64,000 nt of DNA, from assembly GCF_001913705.1 (NCBI RefSeq), contig NZ_MKQD01000034.1:1-64000 (forward strand), in the 5' to 3' direction. Position 1 is the first letter of the stretch; every line of letters starts with the position of its first letter. The translations under genes and the position numbers were made by a program. The notes beneath the pieces were generated by a model. It was not told the origin of the DNA, did not search any database, and saw nothing but the letters and a program-made list of their open reading frames with translations. The stretch comes from Thalassotalea sp. PP2-459 (GTDB lineage: Bacteria > Pseudomonadota > Gammaproteobacteria > Enterobacterales > Alteromonadaceae). Of this stretch, positions 1 through 64,000 are shown one piece after another.

Positions 1-43
1 GTTCTCCTGAATAACCATTCTCTGCAATCAACGCCGTGCCTCT

Positions 44-92
44 AAAGCGTTTAATTCTCGCTGAATGACCGAATATTTATGCGAATTGGTAT
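44..92 (+). repeat. Dispersed intergenic repeat, copy 1
   Basis: These 49 bases recur identically at 40918-40966. The shared block begins aaagcgtttaattctcgc and ends cgaattggtat. The second copy is bounded by ATACCAA and TTGGTAT as short terminal inverted repeats; copy 1 keeps the right end but its left end reads differently (cctctaaag). Both copies are intergenic. The pattern fits a small non-coding mobile repeat of the MITE/REP kind; that label is inferred. Confidence 0.75.
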
Positions 93-113
93 TAGTGGCA
101 CCTCGTACCATTA

Positions 114-157
114 TTACCTGTAATGTGTTAGCCTTGGCACCATTATATTACAGGTAA
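114..157. promoter_or_regulatory. Inverted repeat before lacI-family gene
   Basis: TTACCTGTAAT at 114-124 is matched exactly by ATTACAGGTAA at 147-157, with 22 bases between. It ends 21 bases before the start of the LacI-family gene, so an autoregulatory operator or leader hairpin is likely. It does not have the compact central-CG palindrome usual for LacI-type operators, so the binding protein is uncertain. Confidence 0.45.
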
Positions 158-178
158 CCAGTTGGTTTACAGAAACTT

Positions 179-1180
179 ATGACCACCATTTATCAGGTAT
201 CAGAACTTGCCAAAGTCTCGCTTGCAACCGTATCTCGTGTGATGAACGGTAATCCTCGTGTGAGTGATAAAACACGCGAGAAAGTGTTAGCGGCAATGAA
301 AGAACTCGGCTATCGTCCAAACTTAACCGCTCAATCGTTAGCTTCTAATCGCAGCAACTGTGTTGGCTTGCTTGTTTCTGAAATTCATGGGCCTTTCTTT
401 GGGCAAATGATGAGTGCGGTGGAAACTGAACTACGTGCAGCGGGCAAGCATGTCATCATCACTGCAGGCCATAGTGATGAGGAAAAAGAAAAAGATGGCA
501 TTGAGTTTTTAATCAGCCGAAATTGTGATGCTATCATCGCTCATGTAGAGGCGGTGAGTGATGAGTATATTGAAAGCATTGCAAAAGAAAAAACACCGAT
601 GATTTTTATTAGTCGTTATGTAGCAAGTCTTGCCGATAAGTGTATCAGCTTAAATAATGAATATGGTGGTTACTTGGCAACGTCGACCATGATCAAACAT
701 GGGCATAAAGAAATCGCCTGTATTGCCGGGCCACAATCAAAAGCAGACGCAGTTGCTAGGCTTGCAGGTCATAAACGTGCAATGGCAGAGCATAACTTAC
801 CCATTAAAGAGTCGTTAATATATGAAGGTGAGTTTAAAGAAATAGGTGGTGTGTTAGGGTTAGAAAAATTTATTAAGTCTAACGATAATTTCACCGCAAT
901 TGTTTGTGCTAATGATGAAATTGCTTCTGGTGTCATGACCTATGCTCGGGAGCATGGTTTACACCTGCCTGATGATTTATCAGTTATAGGCTTTGATAAC
1001 GTTGTATTTGCTTCTCATTTATATCCTAAGTTAACCACAATTGAAAATCCCGTTGATCAGATGGGGCAAATGGCGGCTAAAATAATTTTGCGTGATGTCT
1101 ATAAGCAACAGCAAGACGTGATACAACACTTTTATTCACCAACGTTAATCAATAGAGATTCAATCGCTGATTTAACGTAA
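179..1180 (+). CDS. LacI-family transcriptional regulator
   Basis: A sugar-responsive repressor-type DNA-binding protein of 333 residues, the usual family length. The N-terminal helix-turn-helix (about residues 3-50) includes the hallmark ATVSRVMNG and the hinge-helix region (YRPNLTAQSLAS). The rest is a periplasmic-binding-protein-like effector domain, with NRDS near the C-terminus (LINRDS). Its general look is that of the GalR/AscG branch, which usually senses a sugar or glycoside. No sugar genes lie to the right; the target operon may lie left of the window. An inverted repeat precedes it. The effector cannot be named. Confidence 0.9.
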   Translation: MTTIYQVSELAKVSLATVSRVMNGNPRVSDKTREKVLAAMKELGYRPNLTAQSLASNRSNCVGLLVSEIHGPFFGQMMSAVETELRAAGKHVIITAGHSDEEKEKDGIEFLISRNCDAIIAHVEAVSDEYIESIAKEKTPMIFISRYVASLADKCISLNNEYGGYLATSTMIKHGHKEIACIAGPQSKADAVARLAGHKRAMAEHNLPIKESLIYEGEFKEIGGVLGLEKFIKSNDNFTAIVCANDEIASGVMTYAREHGLHLPDDLSVIGFDNVVFASHLYPKLTTIENPVDQMGQMAAKIILRDVYKQQQDVIQHFYSPTLINRDSIADLT

Positions 1181-1186
1181 TTTAAA

Positions 1187-1534
1187 TCAACAGACCCTAG
1201 CTAATTGATCACTATTTAATTTCAAGACATTGCTTGATTGGTTCAGTTGCTCTGTCATCTGCACCGATTCATCCGCCATGTTCGCTAATTTATTTATTCG
1301 AAGGTTCACTTTATCAGCGGCGTCTAATTATTGTTCAGTAAGTTCACCCTGTTGATATAAGGCATAGTAGTGCTCAGCGATACTGACAGCAGATTGCACA
1401 ACTTTTTATTGTTGATATAAAATGCTGTATTGAGGTGAAAGTAGTTTTGCACCAAGCAATAACAAACCTGATAACGTAATAGCTAAAATGATCGCTAACC
1501 GGTAGCGTATGGAAGTTTTCCGTAGTGCTTTCAT
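1187..1534 (-). pseudogene. Decayed methyl-accepting chemotaxis protein
   Basis: Reading the minus strand from an ATG at 1534 gives a clear chemoreceptor start: a basic N-terminus, a transmembrane helix (LAIILAITLSGLLLLGAKLL), then, after an in-frame TAA, a sensor-domain-like stretch (VVQSAVSIAEHYYALYQQ, GELTEQ). After a second TAA the frame continues as the far C-terminal helix typical of such receptors (ANMADESVQMTEQLNQSS), ending at a TGA at 1187-1189. Most of the ligand domain and the whole signalling hairpin are missing. This is therefore an internally deleted pseudogene with two internal stops, in one continuous frame of 116 codons. Confidence 0.75.
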
Positions 1535-1625
1535 ATCGACTTCTCAAGCGTAGGCATATATCAAGATTAGGAAATGATCGATATATTTATTAAAATGACC
1601 TATAAAAAGATCAAGTGGAGCAATT

Positions 1626-1832
1626 ATGTTGGAAGGTAGTGCGAGTATTTGTCCGTTGTGTCAGCAACATAATCGCTGCAATGTTGATGGTAACGAACCA
1701 TGTTGGTGTGTGAGCACTAACATACCTAAGGCATTGTTAGCGAACGTGCCAAAGAAGAAAAAAAATAGGGTATGTATCTGTGCTAAATGTATTGAAAAAT
1801 ATCATCTAGATTTAGCACAGCAAGTGAAATAA
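1626..1832 (+). CDS. Cysteine-rich CWC family protein
   Basis: A 68-residue cytoplasmic protein with nine cysteines, including CPLC near the N-terminus, the family-naming CWC at about residue 26-28, and CICAKC near the end. This spacing is that of the Cys_rich_CWC family, presumed to bind a metal; its function is not known. A purine-rich ribosome site (gtggag) stands just before the ATG. It is a stand-alone gene between the decayed receptor and a convergent gene on the minus strand. Confidence 0.8.
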   Translation: MLEGSASICPLCQQHNRCNVDGNEPCWCVSTNIPKALLANVPKKKKNRVCICAKCIEKYHLDLAQQVK

Positions 1833-1867
1833 TACGATAAGTTTTATCTACTGACTTTGTCAGCTGT

Positions 1868-2290
1868 TTACTTTTTTACCACAGTATATATTTTATTGAC
1901 GATTTTCCATTCGCCGTTATGTTTCAATAATGACAAGTAGTCGACATACTTCCAGCTGCCCATATCCCACTCAGCCCGCACTGAAGCGGCGGAATTTTCA
2001 ATATCCATAGCGATAATACTCGTGGTATGTTTGCCGGGTTTATCTTTACTAAAAAAGCCTAAAAAGGTCTGTAATTCGTAAACATTGTGCTTGCCGTCGG
2101 TTACTCCTTGAATTTTGGCATCAGGGTGAAACGCTTTTGCGACAATATCAGGGTCACCAAGTTTACTTCCTTCTAAGTAATAATTGACCGCTTTTTCTAC
2201 TGCATCTTTTTGTGATGTGTCCCCGTGGTACTGTGTACCGCTAATTGCTTGAAAACTAAAAAGTAGTGTACATAGGATTATTGCTTTCAT
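1868..2290 (-). CDS. Secreted NTF2-like (lumazine-binding-type) protein
   Basis: A 140-residue protein with a signal peptide (MKAIILCTLLFSFQAISG) followed by a SnoaL/NTF2-like cone fold, best matching the Lumazine_bd_2 type: an N-terminal helix (AVEKAVNYYLEGSKLGD), the FHPDAKIQGV strand, and the closing GEWKIVNKIY strand. Such proteins bind or act on small ligands, and no catalytic assignment is possible. It lies 23 bases after the AraC-type regulator gene on the same strand and is probably co-transcribed with it. Export to the periplasm is inferred from the signal peptide. Confidence 0.75.
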   Translation of the reverse strand: MKAIILCTLLFSFQAISGTQYHGDTSQKDAVEKAVNYYLEGSKLGDPDIVAKAFHPDAKIQGVTDGKHNVYELQTFLGFFSKDKPGKHTTSIIAMDIENSAASVRAEWDMGSWKYVDYLSLLKHNGEWKIVNKIYTVVKK

Positions 2291-2313
2291 AATGGTTCCG
2301 TTACTGTTGATGT

Positions 2314-3075
2314 TTAAATTAAAGTTTTTAAGAACTGCTTAGGTGAAATACCTATCTGTTGCCTAAACATATAAATAAAGGATGAACTAGATTGGTAACC
2401 TAACAATGCCGCTATACTGGCGATTTCATCTTTTTGCGCTAAATGCTTGATTGCTATTTGTATATTTAACCGTTGTCGCCATTGACTATAGGTTAATCCG
2501 GTTTCCTTTTTAAAATTTCTAGTTAATGTTCTTGCAGAAGTTTGAACAAATTTACCCCATGATAATAGATCACTTTTCATGGAAGGGTATTTTTGTAACT
2601 TTTCTATGATTGCGAGTAAACGTTCATCTTGTGGATAAGGTAAAAACATATCACGTTTGGTTAATTGTGGTAAATAATCTTGGAAAACAGCAATAAGCCG
2701 GTGATGTATTAAGGTTTGTTTGTTAGAGGAAGGTAGGGTGAGAAGCTCATTCATTAATGCTTTAAAAAATGTTGAAGCATGTGCGACAAAAGGTTGATCA
2801 ATGGTAGTTTCAAAGATGTCATCCGTTATATAAACCGCAGTTAATGCGACATCAGTTTTTGCGAGTAACTCATGTCTAATATTCGCTGGGATCATAAAAC
2901 CATGACACGCGGGTATAAAATAACGACCAGACCTAGTAATGACAGCAAGTACGCCAGATTTTATATATAAAAATTGGCTTTGCGGATGCTGATAAAACTC
3001 AACTCCAGCTTGGGCGGGGATATTTAAATGTTTAACATTGTAAACAGCGTTATTTTGCTGAATATGCATTGTCAT
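2314..3075 (-). CDS. AraC-family transcriptional regulator
   Basis: 253 residues. The N-terminal part (about 10-100) is a cupin-like ligand pocket (FYQHPQSQFLYIKSGVLAVI, FIPACHGFMIPANIRHEL). The C-terminal 100 residues carry the two helix-turn-helix motifs of AraC/XylS regulators, with the second signature close to consensus (IAALLGYQSSSSFIYMFRQQ, then GISPKQF). Its gene is followed by the NTF2-like gene, a likely target or partner. The effector is unknown. The 200-base region upstream of it faces the M61 peptidase gene, so both promoters lie there. Confidence 0.88.
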   Translation of the reverse strand: MTMHIQQNNAVYNVKHLNIPAQAGVEFYQHPQSQFLYIKSGVLAVITRSGRYFIPACHGFMIPANIRHELLAKTDVALTAVYITDDIFETTIDQPFVAHASTFFKALMNELLTLPSSNKQTLIHHRLIAVFQDYLPQLTKRDMFLPYPQDERLLAIIEKLQKYPSMKSDLLSWGKFVQTSARTLTRNFKKETGLTYSQWRQRLNIQIAIKHLAQKDEIASIAALLGYQSSSSFIYMFRQQIGISPKQFLKTLI

Positions 3076-3281
3076 AATATCTACACTAAGTTAATAATGA
3101 TCTTAATATGACAATTAGTGTTGTTTATTTTTACGAATAAAGCAAGATGGTCAAGAGAAGAGATGAAATGAAAAAGTTACTAAAAGTCCAGACAAGTTTT
3201 ATTAAAGTGTATACAATTCTAACGACCCGTCATTACAAATGCTTAAGATTATATATTTGTGATAACAGAGAAAAATAACTA

Positions 3282-5135
3282 ATGGAACAAATCATGAAAA
3301 AGTTTTTAATGCTTAGTTTGGCAATGTTTACTCACACATGCTTTGCTAATGGTGAAACCTTCTATCAAGTGTCATTTGACAATGCCGTACACCATGAAGC
3401 GCAAATTAGCGCGACATTTACCGAGGTTGAAAATCAAGTCTTAGAAGTGCAAATGAGTCGTGCGTCACCTGGACGATACGCAATGCATGAATTTATTAAA
3501 AATGTGTATAACGTATCGGCGGTTAATAGTGTTGGGCAACCAATAAATATTAAACGCGTTAATCCGTATCAATGGAATATAGAAGGCCATGATGGCGAGG
3601 TAACGTTAACTTATACATTATTTGGTGATAGAGCAGACGGCACATATTCTCAAATCGATAGAACGCATGCTCACCTGAATATGCCAGCTACTTTTGTGTG
3701 GGCTACAGGCCATGAAGACCGTGCAATCGATTTAGAATTTACGCCGTTTAATCCTCGATGGAAAGTAGCAACACAATTGCCAAAAGGTAAGGGTAGTTAT
3801 GCGTTTACTGCACCCAATTTAGCTTATTTTCTTGATAGTCCAGTAGAGTTGAGCGATCATCAGGTACGTTCTTGGCAAGTAGAGTCAAACGGCGAGAGTC
3901 AAACAATTCACTTAGCGGTTCATCACAATGGTACAGATGAAGATCTTGATAAATTTGCCAATATGGCAAAAGCGGTTGTCGCTGAACAAATAAAAGTATT
4001 TGGTGAGTTACCAACATTTGATTACGGCGAATACACCTTTATTGCTTGTTACCTACCACACGCAAAAGGTGACGGTATGGAACATAGAAATTCTACCATA
4101 CTCACTAATGCTACTTCGTTAGATGAAGCTGAGTTTAGCCAGTTAGGCACCTTGTCTCATGAGTTTTTTCATGCATGGAATGTTGAACGTATTCGTCCCG
4201 CAGAACTTGAGCCTTTTAACTTCATTGGTGCAAACATGACATCAAACCTATGGCTTGCTGAAGGCTTTACAACATACTACGACAAATTATTGATAAAGCG
4301 CGCTAATGAGTGGGATGAAGAGAAATTTTTGACGCACTTAAGTAGTATAGTGAATCAAGCATATTATCAGCGTGGACGTTTATATTTGTCACCTGAAGGT
4401 GCCAGTCAAATGGCAACGTTTGTTGATGCTGGCGTATCCGTAGATCGTACCAACTACAGTAATAATTACTTTAGTTATTATACATACGGTAGAGCTATGG
4501 GGTTAGCGTTAGATCTTATGATTCGTACGTCGTTTCCTGGCAAGTCACTAGATGATTATATGAAACAATTATGGAATGACTTTGGTAAAACAGAAACGCC
4601 ATATACCCGTGATGATGCCCGCTTAACTTTAGGTAAAGTAACGGGTGATCAGCAATTTGCTGATACGTTTTTTGCGGAGCATATATATGGTCGCACTAAA
4701 GTCGATTTTTCTGCATTATTGTCAACGGCTGGCTTAACCATCGAGCAAAAAGATGATGAGAGTGCATTTCTAGGTAAAGTTAACTTTAATTTCGTAGGTA
4801 AAGATGCCATGGTAAGTAATACCATGTTAGTTAACTCTCCGTTATATCAAGCGGGCGTAGAATATGGCGATCAAATCGTAAAATTAGGCCGTAGAACGAT
4901 TCGTTCACAAAAACTTTGGCATAAAGCACTCGCGCAATTTAAACCTGGAGATACTACCACCATTGAATATATTCAACGTGGTGAAACAGTGAAAAAATCG
5001 ATCACGTTTATTGCTGATCCAGCGGTTAAAGTGTCTGTACAAGATGATGATATCACCGATCAACAAGCAGAATTTAAAGCCGCTTGGCTAGGTGAAGACA
5101 AAAAGGATGAACAAGTAGAAGAGGCTGGTATTTAG
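3282..5135 (+). CDS. Secreted M61-family metallopeptidase with PDZ domain
   Basis: A 617-residue exported peptidase of the M61 (glycyl aminopeptidase-like) family. It begins with a signal peptide (KKFLMLSLAMFTHTCFA); a start four codons later at 3294 is equally plausible and gives a more typical signal. A beta-rich N-terminal domain (to about residue 210) precedes the catalytic domain with the zinc site HEFFH (293-297) inside the family motif HEFFHAWNVERIRP and the third ligand E327 in WLAEGFTTYY. A PDZ domain covers roughly residues 490-585. The acidic C-terminal tail is non-conserved. An intrinsic terminator follows at 5161-5187. Confidence 0.92.
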   Translation: MEQIMKKFLMLSLAMFTHTCFANGETFYQVSFDNAVHHEAQISATFTEVENQVLEVQMSRASPGRYAMHEFIKNVYNVSAVNSVGQPINIKRVNPYQWNIEGHDGEVTLTYTLFGDRADGTYSQIDRTHAHLNMPATFVWATGHEDRAIDLEFTPFNPRWKVATQLPKGKGSYAFTAPNLAYFLDSPVELSDHQVRSWQVESNGESQTIHLAVHHNGTDEDLDKFANMAKAVVAEQIKVFGELPTFDYGEYTFIACYLPHAKGDGMEHRNSTILTNATSLDEAEFSQLGTLSHEFFHAWNVERIRPAELEPFNFIGANMTSNLWLAEGFTTYYDKLLIKRANEWDEEKFLTHLSSIVNQAYYQRGRLYLSPEGASQMATFVDAGVSVDRTNYSNNYFSYYTYGRAMGLALDLMIRTSFPGKSLDDYMKQLWNDFGKTETPYTRDDARLTLGKVTGDQQFADTFFAEHIYGRTKVDFSALLSTAGLTIEQKDDESAFLGKVNFNFVGKDAMVSNTMLVNSPLYQAGVEYGDQIVKLGRRTIRSQKLWHKALAQFKPGDTTTIEYIQRGETVKKSITFIADPAVKVSVQDDDITDQQAEFKAAWLGEDKKDEQVEEAGI

Positions 5136-5160
5136 TTTTTTACTGTTCAGGATGAGAATT

Positions 5161-5187
5161 AAAAAGGCTCAGGTAGAGCCTTTTTTA
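5161..5187 (+). terminator. Rho-independent terminator after M61 gene
   Basis: AAAAAGGCTC pairs with GAGCCTTTTTT across a five-base loop, giving a stem followed by a T run on the plus strand, 25 bases after the peptidase stop codon. Confidence 0.85.
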
Positions 5188-5204
5188 GTAAAAAGGTAAA
5201 CAAG

Positions 5205-5633
5205 GTGTATACACAAAAGCAAATCGAACATTTAACCGCTGAGCTACGCTCAAGGTTGGGTGACAATATTATATGGAAATATGAAGATCGTTATGGGGTA
5301 ATGTTGAGCGAATTTGCGCAAAACAAATCTGATGATGTATTTGAGAGGCTTGTGCCCATATTCCCGTTTCAGTGGGATCATAAAGCGGCGAAAAAACTAC
5401 CTAATGTGTTAAAGAATGAATTAAAAGATTTGGCTCGCATTGGAAAAAAACAAAAATTATTGTTAACGCCAAAGAAAAAAAATTCACCTGCGATAGTTGC
5501 ATTTTGGTGGCCATGGGGTCATGGAGGCACCTATTCTCTAAGGCTAAAAGTCTTAGAATACAATATCTCAGTTGACGAAATAAATGAAAAGCAAAGCGGA
5601 CTATTCGATCGACTATTCTCTTGGTTGAGTTGA
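5205..5633 (+). CDS. Uncharacterised 142-residue protein
   Basis: A GTG-started ORF of 142 residues with normal codon use for the window. It has no signal peptide or membrane helix. A charged N-terminal half ends in a basic run (KKQKLLLTPKKKN), followed by an unusual tryptophan/glycine patch (AFWWPWGHGGTYSLRLKVL) and an amphipathic tail (LFDRLFSWLS). I do not recognise the family. It stands alone between the peptidase terminator and the convergent exporter operon. It is considered real because the frame is open, has acceptable spacing to an AGG upstream, and does not lie opposite a better gene. Confidence 0.55.
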   Translation: MYTQKQIEHLTAELRSRLGDNIIWKYEDRYGVMLSEFAQNKSDDVFERLVPIFPFQWDHKAAKKLPNVLKNELKDLARIGKKQKLLLTPKKKNSPAIVAFWWPWGHGGTYSLRLKVLEYNISVDEINEKQSGLFDRLFSWLS

Positions 5634-5714
5634 TGACATATCAATGTGGCGTAGTAGATAAGCTTATGGAAAAACGTATAAAGATATATTCGTCACCACA
5701 TTGAGAGTTTTTTT

Positions 5715-5743
5715 GTACCTTCTCTGTCATCTTGAGAAGGTAC
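5715..5743. other. Strong hairpin between convergent genes
   Basis: GTACCTTCTC (5715-5724) pairs perfectly with GAGAAGGTAC (5734-5743) over a nine-base loop, five bases beyond the end of the exporter operon. The T run lies on its 5' side on the plus strand, so it is not a textbook intrinsic terminator for either direction. It may protect the 3' end of the exporter mRNA. Confidence 0.5.
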
Positions 5744-5747
5744 ACTG

Positions 5748-8180
5748 CTATTCTTCTGTCGCTCTAAGGCATTTAATCACAGGATTTGCAACATATTGCC
5801 TGATGGGTAAGTAACACCCTATAAGTGTAACACTAACCACTATAACCAGTGTGACAGACAACCAAATAATTGCACTAGCATTAATGAGATCATTGAGTTG
5901 TTCAGCAAACATGAAAAACAAGCAGGAACTTGTAAATACACTGCCAATTAGGCCACAGAATAAAGCCTTCACGTTTTCTTTAAACATCATTGATAATATA
6001 TCAGAACCTTTGGCACCTATCGCCAAACGTGTACCAATTTCATGACGTCGAAGTTGGCTTGAGTAACTTAAAATGCCATATAGACCTATTATTGCTAAAA
6101 AAAGCGTCAGTATTGTTAAACAACCTGTGACCGCGATGGTTGTATACTGCATAAATAACAAACGGTGCTTATCATCATCAAACGGTTTAATTTCTCGAAT
6201 GGTATAGTGAATGGATACAGACTCTACCACGCTAAGCAAATCCGCCTTTTTAAGCGGGGTAGATACTATTGGTTTCAACATGATATTGGCGCGCTTTCTG
6301 CTATCGGGAACGTATGCCCTAGGAGGGACATCAAGATCGTTTGGCAGCTGCAAACCTTGTACAACACCAATAACGTTATAATCACGCCCCCAAAAGCGAA
6401 CTTTTTTGTTTATCACCGTCTCTGTTGACGCGAGTAAATGGGCCATTTTTTCATTGATCACCATCACAAATTCACCATCTAAAACTTGTTGTTCGGTAAA
6501 GTTTTCACCCGTGATAAACGTTTGACTAAGCATGGGAAAATACCCGTCATCAATTAATTTTACTTCTGGCGTAAATTGCGTATTTTGCTCTGGATCGAAT
6601 ATTGGGTAGTTACCAAACCATATTAATGGTGATAACGAAATTGTCGATTGAGCAATTTCTGGGTGTTGATTTAACGCACGATTGATTTGGATTAAATCAT
6701 TGCGAAGTGTTTCCGTTGGCGTCTCTGTGGGGTTTTTCTCCATTAACCTTAATTGCCATAGGTTATCTACTGATATCCCCATTGGTTGATTAATTGTCTT
6801 ATATGCCTGATTAAACATAGCAAGATTAATAAAAATTAATGTGGCGGCAATGGTGATTTGAATAGCAATTAAACTTGATCTAACGGATGCTTTAATTTGT
6901 ATTCCACTACCTTTACCACTTTGGTTCAAAGCATTGTTAAGCCGATGATATGGTACTAGTTGTCGACATACTAGGGTAAAAATCGTATTGAGCAACAATA
7001 GTACGCAGGTGCTAAATGCTAATGAAAACCAAGATAAAGACAGCTCTTCAGCTCTAGGTAACACTGAGGTTAGATGTTGTTGTAGCAGATAGAAACCCAA
7101 ATAGGCAAAAGCCAATACAAAAGGGAGCGCAATCAATAACAACATACCATATTCTATGAACAACAATGTAAACAGGTTAAACTTTTTAGCACCTATGGCG
7201 GCATGAATCGCTAAATTACGCTGTTGTTCAACTGTTCTCGACATAAACAAATTAGTGATGTTTGTCATTGCGATGAAAAAAATGCCTAAACAAGCAAAAA
7301 ACACGTAATAAATAAGCTCTGATTGTCCTTGATAGATGGCATTACTCAGTTCAATGAGTTCGATGGATACCTGCCAATCTTGAAAACTTGGCTGATTAGC
7401 AAAAGTTTGTTGCCATAAATCACGCTGCTGATTATTCAATTGCTGTTTTAAGTTATTAACATTCTGATTTTCATGTAGTTTAAATAACGTGTGAACAGCG
7501 CCGTCTATTGAAGATAGCTCACCCCAGCCCATTTGTTCTGCCCAGTTAAAATCCCAAGCTAACCAAAGCTGTGTTTTTCGGCCAATACCTTTGATTTCTG
7601 GCTCAACAAAACTTGGCGACAACACTCCAATAATGGGATGAGAAATACCTCGGATATCAATGCTTTTTGATTGTATATTTGGATCGCTACCAAATTGCTC
7701 TTGCCAAAGTTGATAACTGAGAATAGCGCCAGGGGTAAAGCTCTCTATTTTTTGTTGATGGGAAAAATTACCGCCAACAATGAATGTTGCGCCTAATAAA
7801 TCAAACCATTCATTGGTGACATAACCACTTTCAATGGTAACTGGCTCTGCCAATGAGGTGATAACATCGGTTATCAAGTAGCTAAGTGCTACGTTTTCAT
7901 TCTCACCTTGGTTTTTATATAGTTGTTTTGCCGCCGGATAAGAAAATCCTTCACCGATAAAATTACCCTCTTGATTTACCATTGCTTGCTTAGCAAGATA
8001 TAGTTTTTCCATTTCTGGGTAAGGTAAAGGTTTTATCAACATGAGATAAATTAGGGTGGTCGCACATAATAATGCGCCTAATGTGATCGCAATTGTTGCA
8101 ACCACATTGGCACCAAACATCGGGTGTCTTGTTATCGATTGCCATGCTTGTTTCATGTGATATGTCATTGATGAAGCCAT
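5748..8180 (-). CDS. ABC transporter permease, duplicated MacB/FtsX type (1)
   Basis: An inner-membrane permease of 810 residues with the layout TM helix, MacB-type periplasmic core, three-helix FtsX domain, a second TM plus periplasmic domain, and a second FtsX domain. The first helix (VVATIAITLGALLCATTLIY) and the FtsX signatures RTVEQQRNLAIHAAIGAKK and RRHEIGTRLAIGAK are clear. Twice the size of ordinary MacB-like permeases, it resembles the duplicated permeases often annotated as ADOP-type. I use the ATG at 8180, not the GTG before it, since AGGGTGGG stands upstream. Six bases separate it from the paralogous permease gene. It probably pairs with that permease and the neighbouring ATPase. 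The substrate is unknown. Confidence 0.88.
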   Translation of the reverse strand: MASSMTYHMKQAWQSITRHPMFGANVVATIAITLGALLCATTLIYLMLIKPLPYPEMEKLYLAKQAMVNQEGNFIGEGFSYPAAKQLYKNQGENENVALSYLITDVITSLAEPVTIESGYVTNEWFDLLGATFIVGGNFSHQQKIESFTPGAILSYQLWQEQFGSDPNIQSKSIDIRGISHPIIGVLSPSFVEPEIKGIGRKTQLWLAWDFNWAEQMGWGELSSIDGAVHTLFKLHENQNVNNLKQQLNNQQRDLWQQTFANQPSFQDWQVSIELIELSNAIYQGQSELIYYVFFACLGIFFIAMTNITNLFMSRTVEQQRNLAIHAAIGAKKFNLFTLLFIEYGMLLLIALPFVLAFAYLGFYLLQQHLTSVLPRAEELSLSWFSLAFSTCVLLLLNTIFTLVCRQLVPYHRLNNALNQSGKGSGIQIKASVRSSLIAIQITIAATLIFINLAMFNQAYKTINQPMGISVDNLWQLRLMEKNPTETPTETLRNDLIQINRALNQHPEIAQSTISLSPLIWFGNYPIFDPEQNTQFTPEVKLIDDGYFPMLSQTFITGENFTEQQVLDGEFVMVINEKMAHLLASTETVINKKVRFWGRDYNVIGVVQGLQLPNDLDVPPRAYVPDSRKRANIMLKPIVSTPLKKADLLSVVESVSIHYTIREIKPFDDDKHRLLFMQYTTIAVTGCLTILTLFLAIIGLYGILSYSSQLRRHEIGTRLAIGAKGSDILSMMFKENVKALFCGLIGSVFTSSCLFFMFAEQLNDLINASAIIWLSVTLVIVVSVTLIGCYLPIRQYVANPVIKCLRATEE

Positions 8181-8186
8181 CACTAT

Positions 8187-10589
8187 TTATCCCACCCTAA
8201 GACTAAGTATTGCGGGTTGATTTATATACTTTTTCACCGGTAAGTAACTAGCGATTAGCACAATAGCGCTAACAATAATCAGGCTTATGAGGAAAGTCCA
8301 TATAAGGTGTTGATTAATATATTCATTGAGTAGAACACTATAAATATAAAATCCCGCGCTTATGATGACCAAGTTGATAATTACACCTAAAATGAGTGGC
8401 TTGATGTTTTCACCACATACCATTTTTATGATATCACTTGCTTTAGCGCCTATCGCAATACGTGTACCTATTTCAAAACGACGCATCTCGCTGTTATATT
8501 TTAAAATGCCATAAAGGCCAATTGAACATAATAGTAACGTGATAACGATAAGTGTTAAGGTCGTGATGGTTGTCGTTTTACTGGCAAATAAACGAGCATC
8601 TTTATAATGCTGAATTGGCTGATAACTAAAAATATTCAGCTGTGGGCTTATGTCAGACACAATTGTTAGAATGGCATCACGAGACAATGTTTGATTTGGT
8701 TTAGTTTTGATCAATAGGGCGTTACGCGAAGCTCGTGATAAAAAGTAAAATCGAGGCTCAGGTGCTTTTTGGCCAGGTACATTGATACTCTTTACTACAC
8801 CGGAAACGAAAGTTGAATTGTTGATTCTAAGTCCGATCACATCACCGTCAGGCGCCATTTTATGCGCTAATAGATCATTTACTACAATGCCACGTAGTTC
8901 TTCATTACGATGTTTGTTTTGTATATTTTCCCCTGAAATTAAAGGCTGACCAATCAAAGAAAAATAATTTTCATCAATATCTTTGGCACGCTCTGAATAT
9001 TTTCGCCCGGATTGTTGCTCAGTAAAAGCTAACATAAAGAATGCTGATGGTCTTTGTGACTGGCTAACACCGTCAACACTTGGATGGGCTGATAATTCAC
9101 GAATCAAGTTTTGCATTGTGTCTTCGCTCATTCCTTGATTAGCACTTGGTAAAGCCATGACCAATGAATGAATATTGTCAGTTTGATACCCTAAAGGCTT
9201 CTTCATGACCTTGTAAGCATCGGTCAATAAAATACTATTAGCAAAAACGAGGAATATCGCGATAGATATTTGACTAGTGATCAATACGTTGCGCATTTTT
9301 TTTGAGACTTGTACTTTGGTCCCTTTACCGCTACTTCTTAGGTTTGTGATCAGCTGGCGATAATTGGTAATGCGTAAATTAAGTGCAATAAAGAGACCGA
9401 TAAGAAAAAATAAAATAGCGAGTGCGGCGCCAACAGAAAACAGGTTTAAGCTTAACTCAGCAGCGCGAGGTAAATAGCTATCAAGGTAAGTTCGCATTAA
9501 GCTGAAGCCCAATTCAGCCACCAAAAGACTTAGCATTAACGCTGATGTCAGTAAAATAACAGCTTCAGCGACAACCATCGCAATTATGCCAGATGTTGGT
9601 GCTCCTACAGCAGCGTTTATGGCAAGGGTGTGCTGTTGTTGTACCGTTCGTGCTAGATAAAGGTTTGCGATGTTAGCTATAGCAATGATGGCTAACCCTA
9701 ATGTACCTAGTACCAGTAAGAATAGTAGCTGCTCGTTATCTTGAATTAATAGTTCACTCAACGGAGTTGTTACGATATTAATTGACCAGTTATCGAAAAA
9801 GTTATGCTCTGCAACATTTAATCGCCAATTATCATTAATCAACTGTGACAAACGCTGTGATGCTTGTGTGTGGCTTATGTTTTTCGGTAACTTACCAACA
9901 AAGGTTAATGAACCGTCGTCGTTCCCCCAGCGAACCCTTTCTGAATCTGACACAGAATTGAAATCCCAAGGAATAAACATTGCTGATTTAACCCCTGGAG
10001 CGGCTAAGTTAAGTTCATTGAAGTCAGGGGCTAACACACCAATAACTTCAAACGATTTTCCACCAAAACTAATACTGTAGCCAATGATATCTTCACGCGC
10101 ACCAAACATATCTTGCCACATTTGATGGCTTAAAATAGCGACCGGATTATAGCTATCTACTTTTTCACTTTGCTCGAATTGACGACCTAACTGCATAGGC
10201 GCGGCAAAAATGTCAAACCACTCAGGAGTCACAAATGAAATTTCGACAAAAGGTTTGGAAGGCTCAGAGGTCAAAATGTCAGCGTCGAGATATTGCATGG
10301 CGACTTGAGAAAAAATGTCATGCTGTTTATACAGATGCATTAAATTGGGGTACGTAAATGCCCGCCCATCAATTTTTTGTTCATTATTGATCAACTGGTG
10401 TTCTACATAGGTTAATTGCTGCTGATCAGGATAAGGTAAAGGTTTGTATAGCATGACAAAAGCTAACGTGAGTGCACAAATTAATGCACCTAAGGTTAAC
10501 GCCAATGTGGAAATAACAGCAAAGCCATAGCTTTTATTATGTTTAAGATTTTTAAGTGCTAAAGTCAGGTGAAATAGAAATAATTTCAT
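8187..10589 (-). CDS. ABC transporter permease, duplicated MacB/FtsX type (2)
   Basis: A paralogue of the next permease in the operon, 800 residues, with the same two-times MacB/FtsX layout: first helix near residues 20-45, periplasmic core, FtsX helices with RTVQQQHTLAINAAVGAPT, then the second half with RRFEIGTRIAIGAK. The two are recognisably similar along their length and presumably form a heterodimer. The start is the ATG at 10589, preceded by AAGGG; the GTG one codon earlier is less likely. Gene order adaptor, ATPase, permease, permease on the minus strand indicates one transcript. Such systems export peptides, lipids or toxic compounds; which one is not visible here. Confidence 0.88.
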   Translation of the reverse strand: MKLFLFHLTLALKNLKHNKSYGFAVISTLALTLGALICALTLAFVMLYKPLPYPDQQQLTYVEHQLINNEQKIDGRAFTYPNLMHLYKQHDIFSQVAMQYLDADILTSEPSKPFVEISFVTPEWFDIFAAPMQLGRQFEQSEKVDSYNPVAILSHQMWQDMFGAREDIIGYSISFGGKSFEVIGVLAPDFNELNLAAPGVKSAMFIPWDFNSVSDSERVRWGNDDGSLTFVGKLPKNISHTQASQRLSQLINDNWRLNVAEHNFFDNWSINIVTTPLSELLIQDNEQLLFLLVLGTLGLAIIAIANIANLYLARTVQQQHTLAINAAVGAPTSGIIAMVVAEAVILLTSALMLSLLVAELGFSLMRTYLDSYLPRAAELSLNLFSVGAALAILFFLIGLFIALNLRITNYRQLITNLRSSGKGTKVQVSKKMRNVLITSQISIAIFLVFANSILLTDAYKVMKKPLGYQTDNIHSLVMALPSANQGMSEDTMQNLIRELSAHPSVDGVSQSQRPSAFFMLAFTEQQSGRKYSERAKDIDENYFSLIGQPLISGENIQNKHRNEELRGIVVNDLLAHKMAPDGDVIGLRINNSTFVSGVVKSINVPGQKAPEPRFYFLSRASRNALLIKTKPNQTLSRDAILTIVSDISPQLNIFSYQPIQHYKDARLFASKTTTITTLTLIVITLLLCSIGLYGILKYNSEMRRFEIGTRIAIGAKASDIIKMVCGENIKPLILGVIINLVIISAGFYIYSVLLNEYINQHLIWTFLISLIIVSAIVLIASYLPVKKYINQPAILSLRVG

Positions 10590-10617
10590 CACAGAACCCT
10601 TGTTTTGTTAGTTTCAA

Positions 10618-11319
10618 TTAAATAGAGGCTTTTGTTACAGGGGCGTGTAAGACCTTACCGTCAAGCAGTTGTACTTTAATTTTTGCCATATCTGCATATC
10701 TTGGATCATGCGTCACCATACAAATAGTAGTACCTTGATTGTTCAGTTCTTCAAGTAAGTCCATGACTTGATCTCCGGCTTTTGAATCAAGGTTTCCGGT
10801 TGGCTCATCGACTAATAAAATGCTTGGATTGGCGATTAAAGCACGGGCGATGGCAACACGTTGTTGCTGACCACCTGACAATTGGTTCGGTTTATGACTA
10901 ATTCGATGTGATAGGCCAACTTGTTCTAAGCGTGCGACTACACGTTTTTCTATCTCTTTACTGCTAAATTTCTGGCTGTGATAGCGTAATGGCAAAGCGA
11001 CGTTGTCAAAAACACTTAATTCATCGATCAAATTAAATGATTGAAATATGAAACCAATTTTTTCGTTTCTCATTGTTGCAGCTTGATTAAGTGTTAACGA
11101 GGTCGCATCTTGACCCTCAATAAAGTACTGACCTTTCGTTGCAAAATCTAAAAGCCCCATAATGGATAACAAGGTTGACTTACCACACCCCGAAGGTCCA
11201 GAAATTGATACGTATTCTCCTTGATGTATCGTTAAGCTAATGCCTGATAAAGCGTGCGTTTCTAATTCTTCAGTTTCAAATATTTTTGTTATTTGCTCTA
11301 ATTTTAATATTTCGTTCAT
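10618..11319 (-). CDS. ABC transporter ATP-binding protein (MacB/LolD type)
   Basis: A 233-residue ATPase with all nucleotide-binding motifs: Walker A GPSGCGKST (about 40-48), Q-loop FIFQSFNLI, signature LSGGQQQRVAIARAL, Walker B LLVDEPTGNLD and the switch histidine in CMVTHDP. The sequence type is that of mechanotransmission ABC systems (MacB, LolD, FtsE relatives), which fits the FtsX-type permeases encoded downstream. AAGGACCCC stands before the ATG. It is second in the adaptor-ATPase-permease-permease operon. Confidence 0.93.
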   Translation of the reverse strand: MNEILKLEQITKIFETEELETHALSGISLTIHQGEYVSISGPSGCGKSTLLSIMGLLDFATKGQYFIEGQDATSLTLNQAATMRNEKIGFIFQSFNLIDELSVFDNVALPLRYHSQKFSSKEIEKRVVARLEQVGLSHRISHKPNQLSGGQQQRVAIARALIANPSILLVDEPTGNLDSKAGDQVMDLLEELNNQGTTICMVTHDPRYADMAKIKVQLLDGKVLHAPVTKASI

Positions 11320-11328
11320 GTGGGGTCC

Positions 11329-12573
11329 TTAATTTAATGCAATTTCTGAGGCTTGGTAGTTGGTTAAATCAGTTAATATAAAGCTGTCGCCAGGTACTGC
11401 ACCTTTTATAATGGCAACGTAGCGTGACGTTTTTTGACCAAAGGTAATTTCAACGCGTGTTGCCTTGTTGTTACCTTTTTCTAATCGATACATGGCTTGT
11501 TGGCTTTTAGCCTGAATATTGGCTGGTCGTTCGATATAAGCGACATTTGATAAAGTATCAGTAATGATTTCAGCATCAACATTTTGTTCTGGGCGCATGT
11601 TGTTATCAAGAGGTTGAGTAAATGTGACATCAATCAAAACTGAGTTATCTTGGACTATCGGGTCAATACGCGATACTTTGCCTAATAAGATAGATTGACG
11701 TGTATCTATTTCTACTTGTTGGCCTATGCGTATTGCGTTAGCTTGTGATTGTGGGATTTTAATTTCTGCAATTAGATCGCTAGTGCTGCCAATTAACGCT
11801 ATTTCTTGCCCTGGATTAATACTTTGACCAAGGCTTACCGGTAGCCTCTGCAAAATTCCATCAAATTTTGCGACAACATGTAATGCATCTAAGCGATCTT
11901 GAGCATTCTTGACCGTATTTAATTGCTGGTTGATGCGCTCTTGTTGAATCAGCAAAGCTTCCTGATGTACATCTTGCAAATGTTTTAAGCTTTGATTAGC
12001 TAGGGTAATTGTTGTTTTTAATTGTTTTTCATTCAGCTGAGATTCTCGAAATTTAAGGCCAGAAACGATACCTTGTTTAAAAAGTTTTTCTTCAGCTTTC
12101 CTTTTTAAACTAGCAGATTCGAGTTTTGCAGAGTATTCGGAAATTTTTGACTGTTCAGCAATTACTTCTCTTTGTTGGTTAAGCGCTAATTGTCGAGAGT
12201 TAGCTTGTAAACTAACAAGTTGTTGTTGCGCGCTAGAAAGTTGATAGCCAAGTTCAGGGTTTTCAAGTTTCACAATCAAGCTACCTTTCTCTACGACGGC
12301 ACCAGGTTTTAATACGATCTGTTTCACCGTTGCTCGAGTTAACGAAGTGATTAACTCTTGTTTATGAGAAATGAGTTTGCCATAACCATCCACTGTCACT
12401 CTTAATTCACCTTGAGTAACTTGGCCGATCACTAAATCTTTTTTGTTTAAAGTAACTTGATTAACATTTTGTTTAATTAAATACATTGATAACAAGCCAA
12501 GTAAAACGATTATAGCCATGGCTATTCGTTTTACTGATTTGTTGTTAAAAGACTTTTGTTTTACAACATCCAT
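11329..12573 (-). CDS. HlyD-family periplasmic adaptor of ABC exporter
   Basis: A membrane-fusion/adaptor protein of 414 residues: a single N-terminal TM helix (IAMAIIVLLGLLSMYLI), a lipoyl/barrel-sandwich half (TVDGYGKLIS, VVEKGSLIVKLENPEL), a long coiled-coil hairpin (about residues 110-220), a second lipoyl half (FDGILQRLPVSLGQSINPGQ) and beta-barrel/membrane-proximal domains. It is the first gene of the exporter operon. The open frame extends to a GTG at 12600, but I choose the ATG at 12573: a sigma-54 promoter at 12611-12626 puts the transcript start near 12600, so the GTG would have no leader. Together with an outer-membrane channel encoded elsewhere it would span the envelope. Confidence 0.88.
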   Translation of the reverse strand: MDVVKQKSFNNKSVKRIAMAIIVLLGLLSMYLIKQNVNQVTLNKKDLVIGQVTQGELRVTVDGYGKLISHKQELITSLTRATVKQIVLKPGAVVEKGSLIVKLENPELGYQLSSAQQQLVSLQANSRQLALNQQREVIAEQSKISEYSAKLESASLKRKAEEKLFKQGIVSGLKFRESQLNEKQLKTTITLANQSLKHLQDVHQEALLIQQERINQQLNTVKNAQDRLDALHVVAKFDGILQRLPVSLGQSINPGQEIALIGSTSDLIAEIKIPQSQANAIRIGQQVEIDTRQSILLGKVSRIDPIVQDNSVLIDVTFTQPLDNNMRPEQNVDAEIITDTLSNVAYIERPANIQAKSQQAMYRLEKGNNKATRVEITFGQKTSRYVAIIKGAVPGDSFILTDLTNYQASEIALN

Positions 12574-12610
12574 AATATAACTATAAAAAAATTGAATCAC
12601 GACGTTATAT

Positions 12611-12626
12611 AGCGAAAACCGTGCCA
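12611..12626 (-). promoter_or_regulatory. Sigma-54 promoter of the exporter operon
   Basis: On the minus strand the bases read TGGCACGGTTTTCGCT. Against the RpoN consensus TGGCACG-N4-TTGC the -24 element is perfect, the spacing is exact, and the -12 element differs by one base (TCGC). The predicted start lies about base 12600, 27 bases before the adaptor ATG. The next gene cluster encodes a sigma-54-dependent activator, which supports the call. Confidence 0.75.
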
Positions 12627-12687
12627 GTCAAAATATTCATAAAATCAGGGGGTATAAGCCATGTTGTTCGAATTTTTAAGACAAAAA

Positions 12688-12728
12688 GTCCGAAATCGGA
12701 CGACTTAATTTCAAAATCAGACTGATTT
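12688..12728. promoter_or_regulatory. Palindromic enhancer site(s) of the exporter promoter
   Basis: GTCCGAAATCGGAC (12688-12701) is a perfect palindrome 88-101 bases upstream of the inferred sigma-54 start, the position of an activator (enhancer) site. The same core, GTTCGAAATCGAAC, occurs at 14421-14434 beside the kinase gene. A second perfect palindrome, AAATCAGACTGATTT, lies at 12714-12728. Binding by the sigma-54 regulator encoded at 15731-17071 is inferred. Confidence 0.6.
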
Positions 12729-12791
12729 ATAATATTGCCCTTTCGCATTTTTAACTGCACTATGATTTAGTGAATGTTAATGAGGATAGAT

Positions 12792-13460
12792 ATGAAGCAA
12801 TATTTAATTTGGGATTTACCCATTCGACTTTTTCATTGGTTGCTAGTGTGCACTTTATTAGCCCTATGGTATACATCTGAGAATGGTTTAATCGAAAATC
12901 ACATCAAGTGCGGTTACTTTGCGCTTAGTCTGATTGTGTTTAGAATTGTTTGGGGGGTTGTCGGAACACGACATGCTAAATTTACCGCGTTTTTTCCAAC
13001 ACCATCTCGATTAAAGAAATTCCTGATAGATAAGCGAGAGCCACCCGGCCATAATCCACTAGGTGCTTTAATGATCATTCTAATGTTAGTGCTTATTGGA
13101 TTACAGGCTACTTCGGGTTTGTTTATAGATGATGACGTTTTTTCCTCGGGTCCTTATTACGGTGTATTAAGTAGTGAACTAGAAAAAATCATGAATACTA
13201 TTCACCATAACGGCTTTGATTTTATTTTGATTGCTTCAGCAATACATATTGCAGCTATAGCCTATTATCGAGTGGTAAAAAAGCGTGATTTAATCAAGCC
13301 GATGTTAACAGGTAAGAAGCCAGATAATGATGTCAACGAAAAAGACGGAATCGCACACTCTAAAATTATTACTTTTATTGTTGCCGCTACAATCGTTGGT
13401 TTTTTTATTTATTGGCTTGTGGTGTTAAATGCGCCGGTAATAGAAGAGTTTTATTATTAA
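12792..13460 (+). CDS. Cytochrome b561-type membrane protein
   Basis: A 222-residue membrane protein of the prokaryotic cytochrome b561/Ni-hydrogenase cytochrome b family: four helices around residues 9-28, 39-57, 94-113 and 140-160, with the haem-ligand histidines visible in IRLFHWLL, ENHIKCGYF and HHNGFDFILIASAIHIAAIAY (written here in part). The last helix (IITFIVAATIVGFFIYWLVV) is extra. The start is the ATG at 12792 with GAGGATAG before it; the frame extends six codons further up. It is convergent with a cytochrome c' gene, a common partnership in which electrons pass from quinol to the soluble cytochrome. Confidence 0.85.
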   Translation: MKQYLIWDLPIRLFHWLLVCTLLALWYTSENGLIENHIKCGYFALSLIVFRIVWGVVGTRHAKFTAFFPTPSRLKKFLIDKREPPGHNPLGALMIILMLVLIGLQATSGLFIDDDVFSSGPYYGVLSSELEKIMNTIHHNGFDFILIASAIHIAAIAYYRVVKKRDLIKPMLTGKKPDNDVNEKDGIAHSKIITFIVAATIVGFFIYWLVVLNAPVIEEFYY

Positions 13461-13611
13461 GGCTTGTTGATTTTTCTACGGTGTTTCACGATTTATCGAT
13501 TACATACGTTCAACCTTTTATAAACACCAAATTTAATGCTGAAAAAGTGTACTAAAAAGATCAACACGCGCTAAGATATTCATGAAAAGAACATTCTCGA
13601 GTGTTATCAGA

Positions 13612-13644
13612 CCATCTAACCTATGTATGTATTAGGTTAGATGG
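13612..13644. terminator. Long hairpin between convergent cytochrome genes
   Basis: CCATCTAACCTA (13612-13623) pairs perfectly with TAGGTTAGATGG (13633-13644) across nine bases, between the stops of the b561 and c' genes. There is no T run in either direction, so termination is inferred from position and stem strength. Confidence 0.5.
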
Positions 13645-13659
13645 TAGTTAATGGTGTGA

Positions 13660-14130
13660 TTAATCCATTTTGAAGTTATCGTGACAACCACCACAGCTTT
13701 TTCCTACACCGCTAATGGCTTTCTTGATAGCAGCTTCATTACCTGATGCTGAAATTGTTATTAGCTGCGCTGAATTTTTGGTTAATTTTTCAATCGCTTT
13801 TTTAAAACCTACTCGGTCTTGCCATACCTTATCTAAAGCTTCCGTTGTTACATCAAAACCAGATGTATCTAGGCTAGTATGATCGTTAATCATTAATGAT
13901 AATTGATTAATCCTAGTGGCATGTTTTTCTACGGCAGCTGCGTCAAATGCAATTTTTCCTTTAGCCATTGCCCCTAGTGGAGACATATTGGCGCCCAATA
14001 ACTTAAATACGGCTTGTCGTGTTTCAGCCGCGCGACTTGCTTGTTTTTCAGATTTAGCTACCTGTGCATTTACCGATAAAACCGATAAAGTTAATGCACT
14101 TGATACTGCTATTTTTGTCATTAGTTTCAT
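13660..14130 (-). CDS. Cytochrome c' (periplasmic)
   Basis: 156 residues with a signal peptide (MKLMTKIAVSSALTLSVLSVNA, cleaved near residue 22) and the class II cytochrome c architecture: a four-helix bundle with the haem-binding CGGCH close to the C-terminus (SCGGCHDNFKMD). Cytochromes c' bind NO and related gases and transfer electrons in the periplasm. Ribosome site AAGGGC lies before the ATG. The neighbouring convergent b561 gene suggests an electron donor. Upstream, palindromes at 14263-14280 and 14421-14434 may control it. Confidence 0.9.
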   Translation of the reverse strand: MKLMTKIAVSSALTLSVLSVNAQVAKSEKQASRAAETRQAVFKLLGANMSPLGAMAKGKIAFDAAAVEKHATRINQLSLMINDHTSLDTSGFDVTTEALDKVWQDRVGFKKAIEKLTKNSAQLITISASGNEAAIKKAISGVGKSCGGCHDNFKMD

Positions 14131-14262
14131 GATATGCCCTTACGCATGAATGTATTTATTTACCCCTCTATCTTAACGATTTACGACGATATGCCTAGTC
14201 TTTTCATCTTAACGGATCTGCTATTTGGCGAAAAGTAAATTTTTATAAGTCGTTATAAATGT

Positions 14263-14307
14263 TGATTTTATATAAAATCATAATGAAAGTTTTACTTGTG
14301 AAACTTT
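14263..14307. promoter_or_regulatory. Palindromes upstream of cytochrome c'
   Basis: TGATTTTATATAAAATCA (14263-14280) is a perfect 18-base palindrome. Immediately after it AAAGTTT (14286-14292) is matched by AAACTTT (14301-14307). They sit 130-180 bases upstream of the cytochrome c' start within a 345-base gene-free stretch (14131-14475). I see no FNR, CRP or sigma-54 consensus there. The binding protein is unknown. Confidence 0.4.
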
Positions 14308-14420
14308 AAATGAATAGTGTTTTACGCTAATTGAATTTCTGTTTGTTGGAAAAAACAACAGTGTTGAATTGGTAGGAAAATAAAAAATAGTGTTATAGTT
14401 CATGTGGTTATTTTTTACTG

Positions 14421-14434
14421 GTTCGAAATCGAAC
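14421..14434. promoter_or_regulatory. Second GTYCGAAATCGRAC palindrome
   Basis: GTTCGAAATCGAAC is a perfect palindrome with the same centre as the exporter enhancer at 12688-12701; only the third base pair from each end differs. A half-site ATAATCGAACTT follows at 14447-14458. It lies 42 bases beyond the kinase stop codon and about 290 bases upstream of cytochrome c'. No -24/-12 promoter is visible in the adjoining minus-strand region. Confidence 0.55.
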
Positions 14435-14475
14435 TTTTTTATCCCATAATCGAACTTGTCTGCTTATAGATTCCG

Positions 14476-15729
14476 CTACTTTTTAACAGGCAGAATAATC
14501 ATTACGGTAACACCTTTATTTGTATTATTGTACAATTCTATGATGCCATCATGCTGTTCAATAATATTTCTACAAAAACTTAAACCGATCCCCTGGCCAT
14601 CAGGTTTAGTTGTGTAAAGCGGCACGAATAAATTATCTAAATTGTTAAAGCCATGACCATCATCTGCTACTTCTATGATGATATGTAGATCAACTTCTTC
14701 AATGTTAATATTGACTGTTGAAGCATTTGCTTCAAATGCGTTTTTAGTTAAATTAATAAGCACTTGTTCAAAAAAGCTAATGTCGACCCAAATCGTTGTT
14801 AATGAGCTCTGTAAAGAAACATTCTTGCCCTCGAAAAATTTATGTAAAAGGTTAGTAAGGTAATCAATACTTACATCATTTCTTTTAAGCTCTATTTGTT
14901 TAGAAATTGTAGAGTAACGGTCAACAAAACTTTGTAAATGGGCACAGCGATCGGTAATAACAGATAATATTTGTTTATCCCTATCAACCAATGCTTTTTC
15001 GGCGAGGGTTTCTGCCATTGATGAAACCGGCGTTAGTGAATTTCTGATTTCGTGACTTAACACACGGATGATCTGTTGCCACGCTTTAAGTTGGTTTTCA
15101 CGCAGTGCTGTTTCGATGTCGATAAAAACAAGTAATAAATATTGTTCTTCGTTATCGATAAATTCACTGTGTTTAATTTGCCACTTAGATACTGCTTTAT
15201 TGAATACCCAATGATTTCCTTTGAAGCTTAAATCAAGTAGTTCAGGAGTGGCGAGTCGTTGCATTTGCCAAGGTTGGTCGTATAGTTGATGAAAAGCTTC
15301 ATTGGCAAAGGTTAATTGTTGCTTTTGATTAAACACTAAAATAGGTGAGGTTAATTCAGAGATTAACTTATAAACTAAAAAAATATGTTGATCATAGCGT
15401 GATTTATTTGCTTGAAGTGTGGTGCTCAATTGGCTGAGTTGCTGATGAAAATCTTTTACTTTACCTTCAGGAAAGGGAGATTTTGCAAATTGATTAAAGT
15501 CTTCTTGTTTGATGGCGTCAAGGTGTAAAGCAGCTCGGTTATATGATCGAAACACTTGAAACTTAATCGTGACCATTAATAAGGCGATAAAAAGTATATA
15601 ACAGAAAAGTGCTATGGCATGCCAATGCCATAGCACTTCAAGTTTATTAAGGTAAAGCCAAATAAAAATTGCCCCTGGTAATGCAAGCAAAACAATACGT
15701 AAGGTCAGAAAGTTTTCTAGTGAACGCAT
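14476..15729 (-). CDS. Membrane sensor histidine kinase
   Basis: 417 residues. Two N-terminal helices (about 10-28 and 38-58) with almost no periplasmic loop, then a PAS-like domain (about 120-210; SPILVFNQKQQLTFANEAF), the HisKA phosphoacceptor H226 in VLSHEIRNSLTPVSS, and a HATPase_c domain with N-box NLTKNAFEA, G1 DDGHGF and G2 GQGIGLSFC. The very short sensor loop suggests sensing within the membrane, as for envelope stress or export substrates. It lies one base after the sigma-54 regulator gene, so the two form a two-component pair, apparently controlling the ABC exporter. Confidence 0.9.
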   Translation of the reverse strand: MRSLENFLTLRIVLLALPGAIFIWLYLNKLEVLWHWHAIALFCYILFIALLMVTIKFQVFRSYNRAALHLDAIKQEDFNQFAKSPFPEGKVKDFHQQLSQLSTTLQANKSRYDQHIFLVYKLISELTSPILVFNQKQQLTFANEAFHQLYDQPWQMQRLATPELLDLSFKGNHWVFNKAVSKWQIKHSEFIDNEEQYLLLVFIDIETALRENQLKAWQQIIRVLSHEIRNSLTPVSSMAETLAEKALVDRDKQILSVITDRCAHLQSFVDRYSTISKQIELKRNDVSIDYLTNLLHKFFEGKNVSLQSSLTTIWVDISFFEQVLINLTKNAFEANASTVNINIEEVDLHIIIEVADDGHGFNNLDNLFVPLYTTKPDGQGIGLSFCRNIIEQHDGIIELYNNTNKGVTVMIILPVKK

Positions 15730-15730
15730 A

Positions 15731-17071
15731 TTAATTTAACCCGTATTTTTCAATGCGGCGATACATTGATGATTTAGTTAACCCTATTAATACAGCGGCT
15801 TTTGGTATATTACCGTCTGTTTGCGAAAGCGCTTTATTTATGAGGGAAATTTCAGCTTCTTTTAAGGTCATTAACGGAAGATCTATCGAAGGGGCGCTTG
15901 CGGTTAAACGTAATTCGGTATCATCTATCACGCCGGTTTTATTTAATAAAACCGCGCGTTCTATTAAGTGACTTAATTCACGCAAATTACCAGGCCAATG
16001 ATAACCAACCAATGCATTCTCGGCGGAAGTTGAAAGTTCACAATGTGGCTTTTTATATTTTTGACAGAAGTTGGCAATATAATATCGGCTAAGTGGCACA
16101 ATATCGATATTTCTTTCCTTAAGTGATGGAACACGCAATTCAATAGTGTTTAAACGGTAATATAAATCTTCACGGAATTTTTCTTGTTGAATAAGAACTG
16201 AAAATTCAGCATTGGTAGCACTAATGATTCGGCATTTAGCAAACTTAGTTTTGCTACTGCCTAACACTTCATATTCCCCTGATTCTAATACTCGCAATAT
16301 TTTGGCTTGTTGTTCTATTGGAGTGTTAGCTATTTCATCAAGGAAAAGCGTGCTGTTTTCAGCTAATTCAAATCGACCTAAACGGTTAGCTTTAGCATCA
16401 GTAAACGCACCTTTAATGTGACCAAACATTTCACTTTCAAATAAATTGGTTGAAATAGCGCCCATATTAACTGATACCATAGGCGCATCACGCTGCTCTG
16501 AATGATTGTGAATCCAAAGAGCGAGATCGCTTTTACCTGTGCCATTTTCACCGGTCAGTAAAATATTAGCATTGGTAGCAGCCACCGTTTCGAGTTCATC
16601 AAAAAGTTGTAACATACATGAAGACTGCCACTGATATTGGTGTTGTTGCTTGTCGTCACGTTGCTGTTTAAAGCCAGCGTTTTCTTTACTTAATATTTGC
16701 AATGATAGTTGTTGTTTGATGGCATTGAGTAGTTGCCGGTTTTTCCAAGGTTTGTCGATGAAATCTGTTGCACCTAATCGCATTGCTTGTACGACTAGAT
16801 CAACATTGCTCCAGGCTGTCATGGCTATTACCGGTAATGCAATGTTGCTTTGTTGCATCCAATTTAAGAACTGTAAACCTTCATCGCCAGAGGTTGTGTC
16901 TAAATTGAAATTCATGTCGAGCAAAATTAAGGCGATATCGTGCTCTTTTAACAGTACTTGTGCCTGTTGTGGGCTGTCGGCCTCTCTTACTGAATAGCCA
17001 TGTTGCTCTAGAAGTACAACAAGACTTAATCGGATATCAGCTCTATCATCTACAACTAAAATTTCTACCAT
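15731..17071 (-). CDS. Sigma-54-dependent response regulator (NtrC type)
   Basis: 446 residues in the classic three-domain order. The receiver (1-120) has the acidic pocket D8/D9, the phosphoacceptor D52 in LILLDMN and a conserved K107 in FIDKPW. The AAA+ domain (about 145-380) has Walker A GENGTGKS (174-181), the sigma-54 contact loop GAFTDA (221-226) and Walker B TLFLDEI. A Fis-type helix-turn-helix ends the protein (GNIPKAAVLIGLTKSSMYRR). It sits directly before the kinase gene, and a sigma-54 promoter lies 46 bases before its start codon, suggesting self-activation. Its likely DNA site is GTYCGAAATCGRAC. Confidence 0.93.
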   Translation of the reverse strand: MVEILVVDDRADIRLSLVVLLEQHGYSVREADSPQQAQVLLKEHDIALILLDMNFNLDTTSGDEGLQFLNWMQQSNIALPVIAMTAWSNVDLVVQAMRLGATDFIDKPWKNRQLLNAIKQQLSLQILSKENAGFKQQRDDKQQHQYQWQSSCMLQLFDELETVAATNANILLTGENGTGKSDLALWIHNHSEQRDAPMVSVNMGAISTNLFESEMFGHIKGAFTDAKANRLGRFELAENSTLFLDEIANTPIEQQAKILRVLESGEYEVLGSSKTKFAKCRIISATNAEFSVLIQQEKFREDLYYRLNTIELRVPSLKERNIDIVPLSRYYIANFCQKYKKPHCELSTSAENALVGYHWPGNLRELSHLIERAVLLNKTGVIDDTELRLTASAPSIDLPLMTLKEAEISLINKALSQTDGNIPKAAVLIGLTKSSMYRRIEKYGLN

Positions 17072-17116
17072 GAGTTACCTAAATATGTATCTGTTCAATG
17101 TCATCGATTTAACTAC

Positions 17117-17132
17117 AGCAATTGTCGAGCCA
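17117..17132 (-). promoter_or_regulatory. Sigma-54 promoter of the regulator-kinase operon
   Basis: Minus strand TGGCTCGACAATTGCT: GG and GC are correctly spaced, the -12 element TTGC is perfect, and the -24 element has one change (TGGCTCG). The predicted start is near 17106, giving a leader of about 35 bases before the regulator ATG at 17071. It separates this operon from the LysR gene upstream. Confidence 0.65.
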
Positions 17133-17158
17133 GGTTGCGGCAATTGTGAGTCATTATG

Positions 17159-18079
17159 TTAATTGGTTTTATCTGGGTTGTTCATTATTTCATTCTTTAG
17201 CCAATCGATGAAAATATTAATACGCGCCAACTTAGATGAATGCTGATCATATAAAAGAAAACGATACCATTGTACAGGGTGTTGAATATTAAACGGTATT
17301 ACAACTTGTTTACTCGCAAAATAAGTTGAAAATAACTCAGTTGCTGCAAGAGTAACCCCATACCCTCCTAATACAGCACTTAGCGCCATATCAGTAGATG
17401 ATACTTCGGTTTTCATTTTATGTTGCTCATAGCCCGTTACACCAGCCTCTTCAAACCAACGTTGCCAAGTCACCTTTCCTTGATTCGCTAAATAAATGAG
17501 TTGGCAATTGAGTAAGTCTTTAGGTGTTGTGATGTTATTTGATGAGATTAACTTTGGTGAACAAACGGGAAAAGCTTTAATGGTACCACATTGCTCAATA
17601 GTCAAATGCTCTGCTTGTAGTCTGCTTTTATCTAGGCCAAACCGTATCGCAACATCAATATGCTTTTTCGCCATGTCTTCTAAGGTATTTGAAGCAAGAA
17701 TGCGAATGTTAATATCAGGATGTAATAACGAGAACTTATATAAACGAGGCATGAGCCATAAAGAACAAAAGGCCTGTGTTGACGTAATAGTGAGTTCACC
17801 CGCTATGCCGTCTTGTTTTACTTTATTTAATCCATCAATTATATACTTGAAGCCTTGACTACAAGCGTGGTAAAGCTCTTGACCTTGTTGTGTTAATAGC
17901 ATGTTTCGGCCACTTCTAATAAACAACTTAACGCCTAAACTTTGTTCTAGCAGACGAATTTGTTGGCTAACAGCTGCTTGAGACACAAATAATTCTTCTG
18001 CAGCCATGCTATAGCTAGTAAGCCTAGCAGAAGTGACAAAAGTATTGAGCGCGTTAAGGTGTTTTAAACGAGCATCCAT
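17159..18079 (-). CDS. LysR-family regulator, GcvA-like
   Basis: 306 residues. The N-terminal winged helix-turn-helix is typical (SMAAEELFVSQAAVSQQIRLLEQSLGVKLF, shown here in part as AAVSQQIRLLEQSLG), followed by the two-lobed effector domain. The helix sequence and the ITSTQAFCSLWLMPRL segment place it close to the GcvA branch. It is divergent from a very short ORF at 18188-18298, and a perfect palindrome of LysR type lies between them. No metabolic target gene is adjacent. The effector is unknown. Confidence 0.88.
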   Translation of the reverse strand: MDARLKHLNALNTFVTSARLTSYSMAAEELFVSQAAVSQQIRLLEQSLGVKLFIRSGRNMLLTQQGQELYHACSQGFKYIIDGLNKVKQDGIAGELTITSTQAFCSLWLMPRLYKFSLLHPDINIRILASNTLEDMAKKHIDVAIRFGLDKSRLQAEHLTIEQCGTIKAFPVCSPKLISSNNITTPKDLLNCQLIYLANQGKVTWQRWFEEAGVTGYEQHKMKTEVSSTDMALSAVLGGYGVTLAATELFSTYFASKQVVIPFNIQHPVQWYRFLLYDQHSSKLARINIFIDWLKNEIMNNPDKTN

Positions 18080-18091
18080 TATAAATCATAT

Positions 18092-18106
18092 ATAAGTTAA
18101 ACTTAT
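18092..18106. promoter_or_regulatory. LysR-type operator
   Basis: ATAAGTTAAACTTAT is a perfect 15-base palindrome containing the T-N11-A pattern of LysR-type sites. It starts 13 bases upstream of the LysR start codon and lies in the gap shared with the divergent mini-ORF, the normal place for an autoregulatory site. Confidence 0.55.
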
Positions 18107-18187
18107 GTAAGATATTAGTTCTTATCGTTGGCTAAGTAAACCAAGGTTATTCACACTTACCTCAGTTTTATTAGGAGGGTAGTCAGA

Positions 18188-18298
18188 ATGTTACAAGAAA
18201 AAGGAAAAAATGAAATTACCATTAAATCGAGTTTATTCGGTAAATATATCACGCGAATTAGTCGGATAAACATGTCTTACTGGCATCAATTTAAATAA
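18188..18298 (+). CDS. Putative 36-residue protein divergent from LysR gene
   Basis: An ATG follows a near-perfect ribosome site (TTAGGAGGG), and the ORF reads MLQEKGKNEITIKSSLFGKY and on to SYWHQFK before a TAA. The N-terminal half looks like the leader part of DUF1127 (YjiS-like) proteins, which often sit divergent from GcvA-like regulators, but the arginine-rich core and the LLxDIG motif are absent. It could be a truncated DUF1127 gene, a genuine mini-protein or a leader peptide. The strong ribosome site and the operator upstream are the reasons to list it. Confidence 0.45.
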   Translation: MLQEKGKNEITIKSSLFGKYITRISRINMSYWHQFK

Positions 18299-18345
18299 GG
18301 CTAAGTTATATAAATTTGAAGCGAAGATGAGCATCGGTTTAATGG

Positions 18346-18576
18346 TTACTCACTTTTTAGTATGCGTTCAAATAGTTTAATCGAAAAGCCATTTAAGATA
18401 GCATCGCCTATTTTTAAGACAGGAACTGCTCTATAGCCTAACCTTGCAAGCTCTTTCTGACCCGATGGTGTTTTAACATTGCATAAACGATAGGGCAAAT
18501 TGCGTTTGTCTAAGTATTGTTGTGCCGTTTTACAATGCGGACAATTTTTCATGGTGTAAAGGGTAATTTTTTTCAT
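18346..18576 (-). CDS. Glutaredoxin-family protein
   Basis: A 76-residue thioredoxin-fold protein with the active site CPHC (residues 12-15, in TMKNCPHCKTAQQYL), the cis-proline loop RAVPVLKIGD and the glutathione-side GFS motif near the end. This fits small glutaredoxins of the NrdH/GrxC size. It acts as a cytoplasmic thiol-disulfide reductant. It is a stand-alone gene, convergent with the mini-ORF upstream. The exact electron donor cannot be told. Confidence 0.85.
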   Translation of the reverse strand: MKKITLYTMKNCPHCKTAQQYLDKRNLPYRLCNVKTPSGQKELARLGYRAVPVLKIGDAILNGFSIKLFERILKSE

Positions 18577-18722
18577 ATCAACCGGTATTTTATGAAAGAG
18601 TTTGTCGTTAATTATGAGTGATTAACATTTGGAAGTAACAAGTTCAATGAAAACTAGTGTCATAACTACGTTTACTTGTAAGCAATTGCTATAATAGCAA
18701 GGTTAACAAGAGGCGGTATTAT

Positions 18723-18878
18723 ATGAACAGAAAGAAAAAAGTAAAATCAACATTGCTTGCTAAGCAGAAAAAAGCAAACGCAAAGAAACAAAAGAGCAAT
18801 AAACCAAAATATATTTCTAAAGCGGAACGAGAAAAGCAAGTGCTAGCTGAAAACACAATGGATGAATCGAAAGCGTAA
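18723..18878 (+). CDS. DUF2986 family mini-protein
   Basis: A 51-residue, very lysine-rich protein (MNRKKKVKSTLLAKQKKANA, later KPKYISKAEREKQ). The KANAK and PKYISKAER segments match the DUF2986 family of marine gammaproteobacteria. Its function is unknown; the charge suggests nucleic-acid or ribosome contact, which is inference. AGAGGCGG precedes the ATG, and a TATAAT at 18690-18695 could be its -10 element. It ends eight bases before the convergent MgtC gene. Confidence 0.75.
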   Translation: MNRKKKVKSTLLAKQKKANAKKQKSNKPKYISKAEREKQVLAENTMDESKA

Positions 18879-18886
18879 GTGCTAAC

Positions 18887-19318
18887 TTATGTTTTCTTTG
18901 GCTTCATTGCTGCTGAGAACTGAAAAATTAAAAAGCCAATAGTTGATAATACAATAGCGATTTCATAACGACTATAAGCCACTGAAACACCAATGGCTCC
19001 AGTATTCCATAAGCCTGCGGCCGTTGCTGTACCTTTTACTCCATCATTATTTTTGAAAATAGCACCACCACCAATAAAACCCATGCCGGTAATGATAGCG
19101 TACATCACGCGAGCCTCTGCATCAGAACCTTCGTAAACACTCATACCTACAAGCATAAATGCACATGATGCAATCGTCACTAAAGGGAAAGTGCGTAACC
19201 CTGCGCCACGATCATTTAATTCACGATTTAGGGCTATCGGTAGAGATAATACAAATGCGATACTCATTTGCATAAAGTTAAACATAATTAAATTAACATC
19301 TAAGTCAATGCCAAACAT
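18887..19318 (-). CDS. MgtC/SapB family membrane protein
   Basis: A 143-residue inner-membrane protein with four helices and the family motifs ALNRELNDRGAGLRTFPLV (about 29-47) and GMGFIGGGAIFKN (about 88-100), followed by GTATAAGLWNTGAIGVS. It covers only the membrane domain, without the soluble C-terminal domain of Salmonella MgtC. Members help in low-magnesium growth or regulate ATP synthase; the specific role is not determined. It is a single gene, with no recognisable magnesium leader upstream. Confidence 0.88.
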   Translation of the reverse strand: MFGIDLDVNLIMFNFMQMSIAFVLSLPIALNRELNDRGAGLRTFPLVTIASCAFMLVGMSVYEGSDAEARVMYAIITGMGFIGGGAIFKNNDGVKGTATAAGLWNTGAIGVSVAYSRYEIAIVLSTIGFLIFQFSAAMKPKKT

Positions 19319-19725
19319 TTTTAAGCCTTATATCAGTCTCTTATTATATTGATATAACGTTTATGGGTGAGCTGTCAATTGTGGTTTATTATAAACTGCT
19401 TGCCCGCAAGCCACACCTTGGCTTTAGGGTGATCAAGTTTTATCATTAATTCCTTTATTTTAGATCTCCCAAGCCGCTTTCTCTTAATTCACATGTAATC
19501 TGATTAACAATTGCTGAAATACTAAAATAAGCAGGCTAAGCAATAGTTTGGTTATAAACAAAGTAATCGTTGTCTTCGTAGCACAATGTCTGAGTAAAGC
19601 CATTAGATAATTCTTGAGCCAACAAATTTATTTATTGTAGGAAAAGTGATTTTTGATTATTAAAGGTATAAGAATGTTGTGTTCGATGATGAACTTGTGC
19701 TTATTTGCTAAGAGGATATCTCTAT
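19319..19725. other. Gene-free stretch with remnant of flavoprotein 3' end
   Basis: Apart from the repeat at 19396-19423 described separately, the 407 bases hold no ORF or recognised motif. They are AT-rich with scattered stops in all frames. Confidence 0.5.
19396..19423 (-). repeat. Imperfect copy of the flavoprotein gene 3' end
   Basis: These 28 bases match 20763-20790, the last codons of the HI0933-type flavoprotein gene, at 24 of 28 positions and in the same orientation. On the minus strand they read SQGVACGQAVY, against SQGMACGQAVK in the intact gene, then stay open to a TAA at 19361-19363. The copies bracket about 1.34 kb carrying two small membrane-protein genes and a gene fragment. 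Confidence 0.6.
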
Positions 19726-20064
19726 CTATGTGTAATCTTTATCGTAAGTGAACAGAGCAATAATTGCCTCGCTTGCGAAAATAACACTGTATTGAATTAC
19801 AATGGCATACATCGATCCGATAGCTGATTCATTATATAATATTCCTAAAGCTAAAAGGAAAACAACAATGCCTGCTAATGTTCTGATAAAATACCTTAAG
19901 CTACCTTTGTATCTATCTTTGTGTGCAATGGTAAAAATGATTATATACGGTACCGAGATAACTAATGTCCACAAAAATCTACCGTCCCAATATTCATAAT
20001 TTATTAAGGTTAGAGCAATTAAGGCTAGAACCTTGATAAAATAATAAGTTTTAAAATAGTTCAT
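19726..20064 (-). CDS. Small membrane protein, unknown family
   Basis: 112 residues from the ATG at 20064, which has AAGGA six bases before it; the frame begins two codons earlier. Four helices are evident: about residues 8-22, 28-46 (LWTLVISVPYIIIFTIA), 60-78 (LAGIVVFLLALGILY) and 83-104. It has no signal peptide or conserved polar motif and I do not recognise a family. It lies inside the segment bounded by the flavoprotein 3'-end repeats and follows a second small membrane-protein gene with a hairpin between them. Confidence 0.6.
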   Translation of the reverse strand: MNYFKTYYFIKVLALIALTLINYEYWDGRFLWTLVISVPYIIIFTIAHKDRYKGSLRYFIRTLAGIVVFLLALGILYNESAIGSMYAIVIQYSVIFASEAIIALFTYDKDYT

Positions 20065-20084
20065 CAGCATTCCTTTGCATTAAA

Positions 20085-20115
20085 CGCCAGAGAAACCCAG
20101 GTTTGCTTGCTGGCG
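20085..20115. other. Nested hairpin between two small membrane-protein genes
   Basis: CGCCAG (20085-20090) pairs with CTGGCG (20110-20115), and inside it AAACC (20093-20097) pairs with GGTTT (20100-20104). The structure lies between the stop of one minus-strand gene and the start of the next, and could act as a terminator or processing site. Integron attC sites also have imperfect stems here, but the required core boxes are not convincing. Confidence 0.4.
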
Positions 20116-20125
20116 CATAGTGTTG

Positions 20126-20449
20126 TTATAAGTTTTCCCGTTTGTTCAAATACATATTTGATACTACGACGAATGTAGGCCAGAAAATTGTGTTAATTAG
20201 ATCATGAAGGCTTGCCGACCAACGCATATAGCCTAGTGAGGCCCAATCATCTTGCAGGTCCAAAACCTCCATTCCTCCTGCTATCACAAACACTGGGAGC
20301 AAAGCCAAAATATCAGGGCGACCACGACGCCACAGCAATACGGCTAGGAAGAAAACCAGCAAGCCTATATGTATATGTATCGCATCTTTTGAAAGGCTCA
20401 AAAATTCTAAGATTGTAAGTTTCAAACCCTGATATGGGGAAGTCTCCAT
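20126..20449 (-). CDS. Small membrane protein, unknown family
   Basis: 107 residues from the ATG at 20449 (AGGTGG before it; the frame begins with a GTG three codons up). A short N-terminal amphipathic part (LKLTILEFLSLSKDAIHIHI) leads into helices at about 29-45 and 51-66 (ALLPVFVIAGGMEVLDL) and one near the end (LINTIFWPTFVVVSNMYL). The polar motif MEVLDLQDDWASLGYMRW between helices looks conserved in kind, but the function is unknown. It belongs to the repeat-bounded accessory segment. Confidence 0.6.
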   Translation of the reverse strand: METSPYQGLKLTILEFLSLSKDAIHIHIGLLVFFLAVLLWRRGRPDILALLPVFVIAGGMEVLDLQDDWASLGYMRWSASLHDLINTIFWPTFVVVSNMYLNKRENL

Positions 20450-20551
20450 GCTATCCACCTACTTATAACGTATGATATGGACTCTTCACTCAGCATCAAT
20501 GCGCCATAGTGAAGTTAACACTTAGTATTTATGATATTGGTAACCATTACA

Positions 20552-20568
20552 AGTGTGAATTTCACACT
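20552..20568. promoter_or_regulatory. 17-base palindrome AGTGTGAA-T-TTCACACT
   Basis: A perfect palindrome about 105 bases upstream of the 107-residue membrane-protein start and just past the stop of a gene fragment. The TGTGA/TCACA halves resemble CRP half-sites, but the three-base spacing is too short for CRP. It could be a terminator stem for the fragment or an operator. Confidence 0.4.
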
Positions 20569-20574
20569 GGCTTG

Positions 20575-20739
20575 TTATGAATTTTTTTGCTTTTCTAGTA
20601 TTTTCACAATCCTGCTATTTATAATTTCTGATAAATTCGAATAGTGCAATTTACGATCAGTTGTGCTGTAAAATTCAATGATAATAGCATCAAGATCTTT
20701 GTGATATTTTGCAAAACTTTGGTATCCCGGAAAATGTAT
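20575..20739 (-). pseudogene. Orphan C-terminal gene fragment
   Basis: The minus strand is open for 54 codons without an ATG, from just after a TAA at 20740-20742 to a TAA at 20575-20577. The translation has protein-like composition (YQSFAKYHKDLDAIIIEFYS, later SEIINSRIVKILEKQKNS). It looks like the tail of a helical protein whose front is missing, starting immediately beyond the flavoprotein stop. I cannot name the family. Confidence 0.35.
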
Positions 20740-20754
20740 TTAGTTTAGTTTCCA

Positions 20755-21942
20755 TTACTTAACCGCTTGCCCACAAGCCATGCCTTGGCTCCAGCAGGCT
20801 TGAAAATTATAGCCTCCGAGCCAACCGGTAACATCGATCACTTCACCAATAAAGTACAGATTTTTCACTTTGTTGCTTTCATAGGTTTTTGACGATAATT
20901 CATCGGTAGCAACGCCACCTAGCGTAACCTCGGCGGTGCGGTAGCCTTCAGTGCCATTAGGTTTGATTTGCCAATGGTGTAGATAAGTACTCAATTGACT
21001 GATTTCTGCGTTAGAAAGTTGGTTAATCACTTTGTCGGTAATTTCTTGCTGGCTGATCATTGCTTCAATAAAGCTTTTTGGCAATACCGTGCAGAGTAAG
21101 TTCTTTAATGATTTCTTCGGGTGAAGCTCACGCCATTGTGTTATCAAGTCTTCGACGGTGATGTCGGGTAGCAAATTGATTGAGATCGACTGTCCTGCGC
21201 GCCAAAATGATGAAATTTGTAATATGGCTGGGCCAGATAAGCCACGGTGGGTGAACAAAATATTCTCTTTGAAATTTGTGCCACCTTCGCTGCTGACCAT
21301 TGTGGGAACACTAATGCCTGATAAACCTTCAAAACGTTCTTTATCTTGCGGTTGTAGAGTAAAAGGTACCAGTGCGGCCATGGTAGGCAATACTTGCAAA
21401 CCAAACTGTTTAGCGATGTTATAGCCAATAGGTGTAGCGCCCAATTTAGGCATAGTGAGTCCACCAGATGCTACCACCAATGACTGGCATTGATATTGGT
21501 TAGTAGAAGTATTCACCATAAAATGCTCAGCTTGTTTTTCTACACTTACTACTTCATTACGAAGATTGATATTTACGCCGGCCCAATCACATTCGGTCAT
21601 CAAAATATCAACGAGATCTTGTGCGCTGTTATCACAAAATAACTGACCAAGTGTTTTATGGTGAAATTCAAGGCCGTGTCGTTCCACTAATTCAATAAAG
21701 TCTTGTGCTTGATAACGACTTAACGCTGATTTTAGAAAATGAGGGTTTTCACAGAGATAATTATCTGGGGTGGCATTTTCATTAGTAAAATTACAACGGC
21801 CACCGCCTGAGATCAGAATTTTACGTCCTGGCTTTTTCCCCATATCAACTACCGTTACCTTTTTGCCCCGATAGCCAGCTGTTGCTGCGCACATTAAACC
21901 TGCTGCGCCGGCGCCAATGATTAATACGTCAGTATGTATCAA
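20755..21942 (-). CDS. HI0933/YhiN-type NAD(P)/FAD-dependent oxidoreductase
   Basis: 395 residues. The N-terminus is a dinucleotide-binding fold (DVLIIGAGAAGLMCAATAG), followed by the family motif GRKILISGGGRCNFTN (about 39-54). A second flavin contact appears near the C-terminus (KNLYFIGEVIDVTGWLGGYN, FQACWSQG). HI0933-type flavoproteins (BaiN/YhiN group) are widespread; the physiological substrate is generally unknown. It is a single gene divergent from a lipoprotein gene. A degraded copy of its last codons lies 1.4 kb downstream at 19396-19423. Confidence 0.9.
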   Translation of the reverse strand: MIHTDVLIIGAGAAGLMCAATAGYRGKKVTVVDMGKKPGRKILISGGGRCNFTNENATPDNYLCENPHFLKSALSRYQAQDFIELVERHGLEFHHKTLGQLFCDNSAQDLVDILMTECDWAGVNINLRNEVVSVEKQAEHFMVNTSTNQYQCQSLVVASGGLTMPKLGATPIGYNIAKQFGLQVLPTMAALVPFTLQPQDKERFEGLSGISVPTMVSSEGGTNFKENILFTHRGLSGPAILQISSFWRAGQSISINLLPDITVEDLITQWRELHPKKSLKNLLCTVLPKSFIEAMISQQEITDKVINQLSNAEISQLSTYLHHWQIKPNGTEGYRTAEVTLGGVATDELSSKTYESNKVKNLYFIGEVIDVTGWLGGYNFQACWSQGMACGQAVK

Positions 21943-22070
21943 GTTATAAGCCTTAGATTAAATCAGGCAAGCATTATAAAAATATTTTGCTTTTATCACC
22001 AGTGTATTTACTGCGGACTGAGTCACAGACTTCTTTGAGTAACGAAAAAGTGTCAGCATTTTGTAAGGAA

Positions 22071-22133
22071 ATACAAAGATTCAGTAAATAAACGCAAAGC
22101 TTAAGTAAAGAAGTGCAAAGATTGAGTAAATCG
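22071..22133. repeat. Three tandem 21-base repeats in a divergent promoter region
   Basis: CAAAG starts at 22074, 22095 and 22116, an exact 21-base period. The units read ATACAAAGATTCAGTAAATA, ACGCAAAGCTTAAGTAAAGA and GTGCAAAGATTGAGTAAATC, each with one more base. Twenty-one bases is two helical turns, so the repeats face one side of the DNA. They lie in the 279-base gap between the divergent flavoprotein and lipoprotein genes, so a regulatory array is likely. Confidence 0.6.
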
Positions 22134-22221
22134 TTGAACGAACATAAAAATGGCTTCTCTATATGCAGACTTTTGATATCAGCTTGGTATCGATTAACGA
22201 TGTATAAAAATGAGATGAAAA

Positions 22222-23739
22222 ATGCTGAATTGTACGAAACAACGTAATGAAAAATTTTCCTATAGCACCTTAATGATTTTTTTATTATCAAGTGTGGTGT
22301 TAATTATGGCCGGCTGTGGCTCTAGTGATAGCAGTGATAATAAAGTTGGTTATTTAAAATTTTATAATTCTTCTACGAATGCACCGTCACTGTTTTTGAC
22401 TGTTGATGAAAATCTAGATGAAGATGAAGACGATGAAGTTGAAATTACTTTTAGCGGTACAGCATATGGTACTGCTGATACGCGCAGAGAGTTGCCAACA
22501 GGTGATTATTTCTATGAGTTAGCGTGGCAAGATGAAGATAGTGCTGCACGTGCTGATTTAGAAATGATATTTCAAGATCAAATCTCGATTGAACAAGACA
22601 CTATCAAGTTCGTAGTGGCTAGTGGTGATATCAGTCAACCTCAAGTAAATGTGTATGATATTTCATTAGTAGATGATGAAGATGACTCAACGCTATCGTT
22701 ATTTAATCTTCGGGTGTTGAATATGCACGGCTCTAATCAAGCGTTAGATATATATCTTTCTCAAACCGATGAAACGTTTAATGAAGCAACAATGATTGGT
22801 AGCTATTCGTTTCAAGAGCTTTCGGAAAACCAAAAGTTCGATCAAGATCAATATGTGTTTTATATTACCCACGCAGGTGAAGATGAGGTGTTGTTTCAAT
22901 CGAACAATGTAAGTTTTTTATACCCGTCACAATATGTCATGGTTATTCGTGAAAACATAGGAAATAGTGATTCACCTTATATTATCGATAAGGTGTCGTC
23001 TTCGTACACTGAAACCTTTCTTGATTACAACGCAGAAGCTCATTTTCGCGTATTTAATGCCATTGACCAGCATGAGCTGATTGCAGACTACAATGATGCT
23101 ATTGATGTTGAAATAACGGGTGGCAATACAACATCTTCTTTATCATCACTTGAACGCGGAACGTTTAGTGATGAAATCGTAAAAGAAAATGGCGACTTTA
23201 GCGTTAAGGTGACGGTCAGTGATAGCGAAACCATTTTACTCAATAATCATTTATTATCACTACCTGAAAATGCCAATAAAACACTCTTTTTATATTTAAC
23301 AGAAGATAATGTTGATCATGATGGCGATGGTGATGTTGACGAGAATGGTGACGGCATTGTTGATGAAATTGAAATTTCTATTAACTCGTTGGTCGTTGAT
23401 AATAGTGTCAGAGAAAGTATTTATGATCATCAATTACAACTCGTTAATTTAGTTGATAGTGATGACTTTGGGGTAGTTGAGTTTTATTTTGTACGTAGTG
23501 ATGAAACAATCGCAACGGCTTATTATTCAAGTGCTGTTTCTTACGCAAATGCCGAATCAATCATTTTGAGAAATAATACCTACCAAGTTTTTGCGGTGGC
23601 AAAACATAACAGTAGTGAAATAGTGCTGGCTAACTTTGAGTTAACTTTAGATGAAAACAGTGATGAGTTGTTTTTAATCATTGAACAAGATGACACCGCC
23701 GCTAGCGGTTATCGGGTTACAACAGAAGAACAGTTATAG
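22222..23739 (+). CDS. DUF4397-type outer lipoprotein
   Basis: 505 residues with a lipoprotein signal: hydrophobic segment then lipobox IMAGC near residue 32. A Ser/Asp linker (GSSDSSDN) is followed by two or more beta-sandwich repeats of DUF4397 kind (YLKFYNSSTNAPSLFLTVD, LRVLNMHGSNQALDIYLSQ, FRVFNAIDQHELIADYND). A calcium-type Asp/Gly run (DHDGDGDVDENGDGIVDE, about residues 368-385) lies in the last third. The protein is highly acidic, as is usual for marine surface proteins. The function is unknown. A bidirectional terminator follows. Confidence 0.7.
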   Translation: MLNCTKQRNEKFSYSTLMIFLLSSVVLIMAGCGSSDSSDNKVGYLKFYNSSTNAPSLFLTVDENLDEDEDDEVEITFSGTAYGTADTRRELPTGDYFYELAWQDEDSAARADLEMIFQDQISIEQDTIKFVVASGDISQPQVNVYDISLVDDEDDSTLSLFNLRVLNMHGSNQALDIYLSQTDETFNEATMIGSYSFQELSENQKFDQDQYVFYITHAGEDEVLFQSNNVSFLYPSQYVMVIRENIGNSDSPYIIDKVSSSYTETFLDYNAEAHFRVFNAIDQHELIADYNDAIDVEITGGNTTSSLSSLERGTFSDEIVKENGDFSVKVTVSDSETILLNNHLLSLPENANKTLFLYLTEDNVDHDGDGDVDENGDGIVDEIEISINSLVVDNSVRESIYDHQLQLVNLVDSDDFGVVEFYFVRSDETIATAYYSSAVSYANAESIILRNNTYQVFAVAKHNSSEIVLANFELTLDENSDELFLIIEQDDTAASGYRVTTEEQL

Positions 23740-23767
23740 CTTAAATACCGATTAACTTTTTTATAAA

Positions 23768-23789
23768 AAAGGGGCTTTGTAGCCCCTTT
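23768..23789. terminator. Bidirectional terminator
   Basis: AAAGGGGCT and AGCCCCTTT pair over a four-base loop. T runs lie on both sides when read from each direction, serving the convergent lipoprotein and ferritin genes. Confidence 0.88.
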
Positions 23790-23809
23790 AACATATACGA
23801 ATATAATGA

Positions 23810-24340
23810 TTATGCGGTGGGCGAATTTGTCATTATGCTAGAAGAGCCTGTTTTTGCTAGCTCTGCTAAATCTTTATCAACAAAAAATAGTGCGTGGCCA
23901 TCATGGCCAACTAAGTTAATTTTATCTAAAACACTTTTAAATAAAGTTTCTTCTTCATGCTGTTCAGCCACATACCATTGTAAGAAATTAAAGGTAGAAT
24001 AATCTTGGTTAGTAAAGGCTTGATGTGCGAGTGAGTTAATGCGTTCAGTAATTTCACATTCATGCTGATAGGTTTTTTCAAATACATCGGCAAGAGACTC
24101 AAACTCATGTGGTGGCGCATCAATGGCCCCTAAAATTGGCAAAGCACCGGTTTCACTCACATAGGTAAATAATCGCGTCATATGATCCATTTCTTCAGCA
24201 GCGTGTTTACGCATAAACTCAGCTGCGCCTTCAAAGCCTTGCTCCTCACACCAAGCACTCATTTGTAAATATAAGTTAGAAGAGTAAAACTCTAAGTTGA
24301 TTTGCTCATTAAGCTTCATGATCATGTCTGATTTCAACAT
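23810..24340 (-). CDS. ftnA: Non-haem ferritin
   Basis: 176 residues, four-helix-bundle iron-storage protein of the FtnA type. The dinuclear ferroxidase ligands are visible in [25 protein letters not shown] and [12 protein letters not shown], and the protein resembles E. coli FtnA along its length ([20 protein letters not shown]). I use the ATG at 24340, which has GAGGT at the right distance; the open frame runs 14 codons further up. It oxidises Fe(II) and stores it as ferric mineral in a 24-subunit shell. A possible Fur-type site lies 84-99 bases upstream. Confidence 0.93.
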
Positions 24341-24423
24341 ATTACACCTCGATAAAAAAGTTTGCGCATTATTACGTATCAAGTAGTGCTATTGCAAGTA
24401 AAACCTAATAAAATCAATATCAT

Positions 24424-24439
24424 AACAATGATAATTGTT
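24424..24439. promoter_or_regulatory. Fur-like palindrome upstream of ferritin gene
   Basis: AACAATGATAATTGTT contains the left half TGATAAT of the Fur 7-1-7 consensus and is itself an inverted repeat (AACAAT/ATTGTT). It lies between the peroxiredoxin stop and the ferritin start. The right half departs from TTATCA, so binding is only suggested. The same twelve bases AACAATGATAAT recur before the membrane-protein gene at 49328-50488. Confidence 0.35.
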
Positions 24440-24453
24440 TGCGTTTGTGTTTG

Positions 24454-24927
24454 TTATAAGTTTTGTAATATTGATTCTCCGTCACTAACAGACAGTTCAC
24501 CTGCTTCTTCAGCAGCTAAATGAATAACTGTACCGTTGTCGATAATCATCGCATAACGTCTAGAGCGGTAACCACCCAATGGCTCCATGTCTAGACCTAA
24601 TCCTAATGAACGAGTATAGCTACCGTCAGCATCTGAGAGCATGGTAATATGTTCAGCGTTTTTAGCGTCTTGCCAAGCCTTCATTACAAACACATCATTA
24701 ACAGCAATACAGATAATGTCATCAACTCCTTTAGCTTTAATTTGATCGGCTAAGGCGATATAACTGGGTAAGTGGTTGTCAGAACACGTTGGAGTAAACG
24801 CACCTGGCACAGCAAATAGCACGACTTTTTTGCCCGCGAATAAATCAGGTAATTGATGGGTGATAGTATCGCTATCTGTACGTTGATGAAGTTGTCCGCT
24901 CGGCATTTTTTGATTTACGTTAATCAT
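24454..24927 (-). CDS. Peroxiredoxin (Prx5/AhpC-TSA type)
   Basis: 157 residues, starting at the ATG at 24927 with AAGGAAAA before it; the open frame extends far upstream but that part overlaps another gene. The peroxidatic cysteine C48 is in PGAFTPTCSDNHLPSY, the Prx5-subfamily signature. The conserved arginine and the loop LGGYRSRRYAMIIDNG also fit. It reduces hydroperoxides in the cytoplasm, probably with a glutaredoxin or thioredoxin. The start codon overlaps the end of a small Cys-rich ORF by eight bases, indicating translational coupling. Confidence 0.9.
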   Translation of the reverse strand: MINVNQKMPSGQLHQRTDSDTITHQLPDLFAGKKVVLFAVPGAFTPTCSDNHLPSYIALADQIKAKGVDDIICIAVNDVFVMKAWQDAKNAEHITMLSDADGSYTRSLGLGLDMEPLGGYRSRRYAMIIDNGTVIHLAAEEAGELSVSDGESILQNL

Positions 24928-25105
24928 AATTTTCCTTATCGACTTGAGTAAAAGAGAGCTTTGTTGGTTTACATAAAAAACCTTTTGAGTGTGCAGCACG
25001 CGCACAGTCTTTACATGCAAAGCGTGGCTGCACCACAATTTGAGTAATAATGTGTATGTTTTTTTCTATGTCTTTTTTCTTCCATTTACAAAGCGACTTA
25101 GTCAT
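24920..25105 (-). CDS. Small Cys-rich protein coupled to peroxiredoxin
   Basis: 61 residues from the ATG at 25105 (MTKSLCKWKKKDIEKNIHII...), with CKDC (FACKDCARAAHSKGFLCKP) and further cysteines before and after, a zinc-ribbon-like arrangement. Its stop overlaps the peroxiredoxin start by eight bases (reading ATGATTAA), which argues that it is a real, translated gene. The frame begins five codons up at a TTG. I do not recognise a named family. A metal-binding or redox-sensing role alongside the peroxiredoxin is inferred from its cysteines and linkage. Confidence 0.6.
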   Translation of the reverse strand: MTKSLCKWKKKDIEKNIHIITQIVVQPRFACKDCARAAHSKGFLCKPTKLSFTQVDKENYD

Positions 25106-25289
25106 ACATTCATTACTCAAAAAGTCTTGCTGCTGTTAGTCTAGTAGAAACTAGCAATGAACGCACGGCGACTTAGCTAAACGATTAAATAATCTGATAA
25201 AAAATCTTAAAGGCGCGTTGTTCTTGTTGTGTTGGTAGCTCAGGTAAAGATATTATAATGTGCACCAACTTAATTAGCAGGGAAATACC

Positions 25290-25577
25290 ATGATACATCG
25301 CGTTAATCAGTTTTATGCCGCAGATAACCAAGCACAATCATTAAAAGAGTTTTTTCAAGAGCTTGTTGATTACATTAACAATAGTGAAGGATGTATGGGT
25401 TGCCAACTTTTACAAGATGAGCAAGATGACTCACATTTTGTGATCTTAGAACAATGGCAAACGAAAGAAGCTCATCAGGCATCGTTAAATCAATATCCTG
25501 CGGATAAGATGCAAGCTGCTATGCCGCTTTTTGGCAAGCCACCAGAGGGCGATTATTACACGTTGATTAAAGAATAA
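25290..25577 (+). CDS. Antibiotic-biosynthesis-monooxygenase-domain protein
   Basis: 95 residues forming one ABM (ferredoxin-like dimeric alpha-beta barrel) domain: helix SLKEFFQELVDYINNSEGC, strand GCQLLQDEQDDSHFVILEQW and the WQTKEAHQASL helix. Such proteins act as cofactor-free monooxygenases or small-molecule binding proteins, often in quinone or haem metabolism. AGGGAAA lies before the ATG. A VOC protein and a GFA-family protein follow on the same strand within 80 bases each, so the three may be co-transcribed. Confidence 0.82.
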   Translation: MIHRVNQFYAADNQAQSLKEFFQELVDYINNSEGCMGCQLLQDEQDDSHFVILEQWQTKEAHQASLNQYPADKMQAAMPLFGKPPEGDYYTLIKE

Positions 25578-25647
25578 TGAGATCTTGTCACTTTCTATAA
25601 TGATTTTCGACGCTGTAATATTAAAAAAAGTAAAAACTTATCAAAGT

Positions 25648-26046
25648 ATGAATAATAAAATTGTTTTAAAAGGTATTCATCACGTAGCGATTATTTGCGC
25701 TGATTATCAACGTACTAAAGCCTTTTATGTAGATATACTTGGGCTTGAAATTATTGCGGAAAATTATCGAGCAGAGCGCCAATCATATAAATTAGATCTA
25801 GCGCTACCTGACGGTAGCCAACTCGAAATATTCTCATTTTCCAATGCGCCGAAACGCCCTAGTTACCCAGAGGCTCAAGGATTAAGGCATTTGGCTTTTC
25901 AAGTAGATTCTGTTGAACAAACAGCATTATTATTGACCAAAAAAGGTATTGAAGTAGAGCCGATTCGCGTTGATGAATTTACTGGGAAGTCATTTACCTT
26001 TTTTAGTGATCCCGACGAGTTACCCATTGAAATATATCAAACATAG
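25648..26046 (+). CDS. VOC-family protein (YaeR/GloA2-like)
   Basis: 132 residues from the ATG at 25648; the open frame runs upstream to a TTG but this part is not conserved. The vicinal oxygen chelate fold is clear: GIHHVAIICADYQRTKAFY, YKLDLALPDGSQLEIFSF, GLRHLAFQVDSVEQT and FFSDPDELPIEIYQ. The metal ligands H (in IHH), E (LEIF), H (LRHLAF) and E (PIEIY) are all present. The whole layout resembles E. coli YaeR, a glyoxalase I-like protein of uncertain substrate. It follows the ABM gene by 70 bases. Confidence 0.87.
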   Translation: MNNKIVLKGIHHVAIICADYQRTKAFYVDILGLEIIAENYRAERQSYKLDLALPDGSQLEIFSFSNAPKRPSYPEAQGLRHLAFQVDSVEQTALLLTKKGIEVEPIRVDEFTGKSFTFFSDPDELPIEIYQT

Positions 26047-26057
26047 TAGAGGAAAAG

Positions 26058-26468
26058 ATGTATAAAGGCAGTTGCCTCTGTGGCAAAGTACAAATAGCGA
26101 TTGATGGTGCTATAAGCGATATTATTCATTGTCATTGTTCTTTGTGTCGCAAAAATAGTGGCACAGCTTATGCCACCAATGGCTTTGTTGAGCGAGAAGA
26201 CTTTACCCTTGTTTCTGGTGAGCATGAACTCAGTCAATTTTCATATAAAGCTAATCGAGTGCGCCACTTTTGCAAACATTGTGGCTCTCCTGTTTATAGT
26301 GAAAACTTAGAAGATATTCAACGAATTAGATTACGCTTAGGGCTATTAGATACACCGATAATTGAAAGGCCAATGTCACATAACTTTGTGACCTCTAAAG
26401 CCAATTGGGAAGAGATGGATGCAAAGCTTCCTCGGTATGAAGCGTTTGAACCTGAGCGACAAAAATAG
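26058..26468 (+). CDS. GFA-family (Mss4-like) zinc protein
   Basis: 136 residues with the zinc-binding pattern of glutathione-dependent formaldehyde-activating-type proteins: CLCGKV (residues 5-10), HCHCSLCRKNSG (about 29-40) and FCKHCGSPVYS (about 72-82). Most members of this broad family do not act on formaldehyde; the substrate is unknown. Ten bases separate it from the VOC gene, and AGAGGAAAAG precedes the ATG. It closes the three-gene set and is followed by a bidirectional terminator. Confidence 0.87.
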   Translation: MYKGSCLCGKVQIAIDGAISDIIHCHCSLCRKNSGTAYATNGFVEREDFTLVSGEHELSQFSYKANRVRHFCKHCGSPVYSENLEDIQRIRLRLGLLDTPIIERPMSHNFVTSKANWEEMDAKLPRYEAFEPERQK

Positions 26469-26508
26469 CTGTTTTTAACTATCTTCGTGAAGTTGAATTC
26501 AATACAGT

Positions 26509-26546
26509 AAAAAGCCGTTTTGTGCGTAACACGAAACGGCTTTTTT
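26509..26546. terminator. Bidirectional terminator
   Basis: AAAAAGCCGTTT pairs with AAACGGCTTTTTT, with an inner GTG/CAC pair, giving a long stem with T runs in both directions between the GFA gene and the convergent S9 peptidase gene. Confidence 0.88.
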
Positions 26547-26575
26547 ACTGTTAAAACTTGCTATTTACTAGCATA

Positions 26576-28858
26576 TTATTTTTTTAGTGTTTCAAAGGTA
26601 AACTCTTTAGGTGGTGTTACCCCTTTTAAATGTTCAACGAAATAGTCCCAGCGTTTACGCAACATAAACGGTTCACGTGCAAAACCGTGACCGCGATTCG
26701 GTAGCATGATCATGTCGAAATCTTTATTGGCGTCAATTAACGCTTCTACTACAACTAACGTGTTGTAAGGTGGTACGTTAGTATCTGTCGTGCCGTGTGC
26801 AATTAATAACTTACCTTTTAAACGATCGGCAATAAGTTGATTCGCTTGGCTGTCGTAGTTGGTTGTACCGTCTTCATTGTTCACTAACATACCATGCCAT
26901 TTTTCACCCCATTCATCCGCATAGTTACGGTTGTCATGATTACCTGCTTGAGACACTGCAACACTATAGAAATCTGGGTACATTAATAACGCGCGAGTAG
27001 AGGCAAAACCACCACCTGAATGTCCCCAAATACCTACTTTACTGTCATCTATCCAACTGTGTTTACTTGCAAGTTGTTTAATCGCTGCTACTTGGTCGGG
27101 AATGCCACTATCGCCCATGTTGCCATAATAAAATTCATGAAATGCTTTTGAACGACCCGGTGTACCTAACGCATCAATCTCAATGACAATAAAACCTAGT
27201 TCAGCAATGGCTTGGTTGTCACCTCGTGATGCACGAAAGTTACGGCCACGAATTGAACCTACTTGCGGGCCAGGATATAAATAGTTTACGACAGGGTATG
27301 ATTGCTTAGGATCAAAATTGCTTGGTTTATACATTAAACCGTAAATATCATGTTCACCGTTTCTATCTTTGACAATAAACGGCTCTGGTGCGACCCAGTT
27401 TTTCGCTTTTAACTGTTCGATATTCATGGTTTCAATGGCAAAACCTTTACCAGTGTTGGTGCTTCGAACGTAACTTTTTTCTGGTGTAATATACGTTGAA
27501 ACGCGATCGACAAAATATTTACCATCTTCACTTAAGGTAATGCGGTGGTGTTGTTTTTCTGGCGTTAACAGCGTTAAATTTGAGCCATCAAGATTTACGC
27601 GATAAAGGTAATGAAAATATGGATCACCGCCTTCACGCCCTGCACCGGTAAATAAAATAGTGCCGCTTTCTTGGTCAACATGAAGTAATGAAATGACCGT
27701 CCAGTCACCTTGGGTAATTTGTTTTTTTACCTTACCCGTTTTTGCGTCTATTAAGTAAAAGTGTCCCCAATTTGAACGTTGAGAAAACCATAATATTTCA
27801 TCGGTTTTATCAAGATACTGCCAACTAACCCCTTGAACACCGGACTCAAAAAAGGTTTCTTCGGTTTCTGTGAAAACTGTTGTTACTTTACCTGATTTGG
27901 CATCAGCAAAACGTAACGTTGCTTTTTTATGGTCACGAGAAGAAGAGACAAAAGCAAAGTGCGAACTATCTGTTGACCAATCAATATCAAGTAAACTGCC
28001 ATCGCGTGCGGCAACATGGTCAGTGATAGTAGAGCGATGCTCATCAGGCGCCATATCTAATGGAATAACCTTCGCTTTATCTACGTCGATAACAACACGA
28101 TGAATTTTAAAAATATGCTCATCGCCGGGTAATGGATATTTCCAAACATCAATTTTTGGGTGGCCAACAGCCGTGGATACAATACCCATGTCGCCAACTT
28201 TTCGGCCGTCATGCTTAAAGGTGGTTAGCTTGCTTGAATCAGGTGACCAGGTCACAACAGGTTTGCTACTACGTACCCAGCCAGCATTGTTTGTTGCATA
28301 GCCGAAATCTTCAATGCCATCAGTGGTCAGTTGCGTTTCTGTATTATCAGCAAGATTTCGTAACCATAAGTTATGCTCACGAATAAATACTGACTTATTA
28401 CCATCAGGCGAAACAAATTCACTACGCTTTATTGATGTTTCATCTTTTTTACAAAGGTAATTACTTAATGGACACTGGTAATTAGTACCTTTGTAGTTGA
28501 CGTTGAGTACGTTATTGTCACTAATAGTGACTTGATAAAAGGGTAATTTATTTTGGTTTACTTCACTTTCGGAAATACGTGCAAGTGACTCAGCAAGTTT
28601 TTGATGATCAAAGGCAGGTGCTTTAGTTTGCTTGCTAGCATCTACTTTAAAAAATCGTAACCCTTCAGGGGTTTGGCTGCGATAAATTAAGGTATTGTTG
28701 TTAGACCATTTTGGATAGTCGACGGTACCAGTCACCAGTTTTGTGGTGGTGCTTGATAATTGTTGTTCTGCGCGTTGATAATCGGCTTTTGTTACGTCAG
28801 CGTGTGCAACGCCTGAAACCGATATCATCGTTGCAGCCAAAGACAAATATTTGTTCAT
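26576..28858 (-). CDS. Secreted S9 peptidase (DPP-IV-like)
   Basis: 760 residues with a signal peptide (MNKYLSLAATMISVSGVAHA). The N-terminal two thirds is a beta-propeller of the DPP-IV_N type, with repeating WSPDSSKLTTFKHDGRKV-like blades. The C-terminal alpha/beta hydrolase domain carries the nucleophile S614 in WGHSGGGFAS, the acid D in HGTTDTNVPPYNT and the catalytic histidine in NRGHGFAREPF. It is a serine exo- or oligopeptidase in the periplasm, cleaving near proline or a related residue. Divergent from the DcaP porin gene; together with the M61 enzyme it suggests growth on peptides. Confidence 0.92.
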   Translation of the reverse strand: MNKYLSLAATMISVSGVAHADVTKADYQRAEQQLSSTTTKLVTGTVDYPKWSNNNTLIYRSQTPEGLRFFKVDASKQTKAPAFDHQKLAESLARISESEVNQNKLPFYQVTISDNNVLNVNYKGTNYQCPLSNYLCKKDETSIKRSEFVSPDGNKSVFIREHNLWLRNLADNTETQLTTDGIEDFGYATNNAGWVRSSKPVVTWSPDSSKLTTFKHDGRKVGDMGIVSTAVGHPKIDVWKYPLPGDEHIFKIHRVVIDVDKAKVIPLDMAPDEHRSTITDHVAARDGSLLDIDWSTDSSHFAFVSSSRDHKKATLRFADAKSGKVTTVFTETEETFFESGVQGVSWQYLDKTDEILWFSQRSNWGHFYLIDAKTGKVKKQITQGDWTVISLLHVDQESGTILFTGAGREGGDPYFHYLYRVNLDGSNLTLLTPEKQHHRITLSEDGKYFVDRVSTYITPEKSYVRSTNTGKGFAIETMNIEQLKAKNWVAPEPFIVKDRNGEHDIYGLMYKPSNFDPKQSYPVVNYLYPGPQVGSIRGRNFRASRGDNQAIAELGFIVIEIDALGTPGRSKAFHEFYYGNMGDSGIPDQVAAIKQLASKHSWIDDSKVGIWGHSGGGFASTRALLMYPDFYSVAVSQAGNHDNRNYADEWGEKWHGMLVNNEDGTTNYDSQANQLIADRLKGKLLIAHGTTDTNVPPYNTLVVVEALIDANKDFDMIMLPNRGHGFAREPFMLRKRWDYFVEHLKGVTPPKEFTFETLKK

Positions 28859-29226
28859 GGTGAAGAAACCTGCATTTTAGTTGTTATAAATCACGCTAGT
28901 TAAGCGTAATTGTCGCTGACAAAGAGCTTAGCATACATTCGTAAGAAAAAAGCTGGCACACTCGACCAAAGGTCATGAATATACGATAAAAAGTCCCATG
29001 CTTTTATCGATTAACAATCTTTTGTTAGCGAGTAAATATCTTTGGAATACGACTAAAGTCTAATGATAAATGTCACTCTTATAGACTTAGGTCTAATTTC
29101 TAAATGGCTGTTTAGCCTCTACGGTTATACCCAGAAAAAAAATAACAGTTTAAAAAAACGATAAATAGCTGACAGATTGTTAAGTTTTCTTTCTCAGGCT
29201 ATACACGAAATATGGGGAAAGTAGAG
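28859..29226. promoter_or_regulatory. Divergent promoter region with paired operator-like repeats
   Basis: GACTAAAGTCTAAT (29051-29064) and GACTTAGGTCTAAT (29084-29097) are direct repeats of the pattern GACTWARGTCTAAT, each containing a near-palindrome, exactly 33 bases apart (about three helical turns). They lie 130-176 bases before the porin start and about 190-240 bases before the S9 peptidase start. Paired activator binding, as for a LuxR/NarL-type regulator, is inferred. Nothing else stands out in this 368-base stretch. Confidence 0.5.
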
Positions 29227-30285
29227 ATGAAAATTGATAAAGCCGGTATACTGGCGACAGGCTTATTAACGATTGCAAGTTCAGCACATGCAGGATATGA
29301 AATTCAATTAACGGAAGAAGATAAAATTACCTTCGGAGGGTTTATACAAGGTGATATTCGTTACATTGATGGTAATGCATCTTCAACGTTAACCAATGAT
29401 GATTTTTGGATTGGTCATGTGGTTAATGATGATATTTCAAACACCCGCTTTTCTGCCAGTTCAACACGCTTCAATACAAAATATCAACATGGTGATATCA
29501 CCGGTTTCATTGAGATGGATTTTTATGGCGGTGACGGTAACGAGCGCTTAACGAATTCTCGCCACCCGCGCTTACGTCATGCGTTTATTAAATACAAAAA
29601 TTGGACTGTAGGTCAAACTTGGTCAACGTTCGTCAATACTAGCGCTTTAGCTGAAGCTGCCGACTTCGGCGGACCTTTAGTTGCTGCGGCATTTATTCGT
29701 CAAGACTTGATCCGTTATACCAACGGTAACTTTCAGATTGCGATTGAAAATCCAGAATCATACGGTGGCTATACGGGGGCAGGTGGTTATGGTTCACAAG
29801 ATTCAGTGCCTGATGTTATTGCTAAATATACCTTCTCAGGTGATTGGGGTAATGTTTCAGTTGCGGGTGTCGCCAAACAATTAGAAACAGTCAGTGGCGA
29901 ATCAGAATCAGGGTTTGGCTATGGTATTGCCGGTAGAATCAAAACGGTGGGTAAAGATGATTTTAGGTTTCAACTTCATGGTGGCAATACCGGTCGTTAT
30001 GTAGGAGCTGCTGCCGCGACTGACCTTGTCGGTGAAGAAGTCGAGGAAACAACATCTATTTCTGTTGCTTATCGCCATTTCTGGACTGAAACCTTAAGAA
30101 CGAATGTATTTTACGGTAGAACTGAAACAGAAGAATCTGATCGCGAGCGTACACACTGGGGCGTAAACCTGTTTAAAAACATTACGCCAAAACTTTCGTA
30201 CGGTGTTGAGTTTGGTAATTTTGATGCAGAAGATCTCGCTGCAGATTCTAATTACGCACAACTTTCTGTGAAATATGTTCTATAA
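29227..30285 (+). CDS. DcaP-like outer-membrane porin
   Basis: 352 residues from the ATG at 29227 (the frame starts five codons up). Signal peptide MKIDKAGILATGLLTIASSA, cleaved at AHA-G. The mature start (GYEIQLTEEDKITFGGFIQG) and the alternating strand pattern (DFRFQLHGGN, ISVAYRHFWTETLRTNVFY, LSVKYVL at the end) match the DcaP trimeric porin family. It lets small solutes, often organic acids or other carbon sources, cross the outer membrane. The terminal strand ends in a hydrophobic residue (L) just after V, as typical for barrels. A strong terminator follows. Confidence 0.85.
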   Translation: MKIDKAGILATGLLTIASSAHAGYEIQLTEEDKITFGGFIQGDIRYIDGNASSTLTNDDFWIGHVVNDDISNTRFSASSTRFNTKYQHGDITGFIEMDFYGGDGNERLTNSRHPRLRHAFIKYKNWTVGQTWSTFVNTSALAEAADFGGPLVAAAFIRQDLIRYTNGNFQIAIENPESYGGYTGAGGYGSQDSVPDVIAKYTFSGDWGNVSVAGVAKQLETVSGESESGFGYGIAGRIKTVGKDDFRFQLHGGNTGRYVGAAAATDLVGEEVEETTSISVAYRHFWTETLRTNVFYGRTETEESDRERTHWGVNLFKNITPKLSYGVEFGNFDAEDLAADSNYAQLSVKYVL

Positions 30286-30341
30286 CGTTACTGTGTTAAC
30301 ACGTCTTTGCGTTAGTTAGCCTCACTGAGGTTATCTTTATA

Positions 30342-30366
30342 GGGAAGCATTGCTTCCCTTTTTTTG
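30342..30366 (+). terminator. Rho-independent terminator of porin gene
   Basis: GGGAAGC and GCTTCCC form a stem with an ATT loop, followed by a run of eight Ts. Confidence 0.9.
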
Positions 30367-30524
30367 TGTAACTTTGAGCTTGTTATTATTCCGTAAACTT
30401 ATTGTGGCTATTAAGTAAACCTTTAAAAATTTTATATTTTTTTAACAATTTGGATTTTTTGCCGATATAATCTTTACTTAGATAAACCATTTACAACAAC
30501 TTCAATACGGAATTTAAAACCTTA

Positions 30525-32057
30525 ATGAATATCACAACGAATGAAGTTACTTTTTCACCTTCTGAGCAGCTTGTTTCGATTACTGACACTCAAGGTGTGA
30601 TTTTATATGCCAATGAAAATTTTTGTCGAATAGCAGGATATTCACAATCTGAACTAGAAGGGCAGCATCATAATATTGTTCGTCACCCTGATATGCCAAA
30701 AGCGGCTTTTGCTGACTTATGGCAAAAACTTAAACGAGGTGATTCTTGGCGAGGCATGGTAAAAAACCGTTGTAAAAACGGTGACTTTTATTGGGTAGAT
30801 GCCTACGTTACCCCTTTATACGAGGGAAATAATATTGTTGGCTACCAATCTGTTCGTTGTTGTCCTACGGCTGAACAAAAACAAAAGGCACAGGCGCTGT
30901 ATCAACAGATCAATCAAGGGAAATCGATAAATGAATTTTCTACGAATGTGTCTTTAAAGCGTAGTCTGGCAGCTGCACTTGTTTTATCAATCACACTATT
31001 ACTAGCGTGGTTTATCTCTATGTACGCGGCAGGGGCATTATTACTGACTGTCGCGTTACTGGTTATAATTTTTAAAGATGAGTTTATTGCTATACCTGAT
31101 CAAATTTCACAATATAAACAAGAGTTCGATAGTCCATCTAGGTTGGTGTTTAGTGGTAAAGGCATTGCCGCGTTAATGCGATACCCGTATTTAATGCAGC
31201 AGGCAAAAATAAGAACAATTTTAGGAAGAAGCCGTGATTCAGGTGAAGGGCTTGTTAATCTTGGTGTGAAATTAAAAGATACCTCTGCTCGTTCTTTGGA
31301 AGGTCTATTTAATGAGAACTCGCAGTTAGATCAATTGGCAACGGCAATGACAGAAATGTCTGCCACCGTTCAAGATGTCAGCCAAAGTACTACAGATGCT
31401 TACGATAAGGTCGTGGTAATGCAGTCTGAATGTAATCAAGCAATTAGTGTTATTGATCATAGTCAGAAGAAAATCACCGTATTATCCGGTGAGGTAGAAT
31501 CTGCGGCAAATACTGCAACTAACCTTGTTACTGATATCACCCGTATTTCAGATATCATGACTGAAATTCAAGGCATTGCTGATCAAACGAACTTATTAGC
31601 TTTAAATGCAGCTATAGAGGCTGCTCGTGCTGGTGAACAAGGACGAGGTTTTGCTGTTGTCGCAGATGAAGTACGAACCCTTGCTGGTAGAACGCAATCT
31701 GCTACCGAGCAAATACAAGGTTCAGTGGTCGAGCTCCAGCAAACGCTTCAACAATGGAGCGCAACCATGGTCTCAAGTCAAGGTGAAGCTGAATCATGCG
31801 TAGAAGATGCAACAGAAGCAAAAGCTGGTATGGATCGCATCAAAGGTATGATGGATGAAGTAACAGATATTGCGGGGCAAATAGCAACAGCTACTGAACA
31901 ACAAAGTGCTGTCGCTGCAGAAATGACCCAAAGCGTGCATAGTATCGATGGTATTTCAAAAGAAAACACTGAAATTGCTGAACAAGTTAACCGTTACGGT
32001 ATTGAGGTGAATAAAAGTGCCGAAACGTTAGAGTCGCTAAGCTCAACGTTCCGATAA
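30525..32057 (+). CDS. PAS-containing methyl-accepting chemotaxis protein (Aer-like)
   Basis: 510 residues. The N-terminal PAS domain (about 10-110) is of the Aer type, with [28 protein letters not shown] and [20 protein letters not shown]. Two close hydrophobic segments (about 147-185, [20 protein letters not shown]) anchor it without a periplasmic domain. The signalling hairpin is complete, with the tip [20 protein letters not shown] and [18 protein letters not shown]. The layout is that of cytoplasmic-sensing energy-taxis receptors; FAD binding is likely but not proven. No chemotaxis genes are adjacent. A terminator follows. Confidence 0.92.
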
Positions 32058-32068
32058 TGTAAAAGTGT

Positions 32069-32107
32069 AAAGCATCTTATTGATCATGAAATAAGATGCT
32101 TTATTAT
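32069..32107. terminator. Terminator between MCP and DUF3291 genes
   Basis: AAAGCATCTTAT (32069-32080) pairs perfectly with ATAAGATGCTTT (32091-32102) over a ten-base loop, with short T/A runs on both sides; it can serve both convergent genes. Confidence 0.75.
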
Positions 32108-32130
32108 ACCAAAAATACACCGTTATGGTT

Positions 32131-32586
32131 TCAATTAATCTGATTTAAATCTGCTTCAGTGAAGTTACTTTTAAAGGTAAATGCGTAGGGTGAATCCCCT
32201 TGTTTTCTTAAATGCATCAATCGTTCAATCGCCTCTTCTATTGTAGGTCTATGATTAACGGGTATCCACCATAATACGTACGAGTCTTCGGGTATGCGAT
32301 GAAACCACTCTTGTTTTCTTTTGAGAAAATCAATGTGATGAGTTCTGAACATAAAATTCTTTAATGATTCAATATCTTGCCACACAGATATGTTTACGAT
32401 GATATCTGGATCATCCATTACCTTGATATCTGTTGCGTCACCACTGTCATCTTTTAAGCGCCAAACAAAGCCATCGCTGATTTCTGCAATAGCATTGATC
32501 GGTTCTAAATTATTGATGAATTCTGCTATTTCTGGTGCGTCTAGTGCGTATTTTGCTTTTGCAATATTGAGCTGTGCAAGATTCAT
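32131..32586 (-). CDS. DUF3291 family protein
   Basis: 151 residues, soluble, starting with LAQLNIAKAKYALDAPEIAE, the characteristic family opening, and continuing with FVWRLKDDSGDATDI, IVNISVWQDIESLKNFMF and YVLWWIPVNHRPTIEEAIERL. The fold is a dimeric alpha/beta barrel-like (ABM relative) domain; no function is established. It is a single gene 39 bases beyond tex on the same strand, so it may be read through from tex or have its own promoter. Confidence 0.87.
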   Translation of the reverse strand: MNLAQLNIAKAKYALDAPEIAEFINNLEPINAIAEISDGFVWRLKDDSGDATDIKVMDDPDIIVNISVWQDIESLKNFMFRTHHIDFLKRKQEWFHRIPEDSYVLWWIPVNHRPTIEEAIERLMHLRKQGDSPYAFTFKSNFTEADLNQIN

Positions 32587-32625
32587 TTTCTCTCCTTAGA
32601 TTAGAATAATACAGCCTAGAAGGCC

Positions 32626-34959
32626 TTATTTTTTTAGCTTGGCAAAGGCATCAGCAAAGGCATTTCCCATGGCGGCATTTTCTACCGGTTTCGGTTTTTT
32701 GTTGTGATGCTGTTGTTTCGCTTGGTGTTTACTTTTCGTGTTACTCTTCGGTGTATGAGTTGGCTGATATTTTTGTTTTGTAGGCGCAGATGCTTCATCT
32801 GTCAGTCGCATAGTAAGACTAATCCGTTTTCGTTCAACATCTACTTCCGTTACCTTAACTTTGACAATATCGCCTGCTTTTACCACATCGCGTGGGTCAG
32901 AAATAAACTTATTTGTGATTGCAGAAATATGCACTAAGCCGTCTTGGTGAACGCCTAAATCAACAAATGCACCAAAATTTGCCACATTAGACACTACGCC
33001 TTCAAGCACCATACCTACGTTCAAATCTTTGATTGATTCGACGCCTTCGGTAAAGGTGGCTGTTTTAAATTCAGGACGAGGATCTCGAGCTGGCTTTGCC
33101 AGTTCTTGCACCACATCTTTGACGGTAATATCACCGAATTTATCATCAACGAGCGACTGAAAATCAACTTTATTCGCTAATGCTTCTTCATTAAGTACTT
33201 GGTCTATCGAGGTATTTAGCTGAGCTACAATTTTATCTACAATAGGGTAGGTTTCAGGGTGAACGCCAGATGCATCTAATGGATTAATACCATCAGAAAT
33301 TCGTAAAAATCCAGCGGCTTGTTCGAAGGCCTTAGGGCCTAAACGTTCAACCGATTTGATATCTTTTCTACTGTTAAAACGACCGTGTGTATCTCGGTAT
33401 CGAATAACATTATTAGCAATGGTTTTATTTAACCCAGCCACTCTGGTAAGTAATGCCGCAGAGGCGCTGTTAATATCAACACCAACTGCGTTTACACAGT
33501 CTTCTATAACATTATCAAGGGCTTTACTCAGCTTACTTTGGCTCACATCATGTTGATATTGCCCTACGCCAATAGCTTTAGGGTCAATTTTAACTAATTC
33601 AGCCAAAGGATCTTGTAACCGACGAGCAATGGATACCGCCCCACGAATAGACACATCAATATCAGGAAATTCTGTCGCGGCAAGTTCAGAGGCTGAATAA
33701 ACAGAAGCACCTGCTTCGCTGACAATAATTTTTTTGATTTTTCCATCGCATGCTTTTACAACTTCACCTGCTAATTTATCGCTTTCTCTAGAGGCAGTGC
33801 CATTGCCGATGGCAATCAGATCAACTTTATATTGTCGCGCTAAATTAACCAGAGTGCGAATGGATTTATCCCAGTTATTTTGGGGCTCATGTGGGAAAAT
33901 AGTAGCGGTTTTTAGTAATTTTCCCGTTGCGTCTACCACCGCTATTTTACAGCCAGTTCTAAAGCCTGGGTCGATCCCCATTGTTACTTTTGGCCCAGCA
34001 GGCGCAGCCATTAATAAGTCTTTCAGGTTTTTAGCAAAAACAAGAATGGCTTCTTGCTCTGCTTTTTCACGTAAGGTGCCTAAAAACTCAGTTTCTAGTG
34101 ATTGACTAAATTTTACTTTCCATGCCATATGTACCACTTTGGTAAGAAATTTAGCTGCTGGCTGCGAAGATAAGTTGAGCTGATAATGCTCGGTAATAAT
34201 GTGTTCTGCTGAAGAATAGTGGCTGCTCTCTTGCTGTGGGTCTACGTCAAGCGATAAGCTTAAAAAGCCTTCGTTTCTACCTCGTAATAATGCTAATGCT
34301 CGATGTGAGGGAATTTTTACAATTTTTTCAGAATATTCGAAATAATCACGGTATTTAGCACCTTCTTTTTCTTTTTTCTTTAGCACCTTACTTTTTAAGT
34401 GCGCTTGTTTGGCAATTAATCTACGTAGTTTTGCCAGTAGTGCTGCGTCTTCGGCGAAGCGCTCGATTAGAATGTATATAGCTCCCTCTAACACCTTATC
34501 GGTATTTTCAAAACCTGCTGGAATATTAATGTACTGCTCTGCCTCTATTTCAGGGACGAGTTGCCATTGCTGAAACAATGCACTAGCTAAAGGTTCGAGG
34601 CCGGCTTCTATGGCGATTTGTCCTTTAGTTCTTCGTTTTGGTCGATAAGGGAGGTACAAATCTTCAAGACGTGTTTTGTTATCTGCATCAAGAATCGCCT
34701 GTCGCAGTGGTGGTGTTAACTTATCTTGTTGTTCAATATTGGTTAATATAACGTGTCTGCGTTCTTCGAGCTCTCGTAAATATTCAAGGCGTTGTGATAA
34801 GGTTCTAAGGTGTCCATCATCAAGCCCTTTGGTTGCTTCTTTTCTATATCGAGCAATGAAGGGGACGGTTGAACCATCATCAAGTAACGATATTGCGGCC
34901 GTTACTTGGTCTGTTTTTACATTGAGTTCTTGGGCAATTTTTGCAGCAATTGCAGACAT
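32626..34959 (-). CDS. tex: Tex-family RNA-binding transcriptional accessory protein
   Basis: 777 residues from the ATG at 34959 (open frame starts 20 codons earlier but this is not conserved). Domain order: N-terminal helical Tex_N (with VPFIARYRKEATKGLDD), YqgF-like RNase fold (MGIDPGFRTGCKIAVVDATG), tandem helix-hairpin-helix (LTRVAGLNKTIANNVIRYRD) and a C-terminal S1 RNA-binding domain (GMVLEGVVSNVANFGAFVDL, DGLVHISAI). Lysine-rich tail. Tex associates with RNA polymerase and nucleic acids and affects stress and virulence gene expression in several bacteria. Highly conserved; length agrees with E. coli YhgF. Confidence 0.95.
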   Translation of the reverse strand: MSAIAAKIAQELNVKTDQVTAAISLLDDGSTVPFIARYRKEATKGLDDGHLRTLSQRLEYLRELEERRHVILTNIEQQDKLTPPLRQAILDADNKTRLEDLYLPYRPKRRTKGQIAIEAGLEPLASALFQQWQLVPEIEAEQYINIPAGFENTDKVLEGAIYILIERFAEDAALLAKLRRLIAKQAHLKSKVLKKKEKEGAKYRDYFEYSEKIVKIPSHRALALLRGRNEGFLSLSLDVDPQQESSHYSSAEHIITEHYQLNLSSQPAAKFLTKVVHMAWKVKFSQSLETEFLGTLREKAEQEAILVFAKNLKDLLMAAPAGPKVTMGIDPGFRTGCKIAVVDATGKLLKTATIFPHEPQNNWDKSIRTLVNLARQYKVDLIAIGNGTASRESDKLAGEVVKACDGKIKKIIVSEAGASVYSASELAATEFPDIDVSIRGAVSIARRLQDPLAELVKIDPKAIGVGQYQHDVSQSKLSKALDNVIEDCVNAVGVDINSASAALLTRVAGLNKTIANNVIRYRDTHGRFNSRKDIKSVERLGPKAFEQAAGFLRISDGINPLDASGVHPETYPIVDKIVAQLNTSIDQVLNEEALANKVDFQSLVDDKFGDITVKDVVQELAKPARDPRPEFKTATFTEGVESIKDLNVGMVLEGVVSNVANFGAFVDLGVHQDGLVHISAITNKFISDPRDVVKAGDIVKVKVTEVDVERKRISLTMRLTDEASAPTKQKYQPTHTPKSNTKSKHQAKQQHHNKKPKPVENAAMGNAFADAFAKLKK

Positions 34960-35128
34960 TATGAGTTGTCCTATAGGGTAATTAGCGCTTTTTTCTATAT
35001 ATATGGGTGCAAATAACAATTTCTAGGCTATTGAGTAAATATCAGTGAATTTTTAAATGTCGTACATGCGATGTGATAAAGCCTAATAGCGCTTCTAATC
35101 GATAACTATTAGGCTATAAATCTAGCAA

Positions 35129-35695
35129 TTATTCCATCATATTATTATCAAGTGCTTTCACGGGGAAGCTTTTTGCAAAGGCTAGCACAGCATCTTTATT
35201 TGCTGAATTTGATTCAAACGCTAACATGCCACCGCTTTTTAATGAAACGGTTAGCTTTGTAGAGCCATCAGTGTGCTCTAAGCTTGCGTTGCGCCTTTGA
35301 ATACGAACTTTGTTGTTACTAGAGGTCATACCAAATTGTGCCAGAGCAGCAAAGGCAGATGCGGCAGCGCCAGTGTTTCCTGTTGTTAATGTGACTTGTA
35401 TGTATTGATCGTTATGATGATATTCACGTTCAATAATATTCATTCCCATGGCTGATTGGTGGGAAAGCTCATTACCAGAAAAATTGTTAATTTTATCTTT
35501 GAAAAAACTACTGATTTGATTGTTTTTTAATTGCTCAAGCTGTGTAACACACCAACGAGCCTCTTCTAGTGCGCCTTCAATATCTCCGCTTTCAAATAAG
35601 CTAGCTGCATTTTTGCAAAGCTTTGCTGGATCTTCATCATTCGCCATTGTGTTTAATGTGATTGTACAAAGTAGTAATGGGAGTAAGAGTTTCAT
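35129..35695 (-). CDS. Uncharacterised periplasmic protein
   Basis: 188 residues from the ATG at 35695 (AAGGATA before it). A clear signal peptide (MKLLLPLLLCTITLNTMAND), then a TPR-like helical pair (KLCKNAASLFESGDIEGALE, EARWCVTQLEQL) with two cysteines, and a beta-rich C-terminal part containing an Ala/Gly-rich stretch (GNTGAAASAFAALAQFG). I do not recognise a family. It is a stand-alone gene, divergent from the lipoprotein phosphodiesterase. Confidence 0.6.
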   Translation of the reverse strand: MKLLLPLLLCTITLNTMANDEDPAKLCKNAASLFESGDIEGALEEARWCVTQLEQLKNNQISSFFKDKINNFSGNELSHQSAMGMNIIEREYHHNDQYIQVTLTTGNTGAAASAFAALAQFGMTSSNNKVRIQRRNASLEHTDGSTKLTVSLKSGGMLAFESNSANKDAVLAFAKSFPVKALDNNMME

Positions 35696-35890
35696 GGTAA
35701 ATATCCTTATAAAATAATTAATATGAAGTGTATGAAAAATACACAAGAATTAATAGCGTATCCATGAGTTATTTTAGTGGTGTTTCTATGTTAATGACAT
35801 TTCTAGGGTCGAGATGACCACTGAAGAAGATGAAAGAAAAAAAGGCAGATATCGCGTTGTTGATAGGTAATACTTTGTGTCTTCATTTAA

Positions 35891-35930
35891 TTGTCATGAA
35901 ATTGTCACGTTTTTATCTTTCTAGTGTCAT
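35891..35930 (+). promoter_or_regulatory. Pho box (PhoB site)
   Basis: TTGTCAT (35891-35897), GAAA, TTGTCAC (35902-35908) is the 7-4-7 direct repeat of the PhoB consensus CTGTCAT-AWAW-CTGTCAY, with the first T in place of C in both halves. A third half, GTGTCAT at 35924-35930, is in exact 22-base phase. AT-rich bases with TATAAA-like elements follow, and the lipoprotein phosphodiesterase begins at 35989. Phosphate-starvation control is strongly suggested. Confidence 0.7.
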
Positions 35931-35950
35931 CAAAAAATATAAAAATATAT

Positions 35951-35964
35951 CTGGTCTAGACCAG
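35951..35964. promoter_or_regulatory. Palindrome CTGGTCTAGACCAG near transcript start
   Basis: A perfect 14-base palindrome 24 bases before the start codon and near the likely transcript start of the Pho-box promoter. Its core TGGTCTAGACCA equals the known operator core of GntR/HutC-type regulators such as DasR and NagR. It could be a repressor site for such a regulator, or a 5' mRNA hairpin. Confidence 0.5.
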
Positions 35965-35988
35965 TTGTGTTTTTATATAGAGGAAATT

Positions 35989-37956
35989 ATGAACTTTACA
36001 AAGAAAGAACTTAAGAAAGCAATTGCTTGCATTTGGGGCTTATCAGCTCTTGTGTTGGTAGGTTGTAATGATAGTGAGACTCAGCAAACTTCAATTATTA
36101 CAGCGGATAAAGATCCAGAGAAAAGGGTGCTAGTTATTGGTATTGATGGTCTGATGTATGACTATATTGATGATATAGATAATGTTGATATGAATGAACC
36201 GGTGCTACAGCACTTTCCACGATTAAGCATTTCAAAAGCACTTGCTGGAGGTTACCTAGGTACTCAGAGCCACCAAGCTAGCTCGTCGGGACCATCTTGG
36301 TCAACAATTTTAACTGGGACATGGGTTGATGGACACTCAATAAGTTCGAATAATAACCAGCCAGCCAAAACGAAGACTGTTTTTGAATATCTTCACAACG
36401 CCGATAGCACTATTGATATGGCAAGTTTTGCAGCATGGTCTCCAATAAATACAGGCCATGCTGCTAATGGAATGCCGTTACTTAAGCAACGCGCTGATGG
36501 TAGCGCAAGACCAAGTAATATGTCAGTTGATGAGTTTATCGCCACAAAATTAGTAAACGAACTAAAGGATGAAGATTCAAATTTAGATTTTATCTTCACT
36601 CACCTAGATGAAATTGATGGTGCTGGGCATACGTGTGGATGGTGTACGTCATATGAGGAAGTACTGTCTAAAATTGATAACTTATTAGGTCAAGTTTTAG
36701 ACGCTGTTGAATACAGAGAATCAAACCTAAATGAACAATGGTTAGTTTTAGTTGTTTCTGATCATGGTCATGTTAAAACTGGTGGTCATGGTGGGGATTC
36801 TATTGAAGAACGTACTTCGGTTATCGGAACAAATAAACCAGATTTAATGAATGAACTGTTTGCCAATAACTCGAGCGTATTTTCACTAGCTAGTGAAGAG
36901 CAAAATGTACTGATGGGATACCCTGGAATAACTGCGATAGTTCCGACTGTGTTGCATTATTTAGGCTATGAACTCAACGCTGAACATCAATTTTCTAGTC
37001 CTTCGTTGATTGGAAACGTTGGTTTAAAAAATAGTTACATACAAACAGAACAACCACTTTCAACAAGTGTTACGAATAAAATAAGTTGGCGTGCAACATC
37101 CGATGTTAATACGGTTAGTATTTTTAGGGGAGATGAGAAAATAGCAGAAGTTTCTGCTAGTGACGAATCATTTGAAGATATAATCACCTTGGATATTTTA
37201 CCTGAAGGAGATCATCATCTTGCTTATACATTAAAGCCAAATACTGGGAATAGCATTACGGCTTGGACAAAGTTTGCAATAGGTGAGGCAGCATCTGTTG
37301 ATACTGTGCTTGAAGATGTTGCGGAACATGTTAGCTTTCAAGAGAGTATTTCTCCATTTAGTTTTATTTCAAACAATGCAGATTCTGTGATTTATGAAAA
37401 AGGCCCTTTTGATTCAGGCAAAGCGCTCCGTATCAATAGAGATGATGGCTATTTGACAACTCCAATTTCATTCCAGGATGTTACACAGAGAACCTTGGGA
37501 TTTTGGTTGAAAGTAAACGGTGAAATTACAAGTGATCCTAACGTGATTTCAAATAAAAACTGGGATAGTGGTAGTAATCCAGGATTTACAATTGCCATTA
37601 CAAATTCCAGTTTAAAATTGAATATAGGTGACGGTGTAAACCGATCTGATATTTCATTACCTTATACCAAAGATACATGGATATTTGTTGTTGCAAGCTT
37701 TGATCTGATAAACAATGAAATAGCGTTATATATTCAAGATCCAAATTTAGGGTTTCAAGAAAGTAAATCTTCTTCATCTAATGTTGCATCGTTAGCCTCA
37801 GAGTTTCCGTTGAACATAGCTGAGGGTGGTGATGGCGATTATAACCTCAATTCCATCATAGATATATCAATGGCTGATTTGTTAATTTTTAATCGAGTAT
37901 TAGCGAATAATGAGGCGAGAGCTTTGTCGAATATTGAAACTAGAGTGAGTTTTTAA
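35989..37956 (+). CDS. Lipoprotein type I phosphodiesterase/nucleotide pyrophosphatase with LamG-like domain
   Basis: 655 residues from the ATG at 35989 (GAGGAAAT before it); the open frame runs 53 codons further up through the Pho box and is not coding there. Lipobox LVLVGC with C26. The alkaline-phosphatase-superfamily core (about 40-330) shows metal and nucleophile motifs: RVLVIGIDGLMYDY, SSGPSWSTILTGTW, THLDEIDGAGHTCGW and VSDHGHVKTGGHGG. A beta domain follows, then a concanavalin/LamG-like C-terminal domain (about 465-650). It likely cleaves phosphodiesters or pyrophosphates at the surface to scavenge phosphate, consistent with the upstream Pho box. Exact substrate unknown. Confidence 0.8.
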   Translation: MNFTKKELKKAIACIWGLSALVLVGCNDSETQQTSIITADKDPEKRVLVIGIDGLMYDYIDDIDNVDMNEPVLQHFPRLSISKALAGGYLGTQSHQASSSGPSWSTILTGTWVDGHSISSNNNQPAKTKTVFEYLHNADSTIDMASFAAWSPINTGHAANGMPLLKQRADGSARPSNMSVDEFIATKLVNELKDEDSNLDFIFTHLDEIDGAGHTCGWCTSYEEVLSKIDNLLGQVLDAVEYRESNLNEQWLVLVVSDHGHVKTGGHGGDSIEERTSVIGTNKPDLMNELFANNSSVFSLASEEQNVLMGYPGITAIVPTVLHYLGYELNAEHQFSSPSLIGNVGLKNSYIQTEQPLSTSVTNKISWRATSDVNTVSIFRGDEKIAEVSASDESFEDIITLDILPEGDHHLAYTLKPNTGNSITAWTKFAIGEAASVDTVLEDVAEHVSFQESISPFSFISNNADSVIYEKGPFDSGKALRINRDDGYLTTPISFQDVTQRTLGFWLKVNGEITSDPNVISNKNWDSGSNPGFTIAITNSSLKLNIGDGVNRSDISLPYTKDTWIFVVASFDLINNEIALYIQDPNLGFQESKSSSSNVASLASEFPLNIAEGGDGDYNLNSIIDISMADLLIFNRVLANNEARALSNIETRVSF

Positions 37957-38322
37957 GGGAGGGTAAGAGAAGTGATCTATAGCACTAGAACACTTCTCAG
38001 TTCTATGGCCTATTTCAATAATTACGCTGCAAATTTATTGTAAAAATCAGCAAAAGCATACTATGACTTAAATTATCTTAGCATCTTCATGCGCTTTCGG
38101 CGGGACAGGTTTCAAGCGTATTTAAACGTTAATGAACATTTTTGTGTTTTATATTTTGCGCTATTGCATCGCGTTCCTTTATTAAATAATTCATATAAAG
38201 ACGATATATGTATAATTTGAGCAATTACACTATTCACTAGAAAACACCCCAAATATGGGTATAATCAAGCGATTAATAATCACACAGTGTTATCTTACAC
38301 AAGTGGCATGAAGGTAATAAAA
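37957..38322. other. Gene-free stretch before MFS gene
   Basis: GAGAAGTG (37967-37974) and CACTTCTC (37991-37998) can form an eight-base stem after the phosphodiesterase stop, with no T run. A TATAAT at 38260-38265 may be a -10 element for the MFS gene. I see no other feature in these 366 bases. Confidence 0.4.
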
Positions 38323-39918
38323 ATGCGCGCTAAAGAGTACTTATTTCACCATCCGGTTGCTTTTTGGCTAGGGTGTTTGTTGATTACTTTAGGCGTACTT
38401 TCTCATATTCCAATGTTTATTCATGCGGCCCACATGAATTACCAGATGGCTGGCATGATGATGGATAGCACCATGCTGATTGGCATGGCATTGATTCCAT
38501 TTGGTTTAGCATTGGCTTGTTATGGCTTAATGCCTCGCTTAGCAACATTAAGGGTAAATAACAGCACTGAGGAAATTCAGTTTCATGTTGCTGATAATAG
38601 CCCACTCAATGCAGAACATATTAAATTAGTGATAGCGCTATTAGTCGCAGTAATTGTTGATGTAATGAAGCCTGCTACATTAGGGTTTGTTATGCCAGGC
38701 ATGACTGATGAATACCAAATAAACAGTGAGACCGTGGGAACCTTAGCACTTGTTGCCTTGACAGGAACAGCTATTGGTTCAGTTTTGTGGGGCAGAATGG
38801 CAGATCTATTGGGTCGTCGTGCTGCTATTCTACTCTCAGCATTAATGTTTATAGGTACAGCCATTTGTGGTGCGATGCCGAGTTTTCAGTGGAACCTTAT
38901 TATGTGTTTTTTAATGGGTTTATCTGCAGGTGGCTTATTACCTATAACATTCACCTTAATGGCTGAAATGGTACCTGCTCATCATCGAGGTTGGTTACTT
39001 GTTGCACTGGGCGGTATTGGTACTTCTGCAGGTTATTTGCTCGCGTCAGGTGCTGCTGCATTACTTGAACCATTATTTAGTTGGCGAGCACTTTGGCTTT
39101 TAGGTTTACCAACAGGGCTTATTGTTATTATTTTCAATAAATACATCCCAGAATCCCCACGTTTTTTAGCAAATATGGGTTTGATCAATCAAGCAAAAGC
39201 GGTATTAACTAAATACAATGGCGAACTTGATGAGCCCAAACCTAAGAAAACGTTGTCGGTAAAAAGTGAAGAAATTGAATCAAGTACCTTATCTCAAATG
39301 ATGAGAGGACCATATGCTTTAATTACACTAGCACTTATTGGCACTGGCGTAGCGTGGGGGGTTGCCAATTTTGGCTTTTTGTTATGGTTACCGACGAATT
39401 TGCGTGAAATGGGTATGAGTGCTCAAGCGACTAATCAGTTGTTAGCACAATCAGGTTTATTTGCGCTACCAGGTATTCTGATGGTTGTATGGCTTTATCA
39501 CCGATGGAGCAGTATCAAAACGTTAGTACTTTTTGTTACGTTAACGGCACTCAGTTTAAGTTTGTTTATCATTGGCGATATACTTGATCAACTTAATAGT
39601 ACCGTGATCATTACTTCAACAGTGTTGCTATTAATCAGCAGTAGCGGCGTTATCGCCATGTTAATTCCCTACGCAGCGGAAATTTATCCTGTACAGCACC
39701 GCGGTATAGGGGCAGGTCTAATTGCAGCAAGCTCTAAATTTGGCGGAATAGTTGGCGCATTACTCGGTGTTCTGGGATTATTTGAACAATTAGGGGTATC
39801 TGCTTTCACGATTGCAGTTCCATTAGTATTGTGCGCTATCGTTCTTACTAAAAATGGGATAGATACCCGCGGACGTCGCCTAGAAGATATACATTTAGCG
39901 TTTGTTAATCGCACTTAG
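38323..39918 (+). CDS. MFS transporter with N-terminal two-helix extension
   Basis: 531 residues from the ATG at 38323, which has AAGGTAA before it; the frame opens with a GTG at 38287. Two extra helices (about 12-30 and 46-66) precede the 12-helix carrier. The MFS signature between helices 2 and 3 is GRMADLLGRRAAILL, and helix 5/6 has YIPESPRFLA, a feature of the sugar/organic-acid transporter group. The N-terminal His/Met-rich loop (HAAHMNYQMAGMMMDST) is unusual and could bind metal. The substrate is not determined. It is a single gene. Confidence 0.85.
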   Translation: MRAKEYLFHHPVAFWLGCLLITLGVLSHIPMFIHAAHMNYQMAGMMMDSTMLIGMALIPFGLALACYGLMPRLATLRVNNSTEEIQFHVADNSPLNAEHIKLVIALLVAVIVDVMKPATLGFVMPGMTDEYQINSETVGTLALVALTGTAIGSVLWGRMADLLGRRAAILLSALMFIGTAICGAMPSFQWNLIMCFLMGLSAGGLLPITFTLMAEMVPAHHRGWLLVALGGIGTSAGYLLASGAAALLEPLFSWRALWLLGLPTGLIVIIFNKYIPESPRFLANMGLINQAKAVLTKYNGELDEPKPKKTLSVKSEEIESSTLSQMMRGPYALITLALIGTGVAWGVANFGFLLWLPTNLREMGMSAQATNQLLAQSGLFALPGILMVVWLYHRWSSIKTLVLFVTLTALSLSLFIIGDILDQLNSTVIITSTVLLLISSSGVIAMLIPYAAEIYPVQHRGIGAGLIAASSKFGGIVGALLGVLGLFEQLGVSAFTIAVPLVLCAIVLTKNGIDTRGRRLEDIHLAFVNRT

Positions 39919-40348
39919 AAGCAATTATACCATGCAACCTCAGCAGCCAAAATTGATGTACATGGGTGAAGTATCAATACAAATAGGCTTATCAATTAAA
40001 GCTATTTGATTTTATTAAGAAAAGGGCTGTTCATAAAAACTAGCAGGAATGGATGATATAGAGTGAATGGCGCGATAGATATTGAGGTTTGAATCTGCTT
40101 AAAGAAGCCAAAGCGTTAAGCGCATCCTTGTCGATTCTTAAGGGAGTTATTATTTGCTATCAATATTCAAACCATTCTATTCAAGATATTGCTCTACTTG
40201 CAATACTATCGTAACGTGTTAATTTCTATTCTTAATTGACCGATCTATTTGTTGGCGGAGCTGATAAACGCTTACTCGGCTTCGCTTTTTACGCATACAA
40301 TGTAAGCACATACTGACCCGCTGTCGCGGTGTTTTATAAGGATATCAA
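39919..40348. other. Gene-free stretch
   Basis: GGTTTGAAT (40086-40094) is matched by ATTCAAACC (40165-40173), an inverted pair 70 bases apart with no obvious coding frame between. Short open frames with stops on the minus strand look like noise. Near the end TAAGGATATCAAG provides the ribosome site for the DUF2059 gene. Nothing else recognised in 430 bases. Confidence 0.4.
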
Positions 40349-40819
40349 GTGAAAAAACGTTTAATACTACCATTAATATTATCTACATTGTCATTACCTA
40401 CCATGGCACAAGAAAAACCCATCGATGAACTTTTCAGTGTTATGGCAATGGAAAAGCAAATGGCGGGTGGGTTTGAAGCAATGCTACCTGTGATTGATCA
40501 AATGACTGCTAAATTTAAATTAGATAGTAAAGGCAAGGCAGAGCTTAAAGAAATATTTCGTACTTGGTATAACGAAGATATTGATCGTACAAAGATGATA
40601 AATGAAATGAAGAAACTGTATTCACAAGCATTTACCGCCGATGAACTTAGCGAAATTATCAGTTTTTATAAGACGCCTATCGGTCAAAAATTTTTAGAAA
40701 CATCACCGAAATTAATGCAACTTGGCGCTCAAATAGGTATGCAAGAGGCACAATCTAAACAAGTTAAGCTTATGGAACGTGTGCAACCTTTTTTAGAAAA
40801 GCACGGTATTAAACGGTAA
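40349..40819 (+). CDS. DUF2059 family secreted protein
   Basis: 156 residues from a GTG start with AAGGATATCAA before it. The signal peptide is MKKRLILPLILSTLSLPTMA. The mature part contains the DUF2059 helical motif (about 70-135: YNEDIDRTKMINEMKKLYSQ, AFTADELSEIISFYKTPIGQ, KFLETSPKLM). The function of this family is unknown; it is probably periplasmic. A stand-alone gene with the dispersed repeat copy 2 about 95 bases downstream. Confidence 0.85.
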   Translation: MKKRLILPLILSTLSLPTMAQEKPIDELFSVMAMEKQMAGGFEAMLPVIDQMTAKFKLDSKGKAELKEIFRTWYNEDIDRTKMINEMKKLYSQAFTADELSEIISFYKTPIGQKFLETSPKLMQLGAQIGMQEAQSKQVKLMERVQPFLEKHGIKR

Positions 40820-40912
40820 GCAAATCTATCAGATTATAGAAAACTTTACGTTATCTAGTTTTTCAACGAATGAGGTAACGTAAAGACTTTAAGCATTCAT
40901 TGTTAGATTGTA

Positions 40913-40966
40913 ATACCAAAGCGTTTAATTCTCGCTGAATGACCGAATATTTATGCGAATTGGTAT
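40913..40966 (+). repeat. Dispersed intergenic repeat, copy 2
   Basis: Bases 40918-40966 match 44-92 exactly over 49 positions. This copy is bounded by ATACCAA (40913-40919) and TTGGTAT (40960-40966), seven-base terminal inverted repeats, giving a 54-base unit. It sits alone in the 331-base gap between the DUF2059 gene and the next ORF, where I see no other feature. Confidence 0.75.
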
Positions 40967-41150
40967 AATGTACTTTATTTGTCTGTTTCTGCAACGCTGT
41001 TAAGTTGAGCATAATCCCAAACGTGCATCCATTTTCAAATTAGATTGAGAATCATCACATTAACAATGCCTGTAATAACATAATAGTTGCCGTTTATCCT
41101 GTCAAAAGCTATTTTCTGATGAAATAAATCTACAAATTGATGAATATAAA

Positions 41151-41777
41151 ATGCATACGTTACCTATTCTATCTTTCCTGATCGCTTGTACGCTATCATT
41201 AACGGCTACAGCTAATGATGTAAGTCCTGTTACCATAAATAAAACAGCCAATATTCCACTTTTAGATGGCCACTGTGATAGTACTGAATGGCGAGGAGCA
41301 ACGTTGTTGCAACTACCTGCAAATATTAATATTCATTTAATGCAGAATGAGCATTCGGTATTTATATGCGCACAAGGAAAAGCTGAAGATTACACTGTTC
41401 TCGATTTGTATATAGAGCATTTTGACACGAAAACACTATATAATTTACACGCCTCAGCTCAGCTTCTAGAGCGAAGATTAATTGAACAACAGTGGAGCCA
41501 ATCTGATTTTTGGAATCATAAAGAATGGGCTGGATTTTGGGTGCCTTATGCCGGTGAAGAATCTTCTGAAGATGGGAAACGAACAAAATTTCTCACTGGG
41601 TCAGCGAGAGAAATTCAAGTGTTAAAGAAAAAGTTTTCCGGTGATGCGTGGCAGATGATGGTTGAAATTAGTGGTATTTATCAAAACGGTAAATATGGAG
41701 CTAGTTTTACCTATCCTAAAAATGCGATAGATACAAATAGATCAACGTGGGCAACATTCTCATTTTTAACTCATTAA
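41151..41777 (+). CDS. Uncharacterised secreted protein
   Basis: 208 residues with a signal peptide (MHTLPILSFLIACTLSLTAT, cleaved near ANA). The mature part begins with a short beta domain (PLLDGHCDSTEWRGATLLQL, then HLMQNEHSVFICAQGKAED) that resembles the opening of CBM9/DOMON-like sugar- or haem-binding domains, and continues with Trp-rich segments (SDFWNHKEWAGFWVPY). The resemblance is only in pattern; no family can be assigned. A single gene with a weak ribosome site. Confidence 0.6.
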   Translation: MHTLPILSFLIACTLSLTATANDVSPVTINKTANIPLLDGHCDSTEWRGATLLQLPANINIHLMQNEHSVFICAQGKAEDYTVLDLYIEHFDTKTLYNLHASAQLLERRLIEQQWSQSDFWNHKEWAGFWVPYAGEESSEDGKRTKFLTGSAREIQVLKKKFSGDAWQMMVEISGIYQNGKYGASFTYPKNAIDTNRSTWATFSFLTH

Positions 41778-41940
41778 TCGTGTAAAGCTTGTTAAATTTT
41801 ATCATCGTGGTGTGAAAAAAATTAATTTTTTACTCACAAAAAATTTACATTATATTTAAATTTTTTGAAAATACATGTCAGTTTTTTTTACAGATACCTC
41901 AATTTCTTCTTGACGATTAAAAGTTGATTAAATTTTAATT

Positions 41941-42015
41941 GTATATATTACAGTATATTACAGTATATTACGCGAGGTGTTGATGAAGTCTTACGATCTG
42001 GTCTGATGATTGCTT
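41941..42015 (+). promoter_or_regulatory. Sigma-54 promoter with 10-base tandem repeats upstream
   Basis: TGGTCTGATGATTGCTT at 41999-42015 fits the RpoN spacing exactly (GG at 42000-42001, GC at 42012-42013) with a perfect -12 TTGC and a degenerate -24 (TGGTCTG). The predicted start is near 42025, about 53 bases before the PEP-CTERM gene. Upstream, CAGTATATTA is repeated at 41951 and 41961, preceded by GTATATATTA at 41941: a 10-base period, possible activator contacts. The rest of the 300-base gap (41778-42077) is very AT-rich and featureless. Confidence 0.6.
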
Positions 42016-42077
42016 TGTTGTATATTAGTACAATATTGGAATGATATTGACGTTGTAACTTTAAGATGGATGTTCAA

Positions 42078-42746
42078 ATGAAAAAATTTATTAGCAAACT
42101 AACTGCTGTCGTAACATTGAGTGTAGTGTCTACATTTTCAAACGCAGATTTGATCACAACAATCACGCATGACTACGGTCAACAACAATATACGCCTAAC
42201 AGTTTAGCATCTAATAATAGTTGTGATACGTTAAATGCAGATTCAGTCACGATTACCGATAACTCAAATGGTTGTGGTCGTTTTTATGACTACTTTGACT
42301 TCTCTACTGTGAATTTTAACACCATTGATAGTTTTGAATTGTCGTTAGACTTTTCGAATGTATCTGATAGGAACTTAGATTGGCTTTTTGGTTTTATCCC
42401 TGTCTGGAATAATGAGAACTGGAATGTAAGACCAGGTGCTTCGGCATCTTTAAATTCTGGTTATGACTATAGCCATGATCAAGATATTGCCACTACAATC
42501 ACCATTGATGCCAATACAGTTGATGCGCAAATTTTTCAAAATATGATCACTAACCAAAACTTTTCATTAATGTTTGCGGAAGAGTCAATGGGCAGTGATA
42601 GTTTTACTTTAAATAGTGCTTCATTAAGTATTTTTGGTACGCCAGGTGAACCATTAGCTGCTGAAATACCAGAGCCGGCACCACTTGCATTGTTAGCTTT
42701 AGGAATGTTTGCCCTAGGTGCTTCAAAGCGTCGTAATGCAAAATAA
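42078..42746 (+). CDS. PEP-CTERM sorting-domain protein (1)
   Basis: 222 residues from the ATG at 42078 (the frame starts four codons up). A signal peptide (MKKFISKLTAVVTLSVVSTF) leads to a beta-rich extracellular domain (about 25-190) with no recognised family. The C-terminus is a textbook PEP-CTERM signal: PEPAPLALLALGMFALGASK then RRNAK. Such tails are cut by an exosortase (EpsH) and the protein is exported to the surface or matrix. No exosortase lies in the window. Sigma-54 control, seen here, is known for PEP-CTERM genes with the PrsK/PrsR system. Confidence 0.85.
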   Translation: MKKFISKLTAVVTLSVVSTFSNADLITTITHDYGQQQYTPNSLASNNSCDTLNADSVTITDNSNGCGRFYDYFDFSTVNFNTIDSFELSLDFSNVSDRNLDWLFGFIPVWNNENWNVRPGASASLNSGYDYSHDQDIATTITIDANTVDAQIFQNMITNQNFSLMFAEESMGSDSFTLNSASLSIFGTPGEPLAAEIPEPAPLALLALGMFALGASKRRNAK

Positions 42747-42780
42747 GCGTTAAATACGTGTAGAAAATTATATTGTAAAT

Positions 42781-42821
42781 AACCTCTTTCGTTGGGTGAA
42801 CCAATGAGAGAGGTTTTTTTT
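42781..42821 (+). terminator. Rho-independent terminator after PEP-CTERM gene
   Basis: AACCTCT pairs with AGAGGTT, with an inner TTGG/CCAA pair, followed by eight Ts. Confidence 0.88.
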
Positions 42822-42991
42822 ATGCCTACTTAAATGAAGGAAATAAATTGGCTGAAGTAAAGCCTTCGCTGTAACCTAATATGTCGGCATGATGATAAAA
42901 ATTACGCTGGTACATCACATCTCACAACAGGTATAATCGCCACTTTAGGCTATTCAGCCTTTTCTTCATATTTCTTATTTTCAGGGGCAAT

Positions 42992-43507
42992 ATGCCAGAT
43001 TTTCTACTCTCCCAAATATTAGTGACGTTTACCTTAGTTATTGAATGCTTTGCTATGCAGCTTAAAGATAAAGATCGTATCTTGGCGTTGTTATCATTAA
43101 GTTGTTTGTTTAATGGTCTGCATTATTTGTTATTAGATCAGCCAACGGCCGGCTATATTTTTCTGTTTTCAAGTATCCGTTTCTTGTTGTCTATTAAATG
43201 GAAGTTTCAATGGATGGCTGCGGCTTCATTGTGTGTTAGCTTGTTCATCACAATCTACACGTACACGGGTTTATTAAGTATATTGGGCTTTATTGCAACC
43301 GTTTTTATTACTACTGGTTCCTTTAGCAAAAATGATAAATTTCTACGCTTGATGATGATCTTAGGTGGTTCTCTATGGTTAACGCATAACGCTATATTGT
43401 GGTCACCAGTTGGAATTCTTGTCGAGGTTATTTTTGTGGGTAGCGGTGCAATTGGCTATTATCGTTATTACCTTGCGGGTAAGTTAAACACCTCGCACCG
43501 CGATTAA
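42992..43507 (+). CDS. YgjV-family inner-membrane protein
   Basis: 171 residues with five or six hydrophobic helices (about 6-22, 32-48, 55-70, 77-95, 97-108, 120-150). The openings PDFLLSQILVTFTLVIECFA and LSCLFNGLHYLLLDQPTAGY, and the tail GAIGYYRYYLAG, match the Imp-YgjV family of proteobacterial membrane proteins of unknown function. It precedes greB by 54 bases on the same strand but lacks any known link to transcription. Confidence 0.83.
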   Translation: MPDFLLSQILVTFTLVIECFAMQLKDKDRILALLSLSCLFNGLHYLLLDQPTAGYIFLFSSIRFLLSIKWKFQWMAAASLCVSLFITIYTYTGLLSILGFIATVFITTGSFSKNDKFLRLMMILGGSLWLTHNAILWSPVGILVEVIFVGSGAIGYYRYYLAGKLNTSHRD

Positions 43508-43561
43508 TGTAGCAAGACTGAATAATGTATCTTATCAACGTTAAAACAATGGTTAATTATC

Positions 43562-44038
43562 ATGAAACGTAGTCATTACATCACACGACAAGGCTGGGAT
43601 ATGCTCGATCGTGAATTAAAGTATTTATGGAAAGATGAACGTCCTCGCGTTACAAAGTCGGTGTCTGAGGCTGCAGCATTAGGCGATCGAAGTGAAAATG
43701 CAGAATATATTTACGGGAAAAAACGTTTAAGAGAAATTGATCGTCGTGTACGGTTTTTGTCAAAACGTTTAGATGAATTAACCATTGTTTACCCTGAAAA
43801 ACAGCAAGAAGGCAAAGTATTCTTCGGTGCATGGGTAGAAGTGATTGATGAGCATGATAAAACATTTACCTATCGTATTGTGGGTTCAGATGAATGGGAT
43901 GTATCCAAAGGTGAAATCAGTATAGATTCTCCTGTGGCACGTGCATTAATCGGTAAACAAGTTGATGACGAAGTGGTCGTGAAAACACCAGAGGGTGAGC
44001 GTATTTTAGATGTGGTAAAAATTTGGTATAAAAAATAG
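43562..44038 (+). CDS. greB: Transcription elongation factor GreB
   Basis: 158 residues. The N-terminal coiled-coil carries the GreB-specific basic patch and the catalytic acidic tip (EAAALGDRSENAEYIYGKKR, with D41/E44 equivalents), and the C-terminal FKBP-like domain ends VVKIWYKK. GreB enters the RNA polymerase secondary channel and stimulates transcript cleavage in backtracked complexes. It is clearly GreB rather than GreA (the WKDERPRVTKSV segment). Two hairpins follow before the convergent cyclophilin gene. Confidence 0.95.
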   Translation: MKRSHYITRQGWDMLDRELKYLWKDERPRVTKSVSEAAALGDRSENAEYIYGKKRLREIDRRVRFLSKRLDELTIVYPEKQQEGKVFFGAWVEVIDEHDKTFTYRIVGSDEWDVSKGEISIDSPVARALIGKQVDDEVVVKTPEGERILDVVKIWYKK

Positions 44039-44081
44039 GGTGTATATACGGTGAATACACCCTTCAGATGACAGTCATCTG
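44038..44081. terminator. Two hairpins between greB and cyclophilin genes
   Basis: GGGTGTAT/ATACACCC (44038-44062) and CAGATGA/TCATCTG (44065-44081) are consecutive perfect stems in the convergent gap. There is no T run, so termination is inferred from position. Confidence 0.5.
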
Positions 44082-44122
44082 ACTATTGACACAAATAACT
44101 TAGCTGGTCTCTTTTGTAACAA

Positions 44123-44977
44123 TTACTGTGGTATTACTTTAACGTCTACTTTTGATTGGCAAATATCTAGCACAGGTATTGGTTTTTTATAAAAGAAAGG
44201 ATTATCGCGTAATCGTTTTTTATTAATTTTATTTTCATAAAGTGAGTTATCGGTATTTTCGATGGCGATTTTGAGTTGTTGTGCTTTGGGTAAATCTGCC
44301 ATTACGGTCATACTTTTTATGGGAGTAAACTGCTCAGGTAATATTTCTGGCATACCTTCTATAACAGCTGTACGTTGAATTGACTGAACATGCTGCATAC
44401 CGAGTACAACTCTGCCAAAAATGGTCATAATGCGGTCTAAATAACGTGGCGCTTGGCCATTGGTAATATAAAAGTGACTGGTGCCAGTATTCGGTGCTGA
44501 TTCTCTTGCCATGGCAATGACGCCTGGACAATGTAACAACCACGCCTTTTGTTCTTTCTGTGAATAACCAACGGCAAAACCTTTTCTAAAGCCCGTTTGT
44601 GGTGCAAACATATCGTGTTGTTGAACTTGGGTAAACGACCAGTGTTCGTCAGTGGTTATTTCTTCTTCAATAGTTAGCGGTGTAATGCCCTTGTCTTTAT
44701 CTGAACCATCTTGTGGCCCCGCTTGAGCAACAAAGCCGTCAATCACACGATAGAAGCTTTCACCTTGATAGAATCCATCTCTTACTAATTTTTTGAAACG
44801 TTTTACATGATTTGGGGCGAATTCAGGCGATAACTCTAAAACCACATCACCTTGCGGCAACGTCATAATCACGGTATTTTCCGGTGAGAGAATACGCCAA
44901 TTATTATCTCGTTTTTCCTTTGCACTAGTCGTAAAGCAAATTATTAATAAACACGTTAATATGGCTTTAATCATCAT
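44123..44977 (-). CDS. Secreted cyclophilin-type peptidyl-prolyl isomerase
   Basis: 284 residues with a signal peptide (MMIKAILTCLLIICFTTSAK). The cyclophilin core contains KRFKKLVRDGFYQGESFYRV, a Phe/Arg substrate pocket segment FVAQAGPQDGSD, HFYITNGQAPRYLDR and FGRVVLGM, close to bacterial periplasmic cyclophilins; the usual SGRTG-like motif is present as NTGTSHF. A basic C-terminal extension (about 230-284; ENKINKKRLRDNPFFYKKP) is extra to E. coli PpiA. AGGAATTT precedes the ATG. It catalyses prolyl isomerisation of envelope proteins. Confidence 0.85.
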   Translation of the reverse strand: MMIKAILTCLLIICFTTSAKEKRDNNWRILSPENTVIMTLPQGDVVLELSPEFAPNHVKRFKKLVRDGFYQGESFYRVIDGFVAQAGPQDGSDKDKGITPLTIEEEITTDEHWSFTQVQQHDMFAPQTGFRKGFAVGYSQKEQKAWLLHCPGVIAMARESAPNTGTSHFYITNGQAPRYLDRIMTIFGRVVLGMQHVQSIQRTAVIEGMPEILPEQFTPIKSMTVMADLPKAQQLKIAIENTDNSLYENKINKKRLRDNPFFYKKPIPVLDICQSKVDVKVIPQ

Positions 44978-45087
44978 AAATTCCTATGTAATGTTAGTGT
45001 TTCACGGTAACTCAACTGGCTTGGCGTGATCAAGATAGCTTGATAAAATAACATAAAATTTGCCAACGTATCTAATTGGAGACAACA

Positions 45088-45798
45088 TTGAATAAAAGTT
45101 TAATAACCAATGTATTAGCGCTGTTAGTAACCATTAGCGGTTATTATTTTTCTATGAATGTTGTTTATGCCATGGGGATTTTTGCCTTATCGGGTGCGAT
45201 TACTAATTGGCTTGCTGTGCATATGCTCTTTGAAAAGGTGCCTTTTTTGTATGGTTCTGGCGTTATACCTGCGCGTTTTGAAGAGTTTAAAGCTGCTATT
45301 CGTCATTTGATGATGGAGCAATTTTTTACCGAAGATAACATTGATCGGTTTTTATCTGACAATGCCGGTAAAGCGAGTACCTTTGATTTAGTACCTGTGA
45401 TTGACAAAATAGATTTATCGCCTGCTTTTGATAATTTAGTAAAGGTGATTGAGAGCTCTTCTTTTGGGGGGATGTTAGCCATGGTAGGCGGTAAAGAAGC
45501 ACTTGAACCGATGCGTGAACCTTTCATCTTGAAAATGAAAGAAACGGTAGGGGATATTTCGCAAAGTGAACAATTTAACGAAGCATTGCGGGCGCAGTTA
45601 GAGCAACCCAATGTTATTGCTGAAATGCGCGAAAAAGTGAGTAACATTATTGAAAAACGATTGAACGAATTAACCCCTAAATTAGTAAAAGAGATTGTCC
45701 AAGAAATGATTCGCCAGCATTTAGGTTGGTTAGTTGTTTGGGGGGGCATTTTCGGCGGTACTATTGGTTTAATTGCCGCACTTACGGGTAATTTTTAA
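45088..45798 (+). CDS. DUF445 family membrane protein
   Basis: 236 residues from a TTG at 45088, which has GGAGA at the right distance; another TTG lies four codons upstream. Two N-terminal helices (about 5-42, GYYFSMNVVYAMGIFALSGA ITNWLAVHMLF in two pieces), a cytoplasmic or periplasmic amphipathic part with KFLSDNAGKA-like helices, and one C-terminal helix (LGWLVVWGGIFGGTIGLIAAL). Matches the DUF445 family, whose function is unknown. It faces the cyclophilin gene. Confidence 0.83.
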   Translation: MNKSLITNVLALLVTISGYYFSMNVVYAMGIFALSGAITNWLAVHMLFEKVPFLYGSGVIPARFEEFKAAIRHLMMEQFFTEDNIDRFLSDNAGKASTFDLVPVIDKIDLSPAFDNLVKVIESSSFGGMLAMVGGKEALEPMREPFILKMKETVGDISQSEQFNEALRAQLEQPNVIAEMREKVSNIIEKRLNELTPKLVKEIVQEMIRQHLGWLVVWGGIFGGTIGLIAALTGNF

Positions 45799-46043
45799 TC
45801 ATTAGTATAGGTAAAGTGGGCTTACCAATTCATTTGTCTGCGAGGGTAACCTCCTTAATTAATAGGTGATTATTTTCGTTAGTGCCTTTTGTACTAAAAG
45901 GTAACTGATTTTTCTGTCAAATTGCTTTAATTATCACTAGATAGTCGCTATGCTAGCCCTTTCAAATCGGGATTTTATTGGCATTACGTGCGATGGCGCA
46001 CCGCAATGCAAAATCTCACTCTATCTATAAGGTAAATGGAGAC

Positions 46044-47231
46044 ATGTTTGGTAGCTTAAAGGCATTGCCTGCCGATCCTATTTTAGGTTTATTGGCTAAA
46101 TATCGTGAAGATTCAAATCCACAAAAAATTGATTTAGGCGTGGGTGTTTACAAAGATGAAGCTGGTCATACGGCTATTTTAAAGTGTGTGAAAACCGCTG
46201 AAAAGCATCGTAACGATACCGAAGATACCAAGGTGTATATTGGCCCAACGGGCTCTCCTTTATTTAATGATGAAATGTCGAAGCTTATTTTCGGTGATCA
46301 TAAAGTACTGAGTGAAAACCGTGCCCGGACCGTTTCTACCCCAGGTGGTACGGGTGCATTACGTGTAGCAGCTGAATTTATTAAATCATGTAAAGCAGGC
46401 GCAACCATTTGGGTTTCAAATCCTACATGGGCAAATCATACTGGCTTATTTGAAGCCGCAGGTCTTACAGTAAAAACCTATCCTTATTATGATCACGAGA
46501 ATAAGTGTTTAGACTTTGATGGTATGTTAGCAGCACTGAAAGAAGTCAGTGCTGATGATGCGGTTTTACTACACGCATGTTGTCATAACCCGAGCGGTAT
46601 GGATTTAAATCAAGAACAATGGCAGCAAGTAACTGAAGTTGCTAAAGATGTTGGCTTTCTACCGGTTGTTGATATGGCATACCAAGGCTTTGGTACAGGT
46701 TTAGATGAAGATGCTGCTGGTTTACGTCTTTTAGCTAACAATGTTGAAGAAATGATTGTATGTAGTTCATGTTCAAAAAACTTCGGTTTATATCGTGAGC
46801 GTATTGGTGCAACTACCATTATAGGTAAGTCTTCTACTGCCGTTGATGTTGCTTATTCTGTATTACTTTCGGTAGTACGAGTTATTTATTCAATGCCACC
46901 CGCACACGGTGCAGCATTGGTTGAAACAATTTTATCTTCTGATGAATTACGTTCGCAATGGCATCAAGAATTGGCTGAAATGCGTAATAGAATTAACGGT
47001 AATCGCCAGATCATTGTTGATAAACTAATAGAAAACGGCGTTCAAAGAGATTTTAGTTTTATTACTCGTCAAAATGGTATGTTTTCGTTCTTAGGTATTA
47101 CCCCTGAACAAGTACAACGTTTACAAGACGAATTCAGTATCTATATGGTTGGCTCTAGCCGTATGAGCATCGCTGGCATTGCAAAGAGTAATGTAGATTA
47201 CTTGGCACAATCAATTGCAAAAGTACTGTAA
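46044..47231 (+). CDS. Aromatic/aspartate aminotransferase (class I)
   Basis: 395 residues from the ATG at 46044 (GGAGAC before it; the frame opens 22 codons up). A PLP-dependent fold-type I aminotransferase with NPTWANHTGLF, the PLP lysine K245 in SSCSKNFGLYRERIG, and the substrate-carboxylate arginine in SSRMSIAGI. This is the AspC/TyrB subgroup, transferring amino groups between glutamate and aspartate or aromatic acids. The RVIYSMPPAHGAALV loop is characteristic. Substrate preference between aspartate and aromatic acids cannot be settled by eye, so no symbol is given. A terminator follows. Confidence 0.93.
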   Translation: MFGSLKALPADPILGLLAKYREDSNPQKIDLGVGVYKDEAGHTAILKCVKTAEKHRNDTEDTKVYIGPTGSPLFNDEMSKLIFGDHKVLSENRARTVSTPGGTGALRVAAEFIKSCKAGATIWVSNPTWANHTGLFEAAGLTVKTYPYYDHENKCLDFDGMLAALKEVSADDAVLLHACCHNPSGMDLNQEQWQQVTEVAKDVGFLPVVDMAYQGFGTGLDEDAAGLRLLANNVEEMIVCSSCSKNFGLYRERIGATTIIGKSSTAVDVAYSVLLSVVRVIYSMPPAHGAALVETILSSDELRSQWHQELAEMRNRINGNRQIIVDKLIENGVQRDFSFITRQNGMFSFLGITPEQVQRLQDEFSIYMVGSSRMSIAGIAKSNVDYLAQSIAKVL

Positions 47232-47260
47232 TTGAAACCTTTATTTTGTTGAGTCACTTT

Positions 47261-47290
47261 AAGAGCCGAGTCTATTTACTCGGCTTTTTT
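47261..47290 (+). terminator. Rho-independent terminator of aminotransferase gene
   Basis: AGCCGAGT and ACTCGGCT pair over a six-base loop, followed by TTTTT. Confidence 0.9.
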
Positions 47291-47366
47291 ATGGTTGGTG
47301 CTAGAGAGCGACAAGGATTGGTTGGATGCTTTTCTATCTAGAAAAGCCATTGAATATCATCGTTAT

Positions 47367-48254
47367 CTACTGATGCTTATGATTAGAGCGCATTAACAGA
47401 ATAAATATGCCTGCTATGATAATTAATAGGGTAGAAGGCTCCGGTACTTCAATTGATGGTGTGGCAGTACGAACGGTTTGGAAATTACCAACAAGTGCGT
47501 GATTGGTATAAAATCTAACGTCATCTAGCGTTGCACCATCGCCTGCATTAAAAGCACCTTTAGTCGCTAAAAATGTGCCACTAATATTTGCACCACCAAA
47601 ATTTAATGATGAAAAGTTATCATCAATAAAATTAAACAAAACATTTGCAGACGTTAAACCATCCGATAATAATATTTGCGCACCCGAGGCAATTTGTGCG
47701 TTGCCTAAAATGTTGATAATTAAGTTATCATTACTGCTACCATTTATTTGTAAAATATCTGATGAACTCAGTGTGATTGAATCTACATTTACAACATTAA
47801 GTTGACTAGCATCTAAGGTGGTTGACTGGCTAATAGCCCCTTGAGCAACACCCGCTAAGTTCTTAGCTGCTTCGCTTGCGGAGGCAATATCCCTTGATAA
47901 CTGATCAAATTGACGACTGTCATTTTTCTGTACATCGGTACAAATACTTTGCGTACCAGTAACTTTACTTGCTGACCCCAGGATAAATGTGTTTGAACAA
48001 GCATTGCCGTAAACGATCGACCCTGATGCAAAACCGATATCTTTACTGGCAGCAACATTACCATAAATGTAGGCCTCACTGCCTAGCACTAATGAGCCAT
48101 CAACAGGCGAACCGTGAAAGTCCCATTGCCCCACACCAATGGTGTATTTATCAGCAACACCAAGATCTACGCCTAAGTCGATCAGATCGGCTTGTGCATT
48201 GTTCATAAGAAACACGTAAAAAATAGCAGTAGTAAAAGCTTTAAACCCGTTCAC
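47367..48254 (-). CDS. PEP-CTERM protein (2), choice-of-anchor A type
   Basis: 295 residues from a GTG start with AAAGGAC upstream. Signal peptide (KAFTTAIFYVFLMNNAQA), then a right-handed beta domain of the choice-of-anchor A kind, seen in VNVDSITLSSSDILQINGSS, VLFNFIDDNFSSLNFGGANI and SGTFLATKGAFN. The C-terminus is a PEP-CTERM signal (VPEPSTLLIIIAGIFILLMR, then SNHKHQ). These are surface or matrix adhesin-like proteins in marine bacteria. It lies 1 kb from the TonB/HAD cluster and has no visible sigma-54 promoter, unlike the first PEP-CTERM gene. Confidence 0.8.
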   Translation of the reverse strand: MNGFKAFTTAIFYVFLMNNAQADLIDLGVDLGVADKYTIGVGQWDFHGSPVDGSLVLGSEAYIYGNVAASKDIGFASGSIVYGNACSNTFILGSASKVTGTQSICTDVQKNDSRQFDQLSRDIASASEAAKNLAGVAQGAISQSTTLDASQLNVVNVDSITLSSSDILQINGSSNDNLIINILGNAQIASGAQILLSDGLTSANVLFNFIDDNFSSLNFGGANISGTFLATKGAFNAGDGATLDDVRFYTNHALVGNFQTVRTATPSIEVPEPSTLLIIIAGIFILLMRSNHKHQ

Positions 48255-48405
48255 GTTGTAAGTCCTTTATTTATAACTATAATGCAAAATGACAGCGCTA
48301 TCATATCATAAAAAGAAATTAGAGTAATAGCTCTTAATTAAAAAACAATCAAAAAACGTGTGAAAAGCAATCGACAATTATGTTGAACATAGCGTTGTTT
48401 ATGAC

Positions 48406-49320
48406 TTAGGTAGGAGAGCGAAAAATAGTTTTCCAATCATTTTTCATGTCTACCACGTGCCAGTTTAACGCCTTGGCATAACATAGGGTATTTTTACCCC
48501 AAAACCTAAAGCGACAATTAGGGCTGTATTTGTACTCTCTAACGCTATCAGTATGATGTATTAGCACACAAAGAGAATGTTTGTTGGATGTCCAACGTAA
48601 CATGTCGACATCACCATAACTATTGCCAAAAGCAGCAATGGGTCTAATTGAAATTCGTCTTTCAATACTTAATACTTTTCGCGCACGGCTCTCAATGGAA
48701 AAGGGAATCGGCTCTAATTTAACGGTGAGATTGTTGTTTCTCTTTGATAGCTTCGTTTTTAAGCTGCTACCAATAACGCGATTTACCGATACCTGATAAG
48801 TTTCTTGTGACCAAGGTCTAACGAAGTTTGCTGTACTTCCTGTGACGATATAATTGCTAAAATTATTTTGTTGAAAGTAAGCAAGCACTTCTAACATGGG
48901 CTGATAGGTTAGGTTGGTATACTGAGTGTTAAACCTTGGGTGTTCAGCTTGGCTGATCCACCTAGCAACAGATGCGCGATACTCTTCTGTGGTCATGCCT
49001 TTACGCAAAAAGTAACAGCCAACTTTCATGATATTAAAAAAATCAACAATAGCGGTTTTGCACCAGTGACATATACGTTTTGAATGACTAGTCGTGTTCA
49101 ATACGTGTTGATTAAAAAACTTTCGTTTAAAGTAGGCTACTTGCGCCATCACTGGTTTTTCAACGATCAAAGTACCGTCGTTATCGAACGTTGCAATGCG
49201 ATTTTCTATTGGTACAAAATGAGGAGAGTGTTGGTCGCAAACCTGTTCGACAAATGAAATGATGCCTTGTTTAACCTTGCCATCGTGCCACGACGGCAAG
49301 GGATCGATGATATTACCCAT
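48406..49320 (-). CDS. HAD-superfamily hydrolase
   Basis: 304 residues. Motif I is TFDNDGTLIVEKP (nucleophile D45 region), motif II the TGS in YIVTGSTANFVRPW, and motif III/IV K and GNSYGDVDML near 235-245, all as in phosphoserine-phosphatase-like HAD enzymes. A basic insert (SHSKRICHWCKTAI) is unusual. No signal peptide is visible. It follows the Trp-rich membrane-protein gene by seven bases and probably shares its transcript. The substrate is unknown. Confidence 0.8.
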   Translation of the reverse strand: MGNIIDPLPSWHDGKVKQGIISFVEQVCDQHSPHFVPIENRIATFDNDGTLIVEKPVMAQVAYFKRKFFNQHVLNTTSHSKRICHWCKTAIVDFFNIMKVGCYFLRKGMTTEEYRASVARWISQAEHPRFNTQYTNLTYQPMLEVLAYFQQNNFSNYIVTGSTANFVRPWSQETYQVSVNRVIGSSLKTKLSKRNNNLTVKLEPIPFSIESRARKVLSIERRISIRPIAAFGNSYGDVDMLRWTSNKHSLCVLIHHTDSVREYKYSPNCRFRFWGKNTLCYAKALNWHVVDMKNDWKTIFRSPT

Positions 49321-49327
49321 GATGTGA

Positions 49328-50488
49328 TTAATTAATTTTAGGAGGGATTAGAATGTTCGTATCGAAGTTAAATAACTTTCCGCTCCAAATAAATACTTGC
49401 CACACTAAAACACCAAAAGGAATATATCCAAAGTAGCCTAATAACGGCATTTCCGAGAATATATGGATGACATCGACATACGGAATATTATAAACCCAGT
49501 AATTTGGGTTTGTGATCGGCTCTGGGTTAGGATTACTAGAACCAAAGTTCCACATTTCCCAAAATAAACCGTTCAATAATGAGGATACACCAATCAGTAC
49601 GCCTGCACTCCAGTTTCCTTTGGCGATATCGGTGAAGGGGTTCCAAATGTTTAAGCGCATAAGTATACCAGTCATAACTGCGTAAGGGCCGATCCATACA
49701 ACCCAAAACAACGCATACGGCCAGTAAACCATAGCGGCAATAAGTAATGCGCCGATAAAGATCATATAATTACCGTTTAATGGCATTTTGGGGCCGTTTT
49801 GGTATCGTGCGACTAGTTTAGGAAAAGTGTTTAACAAATTATACCAAGTAAGAATTACCGGGGTGACAGTTGAGTAGGTAATGAGAAATTCAATAACGAT
49901 AGTTGCTCTAGACCAACCTACTTGATTCGCGTTAGGGTAAAACCAGTTACCTAATACGAAATAATCGTAGTATTCAAAGTACGCCCAGCCAACGATTGAA
50001 ACCAACGCACTGATGAACAATGTTTTTGGTTTTTCTGAAAATAAGGATGCCCCGTTATTCCGCTGATATACAATGCCGTCTAGAAGGAAGATAAACCCCC
50101 ACCAAAGTGGTGTAAACGCCCAAAAAACCAGATCGCCAAAGGGGGTAACGCGGGTCCACATTAACCACCAGAAAAAGCCCATTACAACGCCACCACACCA
50201 AAACCACCACGGTAGAGATACCATTGAAGGTTGACGAGGTTTTGCGGTTGCGCCCTTAAAACCGAATAGCTTTGGAAATAAAATCAGGCCAGTAATAAAA
50301 AGCGCACTGGCTGCCATGATTAAAAAGTAGGTTAAACTAAACCCTGGTACTTTTCCGGCGAAAGTGGGGGGAAATTCACCAAAGCCTGGTGGAAGGTGGT
50401 TAGGGTATACAAACCAAGCGACCACCAGAGGGACTAATAAAGTGAGTAATATTGGCCATAATAGCTGCCATGGTGTAACTTTTTGCAT
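49328..50488 (-). CDS. Trp-rich polytopic membrane protein, unknown function
   Basis: 386 residues with about nine hydrophobic helices, extremely rich in tryptophan. Two related halves can be seen: the first contains TPLWWGFIFLLDGIVYQRNN and WAYFEYYDYFVLGNWFYPN, the second SSLLNGLFWEMWNFGSSN then PNYWVYNIPYVDV and EMPLLGYFGYIPFGVLV. The paired FE/N-W-Y and WE-WN/W-Y patterns suggest an internal duplication. I have no named family. Its gene lies between the TonB receptor and HAD hydrolase genes. A Fur-like site stands just before its start. Confidence 0.75.
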   Translation of the reverse strand: MQKVTPWQLLWPILLTLLVPLVVAWFVYPNHLPPGFGEFPPTFAGKVPGFSLTYFLIMAASALFITGLILFPKLFGFKGATAKPRQPSMVSLPWWFWCGGVVMGFFWWLMWTRVTPFGDLVFWAFTPLWWGFIFLLDGIVYQRNNGASLFSEKPKTLFISALVSIVGWAYFEYYDYFVLGNWFYPNANQVGWSRATIVIEFLITYSTVTPVILTWYNLLNTFPKLVARYQNGPKMPLNGNYMIFIGALLIAAMVYWPYALFWVVWIGPYAVMTGILMRLNIWNPFTDIAKGNWSAGVLIGVSSLLNGLFWEMWNFGSSNPNPEPITNPNYWVYNIPYVDVIHIFSEMPLLGYFGYIPFGVLVWQVFIWSGKLFNFDTNILIPPKIN

Positions 50489-50501
50489 AAGTAAACGTCC
50501 T

Positions 50502-50523
50502 GTATTGTTATTATCATTGTTAT
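50502..50523 (-). promoter_or_regulatory. Possible Fur site before membrane-protein gene
   Basis: On the minus strand AACAATGATAATAACAAT contains the Fur half-site TGATAAT, sharing twelve bases (AACAATGATAAT) with the site before ferritin. It is 14-35 bases upstream of the membrane-protein start, downstream of the TonB receptor gene. The right half deviates from consensus. Confidence 0.35.
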
Positions 50524-50609
50524 TTTTTGCGCATTAACCAGCATGCTTTGCTCACTTTAGCGACTTTATGATTTTCTGTCTATAAAGTGTGCAAATGGAA
50601 GTTAAAGGG

Positions 50610-52838
50610 TTAAAAGCGATATTGCAAGGTTGCCCCAAACTGTCTGGCTTCACCTTTAAGTTCAGTCACCGCACCCAATGCCGCTATAGAGTCAAAGCGT
50701 AACTCGGCAAATTCCGTTTTGGTCAGGTTTTTTCCCCATAACGTCAATGAAAAATCAGGATGAAAGGCATAATGTATACTGCCATTAAATACTGTATAGC
50801 CGTTCTGTTTTGTGTAGGGGTTCTCGTTTTGATCAAAATAAAATTCAGATTGATAATCAAACCCTAATTGCATGGTTAGTGGGTTGGTAAAAAATTGAAA
50901 CTCAGTTAATAGATAACCTGATACATTCCACTTCGAAGAGAATGGTAGACGGTTATCGTTAACAAATAGATTTTCTTGTTGAAATTTACCTATCGATGCT
51001 TCAGGTAAATAACCAATATTTAACACAAATTCCAGTTGGTTAGTGGGTGCATAATAGAATTCGCTATCTAAACCGTAAATTTCTGAAGCCCCTGCGTTTT
51101 TTAACACGTGATAAGGGACAGCGCTATCTTGAATATTAATGAATACTTGCTGATCTTGATAGTCATAATAGAATGCGGCTAAATGCCAACGAGCATTATG
51201 ATCTAACCATTGCACTTTTGCACCAGCTTCATAAGCGTTTAGTGTTTCAGGTGCATATTCAGAATTCATCGCTTGCTCTGGAGAGGTGGAGTAACCCGCA
51301 TTGTAGCCACCGCTTTTATAACCACGGGTATAGCTGGCGAATAGATTTATATCATTCGCGAGTGCGTGGTTAATCGCCAGTTTACCTGAAAACTCGTTGT
51401 CGGATATGTTACCTGCTAAATCCCATAATTTAGGTACATTACCATGCACAGTATTAAGGTCAGCCTTTGCCTTGTAATCAGTTTCTTCCTTCGTAAAGCG
51501 AATACCGGTGATTAGTGTAGTGTCTTTTGTTAACGTATAGTCAAGTTGACTATAGAGTGCAGTCGAGGCATTTTCTAATGAGTTGTCATAGAAGAAGGTT
51601 GCTGGTACATCAGCCAGTGAAGGTATGCTTCTAAAATCTCGAAATAAGTCAAAGCTATTGTTTTGTTCAATGGTTTCTTTTAAATAAAAAATACCTGTTT
51701 GCCAAAAATAATTTTGCTGTGTGATACTCAAGTTCACTTCTTGTGAATACAAGTTGTTATTGGTATCAAATGTACCCTCAATTAAGTTTCTTGCTCCATC
51801 AGAATCAAAAGAATGAAAACGTGTTAGTTTTCTCACTCCTGTGATTGACGTTAACTGGCTGTGCTCCGTTAGTTGCCAATCAAGGATTAAGGCGCTACCC
51901 CAGCTATCGGTATTATGTTTTCTATCGGCAGTATCTGCGCGAACATCCCAGAAATCATCCCCCCCCACTTGCTGGTCATAAGCATCAACGCAGTCATTAC
52001 TACCAACGATACTTGGTGTACATTGACCGCTGTTATCTTTTCGATAAATACCATTACTTGCAATAGGTTTTGGTTTACCCGTTGATCTTTCTTTATGCAG
52101 TTTTATAGTTGCAGTTAAATCATCAAATTGAGAGCGAACAATGAGCCTAACATTAGTTTGCTTTAAACCGCCATCAGGCTGTTCAGGCATTAAATTATTG
52201 GTAGAAAATTGATAGTCGTCGTGATCAAAGGCTATTCGAGCGGCCGTTGTATCGCTAAAAGGGAGATTGATCGCGCCATCAATAGACGTAGTTTGATATT
52301 CAGCTATGCCAGCATTTATATACCCACCAAATTGCTGCTCTGGCATCTTTGAACGCAATAAAATAGCACCGCCAGTAGTATTTCGGCCAAATAACGTGCC
52401 TTGAGGGCCCCTTAAAACTTCGACTTGCTCAAGATCAAAAATATTTGTTGCTAAATTATTGGCACTACCGCTGACAATACCATCACTATATACCGCAATG
52501 GGTGATATGGTTGATGTATTGTAATCAATCATACCGATGCCGCGAATGTTAAATGCCGGCGGTGTACCTTCGCCAGCATTGTTGGTGATTTTCATGTTTG
52601 GAGTGAATTTAGCAAGCTGCGAAGTATCTTTGATCTGTTGTCGTTGAAGAGCGTCTTCACTTACTACCGTAACCGCAACCGAAACATCTTGTAGTTTTTG
52701 CGCACGTTTTTGCGCATATACTTCTATTACTTCAACTTGTTGTAGGCTTTCTTTACTCATGACCGTCGTCGAGGAAATGATAAACAAAGAGATAAAACAA
52801 CAGCGTATATATCGACCAAATTGATGCGTATTGATCAT
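50610..52838 (-). CDS. TonB-dependent outer-membrane receptor
   Basis: 742 residues from the ATG at 52838 (GAGAAGG seven bases before it; a GTG opens the frame five codons up). Signal peptide (about 1-27, CCFISLFIISSTTVMS), TonB box region (VEVIEVYAQKRAQKLQD), plug domain (VTVVSEDALQRQQ to GGAILLRSK, with RGPQGTLFGRNTTGG) and a 22-strand barrel (FNGSIHYAFHPDFSLTLWGK near the end, last residue F). The plug and barrel type matches siderophore/catecholate-like and broad-specificity receptors. The substrate is unknown. It heads the cluster with the Trp-rich and HAD genes. Confidence 0.92.
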   Translation of the reverse strand: MINTHQFGRYIRCCFISLFIISSTTVMSKESLQQVEVIEVYAQKRAQKLQDVSVAVTVVSEDALQRQQIKDTSQLAKFTPNMKITNNAGEGTPPAFNIRGIGMIDYNTSTISPIAVYSDGIVSGSANNLATNIFDLEQVEVLRGPQGTLFGRNTTGGAILLRSKMPEQQFGGYINAGIAEYQTTSIDGAINLPFSDTTAARIAFDHDDYQFSTNNLMPEQPDGGLKQTNVRLIVRSQFDDLTATIKLHKERSTGKPKPIASNGIYRKDNSGQCTPSIVGSNDCVDAYDQQVGGDDFWDVRADTADRKHNTDSWGSALILDWQLTEHSQLTSITGVRKLTRFHSFDSDGARNLIEGTFDTNNNLYSQEVNLSITQQNYFWQTGIFYLKETIEQNNSFDLFRDFRSIPSLADVPATFFYDNSLENASTALYSQLDYTLTKDTTLITGIRFTKEETDYKAKADLNTVHGNVPKLWDLAGNISDNEFSGKLAINHALANDINLFASYTRGYKSGGYNAGYSTSPEQAMNSEYAPETLNAYEAGAKVQWLDHNARWHLAAFYYDYQDQQVFINIQDSAVPYHVLKNAGASEIYGLDSEFYYAPTNQLEFVLNIGYLPEASIGKFQQENLFVNDNRLPFSSKWNVSGYLLTEFQFFTNPLTMQLGFDYQSEFYFDQNENPYTKQNGYTVFNGSIHYAFHPDFSLTLWGKNLTKTEFAELRFDSIAALGAVTELKGEARQFGATLQYRF

Positions 52839-53244
52839 GTACAACCTTCTCACGAAACAGGCTCCGCCTAATTATAAATACCAAAAAACAGTTGTAAAAA
52901 CCAAGTGTGAATGGTCAACAACCCCTAGCTTATTAAGTTATAGCTTGTGTTTACAGAAATTGCTCATAAGTTTGATTTTTGTGCAATTTTCACGCTGAAT
53001 AAACAGCTTTATTTATTGCTGCTATTTTACAGTGAAGCATAGCACGGCTTCGTTTAACGCGGAATATGAAGGGGTCTATATTCGTTTAGTTATATGTATT
53101 TTTTTTTGATGAATGAATAAAGCTTGTTACATCACCTATGTTGAAGAATCTATCAATGTAATTGCGATTATCTTGTACTATCATTGAATTTTTATGGCTA
53201 AACGCTTATAACTATAGGGGAATGAATAAGGATGTACAGCTCTC
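52839..53244. other. Gene-free divergent promoter region
   Basis: The 406 bases between the divergent TonB receptor and giant kinase genes hold only AT-rich DNA; a TTTATAAT-like -10 element for the receptor may lie at about 52870-52880. No operator palindrome or consensus promoter stands out. Confidence 0.35.
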
Positions 53245-56200
53245 ATGATTGCGCTTCAAGGCTATGAAATACAACGCCACTTTTTTAGCATTTCAAACGC
53301 CATAAAAGTGTATTTAGCCAAAGATAATAAACAACAATTAGTGCTAATAAAGCAGTTTATCAAAGATGACAGAAGCCGTTCTACATCACAGTTTTTCGAG
53401 CGCGCGAAACTGGCAAATAAGCTCAATATATCGCAAGTAATTCCCCATCAACAGCAACAACAAGATCAACAAGCCTGTTATTGCGTATACCCATATCAAA
53501 AAAATTGGCTAACATTACAACAATTATGTGATGAGACAGAGCTCAGTACTGAACAGAAACTAACTATATCGACAAATCTTACCCGGTTAGTTCAACGCAT
53601 TCATGATAAAAAAATATTTCTCAACGGTTTATCTCCCTATAGTATTCTCATTGATAACACTACTTTTGAATGCTTTCTTATTGATTTAAGTTTCGCTAGT
53701 TCAGTTGCGGTTTTACATAAAAAATCTAAACGCATCATGTTTGATAAACAGCGTTTAAAAACACTAGCACCAGAGTCTACAGGAAGAATTAATTGGCCGG
53801 TTCAGCGCTTTGCCGATTTATATTCTTTAGGCGCGTGTTTGTTTAAACTTTTTAGTGGTCGATTTCCTTTTAATATTGAAGACGACATGGAAATGATCCA
53901 TGCACATATTGCCAAATCGACCCCTAAAGCTTGCCGAATAGATAAAACGGTGCCAAAAACGGTATCGTCGATTATCGATAAATTGCTACGTAAAAACCCT
54001 GAATCGCGGTACCGCTCAGCAGAAGGACTGCTACACGACTTGCAACGTTGTTTATTACTATGGCAAGAACATCAGAGCATTTCTACTTTCAAACTGGCCC
54101 AAAAAGATAGTAACAATCAGTTGCACTTTTCTCGTACGTTGTTTGGTCGAGAGCAAGAATTAAACATTCTATTAAACGGCTATCAAACCGCTAAAGAACA
54201 AGGCCAGTGTCAATTAAGTGTGATTAGCGGTTATGCTGGCGTAGGTAAATCTCGATTAATTAAAGAAATACAACAAAGCATCGTGACTGATGAAAATTAC
54301 TTCGCTTTAGGAAAGTTTGAACAATATCAAAATAGCACAGCATATTTTGCCCTTGTAATGGCCTTAAAAGATTGGGTAGATCAATTATTATGCGAAAGTA
54401 ATGAGTCACTTGCCAAATGGCGTATTACGTTAGAAAGTGCGTTAGCGGGTAACGGGCAATTATTGGTAGATTTGATCCCTGAATTAGCCTTGATTATTGG
54501 TCCTCAGCCGGTGGTGCCATCAATGGCACCCAGTGAAGAAAAAACACGCTTTAATAATGTGTTTATTGCTTTCTTAAAAGCCTTAGGCGCGACCAGTAAA
54601 ACGGTCGTGATTTTTCTTGATGATGTGCAGTGGGCAGATCACGCAACCATAAAACTATTAGAACATATTGTAGAGCACCCTGATCTTGGTCACTTATATT
54701 TTATTATTTCATATAGGGACAATGAAATTGTTAAAGAGCATCCATTAAACGCGCTACTTAATTCCATTGATGTTGCACCATCATTTCATAGTCATCAACA
54801 ATTGCAGCCGTTGACCGTAGAGGCGGTAAAAGATTTTTTAAAAGCATCACTTGGTGGTAATAACAAAATGTTGAGTGGTTTAGCAGATACCTTGATAGAT
54901 AAAACACAAGGTAACCCATTTTTTATTAAAGAATTCATTAAGTCGCTGGTAGATAAAGGTTTTTTATATCAACATGAACATGGTGAATGGCAATGTAGTG
55001 TAGAAGACATCGAACGTATTAGTGTAACAGATAACGTTGTAGACTTAATGGCTAACCGTATTCGCCGTTTAAATGACCAACAACAAGACGTGTTACATAT
55101 CGCCGCTTATATAGGTGTGAATACTCACTTGCCTGTATTGAGTTATGTGCTTAATTGCAGTCAAGACGATTTAACTGATGCCATTACCGTCTTGGTTGAA
55201 GAAGGGTTTTTGTATGCCTTTGAAAGTAGTGTAGAAAACTCACAAATAGATACACTGCGCTTTATTCACGATAAAGTGCAGCAGGCGGCCTATCAGCTTA
55301 ATCGGCCACTCAGTAAAACCAATATTCATTTTCGCATCGCACAGTACTACTTGCTGCACCAACCGACGACTATTTTTAAATATATTGAACATTTGAATGC
55401 AGCGTCGAGCATATTTATTGAGCGCGGTGATTTTTTGTTGTTGGCAGACGGTAACTTATCTGCAGCTAAAAAAGGCTTAGAAAGCAATGCCAGTGCAGAT
55501 GCAATGTATTATCTTGAGCAAGCAGAGCAGTATCTACCTAAAGATCATTGGCAAAGTTATTATCAACAAAGTGTAGATATTACTCTTGCAATGGCAAAAG
55601 CCTGTTATCTAAATTTAGACTTTGAACAAGGCAACCAGCGTTTCGATAAAGCAGTATCTTGTATCAAAGGTGATATCGAATTTGGCTATTTAGCGCGAAC
55701 TCAAGTATTAGCATTAATAGCACAAAACGAGATGCTTCAAGCGTATGAGCTTGGTGTAAAAACACTTGAAAAATTAAAGGTAAACCTTATTAGTGCAGAA
55801 AACATAGCAGAAAACTATATCGCACTTGATAACAAAAAAAGGCCTGATGAAATCGCCGCGTTAATTGACTTACCGGTAATGACCGAACCTCGATACTTAA
55901 TGGCAATAGAAATATTAAACGCCATTCAAACGCCGGCATATTTACTTAATCCTATCGATTATATGCGAGTCGCGTATGCCAGCTTGTCATTATGTTTACA
56001 CGAAGGTTTAAGCCCTGGCAGCAATAAAGTATTTGTCACGCACGGTTTGTTACTCTGTGGTGCGTTTTCACAATTCACACGAGGAAAAGCATATGCTGAT
56101 TTAGCATCTCGATGCATTGAAAAATACCCATCTGCGCATCTGTATATTGAAGTTGAATTTGCTAAGCATGTGTCGATAGAGCATTGGAATGCTCCGCTAG

Positions 56201-59200
56201 CGTCCTCTTTAAAGCCACTTGAAGATAACTTTTACCGAGGTATTGAAGTGGGAAACATTGAATATGCTTTCCACTCTGCATTATTTTATTGTAAGCATTT
56301 ACTGTTCTCGGGAACGCCACTACCCGTGGTTAAATCGAAATATAAGGTGATTTTACCAACCGTAATAGAAAAAAAACAAACGTATCATTTAACCTTTATT
56401 CAATTATGGCACCAATTTATCCTGAATATCAGTGAACCAACGATAAATCCAATAGCGCTTCATGGTTCCGCTTTCGACGAGCATAAAGAGTTGCCCATAT
56501 TGCTTGAAACCAACAACGTAACCATTCAATTTAGTTACCATTTGGTGAAAATGAAGTTAGCGTTTTTATTTGGTGATCAAACGCACGCTTTTTCACACTT
56601 TGAACAAGCCGAGCCGTTAATGAATACGGCATTATCTTTATATAATTATACTGAGTTTTCGTTTTACGCAGCATTAGTGTTAATCGAACGATTAAGGTGT
56701 GCAAATGCAGACGATTCGGTGTTGTTTGATAAGGTTAATCACTTCCATGAACAACTGAGTTTGTGGTCAGAAAACGCCGCTGAAAATCACCACCATAAAG
56801 TGAAACTTGTCGCAGCAGAACTCGCAGCACTCGGCGAGCAAAACAATGCATGGCATTTATATCAACAAGCGATTGATTTGTCTTCTAATAGCGGTTTTAT
56901 TGAGCATCAAGCATTGTCGCAAGAGCTTGCCGGCCATTATTGGCGCCGCCAAGAAAAAGCATCTATGGCGAAAGACTATTTTCAACAAGCTTATCAAAGC
57001 TATGTAGACTGGGGAGCCAATACTAAAGCGAAGACGTTAGCGGATAACTATTTAACAACCAATGATAATCATATCCGTCAAAGTACTTTACCGCAGCAGC
57101 CAAACAGCCTTGCGTCAAACAATGAATTAGATTTCGCTTCGGTATTAAAAGCTTCAGAAACGTTAAGTGGTGAAATAGATTTACATGCTTTTTTACATCG
57201 CATGATGGTGATTATTATGGAAAATGCCGGCGCTCAAAAAGGCAGTTTACTGTTGATCACTGAAGGCATGCTTAATACCGAAATTTCGGTGTCTATAGAT
57301 GGTAGTACACAAGAAAATGTTCAGTTGCCGCTAAGCTTAATTAACTATGTATCTCGTACCTTAAAGCCGCAAATTATTTCTGCTGATCATCCTCAATTTT
57401 CTCATGATATTTATTTTAAACACCATCATGCAAAATCGATTTTATGTGCTCCCATCATCGTTAAAGGCGAGCTTAAAGGTGTCTTGTATTTAGAGCATCT
57501 AGCGGTTGAAAATGTGTTTAGTATAGATCGCATAAACGTGCTGCAAATGTTAGCTAATCAAACGGCAATTTCTTTTGATAATGCAACGTTGTATCAACAG
57601 GTTGTGTCATACAATCGGAACTTAGAACAACAAATTCATGAACGAACAAAAGAACTTGCAGCGGAAAAAATAAAGGCGGAACAAGCGAACCAAGCAAAAT
57701 CAGACTTCTTGGCAAACATGAGTCATGAAATAAGAACACCGATGAATGCGGTTATCGGGTTAAGTCAGTTAGCACTACGTACCGACCTGAGCTCCGTGCA
57801 ACATGACTACTTAACTAAAATTCAAGATTCTTCTCGTTCACTACTCGGCTTAATTAACGATATTTTAGATTTTTCTAAAATAGAAGCGCAGAAACTTACC
57901 TTAGAGCAGGTGTCTTTTTCATTACACGACATTCTGCAAAGAGTCGTCAACGTATGTACATTTAAAGTACATGAAAAAGGGTTAGAGCTAGTTGTTGATA
58001 TTGCCCATGATGTGCCTAAAACGTTGGTCGGTGATCCATTACGGTTACAGCAAATCATTGTAAATTTGGCTAATAATGCGGTTAAGTTTACTGAACAAGG
58101 AATAATCCATATTAATGTTAAGCACCTACACAGTGATGAGATAACTAGCCAGTTAGCTTTTGCTGTGCATGATACAGGTATTGGCATGTCAGCACAGCAG
58201 CAAGAAACGCTGTTTCAATCGTTTTCACAAGCTGATAGCTCTGTAACCCGAAAATATGGCGGAACAGGGTTAGGGTTAGCGATTAGTAAACAATTAACCG
58301 AGCTTATGGGAGGAGAAATTTGGCTTGAAAGCACTGAAGGCGAAGGTTCTACCTTTTATTTCACCTCAACCTTTGAGCGTGCTGAACCAGATATGATAGA
58401 AACCGTAGCGATTGATAAACAATATTTGTCATCGTTAAAGGTGCTTGTGGCTGACGATATTGACATAGCGCGCAATGTCGTACTAGACGCTTTACTACAA
58501 GCTGATATTAAAGCAACAGGTGTATCTGATGGAAAAGCAGCATTAGATGCAGTACTCGCAGCCGACCGTAACAAAGAGCCATTTGATTTAGTTTTCATGG
58601 ATTGGAAAATGCCTGAAATGGATGGTATTGCCGCAGCAACACAAATTCATCAACATACCCGTGGGTCATTACCTCATATTTTAATGATGTCAGCGTATGA
58701 TAAAGACGAGGCGAAAAAGCTCGCGGAGCAACACGTTTTCGATAAGTTTCTTGAAAAGCCTGTGACCGCCTCGTTACTCATTGATGCTGTGCTAGAAACC
58801 TTAAGTAAAGAAAGCGATCGCATGACAACGGTCAATGAAGAAGAAGTGACTATTGATATTCCTGATTTAAGCCGTTTTCATGTGTTATTAGTTGAAGATA
58901 ATATGATAAATCAACAGGTCGCTTTAGAGTTTTTATCGGATACGAAAATAAAAATCACCTGTGCAGAGAACGGCGTTATCGCGCTTGATTTACTTGCAAA
59001 ACAAGCATTTGATATTGTGCTAATGGATATTCAGATGCCAGAAATGGATGGCTTAACAGCAACATCTGAAATAAGAAATACGCTGAAAATTCATGATTTA
59101 CCCATAATAGCGATGACAGCACATGCAATGGAAGGCGATGTAGAAAAAAGCGTCATTGCTGGGATGAACCATCATCTGACTAAGCCCATTGAACCACAAA

Positions 59201-59928
59201 TACTCTACGATACTCTATGTAAGTACTTGCTAACTAATAGGTTGATTACTGAAACTGTTGCGATTAATGACAGTGAGGGTGAGCAACAAATGACGCAAGA
59301 AGCAATACAATTAAACACGTTAAAAAATCATACTTTGTTAAAGGTTGAGCATGCTTTAGATAAGGTACAAGGAAAACAAACGTTGTACTTACAATTAGTG
59401 CATGATTTTTGGCATAAGTACCAAACATTATCTGATAGCTTAATGTCACTCTATCATGATAATGCTAGCGAAGAACTCTATCGTGCTGCGCATTCGCTCA
59501 AATCAACTGCGCAATATATTGGTGCTTTTGATTTATCAAAGTCTGCATTATCACTCGAAAGCGAAGTGAAACAGCAAGGCAGCTATATTGAATTAACCTT
59601 AAACGAAGTCACCACTCAATTAGACTTTCTTATTGCTCAATTAAATAGAATATACCAACATAAAGAAGAAACATTAGGTGAAGAGCAACTCGATATTGCT
59701 CAAGCTCAAATACTCATCTCTTCTTTAAAGCGTTTAGTAAGTGCTGCTGATATAATGGCTGAAGATGTTTCGAAGGAGTTGCTGATGCTGGCAAGCCATA
59801 CAACGGTGTATCAAGACGTAAAAACGTTTCATCAGTTAATTGCTGATTTTGAGTTTGAGCAAGCTTTATCATTAATAGACGACTTTGAAGTTTCGCTGAC
59901 CCCTCAGACAGGTATTGAACATGACTGA
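53245..59928 (+). CDS. Giant hybrid kinase: pseudokinase, AAA ATPase, GAF, histidine kinase, two receivers, Hpt
   Basis: 2227 residues, cytoplasmic. Order: a Ser/Thr-kinase-like domain (about 1-275); an AAA+-type ATPase with Walker A GYAGVGKS (329-336) and Walker [13 protein letters not shown]; a long helical TPR-like region (about 700-1280); GAF domain (about 1300-1440); HisKA with H1494 in [12 protein letters not shown]; HATPase_c; receiver 1 (D1786, [13 protein letters not shown]); receiver 2 (D1928, [11 protein letters not shown]); C-terminal Hpt with H2083 in [13 protein letters not shown]. The kinase domain keeps K36 and D147 but the HRD loop reads LNG (catalytic D to G128) and the metal-binding Asn is S133, so kinase activity is probably lost. 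The next gene overlaps by eight bases. Confidence 0.92.
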
Positions 59929-60865
59929 CCAGTACCTTGATACAAATCGGCGTGCAACGGATAAGCAATTTACCCTACTTTGTATTGACGATGAAAGTGC
60001 TAACTTAAAAATATTAGCGTCTATTTTCAAAGATACTTATAAAGTCGTGGCGTGCAAACAACCAACTCAGGCATTAGCCATCGCGTTAGATGTGCTACCC
60101 GATTTAATATTACTTGATGTGGTCATGCCAGATATTAATGGCTTTGAATTATACGAGCAATTCAAGGAACAACCTGAAGTTAAACATATCCCTATTATTT
60201 TTATTACGGGCTTACAAAGTGCAGAAGATGAAGAAAAAGGCTTAGTGCTTGGCGCGTGTGATTACATACAAAAGCCTTTTAATTACGGAATTGTTAGGGT
60301 GCGTGTTAACACGCATATGGAAATTATTCGTCAGCGCAAGCTATTAGAGTCCTTCGCGCATATTGATAGTTTAACTGAACTGCCCAATCGGCGGAAATGG
60401 CAAGATGACAGTGCTAATCAGTGGGAATTTGCTAAGGCGAACAACAAACGATTGGTATTAGGGATTGTTGATATAGACTTTTTCAAAAAATATAATGACT
60501 CCTACGGGCACCAACAAGGTGATATTGTGTTGAGAAAAGTTGCCAATGCTATTCGGCGAGTGTTGTTTGAACATGACGGTGCGATTTATCGTTGTGGCGG
60601 CGAAGAATTTTATTTTTATTTTCCTTCTGAAAAGCGCACTAATATTGAAGAAATATTGGCCCAATGCTTAGAAGCTGTTAGCAGCCTAGAAATTCAACAT
60701 CAATCCTCTTTAGCATCATCAATATTAACCGCCAGTTTAGGCGCCGTGGAAGTACAGCCAAAAGATGAGCATTCAGTTGATAGCATGCTTGGAATTGCCG
60801 ATGAAAAACTTTATCGAGTTAAAAATACCACGCGAAATGCGGTACACTTTTCGCAAATACCATAG
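59921..60865 (+). CDS. Response-regulator diguanylate cyclase
   Basis: 314 residues starting at the ATG at 59921, overlapping the giant kinase stop by eight bases (ATGACTGA), so translation is coupled. Receiver domain (about 15-135; [11 protein letters not shown], phosphoacceptor in [18 protein letters not shown]) followed by a GGDEF domain (about 160-310) with GGEEF active site ([10 protein letters not shown]) and SLTELPNRR upstream. The inhibitory RxxD site is not present (HDGAIYR there). It should make c-di-GMP when phosphorylated, most likely by the neighbouring hybrid kinase via its Hpt. Confidence 0.93.
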
Positions 60866-60932
60866 GAATTATTGCCGACAGTCAGTGCTTTCAGGTATAG
60901 TTCGGCATTATCGTTATTGAGAAGAGAATTAA

Positions 60933-61562
60933 ATGGCTGCCAAAGGAAATTTATTCATCCTATCTGCGCCAAGTGGTGCTGGAAAATCTAGCTTGATTTC
61001 CGCATTGCTAAAGCAAGAAAGTACACGTCCAATGCAAGTATCTGTGTCTCATACCACAAGAACTCCTCGCCCGGGTGAAGTTGACGGTCAGCATTATCAC
61101 TTTGTTTCTGTTGAAGCATTTAAACATCAAATTACACAAAAGCATTTTTATGAATGGGCAGAAGTATTTGGTAATTATTATGGTACTTCGGCGCTCGCCA
61201 TTGACGATCAATTAGCGAAAGGAATCGATGTGTTTTTAGATATTGATTGGCAGGGCGCACAGCAAGTACGGATGAAAAAACCCGATGTTACCACCATTTT
61301 TATAAGCCCACCGTCAAAAAAAGAGTTAGAAAATCGATTACGTGGTAGAGGGCAAGACAGTGAAGAAATAATCGCGGAGCGAATGGCACAAGCACAATCA
61401 GAATGTTCGCATTATCAAGAGTTTGACTACATTATTGTCAACGATGACTTTACGCAGGCATTACAAGATTTAACCACGATTGTCACCAATCAACGCTTAA
61501 AACGTAGCCAACAAATCGAAAATTATAAACTTTTATTCACACAGCTATTGGCTAACGATTAA
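60933..61562 (+). CDS. gmk: Guanylate kinase
   Basis: 209 residues, phosphorylating GMP to GDP with ATP. P-loop [10 protein letters not shown] (residues 11-20), the GMP-site segment [20 protein letters not shown] and the lid [17 protein letters not shown] are all as expected. Standard length. AGAAGAGAA precedes the ATG. It heads the gmk-rpoZ-spoT block, 68 bases downstream of the diguanylate cyclase. Confidence 0.97.
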
Positions 61563-61618
61563 GCATTTAGTAAAATAGTCTGCTATTTTGTAAATTTATT
61601 GAATTCTGGAGTGACCAA

Positions 61619-61900
61619 ATGGCTCGCGTAACCGTAGAAGATGCCGTAGAACAAGTTGGTAACCGTTTTGACCTAGTACTTATTGCGACACGTCGTGCTC
61701 GTCAAATTGCTACTGGGGGTAAAGAACCTTTGGTTGAATTAGAAAATGACAAGCCAACCGTTTTAGCATTACGTGAAATTGAACAAGGCTTGATCACAAC
61801 AGATGTGATGGATCAACATGATCGTCATGAAGCTGTGCAACAGGAATCTGTTGAGTTAGCAGCAGTAGCAGCAATTGTTGGTGGCCAAAACCAACAATAA
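61619..61900 (+). CDS. rpoZ: RNA polymerase omega subunit
   Basis: 93 residues beginning [20 protein letters not shown], with [20 protein letters not shown] and [10 protein letters not shown], the conserved omega core that contacts beta-prime. Ribosome site TGGAG before the ATG. It stands between gmk (56 bases) and spoT. The tail ([11 protein letters not shown]) is longer than the core, as in other gammaproteobacteria. It is needed for ppGpp binding site 1 on RNA polymerase, a functional link to spoT beside it. Confidence 0.97.
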
Positions 61901-61918
61901 AACTGTTTGAAAAACGTT

Positions 61919-61958
61919 TAAAACGCGCAATTGTGCTTCCCATGATTGCGCGTTTTTC
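61919..61958 (+). terminator. Rho-independent terminator after rpoZ
   Basis: AAACGCGCAAT pairs with ATTGCGCGTTT over a 13-base loop, followed by TT, directly after rpoZ. It may attenuate transcription into spoT. Confidence 0.8.
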
Positions 61959-62107
61959 GTTTCTGTTCGTGGTAATTGCATTGGCAAGCGGGTTAAATCA
62001 ACGTATTCTAATGTTGAGATGATTAAACGTTTCGCTAGCCTACAATACAAACGATGATCAATCACAAAAACAACGTGTCTTCTAATCTGCATTGAAGGAA
62101 GTATTGA

Positions 62108-64000
62108 GTGTATCTTTTTGAACCACTTAAAGAGTATGTATCGAGCTACTTATCGAAAGTACAAATTGATCTGTTAAAACAGGCATACATCGTGGCACGC
62201 GATGCGCATGAAGGACAAATGCGTTCAAGTGGTGAACCCTATATTACCCACCCCGTAGCGGTTGCGCATAATTTAGCAAAAATGCACCTAGATCACGAAA
62301 CCTTAATGGCAGCACTACTGCATGATGTGATTGAAGATACGCCAGTAACCAAAGACGAATTAGCAGAATTATTTGGTCATACCGTTGCTGAACTTGTTGA
62401 AGGGGTGAGCAAGTTAGATAAACTTAAATTTGATAACAAAGAAGAAATGCAGGCGGAAAATTTTCGCAAGATGGTCTTGGCCATGACGCAAGATATTCGC
62501 GTTATTTTGATCAAATTGGCTGATCGCACCCATAACATGCGAACACTAGATGCTCTGCGCCCAGACAAACGCCGTAGAATAGCGCGTGAAACGCTTGAAA
62601 TTTACGCGCCTATTGCTAATCGGCTCGGTATTCATGATATTAAAAACGAATTAGAAGTGTTGGGTTTTGAAGCGTTATACCCAATGCGTGCTCGAGCCCT
62701 GAAATCCGAGGTTAAAAAAGCACGCGGTAATCGCAAAGAAATTATTAATAATATTCGTGAAGAAGTCGGGCAACGTCTGGCAGAACACGGCATCAATGCA
62801 GAAGTGTCAGGGCGTGAAAAGCATTTGTTTTCTATTTATCGAAAAATGAAAAACAAAGAACTAATGTTTAATGAAGTGATGGACATCTATGCATTTCGCG
62901 TCATCGTTGATAACAAACTTGATGAGTGTTACCGTGCGTTAGGTGCCGTGCATAACCTCTTTAAACCAATAGAAAGCCGCTTTAAAGATTATATTGCTAT
63001 CCCTAAAACGAACGGTTATCAATCATTGCATACTTCACTAGTGGGCCCGCACGGTATACCGGTAGAAATACAAATTCGTACAAAAGATATGGATCAAATG
63101 GCAGACAAAGGAGTTGCTGCTCATTGGCTATATAAACAAGACGGTGATGATGGCGGTACAACTGCTCAAATGAAAGCCCGTCGCTGGATGCAGAGCCTAT
63201 TAGAACTGCAACAAAGTGCTGGCAGTTCCTTCGAATTTATTGAAAATGTAAAAACTGATTTATTCCCAGAAGAAATTTACGTGTTTACCCCGGATGGTCG
63301 CATTATTGAGCTCCCGATGGGAGCAACGCCCGTTGATTTTGCCTATGCAGTACATACTGATGTTGGTAATTCTTGTGTTGGGGCTAAAGTCGATCGTAAG
63401 CCTTATCCGTTAAGCCAAGCGATTGACTCAGGCCAAACTATTGAAATCGTCACCTCGCCTGCGGCACACCCTAATGCAACATGGTTAAACTTTGTGGTAA
63501 CAGCTAAGGCGCGTTTACAAATACGCACCTATTTACGTTCACAAGAAAAAAATCATTCACACATGCTCGGTAAACGTTTACTCAGTCATGCATTAGGTAA
63601 AGTAAAGCTAGACGATATACCACCAGAAAAAATCCAACAAGTTTTGCAAGAAACTAGTAATAAAAGCTTTGACGACTTATTGATCAATATTGGCTTGGGC
63701 AACGCGCTAAGTATCGGTATCGCACGTCGGTTAACCGATGAATTTACTGAAGATAGTGAGTTAAATCCGCCAACCAGTAAAACAAAAATGCCGATTAAAG
63801 GCACTGAAGGCATGCTCGTTAATTACGGTAAGTGTTGTCGTCCTATACCGGGTGATAGCATTATGGCTTATTTAAGCCCTGGAAAGGGCTTGATGGTTCA
63901 CCAAGCAGGTTGTCGAAATATTAAAGGCACGCAAGAGCAGCATTTATTCCCCGTAAGGTGGGACTCAGAAATAGATCGAGACTTTATTGCAAAGTTACGT
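62108..64000 (+). CDS. spoT: Bifunctional (p)ppGpp synthetase/hydrolase SpoT, 3' end cut by window
   Basis: 631 residues are present and the gene runs off the window; the frame stays open to the last base. GTG start (MYLFEPLKEYV) with AAGGAAG before it, as in E. coli SpoT. HD hydrolase domain (ARDAHEGQMRSSGEPYITHP, LLHDVIEDTP, ADRTHNMRTL), synthetase-like domain (GREKHLFSIYRKM, YAFRVIVDN, KDYIAIPKTNGYQSLHT), TGS domain (EEIYVFTPDGRIIELPMGAT) and the start of the C-terminal Cys region (KCCRPIPGD). It degrades and, weakly, makes ppGpp. The hydrolase motifs are intact. Confidence 0.96.
   Translation, partial: MYLFEPLKEYVSSYLSKVQIDLLKQAYIVARDAHEGQMRSSGEPYITHPVAVAHNLAKMHLDHETLMAALLHDVIEDTPVTKDELAELFGHTVAELVEGVSKLDKLKFDNKEEMQAENFRKMVLAMTQDIRVILIKLADRTHNMRTLDALRPDKRRRIARETLEIYAPIANRLGIHDIKNELEVLGFEALYPMRARALKSEVKKARGNRKEIINNIREEVGQRLAEHGINAEVSGREKHLFSIYRKMKNKELMFNEVMDIYAFRVIVDNKLDECYRALGAVHNLFKPIESRFKDYIAIPKTNGYQSLHTSLVGPHGIPVEIQIRTKDMDQMADKGVAAHWLYKQDGDDGGTTAQMKARRWMQSLLELQQSAGSSFEFIENVKTDLFPEEIYVFTPDGRIIELPMGATPVDFAYAVHTDVGNSCVGAKVDRKPYPLSQAIDSGQTIEIVTSPAAHPNATWLNFVVTAKARLQIRTYLRSQEKNHSHMLGKRLLSHALGKVKLDDIPPEKIQQVLQETSNKSFDDLLINIGLGNALSIGIARRLTDEFTEDSELNPPTSKTKMPIKGTEGMLVNYGKCCRPIPGDSIMAYLSPGKGLMVHQAGCRNIKGTQEQHLFPVRWDSEIDRDFIAKLR

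Follow-up and report, generated by a model that had tools for sequence, protein, structure and literature searches.

A large share of biological phosphonate occurs bound in lipids and glycans, and the known clusters for the breakdown of 2-aminoethylphosphonate (AEP) take free AEP as their starting point, brought in by an ABC or other importer. The alkaline phosphatase superfamily is catalytically promiscuous, and the formylglycine motif of one of its members, phosphonate monoester hydrolase (PMH), is C-x-P-x-R. According to the excerpted text of PMC5649143, PMH acts on phosphonate monoesters and phosphodiesters, its nucleophile is formylglycine (per the title of a reference therein), and alkaline-phosphatase-like enzymes or PMH are only proposed as the releasers of marine polysaccharide phosphonates. 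For Pseudomonas putida BIRD-1, an excerpt of PMC9311074 describes dual control of AEP use by PhoBR and AepR, the latter a LysR activator.

Here, we analyzed a window of 64,000 nucleotides (the whole stretch of DNA under study) from Thalassotalea sp. PP2-459. It carries a lipoprotein gene whose promoter combines a phosphate-starvation switch with an AEP-pathway operator, which makes it probable that the enzyme releases bound phosphonate as a nutrient. Our main reading, to which we give a probability of about 0.6, is that the gene belongs to the AEP regulon, under AND-gate control, and that its product is an outer-membrane esterase of the NPP branch that releases AEP from phosphonoglycan or phosphonolipid. 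The anatomy, shared operators and genomic linkage reported below were obtained by computation.

Promoter and gene anatomy

The control elements, the gene and its domains are arranged as follows.

35891..35930, + strand: predicted PhoB binding region of four half-sites in 11-bp phase (sequence reading and scoring): TTGTCAT 35891-35897, TTGTCAC 35902-35908, TTATCTT 35913-35919 (weak) and GTGTCAT 35924-35930
35938..35943, + strand: putative -10-like TATAAA, low confidence, placed by eye
35951..35964, no strand assigned: operator CTGGTCTAGACCAG, predicted binding site of PhnR (GntR/HutC), at the transcript start or close to it (sequence and genome scans)
35980..35986, + strand: ribosome-binding site GAGGAAA (direct reading)
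35989..37956, + strand: lipoprotein phosphoesterase of 655 aa, presumed outer-membrane (ORF, Pfam, lipobox reading)
36118..37017, + strand: alkaline-phosphatase-superfamily catalytic domain, residues 44-343 (PF01663, alignment, fold match)
37336..37953, + strand: C-terminal Laminin_G_3 domain, a concanavalin-A-like jelly-roll (Pfam; beta-rich in models)

The first two PhoB half-sites score 14/14 to the consensus, a value that none of 1000 dinucleotide-shuffled versions of the 100 bp preceding the operator reached. This pair at 35891 is the only site scoring at least 13 on either strand of the whole window. The region has the direct 7-bp repeats (at least two, at 11-bp spacing and near a promoter) that characterize the Pho regulon. 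The near-consensus PhoB site with a phased third half, as the preliminary description of this DNA had it, is real, and a fourth phased half-site was also found. The palindrome that it had placed near the likely transcript start was confirmed at 35951-35964. CTGGTCTAGACCAG is a perfect 14-bp palindrome upstream of the 655-aa lipoprotein gene, and its 12-mer core has a single copy in the window. From the start of the Pho region to the operator, the distance is exactly 60 bp in the window, in T. marina and in one genome of a second genus (G781); the TATAAA hexamer at the -10 position is not kept in G781.

The start codon is the ATG at 35989, behind GAGGAAA. A longer in-frame ORF from 35830 was rejected, as it would engulf the promoter, operator and ribosome site and the lipobox would become internal. 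Read by pattern, the lipobox LVGC occupies residues 23-26, with C26 encoded at 36064-36066, and orthologues carry LSGC, LLGC, LGGC and LAGC. The protein has, by pattern, the signal peptide with lipobox and cysteine of a bacterial lipoprotein, and its placing in the outer membrane is predicted.

Operator copies and the regulator

The operator 12-mer is present in 3 copies in the 4,079,998-bp genome against 0.17 expected (P for at least three, ~7e-4). The other two exact copies stand at phnW and at an operon of TonB receptor, DUF5690, phnX, oxidoreductase, HD and phnR (families by NCBIfam). The preliminary description had proposed looking for the palindrome upstream of GntR/HutC genes; one copy does head the operon ending in phnR. 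The lipoprotein gene thus shares an operator common to phnW and the phn operon, as expected of a PhnR (AEP) regulon member. The protein that probably binds CTGGTCTAGACCAG is PhnR, a member of the GntR/HutC group. It scores 214.9 bits, below the TIGR03337 cut-off of 296.75, with TIGR03337 still its best model by far.

The same three operator targets were found in T. marina (G002), both other copies again at AEP genes, while G004, which has PhnR and lacks the lipoprotein gene, has just two copies, each of them again at AEP genes. Being conspecific with the window, G001 adds no independent evidence. In the second genus, 20 loci were fetched of the 37 PhnR loci listed, and a PhnR-class operator was present at phnW in 9/9 and at the TonB receptor in 19/19. 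The phnW count omits two partial rows (L150, L163), the L150 row being the TonB-receptor site viewed from the wrong end; the receptor count covers 19 of the 20 loci, L163 having no TonB receptor. The operator also precedes 10/10 close homologues (nine genomes) and 9/9 intact hemopexin-type genes, with a different core in Marinobacter. This motif could be used to find further regulon members. Two sites with one mismatch occur in the genome, both within ORFs (window 49904 and C54:139936); the second sits in an apparent threonyl-tRNA synthetase gene, named by eye.

The palindrome core equals what we take to be the DasR/NagR operator core, and the preliminary description envisaged joint control by phosphate and an amino-sugar-type signal. 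By sequence, the solved proteins closest to PhnR are YvoA, presumably NagR of B. subtilis, and DasR. A DasR/NagR-type amino-sugar regulator on the site, with an enzyme acting on phosphorylated amino-sugar polymers, would suit both the core and these relatives, and a distant homologue (33%) follows nagA in an operon of G051, a genome without a good PhnR. We nevertheless consider this reading highly improbable. The other exact copies stand at AEP genes in this genome, T. marina and G004, and none was found at an amino-sugar gene in any of the three; the one-mismatch sites of this genome are intragenic. The genus member G003, which has no PhnR-class regulator (best TIGR03337 match 78.9 bits), has zero operator copies despite its weaker HutC/GntR matches. 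The likeness to the DasR/NagR site is accounted for by kinship: PhnR is a regulator of that family with a different task. Of the joint control first envisaged, the parts played by phosphate (PhoB) and by a GntR/HutC repressor close to where the transcript begins are supported, and the amino-sugar signal is not. Predicted regulation by PhoB and PhnR is well supported at the computational level.

Catalytic domain and its relatives

The lipoprotein was first described as a member of the phosphodiesterase/pyrophosphatase family with an added LamG-like domain, and both parts hold. PF01663 matches at 62.4 bits against a gathering cut-off of 23, all ligands are kept, and the lipobox is in place. The nucleophile S100 (codon 36286-36288) lies within S-G-P-S-W, and D53, S100, D210, H214, D258, H259 and H267 are invariant in 15/15 aligned sequences; all of these except S100 are taken to be metal ligands by analogy with NPP enzymes. 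S100 aligns with the residue mutated in ENPP5 T72A (5veo), with serine instead of the usual threonine. Residues 450-655 match PF13385 Laminin_G_3 at 32.0 bits (cut-off 27.6), a match missed by the whole-protein scan, and this domain presumably binds a polymer or lipid surface. The earlier proposal of a surface enzyme acting on phosphorus-bearing polymers we count as a supported prediction.

Two predicted models were of middling quality (pLDDT 72.4 and 74.6; pTM 0.47 and 0.57). The structure search used the first, and residues 86-100, up to and including the nucleophile, have pLDDT <50. The catalytic domain matched NPP folds with Z about 20-21, ENPP7 alkaline sphingomyelinase with Z 20.0 (247 residues, rmsd 3.4) and PMH (PDB 2w8s) with Z 20.0 (253 residues, rmsd 3.4). 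The top Foldseek rows came from jelly-roll portions of lectin-like domains that are unrelated, among them clostridial neurotoxin binding domains and a CBM40, and the C-terminal domains of two orthologues also pass PF07953. We take these matches to reflect a common lectin-like fold; the catalytic part of a toxin was not seen. ENPP7 and the other NPPs (PF01663) share the catalytic fold and metal ligands and offer head-group cleavage chemistry as a model, whereas the lipoprotein has a Ser rather than Thr nucleophile, shows 12-19% identity among the NPP matches listed, and is bacterial and tied to AEP genes. PMH belongs to the same superfamily and matches in fold; unlike it, the lipoprotein has serine in S-G-P-S-W, a lipobox and a LamG domain. 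A formylglycine PMH was rejected, since the motif is absent and serine occupies the nucleophile place in 15/15 aligned sequences.

Extracellular C-P bond cleavage, like that of phosphonoacetate hydrolase PhnA, could also be read into a PF01663 match in a phosphonate regulon member. PhnA belongs to the superfamily of the lipoprotein enzyme and is structurally close to NPPs, as stated in an excerpt of PMC10574752. However, the present protein is a lipoprotein with a binding domain, phnX in the regulon already serves C-P cleavage, and no phosphonate-hydrolase model matched at E 1e-3 in NCBIfam, a library that may not hold a PhnA model. We give C-P cleavage very little credence.

Linkage, proposed role and known systems

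In G781, the gene adjoins phnW inside an AEP cluster. In 3/5 Marinobacter carriers (G918, G871 and G870), it stands beside phnW-phnX and transporter genes, and in a fourth, G854, beside phnS2 only. Linkage to AEP genes is absent from the window genome, T. marina (another contig), M. zhejiangensis and nine hemopexin-type carriers. In three lineages, shared operators connect the gene with AEP breakdown; in two of these, clustering does so as well (one second-genus genome and three or four Marinobacter).

Among 108 genomes of the second genus, PhnR occurs in 37 and in 10/10 intact gene carriers; G775 was left out of the latter, having a broken homologue (two stops), no operator in the scan and no PhnR. 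Gene and phnR lie on different contigs in 9/10 intact carriers, G781 alone having the gene in the cluster. The nine are closely related (PhnR 98-100% identical), which keeps this co-occurrence test from being independent. Hemopexin repeats occur in their proteins, in which no lipobox was seen, and their promoters have a weak Pho box or none; the two scored gave 11/14 and 10/14, values that 32 and 172 of 1000 shuffles, respectively, reached. In all, 7/19 intact operator-bearing homologues were given a Pho score, and the remaining Marinobacter promoters, judged by eye, appear weaker. One Marinobacter genome has a second PhnR-like regulator, and the second copy in M. zhejiangensis is truncated, without a LamG domain. 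The gene is rare (5/395 family genomes, distant homologues counted), and in the class sample the LamG-type protein was found in its own genome only among 369, therefore too rarely for broad statistics. Most AEP users thus manage without it, PhnR carriers lacking the gene including G004 and 27/37 in the second genus.

Under the same PhoB and PhnR control, the protein might instead be a general phosphodiesterase or head-group hydrolase freeing phosphoethanolamine, glycerophosphate or Pi from AEP-containing lipids or glycans, with AEP a mere signal. By sequence, the solved proteins nearest to it are ENPP5, ENPP7 and Xac NPP; the same operator class stands at a HAD-IB phosphatase and a purple-acid-phosphatase-like lipoprotein in Marinobacter, and phytase-like and acid-phosphatase-like genes (names by eye) lie near the phn cluster of this genome. 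Yet the linked genes in G781 and three Marinobacter genomes are AEP genes, not phosphate-ester genes, and PhoB control alone would suffice for a general esterase. We consider this reading unlikely, while according it appreciable weight. A dedicated outer-membrane phosphonoesterase stripping AEP from phosphonoglycans or phosphonolipids (e.g., AEP on HexNAc, ceramide-AEP), gated by low phosphate and AEP, is a tentative assignment that we put slightly short of even odds.

In the scheme that follows for AEP release, PhnR binding, inducer identity and outer-membrane export are predicted, and so, above all, is the substrate, which is proposed from genomic context alone. When phosphate is scarce, PhoB would occupy the four phased half-sites and recruit polymerase. 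A PhnR repressor on the palindrome over the start site would be released by AEP or a breakdown product, and the two conditions together would form an AND gate. The LamG domain would keep the enzyme at the polymer or lipid surface while the ester bond in a phosphonoglycan or phosphonolipid conjugate of AEP comes under attack by Ser100, yielding AEP or a small AEP ester. Entry of this product would be by way of the TonB receptor and DUF5690 carrier of the same regulon, likely parts of AEP uptake. PhnW and PhnX, possibly with the oxidoreductase and HD oxygenase, would then provide phosphate, ammonium and carbon.

Our analysis names a candidate gene for a phosphonate-freeing step so far merely postulated. 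With the operator and clustering ties to AEP, the question becomes one of direct biochemical test. If the dedicated-phosphonoesterase reading is true, the enzyme would perform the missing first step in marine bacterial access to polymer-bound phosphonate and would feed TonB-dependent uptake of AEP conjugates.

The regulon resembles known PhnR/phnWX AEP clusters (TIGR03337, TIGR02326, TIGR01422) in its transaminase, phosphonatase and GntR/UTRA regulator, whose operator class it extends to the lipoprotein gene; it differs in adding a surface phosphoesterase, a TonB receptor and a DUF5690 carrier. DasR and YvoA (NagR) regulons have the same operator core and the same regulator family, but the targets here are phosphonate genes, not amino-sugar genes. 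As in the PhoBR and AepR system, to the extent of the excerpt cited, a nutrient-stress master regulator is joined to substrate induction, whereas here a predicted GntR/HutC repressor takes the place of the LysR activator and control extends to a surface hydrolase.

Promoter and ownership of the operator

The promoter of the lipoprotein gene (ORF 35989-37956) reads as follows.

35891-35930, four PhoB-type half-sites (TTGTCAT, TTGTCAC, TTATCTT and GTGTCAT) at a spacing of exactly 11 bp, from reading of the sequence
35951-35964, the palindrome CTGGTCTAGACCAG, 20 bases past the PhoB region
35989, downstream of CTGGTCTAGACCAG, the ATG of a 655-residue protein, preceded by GAGGAAA

The first two half-sites matched the consensus at 14/14 positions, a score not reached in 1000 dinucleotide shuffles of the 100 bp preceding the operator. 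Across the whole genome and both strands, TGTCA-N6-TGTCA occurred at 13 places, this promoter being one, versus 4 for the reversed control pattern. The protein carries a lipobox (LVGC), a PF01663 phosphodiesterase domain (62.4 bits, cut-off 23) and a C-terminal Laminin_G_3 (LamG) domain (32.0 bits, cut-off 27.6). The preliminary description of promoter and protein was correct.

It had also proposed amino-sugar control through a DasR/NagR-type operator, which did not hold. The 12-mer TGGTCTAGACCA was present in three copies in the 4.08-Mb genome versus 0.17 expected (P of at least three, ~7e-4), and the other two copies head genes for 2-aminoethylphosphonate (AEP) use. One begins 37 bp upstream of phnW. 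The other begins 57 bp upstream of a TonB receptor ORF, the first of a tight one-strand run continuing with a DUF5690 carrier, phnX, an aminophosphonate oxidoreductase (TIGR03329), an HD oxygenase (TIGR03276 match, below its cut-off) and phnR. The suggested search for the operator at GntR/HutC genes of the same genome found it ahead of a run ending in such a regulator gene. PhnR is a GntR/UTRA protein, its best model by far being TIGR03337 (214.9 bits, below the curated cut-off of 296.75). Among proteins of solved structure, YvoA and DasR are nearest to it in sequence, which is why a DasR/NagR core was recognized. Both one-mismatch sites in the genome fall within ORFs. We therefore reassign the regulator of this operator from amino sugars to AEP.

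Five Thalassotalea genomes were compared. The window genome, a second genome of its species and T. marina each hold three operator copies, G004 holds two and G003 none. In G003, no PhnR-class regulator was found (best TIGR03337 match 78.9 bits). G004 has PhnR (213.9 bits) and no lipoprotein gene, and its two copies lie at phnW and the TonB receptor. Of the two further copies in T. marina, one is at phnW (68%) and the other at the TonB receptor (82%).

In a second genus (g19, presumably Pseudoalteromonas, judging by its genomes of two replicons), 20 of the 37 PhnR loci among 108 genomes were fetched (261,190 bases in all). The operator preceded the TonB receptor in all 19 loci where the receptor was found and phnW in 9/9 with an intact start, two partial phnW rows being excluded. 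The motif was [CT]TGG[AT][CA]TAGACCA[GA], with few exceptions. Of 30 pattern matches in these bases, ~29 were at phnW or TonB-receptor promoters, so the background is near zero. The DUF5690 (PF18943) protein is encoded in AEP operons between the TonB receptor gene and phnX; in the window genome its gene is on contig C34 (L005:13749-15092, minus strand). It was present in 18/20 g19 loci, the exceptions (L159 and L163) also lacking phnX, and is a candidate inner-membrane carrier of AEP or a derivative. Also beside the AEP cluster on C34, L005:769-6548 (minus strand) encodes a TonB receptor, an acid-phosphatase-like metallophosphoesterase and a phytase-like beta-propeller protein (named by eye), which we read as an organic-phosphorus island.

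Homologues, Pho sites and linkage to AEP genes

Close homologues of the lipoprotein gene were found in both genomes of the window species, T. marina (61%), the g19 genome G781 (55%) and Marinobacter (42-47%). The Marinobacter carriers were 5/124 genomes with six genes, counting a tandem pair in M. zhejiangensis whose second copy lacks the LamG domain. Conservation of the palindrome was checked here, and an operator of the same class lies upstream of the start in 10/10 close homologues, as CTGGTCTAGACCAG in Thalassotalea, CTGGTCTATACCAG in G781, and TGGTATATACCA, TGGTATACACCA, TGGCATATACCA (three) and TGGACTATACCA in Marinobacter.

In the window, T. marina and G781 alike, the distance from the start of the Pho region to the operator is exactly 60 bp, and the scores are 14/14, 12/14 and 12/14 (0, 10 and 3 of 1000 shuffles). 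The M. zhejiangensis pair scored 13 and 13 of 14 (0 and 0 of 1000). Seven phnW or TonB-receptor promoters were also scored. Good matches were found at the window TonB receptor (12/14, 8/1000 shuffles) and, in G266, at phnW (13/14, 1/1000) and the TonB receptor (12/14, 3/1000). None was found at phnW of the window genome, G781 and G004 (444 to 999 of 1000) or at the G781 TonB receptor (67/1000). With 3/7 matching, Pho control belongs to the regulon and not to every promoter.

Nine mutually close g19 homologues (L021, L108-L116) have hemopexin repeats in place of LamG, identified by Pfam on one protein (L021), which we read as a binding-domain swap. TTGGACTAGTCCA lies ~30 bp before the start in 9/9 intact genes, and Pho matches at two promoters were weak (11 and 10 of 14; 32 and 172 of 1000 shuffles). 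These proteins have a plain signal-like N-terminal stretch and no lipobox, so lipoprotein anchoring is a trait of the LamG branch. A broken homologue in G775 (two stops, L117) showed no operator by the scan used on g19 homologues. This genome also lacks PhnR, and both were possibly lost together. The most distant homologue (G051, 33%, L022:171-2298) has no LamG domain and follows nagA in an operon, and its genome has no good PhnR. Proteins of this branch may use substrates in which phosphorus is linked to amino sugars.

In G781, the gene sits between another TonB receptor and phnW, followed on the reverse strand by phnR, oxidoreductase, phnX, DUF5690 and TonB receptor. In the remaining nine intact g19 carriers, homologue and phnR are on different contigs, and none of the 20 other fetched g19 AEP loci held a homologue. 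PhnR was present in 10/10 intact carriers versus 37/108 genomes overall (hypergeometric 9e-6, uncorrected for kinship, nine of the ten being close relatives). Since 27/37 PhnR genomes lack a homologue, the gene is an accessory part.

In three Marinobacter genomes (G918, G871 and G870), the gene adjoins a HAD-IB phosphatase gene bordering phnW-phnX-phnS2-ATPase-permease-DUF6. phnW, phnX and phnS2 were identified by tblastn in all three, and phnS2, phnU2 and phn_DUF6 (below its cut-off) by NCBIfam in G870 only. These loci look closely alike and therefore amount to one or two independent instances of linkage. In Marinobacter G854, the gene has phnS2, the HAD gene and a gene for a purple-acid-phosphatase-like lipoprotein nearby, and each of the four has an operator. 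The gene is separate from the phn genes in M. zhejiangensis; the genome does have a phnR-oxidoreductase-phnW-phnX-ABC cluster with operators.

A second PhnR-like gene in M. zhejiangensis adjoins, divergently, two purple-acid-phosphatase-like lipoprotein genes (L060:6559-10148) with operators TGGTATATACCA and TGGTGTAGACCA; the G854 counterpart (L177:3532-6150) has TTGGTATATACCAG. These lipoproteins are apparently a second surface phosphoesterase family under PhnR-type control. Operators of this class (L059:2066-2079, L177:7903-7916) also occur at Marinobacter HAD-IB phosphatase genes, a possible further regulon member; the G870 protein is histidinol-phosphatase-like, below that model's cut-off.

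The enzyme and its proposed role

Residues D53, S100, D210, H214, D258, H259 and H267 were unchanged in 15/15 aligned sequences. S100 aligned with the position changed in the inactive ENPP5 variant T72A; the catalytic roles of the other six are presumed by analogy. Eight checked full-length proteins of this branch share the signature DExDGxGHxCGWC. The modelled domain (40-343, middling model quality) matched SPAP alkaline phosphatase (Z 21.3, 258 residues, rmsd 3.4), ENPP7 alkaline sphingomyelinase (Z 20.0, 247 residues, rmsd 3.4), phosphonate monoester hydrolase (PMH) 2w8s (Z 20.0, 253 residues, rmsd 3.4), ENPP3, Xac NPP and independent phosphoglycerate mutase; the matches are nearly tied and indicate fold, not substrate. 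The PMH formylglycine motif is replaced by S-G-P-S-W. The C-terminal domains of two orthologues (L019:11354-11974, L118:4790-5410) pass PF07953 (jelly-roll, clostridial neurotoxin binding regions), which we read as a shared lectin-like fold.

The main rival reading accepts the proposed regulation but assigns the enzyme a general head-group phosphodiesterase activity. We consider the lipoprotein likely to be an AEP-releasing surface esterase, its function narrowed and its AEP substrate inferred. PhoB would switch the gene on under phosphate hunger, and PhnR would occlude the start site until AEP or an AEP product appears. The exported AEP-releasing lipoprotein would then cut AEP conjugates gripped by its LamG domain, TonB receptor and DUF5690 would import the cleavage product, and PhnW and PhnX would complete AEP breakdown.

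Comparison with known systems

Among the matches listed for the open-licence literature, no title or abstract opening concerned a surface AEP-conjugate esterase, which is weak evidence of absence. The word TonB is absent from PMC8316502, PMC9381506 and PMC10574752, and the available portions of these papers name no such esterase. Excerpts of PMC5649143 postulate that alkaline-phosphatase-like enzymes, PMH being a candidate, free phosphonate esters from marine polysaccharides, and those of PMC5351497 assign a GntR protein of Salmonella to the PhnR clade. In P. putida, according to the excerpted text of PMC9311074, AEP use is controlled by PhoBR, NtrBC or CbrAB together with a LysR regulator, in what its authors believe to be the first study of this kind. 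As far as that text goes, dual logic for AEP use is already known and is alike here, but the regulator class (LysR) and the target differ from those of the window gene.
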